The notes under the pieces are model-generated. The model had not been told where the DNA came from and made no database searches. It saw nothing but the letters and a program-made list of their open reading frames with translations. Shown piece after piece: positions 1-64,000 of a DNA stretch of 64,000 nucleotides. This DNA comes from Sarcomyxa edulis (taxonomy: Eukaryota > Basidiomycota > Agaricomycetes > Agaricales > Mycenaceae): the NCBI GenBank assembly GCA_009761415.1, contig QUOL01000003.1:1116001-1180000 (forward strand), read 5' to 3'. Position 1 is the stretch's first letter; every line of letters starts with the position of its first letter. The position numbers were made by a program, and so were the translations under genes.

Positions 1-1495
1 GTAGCCGAAGATGCTGTATCTGTAGAGCAGAGTACGTCAGATCAGACGGGTACACATATATGAGAGAGACTGGAAGATGGAGCGAACCTCGCATCAAAGC
101 ATCCTTGGAAATCTTCGAAAGGTCAAACGCGCTTCGTATGCGTTCTTCGACGGCTTGTGAGAGATCTGACACGAGGCTTTGGACGAGCTCGGGGAGAACA
201 CGGAGGTTGTAGGCCGTTTGGAGAGATGATGCGAGTAGGGACTGGTTCTATACACATACAAAGGATCAGATTGAGCGTAAATTCGGACATACGTGGAAGA
301 AGAAACAAACCAATGTCGTCAGGCCAGTAAGCACCATGTTTTCCATTTCGCTCGTCACCTTCGCGCGTGCGTCTTCGATGAATTCGATATGACCAGCTAC
401 AGCATTGATACTACGTAGTGGGATCGTGCGCAGGTCTCCGTTTGCATTTGAGGCAATCGAGTCTAGGGATGTATTCGATTCCGAGTTCGAATTTGAGTCA
501 AACATCTGATTGTCTGGTCTCCGTGTGGAATGTCCATTGGCATTGGCATCGATGCCGTTTGTTTTAGTAGGGGAGGTGGATCCATTAGAGCTTTGACCAT
601 CGAGAAGTGCCACTGAAATTGAAAAAGAGATGTTATAGCAGAGAAGTGGTATAGCTGAGTTGGGCACGAACCTAATTCAGCAATGCTCAACGCAGCTTTC
701 GCAATAGTTCTCTCCTTCTCGTCCTCCGTTTCCGCGCCAAAGATCACAGAAGCCTTGTCGCTAACAGAATTGGAACTATCTCCAACATCACCGCCTGCTT
801 CCATCTCAGCCATCTGCACCTCCAACCTCCTAGCAAGCACGACGAAACGTGAAGTCCGACGAAGGACGTCAGAGACTTGTTGGAGCTTTTGGAGGCGTGA
901 AACATTAGCTTGGAGGGATTCGTAAGGGGCGTGGATCTTGAGGCGAAGTCTATGGCCTACAGTATCAGTCCAACAAACGACGCGACGTTTTGAAGTGGAA
1001 ACACGTACTTATCTAATATCTGGTCAAGATCTGTCAGACCCGAACGAACAGACGTGAGGGATCCAGAGAGTTCGTGAGCACTGGCCGCTTGCGAGAGAAG
1101 CTCTTCATGATGGGTTGTGACCTTACAAACGCAATAATCTCGTTAGAATCAAATGAAAAGGACACAGAACTTGATGCTACGGTCTACATCATTGCAGAGC
1201 AAACTCCCGAACACGAAGCCTCGATACAGAAAATGAGCAGAAAGGAATGAGAGACTCACCACATTCTTGATCTGCTTGGACACATCGTCTATCCCGAAAT
1301 TGAGCTTCGATATTGCGACCGAAACATCCTCCTTTGCGGGAATCTCAGCACTAGCAGAGTTTCCACCCACTTTGATTCCTGTCGTCGTAATAGTGGTCGC
1401 TGCTCGACTGTGTGTCGTAGGATATGGCTCGCCGGCTAAGATGGCATTGGCGTATTCGTTCGGATCGAAATCTGGGTTGGCAAAGACGGCATATT
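1..1495 (-). CDS. cog5: Conserved oligomeric Golgi complex subunit 5 (partial)
   Basis: COG5 is a subunit of the COG tethering complex, which acts on the Golgi in retrograde vesicle traffic. The visible exons encode the N-terminal half. A stretch NPDFDPNEYANAIL is followed by a helix with SKLNFGIDDVSKQIKN, a heptad-like region with HEELLSQAASAHELSGSL, and a segment containing LQTAYNLRVLPELVQSL. The last matches the human COG5 region with FYNLGTL. Exons are interrupted by short introns; checked ones are 88-247 and 1-19, the latter cut by the window edge, so the 3' part lies outside. The first coding exon probably lies between 1497 and 1696 but its splice could not be fixed. The Asn/Ser-rich insert around 400-600 looks like a fungal linker. 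Family assignment rests on remembered family sequence and is fairly secure. Confidence 0.8.
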
Positions 1496-1880
1496 CTGAA
1501 AGGAAAGGATCAGCAAGTTCTCAGACAGAGTACAAGGGAAAGCCAACCAGCCATTGTAGTTGCATTGATCGTGCGCGTGGATCGTCACGGTGAGTCCTTC
1601 GCGTTCGAGGCTATCTCGGTCATCTCGGCCAAATCTCAAGAACTCCCAGAAACTTTTAATTGAGTGACGAATCGACGACTGGATGGACGACTGCAAAACA
1701 CATCGAGTGAACGGTGATATAGGTACACACTATATACTGGGTACAATGGCTCCATAGCTAGTCCGATACCTAGCTTGGGCCCTCTGACCAAGCTAAGATG
1801 ATTTCCAGGTCTAAGCCTATCAATCTCCTACCTCATCAACGTCAACTCTACTTGCTCCGGTAGATTTGAATAGTGAGCCA

Positions 1881-2811
1881 TCAGTTCATCACACAAAGCT
1901 CCTCTCGTTGATAACAGACGGTGCACTTCCCAACTCGTCCTCCATCTCGGCCGGTTGACGCTTCCTCCGAATATCTATCCGAATATCTATCTGTTCGTTC
2001 CAAGGAAGGACTTCTAGGTAAATTTTGAAGGACCGTGTGCCCTTCGACAGCAAGTTCTGAGTTCAAGTCCTGGTCGAAGTACGATTAGTGTCCCAACAGA
2101 GTCAGATTGGCCTCAGGGGCTTTATTTGAGAGTCTCTATTTGAGGGTCAAATGAATCAACACGATAAAGGGCGAAGGCCAAATCACCGAATGCGATTTCG
2201 TCGATATCTGTACGAGCTTCACGCTGGTGCGTAATCATGTCCATCCGAAGTGGCCTTCGGCGCCACTTGAACACGAACGAAATTCCAAAGCAGCGATTGA
2301 ACCAATTACGATGCCAACTATCGCACCGATGGGGATCCACTTATTATTGGTACTGAGAGTGGTCGGTTGAGATGCCGGTGTGGACCCGCTTGATCTGCTA
2401 GTGGTTGAAGATGTCTGGGAAACGGCAGTAGGAAAGTGGTAAGAACGATTCTCGTCGAAATGAGTCTTCTCAGGCTCCATGCAGCAGTACTTGGACCGGC
2501 ATTCTGACCCGAGATCTGGACGGTCAAAGAAGGTCTACGTACTCATGCTCCAAATCTGAATGCAAATGTTCGTGTCTTCAAGCCGGTTGGTCTCACGATG
2601 TACATCGCTTACGGCAGAGCCTTCAGATCGACTGCGGTCCGGTTAGGCGACAAAACTATCAACTGCAGGAGAATTTACAGGACGAAGAAAATTCAGCATG
2701 TATAGAATTCTACTCTGTCATGAGTATTGGAAGTAGAAAGGAACGTACGTAAACAAAAATTCGACCTTTCGGTCTGGAGGAGGGGAAAAAGGTAAGTACC
2801 ATAGTCTTCAT
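1881..2811 (-). pseudogene. Single-pass membrane protein with a probable frameshift
   Basis: Read on the minus strand this locus has the layout of fungal wall-sensor-like proteins. A short Cys-containing ectodomain (CRSKYCC) leads to a Ser/Thr/Pro-rich stalk, a helix starting WIPIGAIVGIVIGSIAAL, a basic stop-transfer cluster (FKWRRRPLR) and a polar tail with Ser/Arg/Tyr repeats. The helix and the basic cluster lie in different frames that meet near 2279-2295, so one base appears to be missing. A 44-nt intron there would cut the helix to about ten residues, which is less convincing. The ATG at 2811 is the likely start, with introns before the stalk, but the N-terminal splicing does not close cleanly either. 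It may be a pseudogene or carry an assembly error. No specific function was recognised. Confidence 0.4.
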
Positions 2812-2899
2812 TTGTTCGCGATATTCCGGGCATGAATAGAAGAAATTCGAATGGGAGGTTGCACGGCGCATGACCATATATGCTATATGTCGAGGTAGT

Positions 2900-3827
2900 T
2901 CACCAGATACCTGGTATGACCCTTGAAGTGACTTTCTTCTTGTATGCCTTATACTCTCCTCCGATGATCTTATCGTCTTCGATTACTTTCTCCTACAGAG
3001 AATCGTTCAGTCGATCTAATTATACTCGGAAGAGAGGAAAATATAGAAGCGACGACCATGGAAATCTTCCGGAGATCGGATATATTATTCCACAAATAAC
3101 GAGTACTCACCTCTATGGGAATTTTAATCATGAGGGCAAGTGCAGTGATGGCGAGGGTGACTAAAGGTACCCAGGACCAATACATCACGGCTTGAGTGAG
3201 CTCTTGCGCAAGAAACCCACTGTAGAGTGATAAGATCAGATATTTCACAAAGACATCGAACAAGACAACGAACGTGTACAAAGGATGGCGAACCCAAGCG
3301 TAAGGCCCACTGGAGATGATTTTGGGCTTTTCACGGAGCTGTCATATAATGGACGTCCGTCAGATCTGCTTGAGCCAAGAATCAAAAAAAATACCTACAC
3401 CGATATAATGCCATTGCGACGATAGGAATGAGAATACCAAGCTCATTCCCTTATACACTACCACAGAGGCGACTGTTCCGGCAAGCCTGATGGCAATTTT
3501 GCCAGCGGGGCCGACCTCCTCATCATAAGTGGCAGGCAGACTGTATATCGACGTCCATTGAGGTGCCTTGAATCCATTGAGTGTGAAGGCAGTGAGATAT
3601 GTGACGGGAGTGATGAACATGGCGACGAAGTGGACGGGAGTGACGATGCGGGCGAGGAAAGAGGTAGGAAGGGCCTTGATGTTGCCGCCGTCACGTTTAG
3701 CTACACCGATGACAGCGACTTGTTCACGGTAAGCATAGATAAGAGACCCTAAGGTGGTGATGAACACAAGCCCTTCGAGCTGGTCAGGCGTTATTGAGAG
3801 GAGCAACTGGGACATAGTCGAAATCAT
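2900..3827 (-). CDS. Isoprenylcysteine carboxyl methyltransferase-type membrane enzyme
   Basis: This is a member of the ICMT/PEMT-like integral membrane methyltransferases, which methylate the terminal carboxyl of prenylated cysteine in the endoplasmic reticulum. The model has three exons (3399-3827, 3111-3338, 2900-2992) and gives 249 residues. Several hydrophobic helices come first. The family signature GPYAWVRHPLYT follows at about residues 150-162, and the C-terminal part has paired glutamates followed by YKAYKKKVTSRVIPGIW, matching the usual ending of the family. Introns use gtaggt and gtgagt donors and all joins keep frame. The start at 3827 is the first ATG; a second Met four codons later is possible. 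Substrate specificity cannot be told, because fungal ICMT-like paralogues outnumber the Ste14 enzyme. Confidence 0.8.
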
Positions 3828-5372
3828 AGTTGGAAAGAATAGCTAAACGGAATGCCTGCAGTGAAGCAGTCTTCATGTCATTGCACCTATATAGATTGCA
3901 AGAATAATTGAACAGGGAGAAGGGCTGAAGGTTGACGAGGTAGAAGTAATTCTTTTGAGGCATGGCCGATAACGCTCCACCGCCATATTCCAGGAAGATA
4001 GGCAACCATTGGTGGGGTTTTTGACAGAGAAATACTTCTCTCTAGTCGTGAGATGGGGCAAGCTCTGAGTCGTCACACGGATTATGTGGCGCGTCATGGA
4101 CCTAGGTGATGATAAGACTCGATGGGCGGAAAAGGTGCCGGTGTGTAACGCCGTCCTGTTGGTCGATTAGTAATATATAAAACATGTCAACGAGGAAGTA
4201 CTTCTGTGCCATACTGCCACAGATGATGAACGGCAGAGGGCAAATGCCGTCGTTTGGGAAGGACCAAAGCAAAGACAAAGAAGTACAGATGAGATACATA
4301 CCAGAGGATGAGATCCTTGATCCTCGATGCGATATGAGACGATTTGTCTCAATTTCTGATTGGGAAACAATGGTGCAGGTCGTAGTTTCCTATTGCAGAT
4401 CGTGTCTTCGAAGTCGTAGGAGACAGGCTAATAAACATTGACCGTCCACATGGTCTTGTGAAGGTGCACCGACAAGAGCTTATCAGATGTTCTGCTAGAC
4501 TTCGTTCACCCATTAAGGATATGCCTTCGAAGAAGATCGAGTCTTTGAGCGCTGCGAGTCACAGAAATAGCTCGATAGAAGCAGAAAACCCGGAACTTTG
4601 GAGGGGCCTGTGTCAAAACCAGGGTTTGGGGAAAGCAGGATGGATCCGGAGAGGCGCACTCATATCGATATCGCGAGAACCCGACGCGGGCAGTAGGCCT
4701 GTGGACTCATGGTAAGCCGGTTCCAAAAATCGAACAGCTCAACACACCTACTACACGAGTTCTCGCTGATCTGGGGCTCAACGTTCCTGCATGTTGGGAT
4801 CAAGTACTCGGACAGATCAGAGTTGATTGCAAGGAGCTGTACATGTCCGATAAATAAATGAGTCGGACGACGGAGAAGCTTGGGGTAAGAAGTTGAGAAG
4901 GACTCCACGTGTCGGGAGACCTCAACTTAGAACTAGGCGTTGCTTTGCGTCACATGACCAAAACTCGACGGACGCGTTAAACCTATGCAACCAAAAAGTC
5001 GCGTTTCCTGTGCCCTTCGTGTGTGTTATCAGAGTATATACTTAGGCAGCGCAATCCAGCCCCAAGCTCGGTACGCTTCGATGAACAATTTATCGTTACC
5101 GCATATTAAGTTCATATGAGTATGTTAAATTCGGCATCCCGCTATGGGCATTGCTATTGGAGCAAATTGAATCTACCCTTGGAGCAGGCCTGACCTTTTT
5201 GGTTCAGGAGTTTATCGCAAAGGTAAGAGTCGGATGGTGAGCGCTTATCCATTGGGAGCATGTAAGAGCGATATTGACATTGCACGATGTGACGATATAC
5301 GCAATGGCCACAGCAGAGTTCATGAGCTAGACTGATGCAGCAGCGACCATTCTGGCAGGAGAATGTTTATTA
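3828..5372. other. Gene-poor stretch
   Basis: About 1.5 kb separates the methyltransferase start from the foldback element. Open frames on both strands (for example 4184-4441 on plus) lack family motifs and plausible splice partners. The part nearest 3827 should contain the methyltransferase promoter. Nothing else could be supported. Confidence 0.4.
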
Positions 5373-5703
5373 TTGCCGTTTGCAGAAAAATTGGCGGCGG
5401 CGCGTTTTCTCACGATTTCGGCTCGAAAGGTAATCCCACCTTCTGCGAGTGATATCTCCACAATGGACGTATATTTCCACATCATTCAAGATGTAGATCT
5501 TTGTATCTAGTCATTTCCTAGATAGCCCCACTTTCAGAATAAAAATCCGTTGAGATTTGAGTGATTTGAACATTTTACCCCTATCTCTTGTGGTTTGTCG
5601 GTTGGCGAGCGATGCCTTTGTTCCTAGACACTTTCTGGCCCTACCGGAGCTCTCAGAAATTATGTATCTGTGTTCTCGAGACAGCCCCATGTAAAAAACA
5701 GGC
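5373..5703 (+). repeat. Left arm of the foldback element
   Basis: The arm pairs with 5791-6120 in reverse complement. Matching blocks, from outside to inside, are the 52-bp identical end, the block with CCTTCTGCGAG, the block with AGCCCCACTTTCAG, the block with CCCCTATCT, the block with GCGAGCGAT and the inner block with CAGCCCCATG. Confidence 0.8.
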
Positions 5704-5790
5704 TTCTGACTACTTCAAGTTGTCTTACCGGGAGAGCCAGATATTGTAGAACAGACCGATACTCATGTGATTGGTACAGCCTCTAATATA

Positions 5791-6120
5791 GCCATGTTTT
5801 GCATGGGGCAGTCTTGAATGCACCAATATATAATGTCTGGAACTCGGAATTTGACCAGAAACTGTCTTGGAACAATGATATCGCTCGCAGACCTTCAAGA
5901 TGCCAAAGATAGGGGCGAATTACCCAAATTACTCAAAATTGAACCGTTTTTCAATCTGAAAGCGGGGCTGTCTAGCGGTAAGCTATAGAGAAATATATGT
6001 GTCTCAAATTTCGCAGATATACACCTTCATTGTGGAGTAATAGCTCGCAGAAGGTAGGATTGCCTGTTGAGCCGAAATCGTGAGAAAACGCGCCGCCGCC
6101 AATTTTTCTGCAAACGGCAA
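5791..6120 (-). repeat. Right arm of the foldback element
   Basis: This is the reverse-complement partner of 5373-5703, and nearly the same length (330 against 331 bp). The outer 52 bp (6069-6120) match the left end perfectly. The inner part differs by substitutions and a few small gaps. Confidence 0.8.
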
Positions 6121-6433
6121 TAACTCGGGAAGAGGCAAAAAATATCAGTGATCGGGCACGTATGAAGACCCAGACCCACGTGGCCCGAAGGGTTGGTGAG
6201 TAGACGCGACTCTCTGGAGCAAGTAAGGTGGCATGCGTCGCATTCCATCCGTTGTAGTAGGTCTTGCGGCGCGTCGGATGAGAGCCTCAATAGCATTGAC
6301 AATGTGTGTCGACACTCAACGTTATTGATTTTGAGAGTGGGGCTCATGTGGATATGAAGGAATGTAAGTATTGTGTAAGTGAGCGGGTCTTCGGTCGCGC
6401 GGAGCAGAACATTCTTGAAGCACAGTCAGGGCA

Positions 6434-8053
6434 TCAACTTGACGGATATTTGAGATCCTCGTCTGCAGGCCCTTCACGGTCCTGACCGTCACCATATACC
6501 TCTGTCACAGTTCGGACCTGAATATTATGCAGGCGTATGTCGTTCTGAGCCGCCATGTTAGGGCCAGTAGCCCAGATTGCGTTGCCCTAATATTTTGTCA
6601 GCATCTGAATGTATCAGGAATGACCGATTGTGAGGATTTACCGGCGACTGTATGGCAGAGTCAGCTGCCATGACATCTTGAAGCTTCGACCGCGATAGCA
6701 ATGTATCCATCAAGGTCTATCGCGTGAAGTCAGCCGGTTGCAAAGAATTGTGTATACTGGACCAAGACACTCACATTGGTGTATATACGACCGACAGGAA
6801 ACGCGAACATCCCATAAAGATTCGAGTCCGTCGCCACCAAGAAGGTGATGAGGTCACAGAGCGAGAAAATGCTCGAGAAAACGCCAGTTTGTATACTTCC
6901 TCGCATGAGGCGTTTGATAACGGTATCGGTTTTGTGGAATCCAGTACGGGATCGGTATAAAACAGTAGTGAGTATCACTGTAGATCAACGGCTGCAGTTG
7001 TAGAGATGGGCACGGCTTAATTTTTTTAATGAACGCTTACCTGTGATCAAAAGATCAGTCCCGACCTGGAAGGATAACCAAGCGGTAACGATAGGTTGCA
7101 AAACACCAAATTTCACCACGCTGAAAAGAGCCGCCGGGTCAGAGTGTCTACCTGATAGATCGTACTATAGCAGACTCACTCGGTAAGGATCCAGGACCAG
7201 ATACCGCAGGCGAGACCCAGAGCAAACGACACGGCGGCTAAGACTAAGATCACCATATACATGTATCGGATGTTGGTTAGACGCATGACTCTAGATCATC
7301 GTGAAACGTTGAGAAAGACTCGCAAGGGACGAGACCGAGACCAATACCGATATCCGAGAAAAATGTGAGTAAATATAGCGGCTATTGCAGTTCCAATCGG
7401 GGTAAATGTGAATGGCCACAGGGCCTCTGCATATGGATATGAGTTTAGAGTAAGATATTAGTAGATTGTGACCAACCGGCTAAAATTGCTGGATTGTCGA
7501 AGTTCGTGATGCTGCAAAGAAGCTACCGTTGGTTGAGTTATGATGCAAGGTGATTCTGGAAATACCAATATGCCCAGGCCATGTACGCAAGACTACGCAA
7601 CGACCGATCCTCAGTCAGCCGAAATCATCAGAAATATATAAGAAAAGGCACTGACGCGGCGCTATGAAAAGTGTCGACACAGAACAGGACAAAAACTATG
7701 CATCTACAGACACAGGTCAGTAGATGACTTTGAGAGGCTGAGTCACTTGCCTGATCCATATCGGATCTTCGAGCTCTATAGGTGTGAAAGATCAAGTTCA
7801 CGGAAATATTCGAGAACAGTAGATACAGGACTCACTGGAATTATAGTACGCGACGAATTGATACGAAACAAGGCCATATAGATATGTGTTGACTGGACTC
7901 GAGGATTTGAGCATTCTGCACGAGGCTACAAACAAGGATAACTATTTACGGACGATTCCAATGAGCACAGTACCTTAAGGATATTTTAACGTAAGTCAAC
8001 TGAAAGTACAAAAATGAATGGCGCTCACCCAGTGTCTTGTCAAAGTCGCCCAT
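6434..8053 (-). CDS. DUF6534 multi-pass membrane protein
   Basis: This belongs to the Agaricomycete-specific family of seven-helix-like proteins ending in a DUF6534 domain. Its function is unknown and it probably sits in the plasma membrane. The first exon begins at the ATG at 8053 with MGDFDKTLG, a typical family N-terminus, and is followed by many short exons carrying hydrophobic helices. The diagnostic segment lies at about 6730-6950. It has KTDTVIKRLMRGSIQTG, then FSSIFSLCDLITFLV, then NLYGMFAFPVGRIYTN. The last exon ends with a polar cytosolic tail (TVTEVYGDGQD) and TGA at 6434. Not every internal splice site was fixed. The foldback element begins about 310 bp beyond its 3' end. A second family member starts at 62309. 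Confidence 0.75.
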
Positions 8054-8431
8054 GTCCGAACGGATGGAAAAAGAGGGGAAGGAAGAAGTTCAGCGACTGT
8101 CCACTGCTGCAATGCAACTCTTAAGGGATGCAGCATGAAACATTTAATAAGAGCAGGCATCCAGTTCATTCATGTCACCAGCGCCTAGGTGACCATACAA
8201 ACCTGCTCGGTTCAGCCACAGGTCCATCCATCGTATTTAATCCCACACTGCCGAACCGATATTAAGGGCAAGACACTCGTGGACGCCCCTAGGATCGATA
8301 AGTTATGTCAGAGCAGGAAACATGAGGGTTTATTCCTTTTCGGTAAGCGTTACCATCCTTACAAGCGATGGAACGCGCTGATCTTCTGACGAAAGTGGAG
8401 TCTAGGACATCCTTGGACCGGCCGCGATAGG

Positions 8432-8438
8432 TATAAAA
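8432..8438 (+). promoter_or_regulatory. TATA box of the Rossmann-protein gene
   Basis: TATAAAA lies 51 bp before the ATG at 8483 but only 21 bp before the ATG at 8453. Transcription normally starts about 30 bp after such a box, so the inner ATG is favoured as the start. Confidence 0.5.
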
Positions 8439-8482
8439 GTGCGACTGAGAGCATGCCCTTCGTGAAATTTGAAGCTGCATCC

Positions 8483-9852
8483 ATGTCGACTCCTACTATC
8501 TTCTTCCTTGGGGCCACTGGCTATCTCGGTTCTCAATTGCTGATCTATCTGGCACGGGATTTGCCCCAATACCATATCGTCGCCCTTGTTCGCCCTCCCA
8601 CGATCGAGAAAGAAGCCGGTTTGAAGGCCATATACCCTAACCTCTCGATCGTTGAGGGTACCCTCAACGACGACGCAGTCATCCAAGAGCAGGCTGCGAA
8701 GGCTGACATAGTTATCAACACCGCCAGCTCGGACCATTTCCCCAGTGTTAAGTGTAGGCAATGTTGATTTGATATAATGCTTCGATGCACACTGACGATT
8801 TATCGATGTACAGCTACGCTTGCTGGACTCGAGAAGAATTCGGCCGACCACCCTGGGAAGCCGCCGTTGTACATCCATGTTTCCGGTCTCGGGATTACCA
8901 GCGATAATGCGCGGGGTGAACCCGTCGACATTTCGGGATGCAAGGAGCATGCGGACATCGGATTCAATTTGGACATGTGTCCGGCTGAGAACCAACATCT
9001 TGATTCTGACAGAGCGATTATAGAGGCTGGTACTAGGGAGACAAACAAGGTCCGCACCATTATCATCTTTCCAGGATGGATCTACGGGGTCGGCGAAGGT
9101 GCGCATGAGTAATCAAAGATCGACGTCCGGACAGATCATAACTGACTATGCGGCTCTAGGTTTTCAGAAGATAACACTTCCGGTCCGTCTTTTCATGGAT
9201 CTGAGCAAGAAGCTTGGTTTCGCCGGGACCTGGGGACCGGGGGCAAACGTGATGAGGCAAGTATTCGTGGGATATTTAGCGTCCATGGGTGAAGTTTCTC
9301 ATGATGTCCGACATCGGATTGCAGGAACATTCACGTCCGCGATGCAGCCTCTGCTTGCCTTGCCGTATTCAAAGCTGCGCTGGAGGGCAAGGCCGATGAG
9401 GGGGCTGAAGGGGTTTGTAGGTATCTCAATGTGTGATGGTGGAATCAGCAGCTGATACATATTTGGCAGATTTCGCTATCAGTGAGGCGCCGATGATCTC
9501 CATTCACGACTGGACTGCGAGGCTGGGTGACGTAAGTTCGAAATATGATCTAGATGCTCGCGGTGGACTGACCTTTCTCGATAGATACTGTACAACAAAG
9601 GTGCCGTCAAGCAGCCTGGAGCACGACCTATGCCACCCGAGGTCACGGAACCTCTTGGAGAATGTAAGTCCTATTGCGTTATAAGGTATCGTCATGTATT
9701 GACGATCCCCAGACGGATGGTCCCTGTTCGGTGGTAACCAGCTTGCAAGACCAGGACGTTTATACCGCCTTGGATGGCAGCCGACTGAGACAGCGAAGAA
9801 GACGCTGCTAGAATGTCTTCCGGAAGAGGTCGATGTCGTCCTCGCCGAATGA
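8483..9852 (+). CDS. NAD(P)-binding Rossmann-fold protein (NmrA/extended SDR type)
   Basis: The first exon carries the dinucleotide-binding strand-turn-helix TIFFLGATGYLGSQLL near residues 4-19, followed by a basic residue in ALVRPP that suggests NADP preference. Later exons give the helix-rich substrate side: SGLGITSD, IIIFPGWIYGVGEG, the GTWGPGANVM region, then a segment with HVRDAASACLAVFKAALEG. The C-terminal half has FAISEAPMISIHDWTARLGD and a final exon with RPGRLYRLGWQPTE, ending with TGA at 9850-9852. Introns are short and phases agree through the last four exons. Such proteins act as reductases or as redox-sensing regulators; the substrate is unknown. The ATG at 8483 was chosen over 8453 because of the TATA box. 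Confidence 0.8.
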
Positions 9853-10575
9853 GGGGGATCTCAGTCCTTCAAGCTTCAAGTTGTATCATGTAGTTAGATG
9901 CTAAATTTTGTCAGTTGAATAAACCGCCCGAAAATTGTTCACGCGATGCAATCGTGATTTCAGTCATTGCTTGACATTGCCTGCAGCAACAACGCCACAA
10001 AGTAGTTCCAGGGATAGTGAAAACATGAGTCGTAGACCAAGACGGGGGCGACGCGTCGATGGAAGTCGATGGACGTCGTCGTGTCGTCGTTCGTTTGATC
10101 GTCGTCTCGAGAGCGAGGCAAACTACTTTGCCGAGGATGTTTGATGTTTGAACCCAAGGCTGACAGCTTCGCCGGACGTCGTGCCACGGCCGGTTGCCAT
10201 CCCAGAGTCCACCCACCCATCTCGGAGGTCAAGCGCTCGCCGCTCACCGCTTACTGCCATGACGGTCTGCATACACTACGGTGGAGGCGCACGATTTGGG
10301 AGACGCTCATACTTAGCAACTACAATGTACAGCTGAATGGCCTGAACTGCGACCATATCCGAATCACCGGGGCTACTACTGGAATCAAACTGGAATGGGC
10401 CTACACTAAATCCTTGGAGGTCTTATCTGATGACAACTAGGCTTGCAAGTATATATACTCAGATGTGAGTTGCACTCTGCTAGGCTGGCCCTCACCCTCT
10501 TCGACACCTGTCCAAAGCCTTAACGACCCTTCACGATTTACGACCTTTCACGACCTACTATTTATTGACTTGACA
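9853..10575. other. Intergenic stretch with a TATA-like site
   Basis: No supported gene is present. A TATATA-type sequence lies at 10451-10458, about 120 bp before the next start on plus, and may belong to its promoter. An open frame at 10141-10440 has no family features. Confidence 0.4.
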
Positions 10576-11358
10576 ATGCGTAGAGCTCGATTTCCCAGCC
10601 GCAAGTTTTGCTGTTGCATACCTGTAAGACTGGGTGTGATTGTATGTCGCGACTATTCATTTAGTTGTGAAGTCTCTCACAAATCAATTCCAGATCATAT
10701 CCCTCCTTGGACTCGCTGGAGGAGGTTTGATCGCAGTTGCTGGCGTTCTCCAAGCCAAGGATAATGGTATGTAGTCGTTGTACAATGCGACATTCCAGTG
10801 CATGTATTCATCAACTCTCATGACAGACGGAAATAAAGTACCTCTAATCATACAGATAGTCGTGTACGGACTATTAGCGCTCCTTTCCGTCTTCGGGTCA
10901 GTCACCATCTCCTTGGGTCCTATTAACAGCCTGATTGATTCCTGAACAGATTAATTGGTGCTATTTTCAAGCGTCGCAGACTTATCACCCTATATGTCGC
11001 CATGCTAGCCGTCCATCTCATCTTCAGCATTGCCTCTGGCGTTTACTCCATATATCAACTCTTCGTCGATTCCAAGACGACGGTAGATGACTGTGTCAAT
11101 GGGTCTACTGACAAAGAAACCATTGAAGGATGTCAAAAGGGCGTCACCCTCATCAAGGCAATCATGATTGTTCTTTTCATCATCGTCTGGCTTATTGAAC
11201 TCTGTGCGTATCGATAACGCGTCTTACATTCCAGGAACTATGGCTGACGTTACCGAAAACCAGGGGGATCCCTCATTGTCAGAGACTATGCAAACCAATT
11301 GGCAGACGAACAGATTGAAATCACCAAGGAAGCAGAGTTTGTTAGTCGTAGGTACTAA
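10576..11358 (+). CDS. Four-helix membrane protein (tetraspanin/MARVEL-like layout)
   Basis: The short N-terminus has a cysteine cluster (KFCCCIPVRLGV) seen in a family of small Agaricomycete membrane proteins. It leads into helix 1 (IISLLGLAGGGLIAVAGVL), helix 2 (IVVYGLLALLSVFG), helix 3 with LYVAMLAVHLIFSIASGVY, a loop with two cysteines, and helix 4 (IMIVLFIIVWLIEL). The last exon encodes a cytosolic tail (DYANQLADEQIEITKEAEF) and TAA at 11356-11358. The final intron takes the acceptor AACCAG, which joins TGG for Trp and keeps the frame. The first exon is 10576-10641 and the second starts at 10694. The function is unknown; the cysteine cluster next to a helix could be palmitoylated, which is inference. 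Confidence 0.65.
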
Positions 11359-11516
11359 ACGCCGTCATTGTTGATGACCTGATCCAATGTAGAGTAAACA
11401 CTGCGTTGTTCGAGAATTTATTGAAAGTCCATTTGTACACTTTGAGATCCTATCAGTTCGATTCACTATATGCCTACGCGTAGCATAGTACTTGGTAATC
11501 CTATAGTAGCAATGCA

Positions 11517-13041
11517 TCAGTCCCCAAAAAATATTCTGTCGATTATACAGTTGTTGCGTACCTTGATTTCGACTTCAGTTCCATCGTAGGGGATGAACGC
11601 AGCTAATTGACGATTTCGGATCAAAACATGGAACAGCTTGACATGTTGGAAACTTACCAGGGAGTTTCTCGCTGGCTTTACCGGGATGCACAGCGCCTTT
11701 GTGCGGTGCTTTAACGACGTAGAGAGGAGTTCCGTCGCTCTCACGTCCACCTTCGACGGGACGGGCACCTAAGGATCCGAGGTCAAGACGGCCATGGGCA
11801 CCGACCCAACGCAAGCCTTGCATGTCGCCCAGAAGAATTTCGTACGTGCCGAGCTATTACAGGAAGTCCGTTAGGTAGAAGAATGATCATGTGAACACCG
11901 CAAATACTTGCATGGATCTCTTCATGCTTGAATCCAATCACTGCACCTTTCTTGAATGCATCGGAAGCCTTGCCAACCTCTGGACATGACAGCTTATTGA
12001 CATTGACACGGAATCAGGCGATCACACCACTCACGGATACTTCCCTGATATCGTGCATCATCAGCGTATATACAACATAGAACAAACGATGTACTGACCT
12101 CATGGAATGCTCTACAGATGTACAACATCCAGCTGTGTTCTTGGCCAACGGAGATTGCGCCTGGAGGAATGTTTCTCCCTTCGGTCAAGACCCACGTAGC
12201 TGGGCCTCTAGGACCGTTCTGGTGGAAGTCTGCTGTGCGACGTTGGGCATCCTTGATCCAGTTCTGTAAAGCCCAAGTTTGGGCTTTTTTCTGTGAAAAG
12301 AATATGATCAATACACGAAGTGACGAATGCCGAAAAAGCGACACGACACACCTCTTCCTCGCTCTTTCCATGCTCCTTATACGCAAGATATCCGGCTCCA
12401 AGGAGGGCAGCTCCAGCTAGAAGACCACCGCCAACCTGTTTGAGATCAAGGTCGATGAGCCATGGATCGAGCTGATCAACGAAACGGGATAAATGCTGAC
12501 CTCGAGTTCCTTTTTACGCTTATCGTCAAGGTCCCACCAGTTTTTCTTGTGCTCTTCATGAGAGATTTCGGTGGTCTGGCCAGATGGCTTTTCACCTCCG
12601 TATCCAGCTACACTCAGATTCAATGCGCTGATCGGTTCGGATTGGTGGGAATCGGACTTACTCTGTGGGGGCGGGGGCGGCGGGTTGTAACCTTGCTTTT
12701 CGTCTGAGTAGGGTTGTTGTTGTTGTTGTTGTTCCTCGTGATGATGATGGTGGTGATGATCATGAGTATGGTCAGAATCCTGAAGGCGACCCCATAGCGC
12801 CGGAGTAACAGGAGGAGTCCAATCGGACTAGAAAGACACAGCCTAATCAGCTGGAGATGAAAGTCATATATTGTGCTCAGACGTACTTGCGATAGATGAG
12901 CTTGGATGATCTTGTACTCATGTCCTGCCGAGTGACGCGCGTGTTAATTACAACCAAATGCCAGGCTGTGATAGGTTTACCCTCATATTCTACGACATCA
13001 CCGTAGTTGTACTGTGTACCGGGTTCCCAAGGTTGTACCAT
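11517..13041 (-). CDS. Chitin-binding (CBM5/12-type) and DM9/DUF3421 protein
   Basis: The first exons encode an aromatic-rich chitin-binding type 3 module: MVQPWEPGTQYNYGDVVEY, then GHEYKIIQAH, then DWTPPVTPALWGRL. Next comes a low-complexity region with a His run, a Gln run and a Pro run, a charged part with HKKNWWDLDDKRKKE, and a Gly/Ala-rich apolar segment (LLAGAALLGAGYLAY). The C-terminal half is a pair of DM9 repeats with WVLTEGRNIPPGAISVGQE, SIQVGKASDAFKKGAVIGF, WVGAHGRLDLG and GGRESDGTPLYVVKA. DM9 proteins in animals bind mannose-type glycans. No signal peptide is seen, so cell location is open. One intron uses GC-AG and one exon is 10 nt (see findings). The end is either the in-frame stop at 11517 or a further exon. 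Confidence 0.75.
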
Positions 13042-14208
13042 CGTGAAGGAGTTCTGAGTGCAGTAGTATGTAGTAGGGTTTCTAGAGGGATTGGAGATGT
13101 CGATGAAGATGAGGGTTTATATATACCCCAATGGCCATATCCGGCGTTCATCAAGATCCGAACTGGTCAGACTGGTCGCGTCATATTGCAACGTTGCAAC
13201 GATCGAGGTCACGGCGGAAGGACAGAGGGGTCTCGCACAGTTGTGCACAATAATAGAAGGCCTTTATCGACTCCAATCATGAAACTTTAACCAACGTCCA
13301 AGGGCACCAAGACCTTCGAGCGGAGTAAGGTGAAAGTGTGAAACACAAGAAAGTATGAGGAAGGCTGTTTCGCCGGATGGCTGTGGGGAGAGCGACGCGC
13401 CCAGACCTGACTCGCTGATTCGTCGTATGCCAGATGTGGTTAGTTCCATTGTATCAGTGAGACTGAGGAATCGTATAAAGCCAAGACTTACGAGCTCTAA
13501 GAAGTGAAGACTAGTGCTCACCTTGTGGTCACGCAACTAGGGCACAGGGATAATCGAACCACGACACACAGCCAGTCAATCACATTCGTTTATGTGTGAA
13601 TGATTACAGTGGGGGGTTTGTGATTATATCAAATCTCCGAGATTAGAAACAAAATCGGGCGAATTTCGTGTATTTCTTCGCGTGATGTCGCGCGTGTATT
13701 CTGTGTCAACTGTGAATAGAGTTAATGGGGAGGAATCCAAGTAATATCCTCACGCGAATGTCACAGATATGCATTGGCCACGTGCCAACGCGAGAGTTAT
13801 GCGTGACGGCTCCCCAGGTTACATGTATGACTGGGGTAGCGTCGACGCACGCCATGATTGGGATAATATGTCAATGTTGTAAATGAGAAGAGGGTTCACG
13901 ATGAAAGAAAAAAACGATGCAGCTTCCTCCAGTCGGAAGCAGGGGTATATAGGGCCGACGACGCTTGCGGCTCAGATATCAAATAGTACGCTTAAAAAAC
14001 AAACATAAGTTAACCCTGACTGAACCTGATACAAATAGTGTGAACCCATACCTTGATAGACAACCAATGAGACACGAGGGTCCTTATTCTGGTCGTGAGG
14101 GCGTGGCGGCACAGATCGCAGGTTAGCTTGTCACCCAACGGACCAAAAACAAGTTGTATAGTGTTTTCCGAAAGATCTATTTATATATGCGCGTCAGCGT
14201 ATCTAAAA
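13042..14208. other. Intergenic stretch upstream of the chitin-binding/DM9 gene
   Basis: This 1.2 kb is the upstream region of the minus-strand chitin-binding/DM9 gene and lies beyond the 3' end of the BTB gene. A CACGTG motif lies near 13780 and a TATATA near 13946. No supported coding or RNA gene was found. Confidence 0.35.
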
Positions 14209-15195
14209 TTAACTGGCTATGATGAGTTTGGGCTGACCTGGGACTGCACCACACATTATATAGGAAGAAGCCAACGTCCAGGCTGTACCAAGTTTCCTCT
14301 GCTCCGTGAGATCGCACATAGCTGTCGGAGGATGGGGATGTGGAGGTGGTCGCATGACGCGCCTTAGGGCTTCTGTGCGACCGAGGTGTAGGAAAAAGAG
14401 ACGTTTGAGGTAAACGGGACCCATTGCCACGGCGTCGTCGTCGGTGATTGTGCTGAGCGTCAAGGAATGGAGATGCGACGATGTTGCTACGGCTAGATCT
14501 TCGAGGCCGTGGTGGGCGGCAAGGATGTAAAGTTTGAGCGGTGACGAAGGGGCATGGGAGAGGAGGACGGAGTAGAAAGGAGTTCGTTGGGTGATTTGTT
14601 TGGGATCGAGTCCGTACTTTGGTAGGGCTTCGACTGCGGCAGCAAGGACATCGAGAGAGCAAAAGTAACGTGCGCAGGAGATGCCGTAGGCGACGTGGAG
14701 TATGACGTTGAGGATAGCGGCTGATTCGTGGACACTGACGACGGATGGTTGTGGGTCGTTATCGCTATTGGGAGAAAGGGAGCTGAGTGGGGGAGTGGGA
14801 ATTGCTGATAAGAGATCGATCCGTTGGTCATTTGATGGTCCAAGGATGACATGAGAGTGTATGTAGAAGAGAACGGAGTCGGCAGAGACAAAAATCAGGT
14901 CTGGAGGAAGAGGATCGAGGCACGCATCTGGGTAAAATGCAGTCGAGATGGACACGTCGTCGTCTTCCAGTGGAAGCACTGAGATGATGGGTGTAATATC
15001 CTAGAACCAGAATTGTATATGAATACCCTTCTCTCCGCCGTTAGGAAGCAGATAATAAAGTGAACGAACGGGCAATGTTGAGGTTTGAGAAACTGGCTGA
15101 TTATCAGGACGAGAGGAAGATTCCGAGTCGATGTCCTGGTAATCGGGCTGTAAAAGGGAGTCCCAATCGAAAAAAAATTCGGAATCCAGATCCAT
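14209..15195 (-). CDS. BTB/POZ-domain protein
   Basis: This is one of the lineage-expanded BTB proteins of Agaricomycetes. After an acidic, aromatic N-terminus (MDLDSEFFFDWDSLLQP) the sequence DLIFVSADSVLFYIHSHVIL marks the BTB strand and helix. ILNVILHVAYGIS and LAAAVEALPKYGLDP complete the fold, and helices follow with LYILAAHHGLEDLAVATSS. The reading frame is interrupted by one TAG at 15001-15003. A 69-nt intron (15001-15069) with a weak GTTCGT donor would remove it and keep frame, because that TAG would be the acceptor. It is therefore modelled as a two-exon gene. A nonsense mutation is the alternative. Such proteins often serve as adaptors of cullin-3 ubiquitin ligases or as scaffolds; the partner is unknown. 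Confidence 0.65.
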
Positions 15196-15948
15196 TGGTT
15201 GGCTACTAGCTAGTGACTAGCTATAGTATCGGACTGGTCGTGAAGGATGAACGAAGAGCAAAGCAGAGTGGAAGATGGTAAAAGTGCATAAACCTTCGAG
15301 GACGATTCTGTTTCGAGCAGATCGTCGCTCTGAGGGACCGCATGCAGTGGATCGTCGCTCGTTCACCAGGACCATTTCTCAGGCCTCCAGGTACCATGGT
15401 CCATCAACACATCGTCCACTCCATGGTCCGGACCTAATCGTGTACTAACTTTTCCTCTAGAGAATAGCAGTGATCTCTCCTTCGTATTCAGAATTCGGTG
15501 TTTTTTCCAGTCCGATATGCACATCGACTATCGCCCTTTTTTTTGCGTCCGTCGTAAAAACAAATTGAATGCCATGCGAATTTAGCCGCCAGTTCCTCAC
15601 TGTTGTCGATATCCATAACCCTTTTTTTGCGAGACCTGCAGGCCGAGGTCGGCACTGACAGTCAACGCACCTGTATGCACGAGTGAACTTCAATCAGGCC
15701 TATCAGTAGAAATTTGGGGTTCGAAGAGCATACCGTAACACCTCCAATGCGACAACTGCACATATTTTTATGACAGGCTTCCAAACGTATTCAGCAACAA
15801 AGATGGCGACGGATATGTCAGTGGCGCGAACTAGATCACGGCGAATAAATTATAACAGTTGGGTTCGACCGTAAAGTACAGACATACACGCAGTCCTTCG
15901 AACGAAAAAATCGTCGAGACAAGGTCTTCTTCACCTGCAAAGATACTT
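15196..15948. other. Intergenic stretch with a short direct repeat
   Basis: GATCGTCGCTC occurs twice, near 15321 and 15351, just upstream of the BTB gene, and CCATGGTCC also occurs twice near 15400-15430. A minus-strand frame at 15457-15693 lacks an ATG start and family features. No gene is called. Confidence 0.35.
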
Positions 15949-16966
15949 TCAAAGTTGCCGCTTTCCTCTGTTCCCACCAGCAGGCGTTTTCCGCTTACGG
16001 AACATGCTTCCACCTCCAGTCTGATTCGGTACGACATCCGTTTCTGGTTTCACCGGACTCTCGGTCTTGGGTGAGATGTGTGATTCTGGGACAGGTGGTT
16101 TCTCATCCTCGACTGGTTCAACTATTGGAGCGTGCGAGACTACGTCCTCAGTCTTTGGGGAGTCTGTCGTACTGGTCGCTTCCTCTTTAATAGCGTCTCC
16201 TGGTCTCTTCCACTGAACCTTTGTCCATTTTGGTATTTCCGTCGGCTGTGAACTCGTCGACCCCGCATCAAGGACAGATGATTCTTCCTTCTTCTTCAGC
16301 TTGATGGGTATTACCCCTGGATCGTAGATTTCCCCCAGCCCAACGCCCAGTGTTTTCTTACGCAGTTTGAATTGTCTGTTGTCTTCTTCGTCGATCGGTG
16401 TCTCTGCTTCTCGTTTCAAGCCAGATTCGGGAACAGAAGAACTGGAACTAGGGACGGGTGGTGGAAGCAACTGCCAATCACCAGCTACCCCCTCCATTCG
16501 CCGACGTTCTGCCTCAGCAGCAAGCCGCTCAGCATCAGGATCTTGATATCCCAGAGACTCGGCAGTGGAATAATTAGAGAACGCATTGGTAGGTTTTGAA
16601 GGTGGTTTACGGGCGGCGGTAGACGTCGAGGCGACTGGGGCAGTGCTACTTGGAAGTTTAGCTATTCCAGCATTGACGTCCTGAGCGAATGCTGCTTGAG
16701 CAGCCTAGGAGGACCACATAAGCGACAGCGAAGGTGACATGTTTTGTACAACATACCTGTTCTACGCGCGCCATTTCTCTTGCCTCTTCATCGAGGTCCT
16801 TCTTCCGCTTCTCACCCTGCTTGTACAGGCCTCGGACGAAACGTTCCTTGTTACCCTTGTGTCGCATCCCATTCTCGTGCTGCTGCTTCGAGGGAGCATC
16901 GTCTGCGATGTAAATGTCACAGTATCTGCAGAAGTACTTTTTGTGAGACACCCAGTATTCGCTCAT
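15949..16966 (-). CDS. U1-type zinc-finger protein, WBP4/FBP21-like
   Basis: Two exons (16757-16966 and 15949-16704) give 321 residues. The N-terminus MSEYWVSHKKYFCRYCDIYI contains the first Cys pair of a U1/matrin C2H2 finger, completed by HENGMRHKGNKERFV. An arginine/lysine/glutamate-rich helix follows. This N-terminal layout is that of WBP4/FBP21, a spliceosomal B-complex component. The rest is disordered, with Pro/Ser runs and several SPKTE/KWTKVQWKRPGD-type segments, and ends in a basic tail (MFRKRKTPAGGNRGKRQL). No clear WW domain was seen, so only the zinc finger supports the assignment. The gene is head to head with the ELL-type gene, 377 bp between the starts. Confidence 0.75.
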
Positions 16967-17343
16967 AGTGATGGTAGAGACTTTCTGCGAGCGATGAGCG
17001 TCGAATTAGGCCAAAGAGATACAGACACAAGCTATTAGAGTAGAGAGTTGTAGGAAGAGCACCGTAGGCTCGGCGTAAGATGAACGGGCAACGGCGCCGA
17101 ATATCGTCCAAATCGGGCATGATGATGCCCGGTACAGCCGCCACATGCCCGGCGGCGGTCCAAGGTGCTTCCTCTCACAAAGTCACCAAGTGGCAAGCGG
17201 AACAATTGCAAGGGGCACAAGTCTCTCTTCTTTCTTGTTCAAATCCCTCCCTTTCCTACCATCATCTCCAGCAGTCTCATCTCCCAGAACTCGTAGAATT
17301 CACCCATTGTCCTCGACTAACTAACATTAACGCTCATCCCGCC
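16967..17343. promoter_or_regulatory. Shared divergent promoter region
   Basis: This 377-bp stretch separates the start codons of the U1-type zinc-finger gene (minus) and the ELL-type gene (plus). It must hold both core promoters. No TATA box was found near either start. Confidence 0.5.
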
Positions 17344-19856
17344 ATGCCTTTGCCACCGAACACCACTTTGTCTCTTCATGGTTACTCTAAACCAGGAGAT
17401 ACAATACAATCAAAGCCGAAGCAGGCCATGATTATCCGCATGTCTGCAGAAACACTAGACGCCCTCGAAGACTTCCCTAATCAACCCCCCTTGCAGTTCG
17501 AATTTGGCGACACCACAGTGCGTCCAATCACTTGCTTTGTCTTGAAAGCTCCTTTGATACTCACTCACATACGTAGGGAATCTGGATAGGCGATACTTTC
17601 TTTCCTATGCGCTCTGAGAAGGAATCAGGCTCGCACGAACTCTACCTACGCGCTTCGACCGCCGCGAAACCTACCGCCCCACTGAAACTACATGCCAACA
17701 TAATAGGCAAGTTCATGGTTGAACGTGAACTGGGTGAGAAGGCTGAAAACAAAGTGCGAGAGAGTACGCGTGCAGCAGAGAATACCCGCACTCAGCGCCA
17801 GACTATCCGGCTCGATGGCCCTCCTCCCGATCTTACCATCCCCCGGAAATCCAAGGCGACGACAGATAGTATGTTTCGCAAACCGATTAGGGCAAGTGAT
17901 CATTTGCGTAATAATACGGCGTCATCGTCCTCATCGTCGGCATCTACACGTCTGCCACCCAAACCCGCCGCTCCGAGCCCTCAGACCAAAACTCCTGTCA
18001 AGGAACAGCTTCCTGCTCGAGCGCGCCTGGTTCATTACCTGGCCATTAGAGACAGAACCAAAGAAGAGATCTTGAGGATCATCGGGGGACCCGACTGTGA
18101 TAGAGCAAACCGTTCAAGAATATTGGACCTTCTAGACGAGGTATGTCAATACCCGTGCGCAATTTGAAGCAGATGAATTGACCGCACACGATCTTAGCTT
18201 GCTGAACCAACTCAGAAGAAGGACGTCTTCACACTCAAACTCAAGTCATGGCTCGAAGTCCGGCCTCTTGAGTGGAGTAGCTTGACGGAGGAGGAAAGGA
18301 TCGCTATGTGTCGATCGGCAAGGAAGGCTTTGGTCGATATGAAGATTCCACGAAGCGAGGCAGCATGGGACCACATTAAGCTGCCAGTGAAAGGCGCACC
18401 GCGACCATCGCTGACTACTGCAAGTGCAACTGCAGGCCCTACCAAAGCCTCAGTGGCTCAGAGGGCTGTCAACGATGAGCCTCCAAAACGCGGTCTCTCA
18501 TCGAAAGATGTCAAAGAGAAGAAAGCGGCCAAGTCAAAAGCTGATGCCACTGCACGAGGCAAGACTGAAATACGAATGAAGGATGAGAGCGTTAAAGCTT
18601 CTCCTAGGCCTACTGCAGTGAAGAGAGATCCAGACGCGATGGATTGGACATCTACTACCACTGCTCGTAGCTCAGCTTCGACGAGTAAACCTGTCGCAAC
18701 GGCTACGACTAGTGCTACTAGGAAGGTTCCCGGGTCTGGGTTCAAAACAGGAATATCAACCTCTCAGGATAGTCGTTCAGAGGCCCCTGATAGGTCTAGA
18801 GCCAGCCCAATCCCTCGAAACAAACCTGCTAATGGGAATGGGCGTGCGCCTCCGACTGCCAAGGCGGTCGCTCCTACTACTGCTACCGTGGAGGAGAAGA
18901 AATACGGACTCGGCGCCGGAGCTAACGTGCGGATCAAGAAGATCAAAACAGATTCTGATGCTATAGATCGGGAGAGATCTGTGGAAAGGTCAAAGGCCTT
19001 AGAGACTTCCCCCACCTTGAAACGCAAGAAGCCACTGAAGGAAGAGGAGGAGGAGGAGATACCCCGAGCAAATGCGTCGTTGACGAAGAGACGGAAGACT
19101 GAAGAATCCCCCCGTCCTGTTCCTGTTCCGTCTGCATCGACATCGGCTGTACCACGAGCAAAAGACCTGTCTTTACCCAAGAAACCCACCGTCCCCATTC
19201 CTGGACGCGCTATCAAGAAAGAACCGTCTCCACTCAACCCTCCTATTTCTGTTCCTAACAAGACGAAGAAGACATCGCCGTTGCAACAATCCACCGTACC
19301 CAGCTCATCATCCCTACCCCAACATCACACGGAAAGACGCGGAAGTTCCAAACTAAGCGCATCGTCCAAGTCTCGACGTAAGTCTCCCATATACACGTCG
19401 TCTGAGGACGAAGACCAAGACCAAGACCAAGACAGAGACCAAGACGAGATCCGCCGTCCGGAAAAACAGCGTGATGTTTTAGTTTTACCTACTCCCTCCA
19501 CAGCAACATCCAATTCTTCCGGCAGCAGCTCTAGTGCTGGCACAAGTTCCCGTGCGCGACCCTCCCAGACGCCCCTTCCTCTTCCTCTTCCCAAAGACCA
19601 CGCTGGTCTTCGCAGCCGCTACAGAACGACGTACAAAGACTACCTCGCGACATTCCAAAAACTCGTCGCCCAACAGGACAAAATCGAGACTTTGCTCGGT
19701 CATGGTGGGGGAGATTCGGTTTCGGTTTCGGTTACAGATTCGGACGGGGATCTCATGGACACGGATGATCTGTCTAGACTTAGTGAGGATCATAAGAGGT
19801 TGTCGGAGGAGTTGATTTGTATTCGAAGGATATTTGGTAGTCCTCCTTCGAGTTGA
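17344..19856 (+). CDS. RNA polymerase II elongation factor ELL-type protein
   Basis: Three exons (17344-17517, 17577-18140, 18198-19856) give 798 residues with all phases consistent. The first exon holds an N-terminal beta-rich segment (LSLHGYSKPGD) as in the ELL N-terminal domain. The winged-helix part of that domain lies at about residues 215-300, with ARLVHYLAIRDRTKEEILRI, LDLLDE, FTLKLKSWLEVRPLEWSS and EEERIAMCRSARKAL. A long disordered basic and Ser/Pro-rich region follows, including a DQDQDQD run near 19410. The C-terminal roughly 85 residues (GLRSRYRTTYKDYLATFQKL onward to EELICIRRIFG) resemble the occludin/ELL helical domain. ELL suppresses Pol II pausing and works with EAF-type partners in the nucleus. 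The first ATG after the divergent promoter was used. Confidence 0.8.
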
Positions 19857-20463
19857 GATTGGGACCGGCAATGTCTGCGAGATTCCAACCTCCGACACTG
19901 ACAGTACGAATGGTAGGCCTCTGTACCTCCCTCCAAAGTCATATTTGGGTATACTTATGTAGAGATAAATGAAATTGTATTTGCAATCCAAAGAAAGTCC
20001 TTGGATCCGGAGTGGATTTTTCATATCTGTCTCCGTTCGCCCTAAGGAGGAGGAGGAGGAGTATATTATACTGGTCAGGTCCCAATTATATTCTGGTAGT
20101 TCGGCGACAAGATATGGTAAGTACTTGCAGGGAGTAACAAAAAAAAATTCCACACCGAAGAAACTTTTTTCAAATCATTTTATATTTATATAGTATATCC
20201 GAGCGTTGTTAGAGGTCAGAATGTGCTGTACATACGTGCCCTAACTCGATTTCTCATACTTAGATACACTGGATTCGCGACCGTGACCCAAAAAGGAAAT
20301 TCGCGGATTTCGAACGCGTCGGCGCGTCGACGTTGCCGGTCCCCATGATGTGGATGTTAAATAAGCACTATTCCATTCCATTCCATTCGACTTCAGCCCT
20401 CCCTAAGCCTACGCACTCCTCCTCCTCCTCCTTGTGATATCAAATAAACAGCGCAGTGTACTA
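19857..20463. other. Convergent 3' region
   Basis: This stretch lies between the ELL-type stop and the stop of a minus-strand gene. It has a GGAGGAGGAGGA run near 20045 and three CATTC repeats near 20370. No gene was found. Confidence 0.4.
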
Positions 20464-20654
20464 CTACCACTCCCCCCCTTCCCCTTCCCTATCCCCTCCC
20501 CCCCCCTCCAAAAACCGCGCAACCTGCATCGGCGTCAACCCGAACGCCCCCCGGTGTTTCGGCAGTTCGTTCAGGATGGTGTTATGGATCCGGGGGTCGA
20601 TTTGGAGTTTTGACTTCGGTCGTCTGGGTTTCTCTCCTACTCCTGCTCCTGAGT

Positions 20655-20687
<33 letters not shown>

Positions 20688-22707
20688 AAGAAGCAGCAGT
20701 CCTACGAAGAGGTTTAATCCCGGTCCTAGTCCCGGTCCTGGTCATAGTGGGATCACACCCCATCGCCATAGCCTTCCTCAAATCTTCACGACCCAAACCA
20801 AACGCCACGCGTTCATGCTCCCGTTCATGTCCTATGTATTCGATGATGGTTATGGTTCTGGTGCTTTCTTGGTGTTGTTGTTGTTGTTGTTGTTGGTTTT
20901 GTTGTTGTTGTTGTGCGTCCAAGGAGTCGGGGATGGAGTCGGAGTGGGAGTCGGACGTGAGTCGTTGGATCTACGAACGAACGAACGAACGAGGGGTGAG
21001 GGGTCGTGAGCAGTTATTGTTATGAGTAGGAGTGATAGTGATAGCGAAGACTCACATAACTAATCAATTCCGATTCCGATTTGGATACGGATTTGGGTGA
21101 TATAGAATGAGAATGACTGGGAATTAGTAGACATCCCGAATCTCTCTTTCTCTGTTCACCGCCTGTAAACATACACGATGCGTGCTCAGTTAGTTTCGAA
21201 CGTCTGTCTGTCTTCCCGAAGCAAAAAGTACGGATTTTTTTTACCTATTTGGGTTTTAAATACCAGAGGCATTTCTCCATCCGAGAGTTCGGTCTTTGAA
21301 TCAGGGAATTCGCGACGGATATCCCGAGGGATTATATGTGCAAATCCACGATCGGCGAATGCTCGTGCGAGGGCGAGGGAGGGGGAGGGGGTGGATGGTT
21401 GATTATGCGCGTGTGTGATCACATTTGTGGGAGTGCGTTGCCCTTGTAATAATGTTTTGGTGAGGCCTAGTAGAGCAGAACGGAGGCTGAGGCTCGGAGT
21501 TACCTTTTCGATTGCACCAGAGATCGACCATGAGGTTGTATATTGCTTGGGGAGCTACTTCGTTGTCTTTGTCTTTGTCTTGAAGGGGACTAGGTGGGTT
21601 TCCACCCGTGTCTTGAAGGGGACTAGCACCCGAGACGTCCGCCGCGAGGATGGACTTGAAAGACAGGACGCGCCTCCATGGAGATCATTTTCAGTAGTGT
21701 TATATATAAGAAAGAAAGAAAGGAAGAGAAGAGAAAGCATTGACGGACGAAGCAGAAAAAACGTACTTACTTTGGATGGGGATGGGGGAGACGAACGCAC
21801 GTCGTGACAACCGATGCATGGGATTCATCATGGTAGTCAATGGACCGTTCGAAAAAGTCTTGTATGGTGCTCGTTAGAGAGGGAGCTGAGGCGATGATGG
21901 GGATGTTCCGGCCCATGCGTCCGAAGTTTCGGAGGGAGTCTTCGAAGCTGATCATGATCACAGCATGCAAGTTAAGTTACTTTAGATTCAGAAAGAAAGG
22001 AAAGAGGAAGAGGAATGCGATGGAGAGAAGTATGATGATGATGCTTACTCGAGGGACCAGTCCATGGCATGGTTGCTCATGAGCAAGATTGCTTTTGCTC
22101 TGTCGGGGATGATGTCTAATCGTCTATGCATATCTGCCACTAGTATTGTGCTGACAGTGACAATGATAAGATGTCAGCATCAGCATGCATGAGAGATTGG
22201 TAGTCGTCTTGAATGAGACTAATACTATTCGATGCGTACTCACACATTCGAGTCCATGCGTAACGAAGCGAGATCATCATAGTCCGGTTCGACCACCTCT
22301 GAAGTGGTTTTAGGATATAGTGTTGCCAGCAGTTGTTGAGTGTTATTGGCCTCCTGAAGAGAGTTGGAGACGATGACAGAGTTTGTTGCGGTGGGAATGA
22401 GCGACGGCGGTGGTATGGAGGATAGAAGATCCAAAGCAGTTGCATTGGCAGAGGGTACACAGATTGATATGCGCGAATAGCCCTGTTGTAGTGAGTGAAG
22501 ACATATCTTGAGATAGGTTGGATGCAGTAGATCTGAAGCTGAAGGTGAGCTTGTAGATATCCTCCGAGGATATCGATATCGATTTGAGTTGAGGTTTAGC
22601 CTGAGGGTGCCAGGTAGACGGGTCATCGAGCATTGGGTGACCCTGGGGGTGGACATAGCCAACCGAGACATTGTGTGTGCCAGTCGTGTAATAGTAGACT
22701 GCTGCAT
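20464..22707 (-). CDS. Unassigned protein with mitochondrial-like leader and Gln-rich tail
   Basis: The family was not recognised. The model begins at 22707 with about 55 residues rich in Arg, Ser and Thr and without acidic residues (MQQSTITRLAHTMSRLAMST onward), which suggests a mitochondrial presequence. Successive exons give a helix (LKICLHSLQQGYSRISICV), then TILVADMHRRLDIIPDRAKA, then MGRNIPIIASAPSLTSTI followed by ESHASVV, then LRSALLGLTKTLLQ and ARAFADRGFAHIIPRDIR. The last exon has a Gln run, GREDLRKAMAMGCDP, a Gly/Ala run and ends SKLQIDPRIHNTILNELPKH plus a Gly-rich tail. Gln and Gly/Ala runs come from GTT and CTC repeats near 20880 and 20660. Introns with gtgagt and gtaagt donors were seen, but the full structure is provisional. 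Confidence 0.5.
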
Positions 22708-23026
22708 GATAGACCTCTAAGACGATACATATGCCAGTGCACCGTCGTATTCCATCCAAAGCTGGCCAAGGAGCAGGAGGCTGAGGAATGCAAGAACAAT
22801 ATTAATTCTTTCGAGTGAGAAGACTTGGTCAAAATTTCGATCAGTCCGGCAACTTATCAGCGACCACAGTCGGCATTCTACTTTGCGTGACGTGACGCTG
22901 CCTCGAGGCTCGTCGCTGATACTTACCCTGATATCCTCGGACCTCGACCTTTGACATGTGACACCTCTATAGATATCTCTGATCTCGTTATCATCTTGGA
23001 CTTAATCAGGTGCGAACTCTACATCG
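22708..23026. promoter_or_regulatory. Divergent intergenic region
   Basis: These 319 bp lie between the provisional start of the minus-strand gene and the F-box gene on plus. No TATA box stands out. If the minus-strand gene has an earlier exon, part of this region is coding. Confidence 0.3.
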
Positions 23027-24670
23027 ATGTCCTCAGTCCACCCAACTCACCAGGCAGCAGCAATGGCGACCACCTTTCTTCATTTGACCGCGACCAATTC
23101 AACTCCTTCAGATGAAGAGACTCGTCAAATACTAGAATTCATCTCCAAAGATGAGCACAATCTTGCAAAAATCGATGCAGAAATTGTACAAATCCAGGAT
23201 ATTCTTCACCGTCTGCTACTTCGACGCGCAGAGTTCAACGCACGAATAGACGCATACAAGTCGACCCTATCTCCCGTTCGTCGTTTACCCCCAGAAATCC
23301 TGGCAGAAATATTCATCCACTGCTACCCATCCCACACCTTTCGCCTACCCCCTTCCATGAACTCCAACCCATCTGCGACCCCATTGACGCTAGCACACAT
23401 ATGTTCTCGATGGCGAGCCATAGCCTTGGGACTCCCAAGGCTCTGGACCGACGTCACCATCGCCTCATCCACCCAAAAAACAACCTCACACCTCAAATCC
23501 TGGTTCGCCAGAGCCGCAAACCTCCCTCTCTCGCTATGCATCACATGCCCGGCCTCATCTTCACTAGTACTGACAGACCACCTCGCCATACCATACATCC
23601 CCCGTCTTCGACACATGGAAATCGACATGTCAGCAGAATTAGCAACGGCCCTGCGACGTCTACCCGTTGGTTCCTTCGATACACTACGATCGATAGATTT
23701 ATGCCTCAAGGGTGAAAGCCTCCGACACCTCGAACAATCCGTTACGTTCTTGTCGAATGTACCTCATCTTCGCAGTGCGCGTTTCACTTCGGTCACGTTG
23801 ATGCCGCTGTCGTTCGATCCGGACGTGACGTCCCTCCCTTGGGAGCATTTGAGCCATCTTCATTTCGTTAACATATTCGTTACGAAAACGACTTTTCGGC
23901 GTCTTCTGAGACGGTGCCCGAATCTCCTCGAGTGCGCTGTAGAAGTCAGCACTGGACCAGATCACGGACATGGACATGGACATGCAGACTCCTCCCCGAT
24001 GACTCTCCACTCCCACCTACGCACACTAAAACTCACCGCAAAACGCCTCGGAGAGATCCTGGACACACTAACACTCCCCAACCTCACCGCCATCCAACTC
24101 TCCTCCAGCATCTCCAGCGGTCCAACCCAATGGTCCCACGCCTCCTTCATATCATTCATCCACCGCTCATCCATATCCACCACTCTGGAAGCCTTCTCCA
24201 TATGCGGGATGCGACTCGGGAGAAAAGATTTGTTGGAGTGTCTGAGATGCATGCCGTGCTTGGTTGATCTTGATTTGAGTATTGCGGGTGTGGTGGATGA
24301 AGGGACGGTGGGGTGTTTATGTGATTGTAGGGTTGTACCGAAGTTGGAGTTCGTGGGGCTTCATGTTCGTGCGTCACATTTTGAGTCGATTGTTGATCTC
24401 GTCAGGGCGAGGAATCCCCCCAACCCCGTCATCCCTTCTGAATCCGCTGTCCATGTCATCCCTCCCGAATCCGCTGCCATCCCTTCCGAATCCTCTGCCA
24501 CCCCTCCCGACTCCGCTGTCCATGTCATCCCTATCCCCATCCCTCCCGTCTCACGTCTTCGAAAAGTCAGTCTTTGGGTAGAAGGACGGAGTCAGAATTC
24601 GAAGGATATCGATTATGCCCCCCTGAAAGAATTATTGGGCGTAGATGGGCTGTCTATTATATCTAGTTGA
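23027..24670 (+). CDS. F-box protein with leucine-rich region
   Basis: A single exon encodes 547 residues. A predicted coiled coil at about residues 35-80 (DEHNLAKIDAEIVQIQDILH) precedes the F-box (SPVRRLPPEILAEIFIHCYP, then LTLAHICSRWRAIALGLPRLW), the common Agaricomycete F-box layout. The rest is irregular leucine-rich sequence such as LPLSLCITCPASSSL and LVDLDLSIAGVVDEGTVG. Two low-complexity spots are notable: a GHGHGHG stretch near 23970 and a degenerate Pro-Glu-Ser repeat at about 24417-24540. F-box proteins recruit substrates to SCF ubiquitin ligases; this family is highly expanded in mushrooms and the substrates are unknown. Met at 23027 was used; a second Met at 23063 is possible. 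Confidence 0.85.
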   Translation: MSSVHPTHQAAAMATTFLHLTATNSTPSDEETRQILEFISKDEHNLAKIDAEIVQIQDILHRLLLRRAEFNARIDAYKSTLSPVRRLPPEILAEIFIHCYPSHTFRLPPSMNSNPSATPLTLAHICSRWRAIALGLPRLWTDVTIASSTQKTTSHLKSWFARAANLPLSLCITCPASSSLVLTDHLAIPYIPRLRHMEIDMSAELATALRRLPVGSFDTLRSIDLCLKGESLRHLEQSVTFLSNVPHLRSARFTSVTLMPLSFDPDVTSLPWEHLSHLHFVNIFVTKTTFRRLLRRCPNLLECAVEVSTGPDHGHGHGHADSSPMTLHSHLRTLKLTAKRLGEILDTLTLPNLTAIQLSSSISSGPTQWSHASFISFIHRSSISTTLEAFSICGMRLGRKDLLECLRCMPCLVDLDLSIAGVVDEGTVGCLCDCRVVPKLEFVGLHVRASHFESIVDLVRARNPPNPVIPSESAVHVIPPESAAIPSESSATPPDSAVHVIPIPIPPVSRLRKVSLWVEGRSQNSKDIDYAPLKELLGVDGLSIISS

Positions 24671-25205
24671 GGAAGCAGGTATATGCGCGTTCGTGCAGGT
24701 ATATGCGCGTTTCAAATGGATAAATGGATAAATGGATTGTACACTCGATGTGCGGTCTGGGATGGAGATACATACATAACATAACCATTGAGTATTGAGA
24801 GAGTTTTGTATTGTCTACTTAGGGGTGGTAATCGATTAGTCACTAGAGGTGGGATCTACAAGTACTTACATCGATCTGGTTTTCAATCTGCTTCTTCTTC
24901 GAATATTGGTTCAACACAATCGCGCCGCCGCGCATCACTCTTCTTCTTCTTCGTCCGTCCGGGGCTCTGTCTGCTGTCAAACCCCGCCAGCTCCTACATA
25001 TTAATATTCATCCTCTCTGCATCGCCGCGCAAACCTCTTTCCTTCCTCTTCTCAATATCACAATCATACCCATAACCTCACTCAACCCGGCTGGGAACCG
25101 GGGGGTTCTCAATCGCATCATTCGCGCTCTGCTCTGCTCTGCTCTTCGTCTGAAACCTTGGACCTATGACAGCGACGACATGAACATGAATCGTCCGCCC
25201 TAGCC
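24671..25205. other. 3' intergenic stretch with short tandem repeats
   Basis: GTATATGCGCGTT is present twice near 24680 and 24703, followed by three copies of AAATGGAT between about 24714 and 24738. No gene was recognised. Confidence 0.4.
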
Positions 25206-25688
25206 CTAGCAGTCGTACGACCGTCCCGACGCCGTTGTCATCGTGCGGCCACAGCTTAGCTTTTCCATAGAATTTTTTTTTCGGCGACTCGGAAGCCCTC
25301 GTCGAGAATCGAGATCGGGTTTCTGTGTCTTTTTTGCGGGTTCTTCGTCTTCGTCTTCTGCATCGGAAGGCCTTCCTCTCTTCTTCCCCACAAGTGCAGC
25401 ATCACCTGAGTCCAAGCCATCTTTCTTCTTCTTCTTCTTCTCCTCCTTCTCCTCATCCGCGCAAATCTCCAAATCAATAGCCATAACCCACTGCAAGGAA
25501 AAAGCGATACCTTCCGTATCCTTCCGATTGGCGTTACACTGTCAGACCACGGCTGCCTTTCCAGTCTTCAGCATCTCGAAGAGAAGAGATTGTATGTATT
25601 TGTATTTGTTTCCGTAACAGGCGATGCGATGCGATTTCGAAGGCTTGAGATGATATTCGTTTGGCATGAGAGGAGAGGGCCCGTGCAT
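25206..25688 (-). CDS. Small lysine-rich nuclear-type protein (provisional)
   Basis: No family was recognised. The last exon encodes VMAIDLEICADEEKEE, a lysine run from a CTT repeat near 25425-25445, then KKRGRPSDAEDEDEEPAKKT. The KRGRP core resembles an AT-hook and the flanking basic clusters look like nuclear localisation signals. An upstream exon (MHGPSPLMPNEYH... with YGNKYKYIQSLLFEMLKTG) joins through an intron ending TTGCAG and keeps frame. An earlier Cys/His-containing exon near 25970-26050 (ECDHANFITTTCKIKN) could also belong to it, so the 5' end is uncertain. A DNA-binding or chromatin role is only suggested by composition. Confidence 0.4.
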
Positions 25689-26280
25689 TGCATTTTTTGC
25701 GAGTTGCGTGCGGGATAGGGATAGGGAGTGATTTCGAGGACGAGGTCTTTGGGGGGGGGCTAGAATCGGAATTGGCAGACTAAGTATATGCGTTCAGGAT
25801 TGATTGATACTTATGACCGAAAACGACGTACCCATTGTTGATTGTGATTGGATTGTAGATTGGAGGCTTGTCTTGATTTGTTATGTTACAATTTGGAGGT
25901 TTCTAGGATTATCGGATATATGTGTATGTGAGAATGTATCTGTGTATATCATGCGTTCGTGGAATACTTACGTCGGTTCTTAATCTTGCAGGTCGTCGTG
26001 ATGAAGTTCGCGTGGTCACATTCTGTCGTGACGCGTGACGAGACGCGTATATGTGACTATGGACGGCTGGCCGCTTACGTATGTATTGAAGTTATGCTTT
26101 CGGCAGAAACCTTTCCTTTTGGTCGGTCCATCCGCCAGCGCCTCGTGTATTATAAACGGCTTCGGTTCTTTTTTATCTACCCTCATCATACCCTCATATA
26201 CCGTATGTGAGCACACTGACTGCTGATACGAATCCTCTGACTATGACCGCTTGACAGTATACTTACTTACTACTCAAGGA
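25689..26280. other. Divergent intergenic stretch
   Basis: This stretch lies between the lysine-rich gene (minus) and the next plus-strand gene. A minus-strand segment at about 25970-26050 may be an unassigned upstream exon of the lysine-rich gene. Otherwise nothing was supported. Confidence 0.3.
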
Positions 26281-26973
26281 ATGCCAACCATTTACGACTC
26301 GGATGAACAAACCATGATCACCACCGAGGTGTGTGGCCTGGAGAACGGCACTACTCGCTGCGCGTCTAGGACCGAGGGATTACCTGCCTTGGACTCCCGG
26401 TGAGCTTCCGAGTCGTTCCAATGTTTTGCCAGTGCGCCACATACTTCATACTTAGTCCTAGTCCGACAATGCTAAAACGTCTTTTGCAGCCGCGAGAAAA
26501 TCGTGATACGAGCACGCTGCAAAGAATACGTTACGAAGCAGCGCACAGTGAGACGAACGCTGGCTTGTTTCTCTCAGCCGGACTCGGATGATGTGCAGGA
26601 CACTGGCACCATCGGAGAGGGTGCGGAGGTCACTCCGACGCCGAAGAAGAACAAGAACAAGAACAAGATTCGAGAAGGGAGGATCGAGAAACCCATCTCA
26701 AAACACGAACAAGAAGGAAAGCATACCAAAGCTTCGGTCACCAATCACTGTCCAGAAATCTACGCCTGCCCGTGCTCGGGCTCCGACTCTACGACCTGTA
26801 AATTATGCGCTTTTCTCAGGTTAGCAGACAAGTAAGTACGCTGTCTCAAACTCCTTATTCTGTTGTACTCTCTTGAGCTTTCTTTGGTCTTGCCCAGGTT
26901 TTGTGCGATTGTCATCGCGAGGCAGGATGCGATCAATAGATTGGGGCTGGCTTCCACTAAGTCTACGGAATAG
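26281..26973 (+). CDS. Hypothetical protein with Cys/His-containing C-terminus
   Basis: Three exons (26281-26399, 26490-26831, 26898-26973) give 178 residues, with consistent splice phases and good GT-AG signals. No family was recognised. The N-terminal half is polar (MPTIYDSDEQTMITTEVC). The middle has a PTPKKNKNKNK basic stretch. The C-terminal part has several closely spaced cysteines (NHCPEIYACPCSGSDSTTCK, then LCAF and FCAIVIARQDAINRLGL) that could bind metal. It has no signal peptide or membrane helix. Confidence 0.55.
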
Positions 26974-27780
26974 ATCACAATCTAAGATGATGCGACGAAT
27001 CTATGGGAAATATATCATGGGGAGAATCTTACCATCACTGGGTATACTAGACCAGTCACCATTGTCTTCGGTTTCTTGAGTGCCAAGTCCACAATTATAT
27101 CTCAATCAGAACTACTCTCTCTCGACAGACTGTTACAGCTTAACATGTTACACTCGACTAAGCTTTCTAGGAACCTTCTTCAGCGTTCACCGTTCTAACT
27201 GAACTGCTGATATTCTGCCATTCTTTGCTGTGTTCACCAAAGACTGCCTTCAGGTGCTAGATCTGCTGCCAAGATAACATCTGCAAAACAAACGGAGTCG
27301 CTGAGTGACAGTCATGGATTTGAATCTCGAGGTTGAAATATTTGATCTAATCTAATCTAACCGAGTTTTCAAATTCGGTTCCGGCTCTTGAACTCGCTTG
27401 CAACACTTCATCAATCCTTCATCTCATCGACAACCGAGTTGCAGGCTACATCGCTTTTCACAACAGACGAGCATGTGGGGATCATTCGACTACTCGTGTA
27501 CTAGGTTGTTGCACCAAATGACCAGCCTAGCTGTTGCCATCAGCAGCTGCATGATCAATAATGATGAAAATCCCTGAGATCCGAGTCATCCATCTTATCA
27601 CTATCGACGAAAGCCCCAGGAGGACGACAACGGTATAAACCAGGTTGAAAAGTAGATTGTGGGTGTTTCTTTTCTGTTTCATCCCCTCGTCTTCTGCGAA
27701 GCTAGGTTTCAGCTGGGCTTGTTATTTTTTTCCGTCGTTCTTCACGCCTGGTTGCGGCCTTTCTTTTTTAATCGTTCTCA
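26974..27780. other. Intergenic stretch with a TATA box
   Basis: TATAAA at 27634-27639 lies about 140 bp before the secreted-phosphatase start and is likely its core promoter. The repeat ATCTA/ATCTAATC near 27350 is minor. No gene was found. Confidence 0.5.
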
Positions 27781-29071
27781 ATGCACTCATTTTCATCACT
27801 TATGCACATAGTCTCTTTCGCATTGACAGCTATATCACTGGTCAATCCGGTCCACGCACTCCCCACTCTCTTTCGGCCACGTGGAATATTTGACTCAATC
27901 AGCCCTCTCGACTCTGTCCTGCTGTTCGATGCCCCAGCCTTCCAAGACCCTACCAATGCACAGAACTTGATTGCCTCCATGCAGGCGTATGTCTCTCTTC
28001 GTCAAATAGACATCCCGGGATTCTCTACCGCATTGTCGGCAGGTTTATCCGCGGTCGGCCTCAGCGCAGACAAGGCATCCATTTCCACCGCGTTGTCCCG
28101 ACTCAGTCTATTCCCAACTCTCGGTCTGGGAGGCAAAACTCTGAATGTGAAGATTGACGGATGCAATCAGGAGGCGGTAGTGACTAGTACGAGTGGATTG
28201 CCTGATCTGGGTATCACCTTGCAGAACGTTTCGATCGGCTCTTGTGGCAGCACGAGTTTACAAGGAGGACAACAGTTGACTGGCCTGGTTGATGTGAATG
28301 TCATCGACAACAGACAGTTCACTGCCACGATTTTTCCATCCCCACCCGATGGCTTCGGTATCATTTCTGGTAGGTCTCATCATAGTATCGGAAAGCTCGG
28401 CAATTGTTAATCGTTCTGTGCTGTTCCAGATATTGATGACACGATCAAGATATCTGACGTCCTCGATAAGCCGAAACTGATACAAAACACACTTTTCAAC
28501 GACCCTACACCCGTTTCGGGGATGCCGGAACTTTACAAATCCTTGGCTACCTCTCTTGACTCTCCCCAGTTCATGTATGTCTCTGGAAGCCCCTTCCAAC
28601 TCTACCCTTTCCTGCACGATTTTGTCAACTCGACGTACCCACAAGGCCCTATCCTGTTGAGAAATCTGAGTTTCACGGATATCTCCAGCATCCTCGACTT
28701 TGCGAATCCGAACGGAGTCTTGGAATACAAATTGTCGCAGATCGACACTATTCATGGAATGTACCCGGGGAAGACATGGTTGATGATTGGGGATTCTGGA
28801 GAGAAAGATCCAGAAACTTATGGAGCCGCGTGAGCTTTTGGAGTCGTCATACCTTCTTTCTAGAAATACCTCTAAAACTCGTTCGTCTAGCATGCGCAAA
28901 TTTGGGGACTTCATCTCCTGCACTTGGATTCACTCTATCGACGGGGGAAACAACACTGCAGAGCGATTCGCAGCTGCCTTTGAGGGTGTCTCCCCGAGTA
29001 AGTTCAGGGTTTTCAATGACACAGAAGTTCCAGGTTTAGCGACTATCGACGTGAAGGGTGGGAACTGTTAG
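27781..29071 (+). CDS. Secreted APP1-type phosphatase (DUF2183 family)
   Basis: Three exons (27781-28369, 28430-28829, 28891-29071) give 389 residues. The N-terminus is a signal peptide (SSLMHIVSFALTAISL then VHALPT). The middle has a beta-rich domain with LGGKTLNVKIDGCNQEA. The catalytic core starts with DIDDTIKISDVLDK at about residues 197-210, the DxDxT motif of the haloacid-dehalogenase-like APP1 family. MYVSGSPFQLYPFLHDF, KTWLMIGDSGEKDPETYG and CTWIHSIDGGNN follow. Yeast App1 is an intracellular phosphatidate phosphatase, so a secreted version with the catalytic motif intact is noteworthy. All key acidic residues are present. A TATA box at 27634 supports the start. Confidence 0.85.
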
Positions 29072-29546
29072 TTCTTTTGCGTAATGACACTTGCATTTAT
29101 CTTTTTTTCATCGCTCGACGACTATATATGTCGACCCGGGACAATTTGAACCTTGAAGATCAGTCTGTGACGAGGAATCAGACAGCTAGGTGCGTTTTTC
29201 TTGACTTGTTTCTGGGCTTCGTCACTCATCTATGTGGTGTGTTACAGTTGGCTTCGTCCCTGTTGCCTATTTCTGATGCGCTTGATATTCGTGAACATAC
29301 GCATTCGTTGCAATGAACTTTCAACTAAATCGATCGCATGCCATCATCATTTGAGTTTGCAAGACGTGCAGATTTGGCGAGTGCCTCTCGCATTTATAGA
29401 TCGCTGTGACTATCAGAAGCAAGCCACAACCTTCATCCTCGTGGGTTAGGCGTGTCGAACTGCAGTCGTAGTGAGCAACCCCGTCCTACAAAAGTCTCGC
29501 GTAACCTGTTCCCAGCTTCTTTGCATCCGCACACTCGAGGACAACA
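29072..29546. other. Intergenic stretch
   Basis: This lies between two plus-strand genes. A TTTATAG near 29391 could serve the downstream ubiquitin-ligase gene. No gene is evident. Confidence 0.4.
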
Positions 29547-30875
29547 ATGGACGAATATTTCTTCGATGATCTGGATACGGAGACCACGGTCCTGATGGCG
29601 CGTCTTGCGGAAAGGGACCTGGAGGCACTCCTCGTCGCGCCCGCTCTTTCTGATGAGGAACTGGCATGGCAACTCCAAGCCCAGAGCTTCATAAACGCAC
29701 TCAGGATCATTGAAGATAGGCGCTTCGCCGAAAGCTTGGATGAAGGAGTTACATATCCCGAGCACGACGTAGCGCATGCTGCTATGGCGGATGACGATCC
29801 CCTGGCTACCGTCGTACCTGTACTTCAAGCTCAAACTGTTTCGCCGCAAGGTTCGCCCGTCATTTCACCGTAAGTCTTTGAGCTTAAATTAATACATGGT
29901 CATACATACTAACGGACTGGATACTTAGGGATGGTGATTCTGCCAGCGAAGTCACAGCAGGAGACTTGAACGACCATGATCTTCGAAGCAGTTCACCTCC
30001 ACTGTAAGCAGCCTTATTCCACAACGTGATATCATACTCGTGTTAAGTCGTGTGATGACACCAGGAAAGACACGGAATCTGTCGAATCACCTCCGTATGT
30101 TGATGATGAAACGACTTCAGGATCTGAGACTAGAGAATTCATAGAACCGCACCCATCTATCACCCCTCAGTGAGTAAATCATAATAACGGAAGGAGTAGG
30201 CTGACATTTTGTTAGACTGGAATGCACTGGATGTACGGACAACATCGACCCGTCATCGGTCCATCTGAGAGCAAACTGCGGTCACGATTATTGCAGTGCC
30301 TGCCTCATCAAAATGGTCGAACTGTGCACCCATGATGAATCACTTTTTCCTCTTGGCTGTTGCCGTCTACCCTTCTCTGGCGATGCCCTTCTTCCCTCTC
30401 TGCCCTCCGCGTTAGCTTCTTGTTTTCTCCGGAAGACCATAGAATTTGCGATACCTGCTTCGGACCGCGTTTATTGCCCAAATTCTCGTTGTTCGTCCTT
30501 TCTCGGCTCTTCGGACGTCCTGGACCGTCGACCCATTTGCGAGGATTGTGAAACAACGATTTGCGTCCGATGCCGCCATGTCTCGCACGTTCAAACTGGA
30601 CAAACATGCACAGAAGTTTCGGAGACCCTCGGCTTCCTTCAAGTCACAGTATTGGCAGAAGAGAACCACTGGCCAACATGTCCTGGATGTCAGGCCATCA
30701 TCGAACTGAGTGGCGGCTGCAATCACATGTGAGTCTTTGCCGATGCTGTCTACAAACTCCCTTCACTTATGATGTAAACTCGAACAGGACGTGCCGGTGT
30801 AAAATGCAATTCTGTTATCTTTGCACGGCGCCTTGGAAGACGTGTACTTGCCCACAGTTTGATGAAGAACTTTAG
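29547..30875 (+). CDS. RBR (RING-IBR-RING) E3 ubiquitin ligase
   Basis: Five exons (29547-29869, 29929-30003, 30065-30169, 30216-30728, 30788-30875) give 367 residues with all phases consistent. The first third is acidic and helical (LDTETTVLMARLAERDLEAL). RING1 begins at LECTGCTDNIDPSSVHLRAN, with CGHDYCSACL. The IBR has YCPNSRCSSFLG and CRHVSH, and RING2 has CPGCQAIIELSGGCNHMTC followed by CKMQFCYLC. The cysteine in GGCNHM corresponds to the catalytic thioester cysteine of parkin-class ligases, so the enzyme should be active. It ends shortly after RING2, as in many short Agaricomycete RBR proteins. Substrates are unknown. Confidence 0.9.
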
Positions 30876-31507
30876 CGTGCAGGTGGAACTGCGACCGATT
30901 ACCTGGTATTTATTGCATGCTCATGAGTGATAGGAACAGACAATTGTACACACTGATCTCTATCTTTCTATCTTTCTTCCGTTCTGGGTCGTGCACCCTC
31001 AAATGTCGAGGAAGTTGGCTGACGTTGGTGCCTCCGTGTGATTTTGTGCCGCCGGCGATCAGATGCGTGACGTAGTCGGACAAAGTCATCCTTATTTTGA
31101 AAGTTGTTCTCAAACTGCCCTGCTCCTCGAAGGAATCGCTCAACTTCGACGTGACTGCGGGTCTCCTTCTAGGTTTGTCACTCAACCTACTTACCCTGAT
31201 CTCTGCATTGCCAGCATATGTGGAACCCTGTGATCTGATGACTGCTGTCTGTCATCCTTGGTGATTCACGCAGTTACGCGCCGCGCCCCACTGTGCTTTG
31301 TTTTTTTAACCGACTCCACCTCGAAGGACTTCGGAAGTTTCCAAAGTGGAACCTTCTTGAAAACTTTACCTCGCTGCAGGCAGCAGGCTCTGCGTGCCAG
31401 CTGGGTTGTATAAGATACCCATCGACCTAGGCGAGCTTTACTCTTTTTCACCCTCTCATTGCCTTCTTACAACTTTGTCAGATATACCACCTCTCGAGCA
31501 CACCACT
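30876..31507. other. Intergenic stretch with a TATA-like site
   Basis: TATAAG at 31409-31414 lies about 95 bp before the next start. A minus-strand frame at 30910-31185 starts with TTG and has no recognisable family, so it is not called. Confidence 0.4.
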
Positions 31508-32611
31508 ATGACCATCTTAGATATAGATGCATCAGCCCCTATTCGACCATTTCCACCAATCCCTACAGAACTCCTTCGAGACATTCTCGAGTTCGCCTCC
31601 TTGTCCCTCGAAACGGCACTTTCCATCACTCGTGTGTCGACCTTTACTCATCGTTGGACGACACCTATCCTCTACGACACTGTATCGCTCTCGACATCGC
31701 GGTCTCTGTCGTCTTTTTTGTATACACTATCAACTTCAGACGTGTACGCATGCTATGTCAGGAACCTCAGCATAACAGCTCTAGGGCCTATTGAATCCAT
31801 TTCGAGTGTTCTTCGCATTTGCAACAATGTACAGAACCTTGCTTGCGGGTTCTCTCTCAACTCTTATCCTAATACAAAACCGCCTTCTACTTCTACAAAG
31901 CGCCACCTGCGCGAATTGCATCTTGTTGGTTTATCCTGCCGAGACCTCGAGTTTAACCCATCCATCATAGGATTTATCTCACAACATGCCTACGTGGATA
32001 CTATTACACATCTACGTATACAGCTCGCGCCGTTCGCCTCCGAATCGCATCTCCTCCATTCTCTCTGTCAAATTCCTGCGCATCTCACTGCTCTCACCCA
32101 TCTCTGCATCATTATCCCTGTCAAGAAGGTGGTTGGGACACCTATTACGACGCAAGCTGAGATTGTTCCCGTTACGCATGAATATTCCACCGCACCGTCT
32201 GTCTCCGCTATTCCAACCTTCACTCCTACGACCACACAACTCATTCCAATTATCACGAGCATTCTCTCTCCGTTGCCCTCACTCTCAACCCCGACCGTCC
32301 CGCTAAAATCACTTCTCATTCAAGTCTCTGGTGGTATTGGGCACGGTGTCGCGGCTAAGACGGTGGTGGACGAATTGAATTCGTTCGCTATAGGCAAATA
32401 TGACAAATCTTTTGTTCCGCCCGCGGATATATCATCTCTCGACGGTTTATCGAGCCCTACGGACACCAACACCGTCGATGGAAATCTCACAAAATTAGTA
32501 GCTGAACAAGTACCAATGTCTGTATCTGCTTCACGGCAGTGGCAGGCGGGTAGGGAGGGCAGGTTGTGGAGAGAAGCAGAAAGAATTGTCGAAGTCCGAA
32601 TGAGATCATGA
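31508..32611 (+). CDS. F-box-like protein
   Basis: An intronless reading frame encodes 367 residues. An F-box-like helix lies at about residues 15-50 (PIPTELLRDILEFASLSLET, then ITRVSTFTHRWTTPILYDTV), matching the short F-box type common in mushrooms in which the third helix names the tested element as TPILYDTV. Repeating leucine-rich pieces follow (VRNLSITALG, LRELHLVGLSCRDL, ITHLRIQLAPF, LTALTHLCIIIP), consistent with a substrate-binding solenoid. The C-terminus has an Arg/Glu-rich helix (WQAGREGRLWREAERIVEV). The ATG at 31508 was chosen because it lies just before the F-box and follows a TATA-like site. It probably works in an SCF complex. Confidence 0.7.
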   Translation: MTILDIDASAPIRPFPPIPTELLRDILEFASLSLETALSITRVSTFTHRWTTPILYDTVSLSTSRSLSSFLYTLSTSDVYACYVRNLSITALGPIESISSVLRICNNVQNLACGFSLNSYPNTKPPSTSTKRHLRELHLVGLSCRDLEFNPSIIGFISQHAYVDTITHLRIQLAPFASESHLLHSLCQIPAHLTALTHLCIIIPVKKVVGTPITTQAEIVPVTHEYSTAPSVSAIPTFTPTTTQLIPIITSILSPLPSLSTPTVPLKSLLIQVSGGIGHGVAAKTVVDELNSFAIGKYDKSFVPPADISSLDGLSSPTDTNTVDGNLTKLVAEQVPMSVSASRQWQAGREGRLWREAERIVEVRMRS

Positions 32612-33456
32612 CCAGAGTGATTTGCTGAATCGTTGGAAAGTCCGACTTTGGATGATTGCTGGACAGGTTAATCACGCGATCTCCTCGGAAGATCATGATG
32701 ATTATGTGTACGTCGATTGAATTCAGAATGCACTGTTGACCTTCCTGCGTAAACAGCAAGTATACATCGCTCGTCATGAGATATAGCCACAGAGGTCTAG
32801 ACGTGCACCATATATCTTCGGTGCTCACTTCAGCTTCATGGCTCCTCATGCTCGAGGACTGACGAAAGATACATATAAACTTGTGTAGCCTGGACATTCT
32901 TACCGATGATCCTCGGCGTTGGCGCGTCGTGAAACCACTATCAGGATTACCCTCGGTGCGTGATCGTCGGTTTTCTGTTGGCCTTTTTATCATCTGCATC
33001 AGCCGATTCTAGCGTAATATGCAGAACGCGTGCTGCTTCCTGTGGGTGCACATTGCCTCTTACGACTAGTCCTCTCATGCTCCAGATATAGTACAATGGT
33101 AGCTCACTGTGACTTATGACTACACATCTCATACTCACCTCGAATACAATTATTGTTTTGTTCCATACATCTGAGCGCCAGGCTTGCCTCCAGCTTATAG
33201 CTTACGCGCTTACGGTTTGGGGAGGAGAAGATCCTCGCTCGGTTACAGAATTGATTGACGCCCGCCCGATCACCAATGTCTCGCCCAATGGAGTAAGTCA
33301 GGCACTCAGGGGCCAACACCATCAATGCGCCGACAAAAATCTCGACGAACGTCTCGACATCTACCGACTGCCACGACCCAGGTCAAAAAAATTCATCACG
33401 ACGCTCGAAAGGCCTCCAAGTGAGGACGATTGGTGGTGCAAAAGCCGGAGAGATCC
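32612..33456. other. Intergenic stretch
   Basis: No supported gene was found. Small frames on both strands (for example 32947-33138 minus and 33116-33505 plus) have no family features. The right end should contain the promoter of the DUF6533 gene. Confidence 0.35.
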
Positions 33457-34765
33457 ATGTCTTCCTCCCCTTACGCACATATCGCCACGCCCAGTATCTT
33501 GCTGAGAAACGATCTTAATAGGGCCTCTAGCACGTCATTTTCTGATTTTCGCCTCAAATACTAGAGCTTACGTCTATCTCGACAGTTGCTGCTCTGGTCT
33601 TTCTCATCTATGACATCGCTTTGACGCTCGACAGCGAGGTCAGAACAATATGGTCGTGAGTCCGAGTCCAATTCGTCGCAAAGTCATATCTAAACCTTGA
33701 TATAGGAGACCCAACAATGCATGGATCAAATGGTTGTTCCTTTTTATGCGATATTTTTCTCTTGCAATCGGAATGTGGGTATCGTTGTGCGGCAATACGG
33801 AGCCAGTCCTGACTATTTCACTTATCAGTTGCAATCGGGTGGTCGATATGGCCGTTGCTCTCGATTATCCCCTCTCTATCCGTTCTCTGAGGGTTTGGTT
33901 TCTTAGCCAGGTATTCGTGGCTTGGTTTGCTATGGGAGGAATAGAATTTGTGCTGATGGCACGAGGTAAGCATGCTTGCTTATCAAAGTGGAGCGACCGG
34001 TGGCGCTGACTCGTCTGTCAAGTTTATGCCCTCTACTACCAACGTCTGTGGGTCAAAGCTGTTTTCGCTACCTTAATTTTGGGACAGTTCTTGGTAATCC
34101 TGATCGGTTTAGTGATGTCACTCCGGAGTACCAGGTTCACCCAACTTTGGGACTTCGTGACCAAAACACCAGACTCTTTTGTCTTTCTGGGGTCCGTCAC
34201 GAACTCCGAATTTCAGGCTGCCTGATATATTGACCATTTGAATTGTAGTATCGCATCGCTGATATCGCAAACGACAATTCTCATTCTCACGATCTTAAAA
34301 TATGTTTCTGCAATACGCGGAGGGTGGGCCAGAATACCTATCATGAAGCTCATGGTCCGAGATGGATCCCTTGCTTTTGGATTCCTTCTTGGTAAGTTTA
34401 TGCATAACACCCTGTCCCTTCGAGGTGCTCATTGGTACATTCCGAAAGTTCTGTCCATGCTCATCATAATATATACCCTTTTCGAATTTGCATTCGGTGC
34501 CCTTGGATATGCGTGAGTTCCTTGTCGCCAATTGTCGATTTCAGTCTTACCATCAAACCGTCTATCAGATGGCTTCTTTCCATAGTGTCGGTCGCAGTTA
34601 GTACTTAGATCATGCATTCTTCTACGAGAGATACTAATGTCCGAGTTATAGGGATGTAGGCTCATTCTCAACTTGCAAGAGCTTCCACTGTCTCCTACCA
34701 CTCTCACACCCACTGCAGCCCTCCAGCTGACTACGGTATTTTCGGGAGCCTACACCCCTTGTTGA
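33457..34765 (+). CDS. DUF6533 multi-pass membrane protein
   Basis: The DUF6533 motif appears at the N-terminus: TSISTVAALVFLIYDIALTL, then EVRTIW, then a second helix with KWLFLFMRYFSLAIGMW. Further helices include VWFLSQVFVAWFAMGGIEFV, AVFATLILGQFLVILIGL and IIYTLFEFAFGALGYAWLL. The layout is the seven-helix plan of this Agaricomycete family, of unknown function. The first exon (MSSSPYAHIATP) joins through a 71-nt intron ending CTAG, making the codon AAG. The last exon encodes NLQELPLSPTTLTPT and stops at 34763-34765. Introns are short and most phases were checked. Some internal splices remain provisional. Confidence 0.7.
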
Positions 34766-35287
34766 GCCTGCCTACGATCAATTATAGATACGACTTTTCA
34801 CGGCCGGTCTGACCCAACCTCATTGTAAATTATCGCATACCGAGGCTCGTTCTTATATACTCACACACCAAGGGACTTTCCGTTCACTTTACGGAATCTA
34901 GATATCGGTAGGAATGGTACTCATTTGAATAATTCACAATCTACAAATCGCGGTGTTTCTTGTTGGACAGTTGGTTTCTTGGGCGTTTCTGTACTAGACG
35001 CGATTTGTGCGTATTATCTCTCAAAGCCAACGTCTTGGATGCAATTAATTCTCCGCTTCAATTGTCCTCGGTGAGTCCGTGTTTTCATCAGGACACAACC
35101 TTTGATGGTGGCGAACGCAAGGTCTCAGTATCGCAAAAATACATTACTTGTAAAAAATGCCTTGGAACATGGAATGAATGAACAGGATCGGGGCGAAGGT
35201 GTCTTAATTAAGGTTTCGGAGCTTTAATTCTACAACTTGTTTCGTTTGGCCGTATGGACTCTCTCTCCGATCTCCCATCCTTCCAAA
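34766..35287. other. Intergenic stretch
   Basis: This is the promoter region of the histone deacetylase gene and the 3' region of the DUF6533 gene. No additional gene could be supported. Confidence 0.4.
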
Positions 35288-38268
35288 ATGGATTCAGGTT
35301 CCGGATCGTCTCATCAGCATGCTGACCCCATGGCAATGGACGTCGACATTCCAAAGCGTAAATCCACAGCACCACCTAGACCGTCGATTCTCAATACCCA
35401 GCGTGCCTCTTCTGTTCCGTTGCATCCTCCCGAATACACTGTCGGCTACGTTTACTCTACCGACATGACGCAGCACTTCTGCCGTTCTGGCCACCCAGAA
35501 CAGCCTGAACGCATTTCGCGTATATACAAGGCTATCACTGATGCTCACTATCACCATAAAATGAAACGCTTACCCATCAGACCCGTCAAACGGGAAGAGG
35601 CTTTACTTGTTCACAGTGAAGATCACTGGGAGAAAGTACAAGCCATCCAATGTGAGAGATTTATCTTGAGAATAAGATATGTCAGACTAATGTGTCGTGC
35701 GTGCTCGAATCTAGACATGTCAGAACAAGAGATTGTCGATTCCTTGGTCTACTACGAGCATCTTTCTCTTTACGTTATGCCGGGAACCACCCGTTCAGCG
35801 CGTCTGAGCTGTGGGGGCGTTATTGATGCGTGTCTAGCCGTCGCTCGAGGCGAATTGAAAAAGACGTTCGCTATAGTACGACCGCCAGGGCATCACGCAG
35901 AACCAGAAGAGCATATGGGCTTCTGTTTCTTCAACAATGTTGCTGTAGCTACTAGAGTTGTACAACAAATGACTCCTCTAAAGAAGATTCTCATCTTAGA
36001 CTGGTATGCCATATATCCCCGTATACTGAGATTCTCAAAGACCTATCGTTGACATTCTCATCAGGGATATTCATCACGGTGAATGACACAACAATATGTC
36101 GGTTCACTTGATTGCTGAACGTATCTCTATCTCAGGAAATGGAACGCAGAGAGCATTTTACGACGACCCTTCAGTTCTCTATATATCCCTACACCGATAC
36201 GAAAATGGGCAATTTTACCCATGCGGTCCATTCGGAAGTTTGATCTCGTGTGGCGAAGGTCCAGGAGTGGGCTTGTAAGTCCTGCTGATTATTATTTTGC
36301 TTCTCGCGACTCTCTAGTATTATTCCTGACGTGGAATGCATAGCTCGGTCAATATCCCATGGCCAGAAGCTGGGATGGGAGACGCGGAATATATACATGC
36401 TTTCCAAAAGATAGTAATGCCAATAGCTATGGAATTCGCCCCGGACTTGGTCATCAGTACTGTCATTTTCGTCGCTTCACGGCCGTTATGCAATCAACTG
36501 ATTTGCTTGTACTTAGTCTCTTCTGGATTCGACGCCGCTCACGGTGACGAGCTAGGAGAATGTCATGTCAGTCCCGCAGGGTATGCCCACATGACGCATA
36601 TGCTGTCGGGACTAGCTAACGGGAAGCTAGTAGTCGCTCTGGAGGTTTTAGCCGTTCTCGTTCACACTCTCAACGCGATCTGACTTTCGTTTCTCAGGGA
36701 GGATATAATCTTGATTCTATCTCGAAATCAGCCCTCGCTGTCACAAGCGTTCTTCTCGGAGAAGCACCCCCAGAGTTACCGCCGATGGTTGCTAATGAAG
36801 CTGCTTCAGAAACCGTATGGTTAGTAGCCAGACAGCAAAGCAAGTACTGGAAGAATGTGGATCCAAAAGCATGTGATGCACGAGAAGGTTTCGTCTATAT
36901 CTCCTTGGGTGTCGTGTGTCTTGTGAGGTGTCTGATTAAGTTACATTACAGGGCTGGAACCCATTTCGTTCTCAATTCCCGGTAAGCATGCAACTGACAC
37001 TCGTGAAGTCGAAATCGCAGGATTTGATGATTTTTGTCAGAAATTCTGAAGGCCCACCGACAAGCATACCTATACACGGAGCACAATATGATGCAAATGC
37101 CTCTCATGAATGCAGACCTCGAATCTCGCTTTGGATCTCAGGTAATGTGCAGGTAAGCAGAAGAGGAAGAGTTGGTCTCTCCGCCGTTATACTAAATCCA
37201 TATTAGTTCGGATATCTTCGAGAATGTAACGCTGGTCGTTTTTGTACACGAATTGTAAGTCTCAACTTTTGTGACTCGTTGAAGATACTAATCGGGTCTA
37301 TCTTCGACTTCGAAGTGGAAACCTCCGACTTGAGCTAGAGTCGTCTGCTAGTTGTAATGTGCAATTGGAGCGCTCGTATCTCGTACGTCATTCTTATCTG
37401 GTAGACAAGATCTAAACTGATTTTTACCTGCATTTCAGCTCGATTTCTCGAAACAGCTAATAGGGTGGGTCAAAGAAGAAGGCTACTCTCTGCTCGATGT
37501 GAACCTATACCCCAAACCGTTTGTCGATACATCTAAGGTACTTGAATTTTGGTATCGCTCGTCTCTCTGCAGGTCTTGATTCCTGTTTACTGTACCAGCG
37601 TCCAAAATCCCTTGCTGATCTAGGATCAGAAGTCGTGACTTACTTGTGGGATAATTACGTCCAGTGCGTTTTGCTAATCATATATGCCACACCTCTTCTG
37701 AACTCCATGCAGACTTTCCAATGCGCAAAGAATCATCCTCATTGGACACGGCCCCGGCTGTCAGCCACTGATGCAACTCATGGAGCATAGAAGTATATCT
37801 GTTCTTTCCAAAATTTCACTGATCGGCTGACGGTTTACTTTAGCGGCTAGCGTCATGAGGAATGTGAAGGCTGCTATTCAAGTTGTTGGTCGCAACAAAG
37901 TCCCCATCGTACCAAAACATTCAGACGACTTGCAGTCGTGGTACCTCAAGGTACGTCTTTCTGAGAATACTCTGAACGGCTCGCAAGTTTGACAAATTGA
38001 TTTATAGCATTCTTATATTGTTCTACCGTCGAGTCATCAGTTACTATCACCTGAGACTCGACAAAAAGACCTCAGAAGGCATGGAAACTTGTCACCTATA
38101 GGTAATAGATTCCTCGCTTTCACGCTACCTGCTACGGCTACTGAGCACTTCACAGACGAGACACAATCTGTCAAACTTATCATTCGTGCGTTACCTGGGA
38201 TCAAAGGTTTCGTCAAGGAAGAATTGGATAAGTGTGCAGCCGCAGCGCGACTTAATCATCATACTTAG
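35288..38268 (+). CDS. hda1: Class II histone deacetylase HDA1-type, with Arb2-like domain
   Basis: This zinc-dependent enzyme removes acetyl groups from histones in the HDA1/Clr3 complex. The N-terminal exon has [13 protein letters not shown] and [15 protein letters not shown]. The active-site core follows in order: [20 protein letters not shown] with the catalytic His pair, [15 protein letters not shown] with metal-binding Asp and His, [13 protein letters not shown], then [15 protein letters not shown] with the second metal Asp. [20 protein letters not shown] closes the domain. The C-terminal half, with [57 protein letters not shown] and [12 protein letters not shown], matches the Arb2 region of fungal class II enzymes. 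About a dozen exons are present. All catalytic residues seen are intact. The stop is TAG at 38266-38268. Confidence 0.88.
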
Positions 38269-38500
38269 ATCCATATTTGTAACTGGCTCTGCTATAGGCC
38301 ACACCTCCATTTCTTGTACTCTTTAATATTTAATAGCGGTCCCTGGCCAGTTCAAGTTGTTGTCCTCAAGTGAGTTGTCTAGGGGAGATGACCAGCGGGA
38401 GAACCACTTGAGTTGAGGTGAGAGGTGTGGCCGAGAAGCCCGGCTTCACATCGTGATTTCCTCGTTGGTTCTTGGCTTCGCTCGAAGTTAGCTCAGTGTT

Positions 38501-39840
38501 ATGTCGATATCTGTTCCGCCGCCGCCGCCGCCGCCCGTCGCAAATGCACCAAAACCACCAGTCGTGTTGCCTGGTAGTGGAAACAACATTATTGTCAACC
38601 CTCTCCAAGTATGCAATATCTTATATCACAATCGATCTCTTACATTTTGCAGCGAGGAAATCTTGTTCTAGACTGCATCAAAAACGTCGGAAAGGAATTC
38701 GGTGACATCGTCGCGGATTATCAAGTAGGAAGAACGACTGGCGTTCTGTTTCTAAGGTGTGTATTCGAATCTTGATACATCCTGTGGTGTCAATTGATAT
38801 GCTAGTGTAGTCTGAAATATCATCGTCTACATCCCGAATACATATACGGCCGAATAGAGAAGCTAGGGAGTCATGCCTACAATCTGCGAATACTCTTGAT
38901 ACTCTGCGATGTCGTGAGCTGCTTCTTGCTCTGTGCATTGAGATATCTGTATACCACGTCTCGCAGAGTGAACACCGAGATCCTATCCGCGAACTTACAA
39001 AGGTGAGTCTTTCTTCTTGTTCTGTCATATATGTATGCCGGTACGACTCGGACGAAAATGTTTACCTCTCTTCTAGGCTTGTCTAATCAACAACATCACC
39101 GTGATTGTGGCCTTTTCGTGAGTCTTACACCTCCCTCGTGAAATTTGCCTCATCACGACGCGTAGATTTGAGGATGCCGGTCACTACCTTGCCACTTTCA
39201 AACAATTTGAACATAAACCTCCTGATTGGATCAAAGAACGCGTGGACAACGACTATGCTTCGATGTTCCGTTCAGCCTTGACGAGCATCAGCAAGGTCAA
39301 CAAGACAGACGTCGAGACGCTTCGTACGTCGCTTGGGGTATGCCAATGAGGTTTGACTCATGAGAAGCGTCCTAACATGTCCAACAGAGCTTCGCGAACA
39401 TAGCAAAAGCAAGCTCAGATCAACTTCAGAATCTTCCGGGATTCGGTCAAGCTAAAGTCAAGAATCTGAAGGCGGCTTTTGAGAAACCCTTCAGGAACAA
39501 CGCAACTGATTCACTTTCCTCTTCCGCGTCACAGTTCAAGAACTCTGTTGGTGACGATGAAATGGCTGGTCCAAGCAAGCGCAACGAGCAAAGAAAACAA
39601 CAAGATTTGGAGCGCTTGCGCCAAGTTACCGCAAATCGTCCACCCCGAGAGCCTAGCCCAGTCTGGGATATCGAGCTCGACTTGAACGACTCATCTCCTC
39701 CCGTGGCGACAGCAGAGACTGGTCCTCTCCCCGAATCCTTTTCACGCCTTCCCGTTGAGGAGACAGGTCATCCAGTTTCACGGTCAAGTCCTGTCTGGGA
39801 CATAGAATTAGATTTGAATGGATCTGGCGATGAAAGTTGA
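38501..39840 (+). CDS. rad10: ERCC1/RAD10 nucleotide-excision-repair subunit
   Basis: ERCC1 is the non-catalytic partner of XPF/RAD1 in the structure-specific nuclease that cuts 5' of DNA lesions. The N-terminus has a proline run (PPPPPPP) from a CCG repeat. The central domain begins GNNIIVNPLQRGNLVLDCIK and continues with VADYQVGRTTGVLFLSL, KYHRLHPEYIYGRI and ACLINNITVIVAF, as in ERCC1. SFEDAGHYLATFKQFEHKPP precedes the helix-hairpin-helix pair (LTSISKVNKTDVETL and LQNLPGFGQAKVKNLKAAF). The C-terminal tail holds the duplicated motif SPVWDIELDLN. It follows the HDAC gene with 232 bp between and faces the gene ending at 40030. Intron phases agree around the central exons. Confidence 0.88.
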
Positions 39841-40029
39841 TCTGGTTCAGTGTACATAGCATGACGAGATATTATCTGTTTCGTTATGACTAGGGAGCTA
39901 TAAGGTATCCGAAAGGAAGAAGTACGGTATAACCATTTCTAAGGTACCAGGGATGCGTGTAAGAGAAGACGAAGTGATATAAATTATACACAAGGTGCCA
40001 GCGATCATTCGGAACCAGCCAAGTCGGAA

Positions 40030-43000
40030 TTAAATCCTAGGTTTGGCCCCAAAATATGCTTTAATGTTGCGTGGCTTGCCTGAGCCATGCCCGAGCTTCA
40101 GAGCCGCATTACGCTGATAAAATATTTTCATCGAGAGACGTTTTAGGGAAGCTTTGGTCCGAGAACGATCGAGGTGGGCTGCACGTGTATCGACTATGAA
40201 GGATGGGACTCAGCTGAGGGCAGAAAGACAACAAAAGATAAGTACATACCGATACGAGAATGGAGGCTTTCGATAGCTCTGCGAACAAGCTCAAGCGATG
40301 TCTCCGCTTTCTCTGGAGTGGGATTACCAGGGCTTGGCGGTACTTCGGGAGCGACGCGAGCCTCTAAGGCTGTCATTCTGCGTTCCTCAAGGACATAACT
40401 ATCAATATCCGACAATGCAACGCTGAGGACATCGACGTAGAATCCGATATCTTCATAATCGGTCTTGTTGTGTATCTCAAAGATTCTGGTCGGATCAGGT
40501 GGGCTAGCAGCTGACAGAGGTTCGATCAAGCTTAATAGAGGAGGAAGATTGGAGTATACGTCCTGGCATTTACAAGCATTGAGGTCGGTTGTCATCTCAA
40601 GTATTGGAACAGGCTTACCGATGAAACAGCCTCCAGACCGGTTATGATTGAATGTGCCACCCAGCTAGCGATACGTGTCGTACGTCTGGAACCACCAGCC
40701 AAAAACGACATAAAATGGGCTTTGTTGATCGGCAGCAGCGTGGACGCGAGTTTGAGAAGTTGTGTGCAGATGGCAGACTCCTGTGACATGGCATGGTGAA
40801 AAAAACGTCGGCTACGACTTATTGATGAGACTGACCACATCTTTGACAACGGAGTTATCAGGCAAAATAGACTGGCATATGACATCGATGGAGACACTGA
40901 GTTCCCTCTTGAGATCCATTGATGTGGATGGCTCGATGGCTATCCAAAGCAAAATACTTAAGACATCCGGTATATCACCATTGGAGATAGCACCAGCGCT
41001 GGAAAAAAGGCTGTGAGATAACAAACAGAACAGATATATGCTGAAGAGCTCACCGGGCGCTTTGCGTCAGAAGGACGACCAATCGGTAGAGGATGTCTGA
41101 GCGTCTATCCGGATTGACATGCTCGGGGCACACGCCACTTGTTGAAACTTTCGTGTCCAGAAGATTCAGAAGAGAGGTCTTTGCGCCGAGACGTTGAAGG
41201 ACAGCTAAAGTCAACGTCAAAGGAATTCCAGATGTTGTGCGATGCGGGTCCTCGTCGTCCCAGATACGCAATAGAGCACGGAACGCAGATGTGCCCAATG
41301 GCGTATCATATATGGATAATGCTGCATGATATCTATATCAGAGACGCGTCGCAGTTAAGGACCAACAAATGGATCTCACCTAGTTCAGAGAGAGACGGAA
41401 TGACACCTGCAAATTTTGACAGGTCGATGATGCTCAAAATGCCTGAGTCTAATATCGACGACGTCTGCATGTCATCTGCAGATAGGAAGTGTCAGAGATG
41501 TCATTAATCGACATCAGGAAACATTCTTACCATGACCCAGCAATGCACGCTTTAACAGCGCAACAACTGGATGCCCACCATCATCTATGTTCTCAAAGCT
41601 CAGTCCACCTCTCGATGTCGTTGCTCCATCTACTTCCATTCCATCTTCATGCTTCACAGGATCAACATCATTCCAAAACTCCACACCCAAAACTTTCTCA
41701 TGACTGTTCTCCTTCTCCAACTCCTTCTCCCTATCACCCAACAAGATACCCACAATTGCCTTCCCCGCCTTCTTACCAAACAACTTCTCCCTAGCTTCTT
41801 CGTCCATGGCCATTACCTCGTCGACCCCGTCGCCTTCAGCAACCGGGCTTGACGACTTCGGACTCTTGTCTCGACCACGGATCGCCATTAGCGCAGCCTC
41901 CTCGTTCCTCCAATCTGTAGGCACGAAACCGTCATCCTCACCCTCCATTTCCAACTGTAAAGAACTTTTTCCAGCGACGGCATCCTCCGCAAGACGCAAC
42001 GCGTCGCTCCCAATTCCACGCTTATCCGCCAATCTCTTCTCTCTCAAGAGCTTCTCGAAGGGATCGGATGCGGTGACGGTACGAGCTTTTTCTTTACCTT
42101 TGGTGAGGACTACAGGACCCCTGCGAGGAACAACAACCTGCCGTGTAGTCCGCCGCCCACCACCCGATGTAACGCTTGTTGCGCCTATAGAGGAACGAGA
42201 ACTGCGGCTCGGAGAGGGGGACGCTGACGAAGACGAAGTCAAAGGCGACATCGGTGAAGCGATACCTCGAAGGTTGTAACCCCCACACGCAAGCGAAGGT
42301 TGAGTCTTTGTTCTATAAGTAGCAACGGCAGGTCTGTAGATTCAATGAACAATTACTTAGTATCGAGGCCACACGAAGAAGACACGGCGTACCCTTTTCC
42401 TTTGTCCTTTGCTCGTTGCAAAGACCACAAGTCATTATCAGAATCTTCGTCACTACTGCTGACTAGCTCATCTGGTATGTCCCCCATGTTGGGTTCAGGA
42501 CTACTGGTTATGGAGTTACGGAGCGCATCGGCTTTTATTTTTGCGATGATCTGAGCTGTTTTTTCTTCCGCCGTGAGGGGTACAGGAGTCGATGGAGCGC
42601 CTGTCAAGTTGATAGGTGCAGAAGCCATAGGTGAGGATGGAGGGGGTGTGGGCGGACGAGAGTCAGAGATTGAGGCAGGAAGAAGAGAGACGGATGTAGA
42701 TCTGCTAGCTTGAGCGAGAATATGCGTGACCTCGACCTCTGAGGAATCAAGAGGACTCGATCGATTGTCTCCATCTATACCCAAACTGATATCTGCATCC
42801 ATGTCCACATCGGTATCTGCGTTCTTCAAAAACAAGGTATCAGGGGACGATGGAAGAGCCGTTCTATTTCGCCAGACATCCACGCTTTCTATAATCGCTA
42901 ATGGATCTGCAGGGAGGCGCGAAGTTGTAGGTTCTATATCCTGCTCGTCGGATTGACTGCTCGGGACCAACTCTTCAACTTCGCTGTCCGCTCGAGTGGG

Positions 43001-43822
43001 TGGCAGTGGGGAAGATATACGAGGCTTCTTGTGCAGATTATCTTCTGGTGACTTGCAGGTCAGATTCTCCTTTGAAGCCAATGGCAAAGAATGTGGATCA
43101 ATGATAGGAGGGTGAATGTCATCAGACGACGCTGCCGCTGTGGCTTTTGGACGTACGGATGGTTTAGAGACGTATACGACGGAGGCCAGTGGTATAATGT
43201 CTGAATCGCTCTCGAATACTTTCTTCCGTTTGGAACTCCCCGATAATGGTTTCTTCGACTGTTTCAAGGGCGAAGAAACGAATGTAGTAGCTGTATTGGT
43301 GTCTGGAGAGTGTGAGCGTTTCATGGATGGGTTCATTGGTGGAGGGGATAGGAGCTGAGTTTTCTTGGTGGCAACGAGCCTCGTTGACCTCCGAGGAGGG
43401 GAAGTCATTGTCTCGACCGCATCCGTTGGTATTTTTGAACGTGGTTTTGGCCCCGAGCTTGCGGAAGTCGCGTCTGTAGAGATGGTAATAGCAGAACTGG
43501 TACCGCTAGAGACGGATATGGCGCCACTGGAGACAGAGATATGCGATCGTGTTTCTGAAGTGGAAGAAACGGAGATGATTTCTTGCTCTGGCTGAAGTGT
43601 GGGGTTTCTTGTGGACCTTGTCACCCTGGTGGCAGTAGATATAGAGCCTGTAGACACTTGAGATTGCTTTGACTGCTGCGACGACGAGCCAACTGCAGAT
43701 GAAGATCTGGTGGATCTTGGTTGGGATGAAGAAGGGCCTGCATTTGCACTACCTTTACGCGTAAAAAAGTCGGTAATAGGTCTTGAAGGCTTCACTGGCT
43801 GTTTCTTGGATATTTTGCTCAT
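40030..43822 (-). CDS. Large disordered nuclear-type protein with PIP-box-like motif
   Basis: The family was not recognised. The start is the ATG at 43822 (the upstream frame begins only with TTG). Residues 8-22 read QPVKPSRPITDFFTR, close to a PCNA-interacting peptide except that the usual Gln is Ser. A long Ser/Thr/Pro-rich disordered region with several basic clusters (SPLKQSKKPLSGSSKRKK) follows. After an intron, ordered helices include DPFEKLLREKRLADKRGIG and GHPVVALLKRALLGHG. Downstream exons have GTSAFRALLRIWDDED, SILLWIAIEPSTSMDLKREL and CTQLLKLASTLLPINKAHF. The last part has DIDSYVLEERRMTALEARV and ends NIKAYFGAKPRI. The helical repeats suggest a scaffold. A chromatin or replication role is inferred only from the motif and composition. 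Confidence 0.6.
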
Positions 43823-43893
43823 CGTTGGATATCGTTGGATGTTGAGGTCGACGCGATCGTCAGGGACAAAAGGCGAATCTCTCAACTGGATCC

Positions 43894-45184
43894 ATGGATT
43901 CTAGGCCGTCCGACCTCCGGCCTGATTTCCGTGCACGTGAACTTCACAACCTCAACACTCTTTTCGAGGCATCGAGAAATCGAGATAACCACTCATCTGT
44001 AAAACTTTCAAAGACAGCCTTGGACGTCTGGACCTTGGACCTTCTATACATCTCCAAGAGTGTCCGAATCCGTATCTCCTGCTTTGCAGATTCAAGAGAT
44101 CCTCATAGACACTTTCAAGCACATCGCACCCATTCGTTATAGCGAGGACGGTCCTATCCGTCGCAGGTCGCTCTTATCGGCGGCACTGACTTGTAAAGGT
44201 CCCCCGCTTTGAATATATTGTGGCAACAGATGGATAGTGACATTCCACTTCTGAGACTTCTTCCAGTTGTCGAAGTAGAAAGGGTACTAGTAAGTCCTTT
44301 CCTAACACTCAAAGGTGTCCTATTAAGACTCTATTTTTTTTGAAGAACGATCGCAAGATGCTCGATGTCCCGGTTCATGAGAATGATTGACCTCGCTTCG
44401 ATACGTATGCCAATCAAATACGAGACCTTAAAGTCAATGTTGCCACCGATCCCGTTCGTCCTACGTGCAGTCCTCTATACCTGCAAATTTCTCAATCGCG
44501 GAGAAATATCTTCCCCTCAATGCGTGTATCGAATGCGACCACCTGGAATAGTGCTCCTGACTAGTCTCCATTCCTCTTCGAAGTGACATTCGGAAGACGA
44601 GCGACGACGATGGTTCTTGCGTAATACTAGAGAGGTTTTTTGACGTGTCGGGCCGTCAGTCGCCTCAGTTTCTGCGCCTCAATCTTGATAGTCTAGATCG
44701 GACTGGGTCCTTCCCGCATCATGGTCTCTCTTCCCTCCAATTTCCCCGCCTGAAAGACTCATACTTCAACCTCACGCATCATCGAAATTTGATCAAACTT
44801 CATATCGATATCAACAGAGCAACCACGTTGTTTCCAGTCGAACTTGCCTCACTCTACAATCTAGACGTTGCCGGACCTATATCGCACATCCTTCAATTTT
44901 TTGGATGTCTGCAGGCATCGCGTCGCAAGAACTCGGGTCGTCTTCGTTGTTGGTTACTACGTGCCCTCAGATTTGCCTATCTGCTATGCAACTCTCCTCT
45001 GTTGCTTCGCGTCAATATCCCGGTACACATCGGTGCAAAATCATACCCCCGTCATAGGCTTGCATCTGGCGCTCGTGTCAGCAGCGTCAGCATATCTTGT
45101 ATCCGACCGTTATTTGACTGGCAACACCTCACTCATATGCATTGTCCGCCATTCTTCTCCTCCTCGTCTTTTTTTGCCTCCTAA
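43894..45184 (+). pseudogene. Decayed F-box protein gene
   Basis: The upstream exon and LLSAALTCK-type text are those of a mushroom F-box protein: IQEILIDTFKHIAPI, then RRRSLLSAALTCK, then in another frame PALNILWQQMDSDIPLL and LLPVVEVERVL. The change of frame falls near 44194-44215. Further on, a TGA at 44388-44390 replaces the Trp expected in the HENDW-type context, and SAPD is followed by another stop. A later stretch from 44645 still reads as leucine-rich sequence (FLRLNLDSLDRTGSFPHHG, LTHHRNLIKLHIDI). Several independent lesions make sequencing error unlikely. The start ATG at 43894 is only 71 bp from the start of the minus-strand neighbour. The right limit is approximate; decay continues toward about 45580. 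Confidence 0.65.
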
Positions 45185-45710
45185 TCATGATGTGGGTGAA
45201 AAGAACAGTACTGACTTCTCAGTCTTCGGAGCTTCATGCAAGATGGGGGTGCATTGCATGGGACACCCATGGGACACGCGTCGCGATCAGACGCGATCGC
45301 GGTGTCACGTTTTGACAGGCTAAAAGTTTTTCCGCGCACTGAGTCCTGCCTCCCCTACCGCCAAGATACAGTCTGCTGCTCTCGACCTCCTGTATTATCA
45401 GGAGTATCAACATTGAATATAGGGCCGGTGGACCGTAGCCACTGTCGGACGACCAGTCATGGCATGCGACTCATAGTTAGCTGTACGGTCCGCACCCCGC
45501 GGACAGCTAGGAGGTGGATCGGATGGACTAGAAAGAACCGTCCGTGTTCTTGTCTAGAGATTCGTCCGTATTATCTATCGTGACTCAAGACCTTTACTGG
45601 ACATTCCGATTAGGTTGCAACCCCAAATGATATAAAGGTACGTTTTTCAAGTTTAGGAATCCGAATCTATATCCCTCCATTTCCGTCCGTCTGTATCATC
45701 ATTAATCCTC
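45185..45710. other. 3' remnant and promoter stretch
   Basis: This has short frames interrupted by stops that may be the tail of the decayed F-box gene, including a palindrome near 45278-45305 (CGCGTCGCGATC/GACGCGATCGCG). The right end should be the MFS promoter. No intact gene is present. Confidence 0.35.
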
Positions 45711-47804
45711 ATGGGAGAACCCATCGAAGCTGAATTCATTTATCCTCCTGCGCTAACCTCCGCACAGGAAGAACAGTTTCGTGAACTTGATATCGAAGGA
45801 CCTCTTCCAAGACCTACTCCGTCAAGCGATGAAACTGCTAATGCACGCGCACCTAGTCTAAAAGAACTTGAACGCGCCTTCACTCGCCAGGGAGTAAATG
45901 TCGTGCAATTCACACCAGGTGCTGGCGAGGATCCCCGAGAATGGACTCGTGGAAAAAAATGGTTCGTCGTAATCTGACTCTCCATTGATATCTCTCACTC
46001 ATTGTATCCTGTATCCCAGGTATATCACGGCGACGACAGCTTTCCTTTGTCTCGCAGTAGCATTGGGCAGCTCTATAGTGACCGGAGAGTGAGTTACTTT
46101 CTCCTGTTCTGTTCTTCATGATGCCAATGCCAAACATCATTACAGTTTGACCAGTCCGGAAAAGGAACTCCATACAACCTCGGAAATCATGTCCCTCACA
46201 GTCTCGTGCTTTGTCATCGGCTTTGGTATTGGCCCTATGTTCTTCGCCCCGTTATCGGAAGTAGTTGGGAGAAAGCCGATATACTGCATCAGTATCTTTC
46301 TGTACTTCATCTTCACGCTTCCGAGTGCGTTGGCGAAGAACGTAGCTACCCTCGTCGTGTCTCGCCAGATTGCAGGACTAGCTGCGTCTGCACCTATGTG
46401 CAATGTGGGCGGCAGTATCGCTGACATATGGGCTGTCGAAGAACGAGGAATTCCAATGACTATATTCTCTGCCACTATTTTGTGAGTAAGCTGATTATGG
46501 TCTCCCTTGGGTACCAAGATCGCTCATACAACGTATGGATAGTATGGGTCCCTGTCTCGGACCACTTTTTGGCGGTTGTATTGGAGAGAAAGCCGGCTGG
46601 CGTTGGATCTGTTAGTACATTCCAAAGTCTGTCAAATCTCATGCTCACTCGACCACGGCTACCTCTAGATTGGGTCCTTTTCATATTTGTAGGATGCTGT
46701 TTAGTCCTGACCCTTTTCATCCCCGAAACTCTTGCGCCAGTCATTCTTCGACGCAAAGCAGAAAATCTGCGTAAGACCACAGGCGACCCGAACTACCGCA
46801 CGTTGGCAGAACTTGAACGTCTTCCTTTGGCTGAGACCCTCAAGATCGCTCTGTTCCGCCCAATCATCATGTTATTCACGGAACCCATTGTACTCTTCAT
46901 GTCCTTTTGTACGTATGTTACACGATCCTTTCACCCTCTTTCACAACTGATGGTCATTCATGATTCATAGACCTGGCATTTGTATATAGTCTTCTATGTA
47001 TGTCTATTGTTACTTGGTGTCATTCTGCTTTGGCTAATACACCTTCCAGATCTTCTGTTCTTTGCTTTCCCGATCGCATTTGCTGAGATTCGAGGATTCG
47101 GTGGGGGCATTTCGGGTACAACCTTCATCAGTATCATGGTGAGCCACCTCGTTGTCGTATCATCAGGGTGTAATCAACGGTAATATATTTTACAGATTGG
47201 TATTGGTCTGGCTATGTGTTTGATGCCCTTCCAAGAAAGAAAATACCATCAGGTGACCACCGACGGCACATTTCCTGAAGCTCGTCTGTACCCTATGATG
47301 GTCGGCGCTTTTTTCCTTCCTGTCGCTCTATTCATATTTGCCTTCACTGGGGCTTATTCCTGGGTCAATTTTATGGGTACGTCGAGCCTCTCTTGAACAT
47401 CGATATATACCGATATTCTCTTCTTGACGTCATCAGGTCCATGTGTTGCTGGTGCCCTATTCGGCTTCGCCATGATCCTCCTCTACGTTTCCGCCAATTC
47501 GTACATCGTAGATAGCTACAGCTCATACGCTGCTTCTGCTATCGCCGCAAAAACCCTCCTGCGTTCGGAGGTTGGCGCCTCCATACCCTTGTTCGTGAAC
47601 CAGATGTTCCACAACATGGGTTTCCAATGGGCCGGACTCCTGCTAGCCTGCGTTAGCATTCTCATTGCCCCGATGCCTTTCTTCTTCTTCAAATACGGGG
47701 AGGGCATTCGAACGAGATCAAAGCGCGCATCAAAGGAGGTCAGGCATGTCCGTCAAAAATCACATCTGTCGAACCTCTATCTCCCTAGCCAGGAGAAACG
47801 TTGA
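45711..47804 (+). CDS. MFS multidrug/polyamine transporter (DHA1 type)
   Basis: A 12-helix major-facilitator antiporter of the fungal DHA1 family. The N-terminal cytosolic tail (MGEPIEAEFIYPP...) leads to helix 1 (YITATTAFLCLAVALGSSIV). The loop 2-3 motif A is FFAPLSEVVGRKPIY. Helix 4 to 5 has NVGGSIADIWAVEERGI and the antiporter motif C MGPCLGPLFGGCIG. The central loop is LRRKAENLRKTTGDPNYRTL. The second half has FAFPIAFAEIRGFGGGISG, SIMIGIGLAMCLMPFQE, GAFFLPVALFIFAFTGAYSW and VNQMFHNMGFQWAGLLLAC, and the tail is basic. Several introns of 45-60 bp interrupt it, and phases agree where checked (for instance WIYWVLFIF). Substrates may be drugs, polyamines or metabolites. Confidence 0.85.
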
Positions 47805-48020
47805 CCTACACCATCATATATCCACTCTACATAAATTTTAGCTTTCTAACGCATCTTTCTGCGCACGTTTTGTACACGCCATACTTATAGTCAATAAACC
47901 CACTTCTAGACGACATTTCCTGTACATCTGAAATATCAACAGACTGTGCATTTGGAATTTGAGTCCCACAACATATGCCCCATAATTACTTTCCCGTTGA
48001 TAAGAACAGCAGTGACCGCC

Positions 48021-48737
48021 TCAACTCATACTGCTACTACCCGTAGTACTATCATTGGTACTGCCACGATCAAGCTTCTCTTTGACTGCCATAATCCAGT
48101 GAAACTTTCCCTCGTTCCTCCCGATCTTCTCCAAATCCACATTATCCACTACACGTCTCAAATCCCTGCCAGGCCCATCTTTCGCGAACAACGCTCTGGT
48201 TCCCTCGACACCTAGCCCACTAGAGAACATATCGACTTCCGGGTGTAACCAACCTTTCAGGACCTGGTCTCCCTCCTCCGTACCGAAGCTACAAAGTAAT
48301 CTTCCGCCTTCTTTTAGCCACCCCGCGATACGTTCAATCATCTGTCCTTGTTCCTCCTTCGGTAGGTGAGAGATAGAGTAGAATGCGACCACAGCATCAA
48401 AGTGATTAGGCGGAAAGTCGAGGGCGGCCATGTCTCCATGGATCAAAGTCGCCTCGGGGACATGCTGTCTCGCAAGTACGATTTGAGCAGCGGAAATATC
48501 GTTGCCCGTGACGTCTAGTCCGTGGGCGATAAGGGATTGCGTGCAAGGGACACCTGCACCACAACCGAGCTCTAGGATTTTGTCCCCAGGAACGAGATGG
48601 GAGAGAAGTTCTTCGAGATACTGGTTTCGTCCCGGAACATCTCGAGGCCCTGCGAAGGCCAGAAAGGGGTCCGCTATACGATCGTATCCCTGCTGAACTA
48701 GAGCTTTTGGATCGGCTGGTCTCGGTGAGGGCAACAT
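48021..48737 (-). CDS. SAM-dependent class I methyltransferase
   Basis: An intronless frame gives 238 residues. Motif I is KILELGCGAGVPCTQSL at about residues 52-68. The acidic residue at the end of strand 2 is in VTGNDISAAQIVLARQH. GDMAALDFPPNHFDAVVAFY is motif II/III, and GGRLLCSFGTEEGDQ is the later strand. The N-terminal helix (ADPKALVQQGYDRIADPFLAF) is usual for small-molecule methyltransferases of this group (Methyltransf_25/11-like). Met at 48737 was chosen because the frame upstream has only TTG. Substrate unknown. The gene converges with the MFS gene, whose stop lies 216 bp away, so the two 3' ends face each other. Confidence 0.8.
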   Translation of the reverse strand: MLPSPRPADPKALVQQGYDRIADPFLAFAGPRDVPGRNQYLEELLSHLVPGDKILELGCGAGVPCTQSLIAHGLDVTGNDISAAQIVLARQHVPEATLIHGDMAALDFPPNHFDAVVAFYSISHLPKEEQGQMIERIAGWLKEGGRLLCSFGTEEGDQVLKGWLHPEVDMFSSGLGVEGTRALFAKDGPGRDLRRVVDNVDLEKIGRNEGKFHWIMAVKEKLDRGSTNDSTTGSSSMS

Positions 48738-48940
48738 GGTATATGCGCCGTACAACTTCGCTCTGACTAGAGGTTGTCGTCAAGTCTGACAAGTAGTGGT
48801 GCGTTTGATTGTCATGTTATCAGCCAGCACTACGGTTAGATCAATTTGCTAAACTTAGCCATCCCCAACCATCCCCATCATTGTTTATCGATCATAAAGA
48901 TAAGGTTCTGGAGAGATCCGGTTGGTAGACTGCTATCAGT

Positions 48941-49285
48941 TCAAGTGGAATCGAGATTGTAGTTGTTTGTGATATTATCAAGCACAACGCCGCTGTATAA
49001 AAGGAGCTCTCGTGTTTCGGCGTCGAAGCCGTCAAGGAGCAGTATTTCGGTGTCTGCCACAGGGCTAGGGCAGTTTTCAAACCGAAAATAGGAAGGCGAG
49101 TTTCGGCGAAGTAGGAAGTGAAAATGAGCGACTTTCAAGGACGTTTTGGAGGCAATTAAGACTGGGAGAGGGAGAGGGCCACGATGATCGACCTGTAGAA
49201 AAAGGCAGATTTCGAAGTTGAACAAGAGATGCTCAAGTGACTCTCAAGGGCAGATGACGAGAGGAGGATGGATCTTAGAGGCCAT
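48941..49285 (-). CDS. Small orphan protein
   Basis: A two-exon model: MASKIHPPL joins after a short intron to VDHRGPLPLPVLIASKTSLK, and the protein ends GVVLDNITNNYNLDST. The total is about 90 residues. The body has a regular, folded look (KVAHFHFLLRRNSPSYFRF, then ADTEILLLDGFDAETRELLL) without low complexity, and the intron has a pyrimidine-rich acceptor (TTTCTACAG). No family was recognised. The donor GTCATC is weak, and a longer first exon cannot be excluded. It has no signal peptide or helix. Confidence 0.45.
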
Positions 49286-50196
49286 GCCACACAAGGAGTA
49301 GACCATGAGTCGCCCTGTCAGAGAAATTCAATCGACGCGTGACCATCGGTGTTCGTGACGTGACCCGACGCGCTATAAGAGGCAATCCTAAATATGTCCC
49401 AGTCGATTCCCGCGCGGCTTGCGGTTTAGAGGGGTTGTGACTATTCCTAAGGATACGTGGTACCTTTCAAATGTATTCTGATGCCATTTGACAAGTGGAG
49501 ATGACAGCTGAAATTTAAGGGGCTCTATTTGACGGAAAGGCTGCGCATGAAAGTTCAGTATCGAGGAGGTTTAACGCCCTTGAGCGGTCAGCGGGAATCA
49601 GTGCTATAATCGAGAGGCTGTTCAATATGCATAGTTGAACCAAGACGGGAGTAATCAACCGTCGACCTCCCAAAATACGTGGGTGAATAGAGATCAGACT
49701 CGGAGGTGACTCGGATGACCACGTGAACCAAAATATCCTAAGGCTGATTGGGGAGGAAACAGCTTTGACTCGCTGGGACTACACTTGTTACAGCGCGCCT
49801 ACAGATATTGGGGAAATGTGGGGAAATTGCCGATGAGATTTTTGTGATCCAGAACTCGAGAACACCGCGGAGAGCTCCATATGCCTAGATGATCTTTGCG
49901 CGCCTTCGAATAACCAAATGCGGGGTGTGTCGCCCCCTATTCCACTGCCTGAGAGCAACGTGAGTCATCCCGACAACCATAACGTCCTAGGTTTTCGAAG
50001 CTTTTCCGGCTGCGCGTCTGGGGTCTGCCCAGATATACGTCGTTCCACGATGATCAGACCCCAAAAGTCTCCTCCCCCCTAGAGCAATCCACTATATATT
50101 TCTCCACCCCACACCCCACCGGTTTCACCTGAAGTGCATCTCATACAATCCCCCTTTCTTCGCTTCGCCCTCAACGTCATTTCTGCGGACGCGTCC
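49286..50196. other. Intergenic stretch with a TATA box
   Basis: TATATAT at 50093-50099 lies about 100 bp before the DUF6699 start. The rest has no recognised gene or repeat. Confidence 0.45.
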
Positions 50197-50928
50197 ATGC
50201 CCTCGAACACAGCCAACATGTCGACAGCAACGATGACTGAGAATCATGTCAGTTTCGCCGCAACAGACCAGGTTTTCTCGCCTTCTCCTTCGACACCCTC
50301 TCCCACCTTCTCCCAATCATCTCTCCCTTCTTCCCCTGGAGTATCGACACCCCCGCCTGTCATCCACACCGGCTCTCCGCGCTCGACTACACCATTCGAC
50401 CAGGTAGACGAGTCGAGAGTTGTATGCACGACAGTAAACCCATGCATAGGGTTCAGCCCCGATTTTGCAATCTCGTGGGACGTCTCGCTCAATCCTTCTA
50501 CGAATCCACCAATCTCATCTCTGTCCAACTCGACATTATCGCCTAGCATCTTGGCACAGCCCGCCACAAGCCCTCCCCTTGCGTCTATGACTATCGTGTG
50601 TGCGCTGCTACCCTGGAATTTTGTCATACGGGCATCGTCGAAACCTGACGCCTGCGTCACGATCGCAGATGTCCTTATGGGAATTTACAGTATGCTTCGC
50701 ATAGGCGCATCGCACGATAGTTTTACGGGCATCACTGAGAGCGAAGAGCGCAGTTTGATCCAAGATGCCTTCAGGCATCGATACGAGAGACTGGCCGATC
50801 CTATGAGGAGGGCGGAAGAGAAGGGGAGGGGACTGAAGAGAGTAGATTTTTTGAGAGAGAAGCATCGATTCCTGGGATTGTCATCCACAACAGAGGGACC
50901 TGATGTATGGGAGATGCATGTCGCATAG
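50197..50928 (+). CDS. DUF6699 protein
   Basis: A single exon of 243 residues. The N-terminal third is a Ser/Thr/Pro-rich disordered region (FSPSPSTPSPTFSQSSLPSS). The DUF6699 domain follows. It has FAISWDVSLNPSTNPPISSL, then ATSPPLASMTIVCALLPWNF, VTIADVLMGIYSMLRI and REKHRFLGLSSTTEGPDVW. This is a domain of unknown function, abundant in Agaricomycetes and usually found in small soluble proteins. The Met at 50197 is preferred because the TATA box at 50093 fits and the frame upstream starts only with GTG. Confidence 0.75.
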   Translation: MPSNTANMSTATMTENHVSFAATDQVFSPSPSTPSPTFSQSSLPSSPGVSTPPPVIHTGSPRSTTPFDQVDESRVVCTTVNPCIGFSPDFAISWDVSLNPSTNPPISSLSNSTLSPSILAQPATSPPLASMTIVCALLPWNFVIRASSKPDACVTIADVLMGIYSMLRIGASHDSFTGITESEERSLIQDAFRHRYERLADPMRRAEEKGRGLKRVDFLREKHRFLGLSSTTEGPDVWEMHVA

Positions 50929-51235
50929 TATTGAATGCTCCGTGCCAGCTATTTCGTTGCTAGTCTATGAGAAAGAATACATAGCATGGGACTATGATTA
51001 CTTTTGTATAGGAGTTCACCTGGATGCAGATATTCTCCCATCGTCCAAGATACTGGTCAGTCACGGACTCACGGTAGGTCTCGAAAAATTGTTGAAATGA
51101 CATGGAAGATAAGCAGAGTTGAACTGCATCGCGTGTTCCTCGCGTCTTCGGCGTGTCTTCGGCGGCTTCTTCGGTTCTGCACGCACTCAACTTTCCCAAG
51201 TTGCTCCCATCTCAAGGAAAGCCTCCAAGCCACAG
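50929..51235. other. Intergenic stretch
   Basis: About 300 bp between the DUF6699 stop and the amidohydrolase start. It holds no clear motif. Confidence 0.35.
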
Positions 51236-54200
51236 ATGGAGAAGGCTTTGGACCTGTCGTTTCTGGGGCCTATATCAAAACCAGGGATACCCACCAAACT
51301 ACGCGTCGTCTCTTTCTCCATGTTCCTTGCCCTTCTCTTCGCTGGAGCACAGTCTATCAAGTACTTTCAGCCTGTGAACTCGTACCAGACTTCAGTGCTC
51401 TCGAGATGCAGCTCTCTTTCCATGGCTGCGGGTCCACTACCCAATTTTCATCAGCGATCGCAGTCAGACCGCTTCGTTCCAGGGACAAAACCAACTCTGC
51501 TGAAGAACGCGAGGATTTGGACCGGAGCAGAGAATGGCACTGAAGTCGTACGCGGGGATATTTTGATTGACAAAGGACTAATCAAAGGAGTGGGACATCT
51601 CAGTCAATACGACTTGAAAGCTTACGATGACTTGGAGGTCGTGAATGTACACGGTGCCTGGGTTACACCAGGGATTGTGGACTTGCACTCACACATCGGA
51701 AACGGGGCTTCACCAGACCTCAATGGTGCCGATGACACAAATTCGATAAAAGGCACCATAATGCCTTGGCTTCGTAGGTATGTAAGGGGTCCCGTGCGAA
51801 GGATCGAACGTTGACCAGATATCTTCATAAGTCTTGATGGGTTGAACACTCACGATGATTCATATGCACTGAGTGTTGCAGGTGGAGTCACTACCTCGTT
51901 GGTTCTTCCAGGTTCAGCTGACGCAATTGGTGAGTCTGGGTCGATTGGCCGTACATACCGTAAACTCAAACATTGGCGACAGGCGGTCAAGCCTTCGTTA
52001 TCAAGCTTCGCCCCACTGCAGAAAGATCCCCGACTTCAATGGTCCTGGAACCTCCGTATCAGATCAACACGTCTTTCCCTGACCCCAGTCTGCCCCCAAG
52101 ATGGCGTCATATGAAGTAAGTGTTGACAATCCGTTTGCTCTGCAAGTAAGAGCGAGTTTACACTCGCGTTCTTCTAGGCATGCATGTGGTACGTAAAAAG
52201 TGAACGACATTTCTCTATCTTCGTCTGACCGTGATTTATTTTGGATTCTTTCCAGGTGAAAACCCCAGTACGTTAAGCACTCCCAGGATGTGTGCTTTCT
52301 GTTTAACATATAATGACATCAGGTAGCGTCTATCGGTCCACGCGGATGGACACTATTTGGGCTTTCCGCGAAGCGTACGTAGCCTGCATTCTTCATTATG
52401 CGTCAACTCACAACTTGAAATCGACACAGATACAATAAAGCTCGAGAGATCAAAGAGAAACAAGACACTTACTGTGAAAACGCTCGCGGTGGGCAGTGGA
52501 ATCTCATCAGAGACTCCCCATTCCCGGAAGACCTTCAATGGGAGGCGTTAGTAGACGTCCTTAGAGGCCGCGTCAAAGTCCAGATCCATTGTTACGAAGC
52601 AGTTGATTTGGACGGACTGGTGCGGGTACGTATTGTAACAATGGCTCCAGAGACAAATTGACTTAACGTCTCCAGATTTCCAACGAGTTTAAATTCCCAA
52701 TCTCTGCTTTCCATCACGCGAGTGAAGCATATCTTGTCCCCGATGTACTTAAGCGGGCATACGGTACGGTAGTTGCTCTGCATACCTTCGAGATGAGCTG
52801 ACAAGTCACTGGCCAGGCCCAACACCTGCCGTAGCGTTGTTCGCTACCAATGCTAGGTATGGTCGCTGCCGCCTCACTTTTAGAGACCTATATTTGATTT
52901 GAGTCTAGATACAAACGAGAAGCATACCGGTCCTCGGAATTCGCGCCCAAGATCCTGACAGAACATGGATTGAAGGTCGTTATGAAGGTCACTAGAACCA
53001 TCACCTTTCAATGACTACAAAAGCTTACGTCCCATAGAGTGATCATTCGGTGTTAAATTCCCGTTACCTTCTCTATGAGGCTCAGCAAGCCCATTTCTAC
53101 GGATTAGCTGATAATGTGGCTATATCGACTGTCACAAGCACACCTGCAGAGATCATGGGAATGGGGCATCGTATAGGTTTTGTCAAGAAAGGTAGGCATT
53201 TTTAGCGCCAATTCAGCAACTTGACTGACCATTCTGGTCAATAGGTTGGGACGCTGGTAAGTGCATATCAGGTTGAACATTATGTCTCAGGTTTGATCAT
53301 CACAAAACAGATCTTGTCATCTGGGATTCTCACCCTATGGCCCTGGGCGCAACACCAAAGCAAGTCTTCATCGATGGGATCGCACAGTTAAAATCGCCAC
53401 ATATCTTGAACAAGCCTCGGGCGTTCCAAGAAACGCCTCAAGTTCCTGACTTCTCGCAAGAAGCCAAGGATGCTGTGGAATATGAAGGTCTTCCCCCTTT
53501 GGTCCCAGCCAAGGCTATCTCGGGTATGGTGATGTTCACCAACGTTTCGTCTGTCTTCATACGGACTGGTGGCGCTACTATCGAAGAAGCGTTTTCTAGT
53601 CAAGGTCAGGATCAAACTGGGGTTGTTGTCGTCGATAAGGGCCAGATTTTGTGCTCGGGAGCACATACCCTTTGCATTTCTGACTTCGATGACGCTGGGA
53701 CTGTTGTTGACCTGAAAGGAGGAAGCATTTCCCCTGGTCTTGTATCGTACGGGTCACCTCTAGGACTACAGGAAATTGATCAAGAACCATCGACTAATGA
53801 TGGTAAAGTCTTCGACCCTCTTATCAAGGCAGTTCCGAAAATACTTGGGGGAGATACTGCAGTTGTGCGTGCTGTCGATGGGCTTCAATTTTCCACTCGT
53901 GATGCTCTGTGAGTGGCTGAATCCTTGACTTGTCGACAGTCAATTGAATCCTTTGGCCCCATCAAGACTTGCATATCGCGCAGGCGTAACGTCAGCTATC
54001 ACTGCTCCGACTCATAGTCGATTCTACGCTGGTCTCGGCACGACGTTCTCTCTTGGAGCACTGAACAAGCTTGACGATGGGGCCGTCATACAGGAAGTCA
54101 CTGGGATGCATGTCGCTGTCAGGTATTTCGGGAGAAGCACGCCCAGTGTGAGCACGCAGATTGCGGCGTTGCGACGACTACTTCTCGGCAAGACTGACGG

Positions 54201-54973
54201 TGCCTCTGGTCATGCATTCCAACAAGTTCGCGAGGTACGTTTGGAAGCCACAACTCATTCTAACTGACTGAAGTTTCATTGATTGAATGGTGCAGGGTAA
54301 AATTCCTCTCGTGGTAGAGGCGCATAGCGCAGATATTATCGCTACGTTGGTGTTGCTCAAGAAAGAGGTGGAAAGGCAAGAGGGCAATCCAATCAAGCTC
54401 ACCATCACCGGTGCTGCAGAAGCTCATCTTATTGCGAAAGAACTTGGTGAGGCGAGTGTCGGCGTCATCGTCAACCCTTCCCGTCCCTTCCCATATGTTT
54501 GGGAAGACCGACGCATGTATGTCGGCTTGGCGCCCTTTTGGAGGCAACTTGATAGATCATTGACTTTCTTCTGCTAGTCTTCCTGGCCCACCTCTTACTG
54601 AGCACAGCGCAATATCAAAACTCCTCTCTTATAATGTGACTGTCGGTATTGGAATCGAGGAGATATGGAGTGCAAGGAATACGCGGTTCGATTTAGCTTG
54701 GGTATGTGTTACAAGTCAAATTGTCCAAGCCATCTCATTTATTCTTTAATAACATTTCCTGGCTCTCAGGCGGCTATTGAAGCCGATGGTAAGATATCGA
54801 TGAAACAGGCGATGGCGTTGGGGTCGACGAATGTGGAAGCACTTCTCGGTGGGGACGTGGAGGCAGACGGTAGAGGTGATCTTGTGGCTGTTCAAGGAGG
54901 TACATTGTTGGATATGAGCTCAAAAGTTGTCGCTGTTATCTCGCCTCGTCGTAGACTCGTGGACTTGCTATAA
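51236..54973 (+). CDS. Membrane-anchored double amidohydrolase-like enzyme
   Basis: A large multi-exon protein. An N-terminal helix (VVSFSMFLALLFAGAQSI) serves as a membrane anchor or signal. The first amidohydrolase-type module begins LLKNARIWTGAENGTEVVRG and has the metal motif GIVDLHSHIG, a VQIHCYEAVDLDGL segment, FPISAFHHASEAYLVP and VVMKSDHSVLNSR, with GMGHRIGFVKKGWDADLVIW at its end. The second module restarts with FTNVSSVFIRTGGATIEEAF, GVTSAITAPTHSRFYAGLG, IPLVVEAHSADIIATL and ISMKQAMALGSTNVEALLGG. Similar proteins are annotated as amidohydrolases or CE9-related in mushrooms. The metal His of module one are visible; module two has fewer. Introns and phases were consistent where followed (for example the exon after ADAIG). 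Confidence 0.75.
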
Positions 54974-55112
54974 TTATTGCTGTGATGCTGAAGGCTTGTA
55001 TACAGTATAATGTGACAATCTGACGTGTGACTCACCCCGTGTCAGTGACACACGCGCCGTCGCCCCTTCTTCTTGTACCACCATCTGCATCGCATTGGAT
55101 TGACGATCAAAG

Positions 55113-58100
55113 ATGAATTCACTCGGTCTCACCTACAAATCCGAAAATCAGCATGAACGCCCTCATCTTCCTACGACTGCTGCTGGTGAATCAAATGCAG
55201 TCAAACGTTTCGTAATGCCCTCGGCTCAGAATCGAGAACGCAAACTTGAATCAACGAATGCCTCTCGTCAAATTCTCTCTACTAAACCTTCATTTAACAA
55301 CACTCGTATTAAGCATGAGGAAGGTGTCTCTAATCCTTTGAAGCCCCAGATATCCCTGTTCAATAAGCAAAAACCACGCCAACAACAAAGTTCTTCCCTT
55401 TTTTCTTCGACTACTACCGGTCAAGCACCTGCCTTTCGTCCATTTGGTAACAGCAAGAGGATACCTACTGGACTCAGTACTTTCATGCCAAAGGTAGGAG
55501 CCTCTCATCCCCAACAGCATCCGCAGCCACGCCACGAACACGATGATCAAGACGATGCTTATGAGACTCCATGTACGTCAATTTTGGATTCTGACCTCTT
55601 GCAATTGATGAAGAACATTTTTCCCAGCGAAAAACGTATTACCTCTAGATGGCTTGTCTTCTCCTCTGGCCTCTCTCTCACAATCTCACATCGCTCATTC
55701 AACGTTCGCGCATCATCAAGGCTCTGCTACACCTGCATGTTCCACGCCCAAGTCTAGGTCAAGATCCAGATCAGAAATGCGTATATCTGCTGCATATAAT
55801 GTCTCTAGATCTGGATCTGGTGGAGGGCGGGAGCAGTCTGCACAATTTAACACCGTACAAGAAGGAGATGCAGGAGATGACATGGCGACCATGATGATGA
55901 GAGGAGCGACGCAGGTCCGAAATGTGACAGCTGAATTGGGGGAGCAGGTAGGCCTGTTCATCGATTTCTAACGCATATATGCGCACATATCTGATCGTAT
56001 GTCTCTTCTGTAGCGCCGAACCAACACTTTCCTCAACGAACGCATCTCTACACTGTCAGCTGACAACGTGGAGCTATCTCGACGGATAGAGAAGATCAAG
56101 ACGACTGCGAAAGCCGGTTTAGACGAGAGTTCCAAATGGTACGTATTGTACCTTCGTCTCCTTCCATACTAGTTAACGACTTTCGCGCATTTAGCTATGC
56201 GATACTCCGCACTGCGTTTCAAGAACTCAAGGCTTCTTATGATTCGTCTCAAGCATTTGTTCTCGAAGTACGAGCAACGCTCGCAGACTTCAATAACAGT
56301 CGTCAGAGTGCTTCTGCTACTATCGAAGGTAGGACATGTCGCTTGGGATCGACATACTCATCCTCATTTCGAGCACCTTTTCCCGCAGCGGTGGAGCCTC
56401 TTTTGAACGAAGACGCTCAGTACATCAAAGGTTTAGAGACCAAAGCTCTCATCACAGAACTGGAGCAAGAATGCGATAGATGTATGTCGATGCATTACTT
56501 GTTGATGATACACAGTATTTCCTATTCTCAATTTTTTCATGATTGTTAGCCCATCAAGTGATCACCCTCCTTCGTGACAAACTTCATGTCGTATCCGGAG
56601 ATCTTGCAGATGCAAAGAACCGGATTGGCGAGCTGGAAGCAAACCAGATCAAGGAAGGTAGCATCCTTGCAATGAGTACACAAGGATTGGCTGGCGTTGG
56701 TGAGTCTATCACCCATATATGTCGTGGTCCTATTCAAAAACTCTCAATCACATAATCAAATCAGGTGAAAAGATATCCACCTTGATGGAATCGCTCGCAA
56801 AAAGAGAACAAGAGTCCATCGATGCCTTGAACGAAGCTCATAATGCGGAGGCGAAGTTAGGCGTTGCGAATGAGATGTATGAAATCTTATCGATTAAAAT
56901 CCAAGTCTTACTTATACTTATCTCAGGATGGCTTCGATGAGACTGGAGATTGAACAGAAAGATGCCGAGCTGGCGGATCTCCGATCTATCCAAGGAGAGT
57001 ACGTCCTCATTCTATATTCTGGTCCCCTATTTTGTTCTGCTGATGGTTCTTACCACCATAGAAATATTATGCTCAAGACTCGACTGGACGAACTTTCTGC
57101 TCGTTTCAGCTCGCTCGAAGTTGTCCACCAAAGGTACCTGTCTTGTATCAGCATCCTTGTTCTTGGGCTCGATCTCAACACGCTCCGCCTTTCCCTTAGA
57201 ACTGTGAACCAGCTTTCGGTTTCCGTTGATACGAGCAACAAACGCGCAACAGATTTGGGTATCCTAGAAAGCGAATTGGCTTCGTGTATTGCATCGCAAG
57301 AGCAAATGAAGATACTGTAAGTACATGCCCGTCTGATCGGAGCACAGCTGACGTATCGCACAATGATTATTCACTGTGTAGTCTCCAGAAAGCTGAGACT
57401 CAGGCCTCGTCGGCGGGTGCGACAATTCGCGACTTGCAAGAAGACCTCAAGCTGGCGAGTGTCCGGGAAAGTGCATTAACAGCAAAATATGATGAAATCG
57501 TGTCGCGAATTCCAGCCGTTGAGGCAGAGGTCGGGATGGAGAGGAAAATGCGAATCGAAGCCCAAGATTTGTGAGTCTCATTTGTCCCACCGCTGAACTT
57601 GAATCGCTGACGTGTGATACAGGAGGCAAGAAACGAACACGCGCTATATGGTATGAGACTACAATCCGTTTGTTGCTGTTCTGACTAGCTACCTCGGACA
57701 GATTTTGCAAGAACGATTTGATGATCAGACTACAAGTCTACGCCTTGAGAAAGAAAGATGCGCAGAGCTCCAGGTAACCGTGTTTTGTTATGTATCAGTG
57801 CCTAAACGTTTATTTTCGAATGTCGCAGGAACGCGTTGTATCAGCAGAAAGCGTCTACGCTGTGGGTTCTCGATTTTTCTAGCTGCATCCTTATGGCTGA
57901 TATGTCTATTCTACATTGCTAGACCAAGCTCGCAGCCTCAGCAGGTAAAGCAGATGTAGAGATCGCTGTTTTACAAGAACAGAAGGCTACGCTGGAGGTA
58001 ACATTGCAAGAGACTCGAGAAGAGTTGATCCGTCAACGAAATGCATTCGTCGGAGCTTCCGTGGAATTTGAGAAGAAATTCGCTCAACAGGATACCCAAA

Positions 58101-59387
58101 ACAACCGGTTCATTGAAGCTGAGCAGCTCCGGAGCTCTTACGCTGACCGGGAGGCGAAGGAAGCCCAGTTATTGGTGACCCAATTACGCGAGCAAATATC
58201 GGACATGGACGGTCAACTGGCTGAAGCAACGATGCGAGCAAATGCAGAACCGGTCTTATCCTCGGAGCAGATGCAAGAAGTGGACGACTTGAAGACGCGG
58301 GTTAGGGAATTGGAGATTATAAACGACGGACTTGAACGACGAGCGAAGAACATTAAATTGCGCCACAAAGAAGGCACTCTGGTAAATTCTTCCGTTGTGC
58401 TTGAGCCGTCGCCTTTTCAACCGCTCATTAATTTTGTAGAATGCAGAAGAGAAAGAGTTCGCTCATTCACTGATCCAAATGACTAAGTCAATCCACGAAG
58501 AAGATCTCATTGCCAAAGGGAATGAGCTTCGACGCGTTCGTACCTCTCCCTTCAATAATGCTCATCTGTAAGCTATATAACCTTTTAGCGCGAGAATGCA
58601 ATCACCGTACTTCAAACAAGGATCGGCGTGCTAGAATCTACTCTAGCTCGCCACCTAACGGCCAAAGGACCAGAAACAGGACCAGATACCAGATCTATGA
58701 TCGATCCTCACGCATGGATGTTGAGTTCGCCTTTATCCACGCAATCTGGTCCTGCAGAATTGAAAGAACCGGTGAGTGATTTTGTCCTTCCAGTGCAGAC
58801 TGCAATTGACAGGTATCTCAAAGCCTCAAGACATTCCGGTCGCCTCCACTTCTACTACCATCATCATTCCCCCATATGTTCCCGCTCCCGTTCCTGTGAT
58901 AGCTAATCCACAATCCCCTCGTCGACCTCGCTCTAAAGCAGCTCCGGTCCAATACACCACCAAGAAGAAACCTACCGTGGCAGCCGACAAAATTCAAGTC
59001 CCTCCTGTTGCCGTTGAAGGCATGTTCTCCAAGCTCGCAGCCGTTTCTGAAGACTCAGAAGACGATATCCCGCTCTCGGATGGTGTTAAGCTCGGTAAAA
59101 GAGTCAGAGAATCATCGCCAATTGAAGAAGACTCTCCCGCTCCTGTTGCTCGACGAAAGGTATGTTTTTTTTTCGGTCCCTCCCAACGCTTTTGTTGACA
59201 TCTGGGTCATTAGAGGACTGTGTCCACCAGAAAGACTGCTGAACCTCCACAGAAGCCAGAAGCGCCGAAGGTAGGACTTACTGCAGCGTTTCTGTACCTT
59301 CGAGATGCTGACTCGGAGATGGTAAATTCTTATATATAGCGCGCTGAAGGCACAGCGAAACCCAAAGCGCGAAAACGTCGAGGTTAA
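55113..59387 (+). CDS. Long coiled-coil protein
   Basis: No family was recognised. The first exon is polar and basic (MNSLGLTYKSENQHERPH then RRQQ-like and Gln-rich stretches). Later exons encode long heptad-containing helices, such as AELADLRSIQGE, VNQLSVSVDTSNKRATDLG, SSAGATIRDLQEDLKLASVR, LQETREELIRQRNAFVGAS and EVDDLKTRVRELEIINDGLE. The C-terminus is Lys/Arg-rich, with SPRRPRSKAAPVQYTTKKKP, an acidic DSEDDIPLSD stretch, KLGKRVRESSPIEEDS and a final RKRRG. The arrangement (disordered head, long coiled coil, basic tail) would suit a chromosome-axis, synaptonemal-type or cytoskeletal protein, which is inference only. Many short introns interrupt it. Confidence 0.65.
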
Positions 59388-59685
59388 ACCACCAACCAAA
59401 GGATCTGAAATCGAGCTCCCTGACCTATGTTCCGATACTTTTCTTCTAGCATTCGCGGATCGTTGTAAATTTGTTTCTGTGTCTTTGGACTCTGGACTTA
59501 TAGCTGTAACTTGTTTACCATTTGCGATACCCATGCATCCTTGATACCTGCAATCCAATTGATACCTGTGATTATCATCTTATGATTGAGTGAAAGCTTG
59601 GGTGTAATGAGGACTACTTTTCGATTCACGTCCCGGTAAGTATGTACTCTATACAATTATCGTAGCATAAATAAAATGATTAATG

Positions 59686-61043
59686 TTACAATGCACTCCG
59701 AGCCACAGCAGTATCCTCTATAACCACCGTCGTTTCGTTGGGATCATCAGACTTCAACCCCAACCACTTCAACCAATCCATGCCCTTCTTATGCAGCATC
59801 ATGAACCCAAGCAACACCGGCATATACCACAAAGAATGCCTCCACACAGCTCTAGCCTCCTTCTCACCCCCATACTTCCAGAACCGCCAAGCAGCGCGCA
59901 CATAGATAACATTCGGGATCAAAGCAGTGAGAGCAAATGTCCACGTCGTGATTCCCGCAAGAGGAACGAGGACTGAGCATATAGGAACGAGGAGGAGAGA
60001 ATGGCGGAGCGCTACGAGAGCATTTTGTTTGGGTGATAATACGGAGAGCATTTGATACCCTGCTTGTGCGTACGAGCCACGGACTAGGTAAGAGATGGAG
60101 TTGAAGTGAGGGAATTGCCAGCTGAAGAGAAACATGAATAATGCGAAGGGTGCGAGTGGATTGTCGATGATCGAGACATCTAGGAAAGGGAGTTGGGAGG
60201 AATATAAGAATTGGGGAAAGAATAGTTGTATTGGGTGGGTTGAGGATGGTAAAAGACTGCCTCCGCATGCTGTCCACCCCATTAGAGGAGGTAATGCCCC
60301 TACGACTGCTCCGACCCAGGTATTCGCGATACTCTTTCTTTTCATCCATGTATAGACTCCTGCGTAGAGGACGATGTTGGCGACTCCTAGCATGGCTGTG
60401 GTGGGATTGACTAGATTCCACAACATGACTGGACCTGCTATACCGGTTGCTATTGCGAATCCGGTAGCGTGTAATGGAGATATGGCTCTGCGTACGAGAG
60501 GACGCATACGGGTGCGGGCCATTTGGGCATCCAGGGGTATTTCTTGCAATTGATTCAGTGCCATAGCTGATGCGGAACATAGGGTTGTTCCGATGGCAGT
60601 GGATAATAATATGGGAACGGTAGTGGGTATAGGTGAAAGTGCGACGCCGGACATGGCAGTTAATACAACGAGGATCGTGAGGCGTGATTTTGAGAGTTGG
60701 GCGTAGAGTTTGAGGAGAGTTTTTGGTGTCAAGATCTCTGCTTCTTTGTAGGCAATAGCGCGACTGGGTGGTGATGTCTGCTCTGCTGTGAGGGGATGGG
60801 CGGTACCTCTTAATAGGGAAGGGTTTGCGGTACGATGTGGTGGAGCCCAGTCTCCGTTATGAAAGAAAAAAGAGGTGAATGCGGAATTTGCGAGTGACGA
60901 GTTCGGTCTTGTACGACGAGCTCGTAGACATAAGTTACATGCTAGATTCAGCCTGGGCAATATACCACGTTGGATGAAGCTAATAAAAGTTTTTGTTCGG
61001 TATAAACTGAGGGGCAAAAATGGACGAACACGCACCCAGTCAT
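59686..61043 (-). CDS. cox10: Protohaem IX farnesyltransferase, COX10
   Basis: COX10 attaches a farnesyl group to haem B, making haem O for cytochrome c oxidase, in the inner mitochondrial membrane. The model is two exons, 61036-61043 (8 nt) and 59686-60952, giving 424 residues. The N-terminus is a basic, Ser-rich presequence (NLCLRARRTRPNSSLANSAF). The UbiA-type core has SKSRLTILVVLTAMSGVAL and the first Asp motif LQEIPLDAQMARTRMRPLV. YAGVYTWMKRKSIANTWVGA and a second motif with FLFSWQFPHFNSISYLV follow, and the last helices include WYMPVLLGFMMLHKKG. All expected substrate-binding residues seem present. The longer frame starting with GTG at 61065 lacks an ATG; splicing at GTGCGT gives MTG then LNLAC. 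Confidence 0.9.
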
Positions 61044-62308
61044 GGCCACCCCGCGGAAGATGCACTCAAGCTAAGGCTGAGAGTTGTAGGCGTTTATGGA
61101 CGCCGGGTATCTTGTCGATAAAGAGCAAAGAAACACTTGCACTGTGGGGATGAACGGGTTGGATTTCTTCGAGGCACTGCGTCCATGGCCAATGATAAAA
61201 TCCCAATTTCACTTCCATGCCGGTTTGGACCGCGACCTACGACGGTCTAGCTAGGAGTCTGGCAGGAGTCTTGGCGGTTTGACATCGAGGTGGACGTCCG
61301 AGTCGTGTCTTCCAAGGAGTATCCTCAAGTCAAGGCCCTTCAAGAGCTCGCAGTTTGGACCGTCACTCTGGCATACTTTCAGCGTTCGAGCTCGTGGCCT
61401 CGTGGCGTCAACCTCCCTATCGACGGCGGGCCACATATCACCCTCGAATTCCTTATTATAGTACTTATACGCTGGACTGTGCAGAATGACTTTGTTTCGA
61501 TGGCGACAATGCGATTTTCGGAGACCTGGGACTATCATCACTCCTTTTCTAGTGTAAAGGCCAATTAAACCATAAAGGCGTAGGCAGGATTCGAAACCAA
61601 GGACATGACAAAAGTGCAGGACCTAAATTTCGTTTCAGACGAAACTAGATCACGGTGCAAAACAATACCGAGTTCAAGGACCCAACGCATGCAGCGACCG
61701 TCACGGCGGCCTGCTATACACCCTGCTCCTGTACAACAAATTAATAGCAATCTTGGAGATGATTGCGACGGAGGGTCATGAAACGACTAGACGTGTCTTC
61801 GTCGTATCCGCATACGAGCCCGACAGAGGTACGAAAGGCCTCTACTGCAGAAGGTAAAGGATAAATATAAAATCTTCGAATGCGCAGATGCCCCGCACCA
61901 TGAGATCATCGATCACAAGGATATTTTATTTCGAATCGCGATGAAGATATGAAATTCCGAGCGTCTGCGAAAAAGGAAGCGCGACCCTGCAAGTCCCCAG
62001 AGCACAGCATGTGGCCACACAGGTGTTATTATTATCACGTCTATAACGTGCTCAGCTTCATCCTAGAACGCGTTACAACTTTGCAGAACAAACGGGAGCC
62101 ATCTAACAATAAACTGTGTGCGTTATCTCAGTTGGTTCCGGCTGCACGATCGCCCGCACACGCCGGGAGGCGCGGCCGTGTTATCCATATTTCAACAGCC
62201 TGGAAACCGATTATCCCAAAAGTCCACAGAATCATAATCATGCCTCACGAGCTTGCATCAAGCTTCGAATTGTGACAGCGTTTCTGTCTGCTCTTTCTCT
62301 TGGACACC
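61044..62308. other. Intergenic stretch
   Basis: About 1.3 kb between two divergent genes. Open frames at 61290-61568 (plus, from GTG) and 61565-61750 (minus) have no family signs. A tRNA-like TTCGAA near 61595 does not fold into a full tRNA. Nothing was supported besides promoters. Confidence 0.35.
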
Positions 62309-64000
62309 ATGGCGGAGTCGTTTGCTGCCACCTTTGGGTGCATGTTCATCGCGTTTGCCATTGATGCTGTGTGAGTCTTGATCTTTATCACAGAACAGTA
62401 GAATTTTTTTTACGACGGCCACGATGCATAAGATGTTTAGGTGTCAGTCTGGTAGGATCGGTCTCACATTCTGACGCATTTCTACCCGCTAATAATCGGA
62501 ACTATATCATAGTTACTCGTCCTCCAATATTTCGCCCGGAAGACCCAAGATGACCCGTCTCGATTACGATTCTTTGTGCGTACCCCAGTCTAACGGAGAG
62601 TCGTCCGTCTGATTCTGATACCCGCCCAGGTCTTCGTACTTCTGTACGTATGACACCATACAGCCGTCTACATATATCATTGAACGTCCTGCAGATTTCT
62701 GTCAGCTGTGCATTATGTGTGCTTTTGTGCCTGGGCGTACACAGATCTTATCGATAGGTTCGGAGAATCGACATTATTGGATAGTATGCCACGGTATGTC
62801 ATCGTCAATTTCTTCTTCAACACATACGCCAAACTAATATCGCGGTGCCAGGACTGCCTTGGTAAGTAGTTCAGATCCTCCACATCATGTTGATCACCTC
62901 ACCCGCCGTGCATAGGTCCAACTACTTGCCATCGTACGTGTCCGGCTTCCTCGTTGAATTTCATTGAGTGCTGACCCCTTCAACCGCAGTACTTGATCGC
63001 CTTCTGTACTCAATGGTTAGTACCTCTCGAGAACCGGGCCCTCATCCGTCCAGCACTAAGATTTTATACTTCAGTTTCTTCGTGACAAGAATATGGATGT
63101 GTAAGGATGAGACATTTGTCTCCCAAATCCCACATATCTGATCCATCCCACGACACAGTGACGAAGAAGAATATTTGGTACACCGCACCAGTGGTATGTA
63201 CCCCTTTGATGAACGACTATACCCGAATTTGACCGTGTTTCCAGGCGATCCTCGCCCTCCTGCAGATTAGTCAGTCTATTTGATCTCGTTCTCGACTCTC
63301 GCTGCCGGTGCTGATAGATTTTCTCTCTCATCAGGTGCTGGAATTGGTGAGTACTTTAGGTATTCTAAAGCGCGTGTGCTACCCCGAGGCTCATACGCGC
63401 AACATCTTGTCTCTAGCACAAACAACGCTATCGTAAATACTTCCCCTCCAGTTCTTCATCGCCCATGTACTGAATGCTCGTCCTTGTGCTGCAGCGGCAT
63501 AGGTGGCACTTTCAGCAATCTCGTCCACACGAAGGTCAGTACCCTCAAATACCGTGATTTATGGTCGTCTCTCACACTACCGCCTCGAATGTAGGTTATC
63601 ACCACGATTCAATCCGGGGCGACGGCTGCATGCGATATAAGTATTACGTGCATCCTATGTTATGTCCTCCATGGCAATCGGACAGGAATGAAGGCGTATG
63701 TTCTGCGTCATTCCACTCACACACTTTTATCTGATCTTTCATCGTCCGTAGCACCGACACAATACTAGACCGACTGATCCTGTATACCATCAATCGGGGA
63801 GCTATCACTAGGTGAGTTAATGGAATCTCTACTTATGACGACGGTTATCTGATCGATTGTCTTCCCCCTCTCCAGTGTCGCAGCTCTACTGAACATGATC
63901 CTAGTACGTTGCAAGAGTTTATGGTGTTGCTATCGGCTAATTTTCTCCTGCGGTCGAATTAGTTTATCTGGAGACCTGCGGCTATGATATTGTAGGCGCT
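62309..64000 (+). CDS. DUF6534-type multi-pass membrane protein (5' part)
   Basis: This resembles the gene at 6434-8053: a first exon MAESFAATFGCMFIAFAIDA, then LLVLQYFARKTQDDPSRLRF, then FLSAVHYVCFCAWAYTDLID, VQLLAIYLIAFCTQ, FFVTRIW, LTKKNIWYTAPV and AILALLQI. These are successive helices of the family's N-terminal part. It is built of very short exons, including 10 nt (62852-62861), 18 nt (62916-62933), 26 nt (62990-63015) and 26 nt (63075-63100), all phase-compatible. The gene runs past the right edge, so the DUF6534 domain itself is not seen, and the family call depends on the N-terminal layout. The start at 62309 is the first ATG after a pyrimidine-rich leader. Confidence 0.6.

Follow-up and report, generated by a model that had tools for sequence, protein, structure and literature searches.

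A palindromic TA-type MITE with foldback-like arms in Sarcomyxa edulis and its possible mobiliser

An inverted repeat of 748 bp lies in a 64,000-nucleotide stretch of the Sarcomyxa edulis genome (hereafter the window) and raises the question of whether such a locus is a mobile DNA element, a source of long hairpin RNA, or a product of the genome assembly. An initial annotation of this DNA had described it as an almost complete palindrome flanked by TA, and had offered a foldback/MITE element or a hairpin RNA processed by Dicer as possible readings. Our analysis leads us to regard the locus with high confidence as one copy of a non-autonomous DNA transposon that inserts at TA, a confidence that concerns the element and not any named enzyme. 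We classify it as a TA-type MITE with foldback-like arms, a kind of element already known, of which it represents a new family.

Structure and surroundings of the inverted repeat

The sequence read at window positions 5373-6120 is an inverted repeat with TA on each side, as had been claimed (Table 1). The self-comparison that the initial annotation had proposed returned a single long inverted match in the window, between 5370-5696 and 6123-5797 (76% identical, E 8e-40). The terminal repeat is exact over 55 bp when the TTA and TAA at the borders are included and over 52 bp when counted from position 5373, and it is the longest exact inverted repeat found within a 1-kb span of the window. In 20 first-order Markov shuffles of the window, for which the shortest length looked for was 11 bp, the best exact inverted repeat measured 11-16 bp, so the palindrome is not a product of chance. 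Across the whole arms, 281 of 358 aligned positions are identical (with 38 gap columns in addition), and past the perfect 55 bp this falls to 226 of 303 (75%). From the outside inward, the identity per 55-column bin is 55/55, 41/55, 35/51, 40/54, 40/53, 37/50, and 32/39; the drop after the first bin indicates that the palindrome is imperfect inside. The coordinates and the long inverted match of the original description are thus retained, whereas the wording "almost complete palindrome" is too strong for inner arms that agree at about 75%. Elsewhere in the window, the self-comparison also returned a short palindrome of about 29 bp (8645-8673, E 3e-4).

Erroneous joining of one sequence to itself during assembly could be considered as the origin of a palindrome, yet no point in support of such an artefact was found. 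About one quarter of the aligned positions differ between the inner arms, and these differences are found again nearly unchanged in copies on two other contigs, which argues so strongly against a palindromic join that we consider its probability negligible.

Only two of the listed open reading frames of at least 70 amino acids overlap the element (132 and 104 amino acids); both extend past its edge and gave no Pfam match at E 0.1. A transposase coding capacity was accordingly not detected in the element among frames of this length. On one side, the nearest frame with a Pfam match above the cut-off, in the subset of frames that was scanned, is NmrA/epimerase-like (8390-8767). On the other side, no Pfam match exceeded the cut-off in the three frames scanned between 3360 and 4857, and a COG5-like frame (463-1008) scored just under its own.

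Table 1. Coordinates of the palindromic element (window positions) and of the related 733-739-bp elements (genome positions)
Feature	Position	Strand	Basis or remark
Left TA of presumed target-site duplication	5371..5372		Preceded by T at 5370
748-bp non-autonomous palindromic element, MITE/foldback-like	5373..6120		Flanks, self-comparison, genome copies, alignment
Left perfect terminal inverted repeat, 52 bp, begins TTGCCGTTTGCAGAAAAATTGG	5373..5424	+	Self-comparison, exact repeat length
Left imperfect inner arm, about 75% match to right arm	5425..5696	+	Self-comparison, alignment
Central segment between arms of local match	5697..5796		Self-comparison
Right imperfect inner arm	5797..6068	-	Self-comparison, alignment
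Right perfect terminal inverted repeat, 52 bp	6069..6120	-	Self-comparison, exact repeat length
Right TA of presumed target-site duplication	6121..6122		Followed by A at 6123
733-739-bp non-autonomous relatives	L090 G000:C34:1929600-1930400; L091 G000:C28:77355-78120		End-pattern search, alignment

Copies, target sites, and the hairpin alternative

The fungus's own genome assembly (35.6 Mb in 40 contigs), for which all copy counts are lower bounds, holds five full-length copies of the element on five contigs, the window copy included, and two partial copies. A DNA search delivered two full-length copies that are 99% identical to the window copy (C40:1384068-1384821 and C38:844671-845425) and one that is 89% identical (C39:542511-543270), as well as the partial copies at C21:148475-148851 and C40:488691-489022. 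When brought into a common orientation, the C40, C38, and C39 copies agree with the window copy without gaps at 750, 745, and 674 of 754 positions, respectively, each of these four close copies being 754 bp long with TTA and TAA counted in. An 18-base pattern of the ends, allowing up to three mismatches, matched the genome 50 times compared to 22 times for the reversed control. Facing pairs of ends less than 10 kb apart, selected by eye, comprise the four known full-length copies, a deleted copy of 354 bp (C40:488667-489020), and C37:1270823-1271570, which was added by this search as the fifth full-length copy. The C37 copy has the same length of 748 bp but matches the window copy at only 438 of 752 positions with 4 gap columns, and represents a diverged subfamily, of which a search with the C37 copy found no further member in the genome. 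The half of the element that is represented in the C21 partial copy is the opposite of that in the 354-bp copy. It was suggested earlier that many copies with TA duplications would speak for a mobile element; dispersed, TA-flanked copies with conserved ends were indeed found, although the family is low in copy number here. In viral contigs, the exact 25-base end pattern gave 0 matches.

Three of the 50 end-pattern matches sit in a different repeat, which is more than 99.9% alike over 4.9-5.2 kb on three contigs (the start of C34, the end of C38, and inside C40; L054, L055, and L056) and holds a match to the element end with 3 mismatches.

All five full-length copies are flanked as T-TA-[748]-TA-A, that is, each has TA on either side within TTAA. 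The deleted 354-bp copy reads TTA...TAT, and the one end of the C21 copy has TAA. Since TTAA accounts for 95 of the 3058 TA sites in the window, the binomial chance of finding this context in at least five of six copies is near 2e-7. Outside of TTA and TAA, the flanks differ among the copies, except for a CTCGG that follows TAA on the plus strand in the window and C40 copies; as these two copies are oppositely oriented and the CTCGG therefore faces opposite element ends, its sharing is probably due to chance. When the five joined flank junctions were used to search the genome for an empty site, each aligned at its own locus as two unjoined halves only (99-100% identity), and three further junction matches stem from a repeat within the right flank of C40. 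As no empty site was found in this genome, the TA duplication is read from the flanks, and the TA on both sides is presumed to be the target-site duplication. The initial annotation had taken the TA on each side to favor a Tc1/mariner-type insertion.

Two other types of insertion were considered and rejected. In piggyBac/Kolobok-type insertions, TTAA is duplicated, but the flanks read TTA...TAA, with one TA per side instead of one TTAA per side. Harbinger-type insertion yields a three-base duplication, whereas the triplets at the two borders, TTA at the left and TAA at the right, do not form a direct repeat.

The comparison of the window copy with the C39 copy bears on the other reading, namely a selected long hairpin RNA locus whose double-stranded transcript would be cut by Dicer. 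The predicted RNA fold of the strand is very stable (-391 kcal/mol, where 20 shuffles average -196; z -30), though any long inverted repeat gives such a fold. Changes on both sides of an arm pair are also more frequent than the two rates predict (9 compared to 4.0 expected), an excess that can be explained by uneven rates along the element. From the window to the C39 copy, 26 of 281 Watson-Crick pairs became G-U or unpaired, while changes turned 24 of the 77 other pairs into Watson-Crick or G-U pairs, so that pairs are broken about as often as they are made. Only 2 of the 358 arm pairs changed on both sides and stayed Watson-Crick, and compensatory changes that keep the pairing are thus not apparent in this one comparison of two copies. 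An Rfam search at E 0.1 gave no match, and the dispersal of the copies with TA flanks likewise argues against a hairpin locus.

By contrast, the distribution of the 80 differences between these two copies is that expected if a transposase must recognize the ends. None of the 80 lies in the terminal 55 bp on either side, where 11.7 would be expected (chance 3.3e-6, assuming an even spread of differences), and only 2 fall in the outer 58 bp, compared to 12.3 expected (chance 2e-4). As the differences do not preserve pairing and are lacking in the perfect ends, a DNA element is favored over a selected hairpin RNA, which we consider very improbable. The mobile-element reading of the initial annotation is supported by five full-length copies of 748 bp on five contigs, all of which have conserved ends and are bordered by TA at left and right.

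Candidate mobilizing enzymes

In the mechanism that we propose from these sequences, a transposase supplied in trans would recognize the perfect ends of about 52 bp, after which the element would be excised and inserted at a TTAA site, whose central TA would be duplicated on insertion. The enzyme would belong to the IS630/Tc1-mariner group, for which a resident 1531-bp family or a close relative appears to be the best candidate. In the genome, 21 matches to the transposase profile DDE_3 and nine to DDE_1 were found. The 1531-bp IS630-like elements, which are of the DD34E type, are present in four copies, three on C1 and one on C37, which are identical to one another at 1518-1531 of 1531 bases. 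One pair agrees at all 1531 positions, from which the family seems to be recent. Their ends read CAGCCGTTTCAGAAAACC (with one change at one end of the C37 copy), and all four are flanked as T-TA...TA-A. In the first frame, scanned in one copy, HTH_33 but not DDE_3 exceeds the Pfam cut-off, and DDE_3 does so in a later piece. A 321-amino acid Pleurotus protein aligns with one copy in three collinear blocks, including the aligned D, D, and E residues (the second D and the E being separated by 34 residues in the Pleurotus protein), and the intron-sized gaps between the blocks probably reflect splicing. A search with the candidate transposase found 323 proteins. Among the matches listed (at least 120), most are unnamed, and the named ones belong to Pleurotus, Mycena, Laccaria, Armillaria, and Dendrothele as well as to one metagenome-assembled Chlamydiales bacterium, a range in line with a mushroom-forming basidiomycete as host. 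In viral contigs, five pattern matches to the candidate transposase were obtained, none of which was confirmed.

The candidate ends, CAGCCGTTT-CAGAAAA, resemble the element ends, TTGCCGTTTGCAGAAAA, at the same distance from TA, and the alignment of the two reads GCCGTTT-CAGAAAA and contains a gap of one base. When anchored at TA, 0 of 6016 background sites in the window (18-mers) and 0 of 6011 (36-mers) reach the score of this similarity from either side, while at 25 bases 0 of 6015 do so against the candidate end and 3 of 6015 against the element end; these backgrounds leave out the element's own ends, whereas a background of 6110 sites, used below, includes them. The ends of two other IS630-like elements are less similar to the element, with 129 of 6110 background sites being as good for one (L070) and 249 of 6016, 771 of 6015, and 2 of 6011 at 18, 25, and 36 bases for the other (L069). 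The palindromic element shares the TTAA context, the TA on both sides, and similar TA-anchored ends with the 1531-bp family and its 733-739-bp derivatives on C34, C28, and C23. Unlike the 1531-bp family, it starts with TT and not with CA, and its interior is unmatched. Because of these two differences, the link of the 1531-bp transposon to the element is inferred with about equal weight for and against, and the resident IS630-like family or a close relative, while being the best mobilizer candidate, has roughly an even chance of being the enzyme source.

The same chance is assigned to an element of the same kind with a different mobilizer, which might be a TTGCCG-ended partner that this strain has lost or lacks, or a member of the pogo or impala-like Tc1 groups. 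This would account for the TTGCCG ends of the element, with outermost TT, facing a candidate that starts with CA. It is also in line with blastn searches of the candidate loci, which returned no match to the element at E 0.1 and none to its 62-bp end at E 1, so that neither interiors nor ends are matched by this method. Moreover, no autonomous element with matching ends was found in the genome with the 18-mer at up to three mismatches. Exact inverted ends were also looked for, with a seed of 12 and a minimum distance of 500 bp, at 22 loci that included 18 transposase loci, and by eye none of those obtained resembled the element ends; a scan of eight IS630-like loci for end motifs gave single ends of the TTA-CAGC type but no pair.

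The candidate, furthermore, already has a better-matching derivative. A 24-base pattern of its ends gave 15 matches in the genome compared to 0 for the control, namely the two ends of each of the four 1531-bp elements and of the elements on C23, C28, and C34, as well as a single end on C21; as the pattern contains TTA, the flanks of the C23, C28, and C34 elements are not an independent count. With TTA and TAA included, the C34 copy measures 739 bp and the C28 copy 733 bp, and their alignment shows identity in 726 of 739 columns. The C34 copy resembles the candidate at its two ends (85-87% over stretches of 98 and 89 bp), and its interior has no match to either the candidate or the window element at E 0.1. 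As read from the alignment, the close inverted match of the C34 derivative covers only about the outer 85 bp, unlike that of the palindromic element. This second non-autonomous family would fit an activity of the IS630-like enzyme in trans.

Against a different mobilizer stand the TTAA context and the end similarity that the element and the IS630-like family have in common. For the four impala-like elements of 1590 bp whose ends were found (L077-L080), T precedes the left TA in one case and A follows the right TA in no case, and the end of the one impala-like copy that was scored reaches 2.0-3.0 against the element end, whereas the candidate reaches 9.0-14.0. In the 6110-site background, 574 sites match the element end as well as this impala-like end does. 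The impala-like end had been intended as a negative control; against the end of the C37 subfamily it scored 5.0, a value matched by 141 of the 6110 sites.

One further locus (L068, in the G000:C6:523280 region) carries a TA-flanked stretch of about 1.7 kb at locus positions 980-2705, whose long inverted ends include exact stretches of 55 and 96 bp and surround a short DDE_1 match (27 bits, over the cut-off). Part of its left arm sequence is present twice in the right arm.

Affinities of the element and history of its arms

Stowaway in plants and mimp in Fusarium are TA-type MITEs of the IS630-Tc1-mariner group. Like them, the element is short (748 bp) with terminal inverted repeats (52 bp perfect), has no detected coding capacity, carries TA on both sides, and occurs as dispersed, near-identical copies, three of which are 99% alike. 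It differs in its arms, which are inverted, albeit imperfectly, over nearly the whole length, in its TTGCCG ends and TTAA context, and in its copy number, which is low for a MITE. Drosophila Foldback and Galileo are foldback or long-TIR elements, and in both, as here, inverted arms (in our element about 327 bp each and 76% alike) constitute most of the element. The arms of Drosophila Foldback are internally repetitive, whereas no family of direct repeats of at least 14 bp was found in 4800-6700 of the window, and the TA flanks and constant short length further set the element apart. The family was not found in the portions of the literature searched, which is not a claim that it is absent from print. 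Four MITEs have been reported in Laccaria bicolor, without end sequences in the matched passages (PMC3411680).

These findings add a well-delimited family of palindromic TA-type MITEs in a mushroom-type fungus, together with a plausible mobilizer. Since the candidate mobilizer, with its two identical 1531-bp copies, seems recent, cross-mobilization would be directly testable. The copies furthermore offer a small natural series on how long inverted arms diverge or homogenize; apart from the MITE family and this series, the locus represents ordinary transposon biology.

Within that series, the three near-identical copies have 281, 280, and 279 of 358 identical arm positions, and as they share their arm divergence, it is older than their spread, which appears to be recent given the 4 and 9 differences in 754 positions. 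With TTA and TAA counted in, these three copies have an exact terminal repeat of 55 bp, compared to 66 bp in the C39 copy and 227 bp in the C37 copy, while the length is exactly 748 bp in both subfamilies. It is conceivable, though we think it rather unlikely, that the arms are homogenized against each other starting from the ends, and that an IS630-like, TTAA-preferring enzyme tolerates the changed outermost two bases. If this were true, foldback-like MITEs would be maintained by gene conversion or hairpin-templated repair spreading inwards and not by selection alone.

GCCCC sites occur at corresponding places in both arms, five in the window copy and eight in the C37 copy (L053). Beside several of them, the subfamilies differ (GAYAGCCCC compared to GCGCGCCCC), yet the arms agree with each other.
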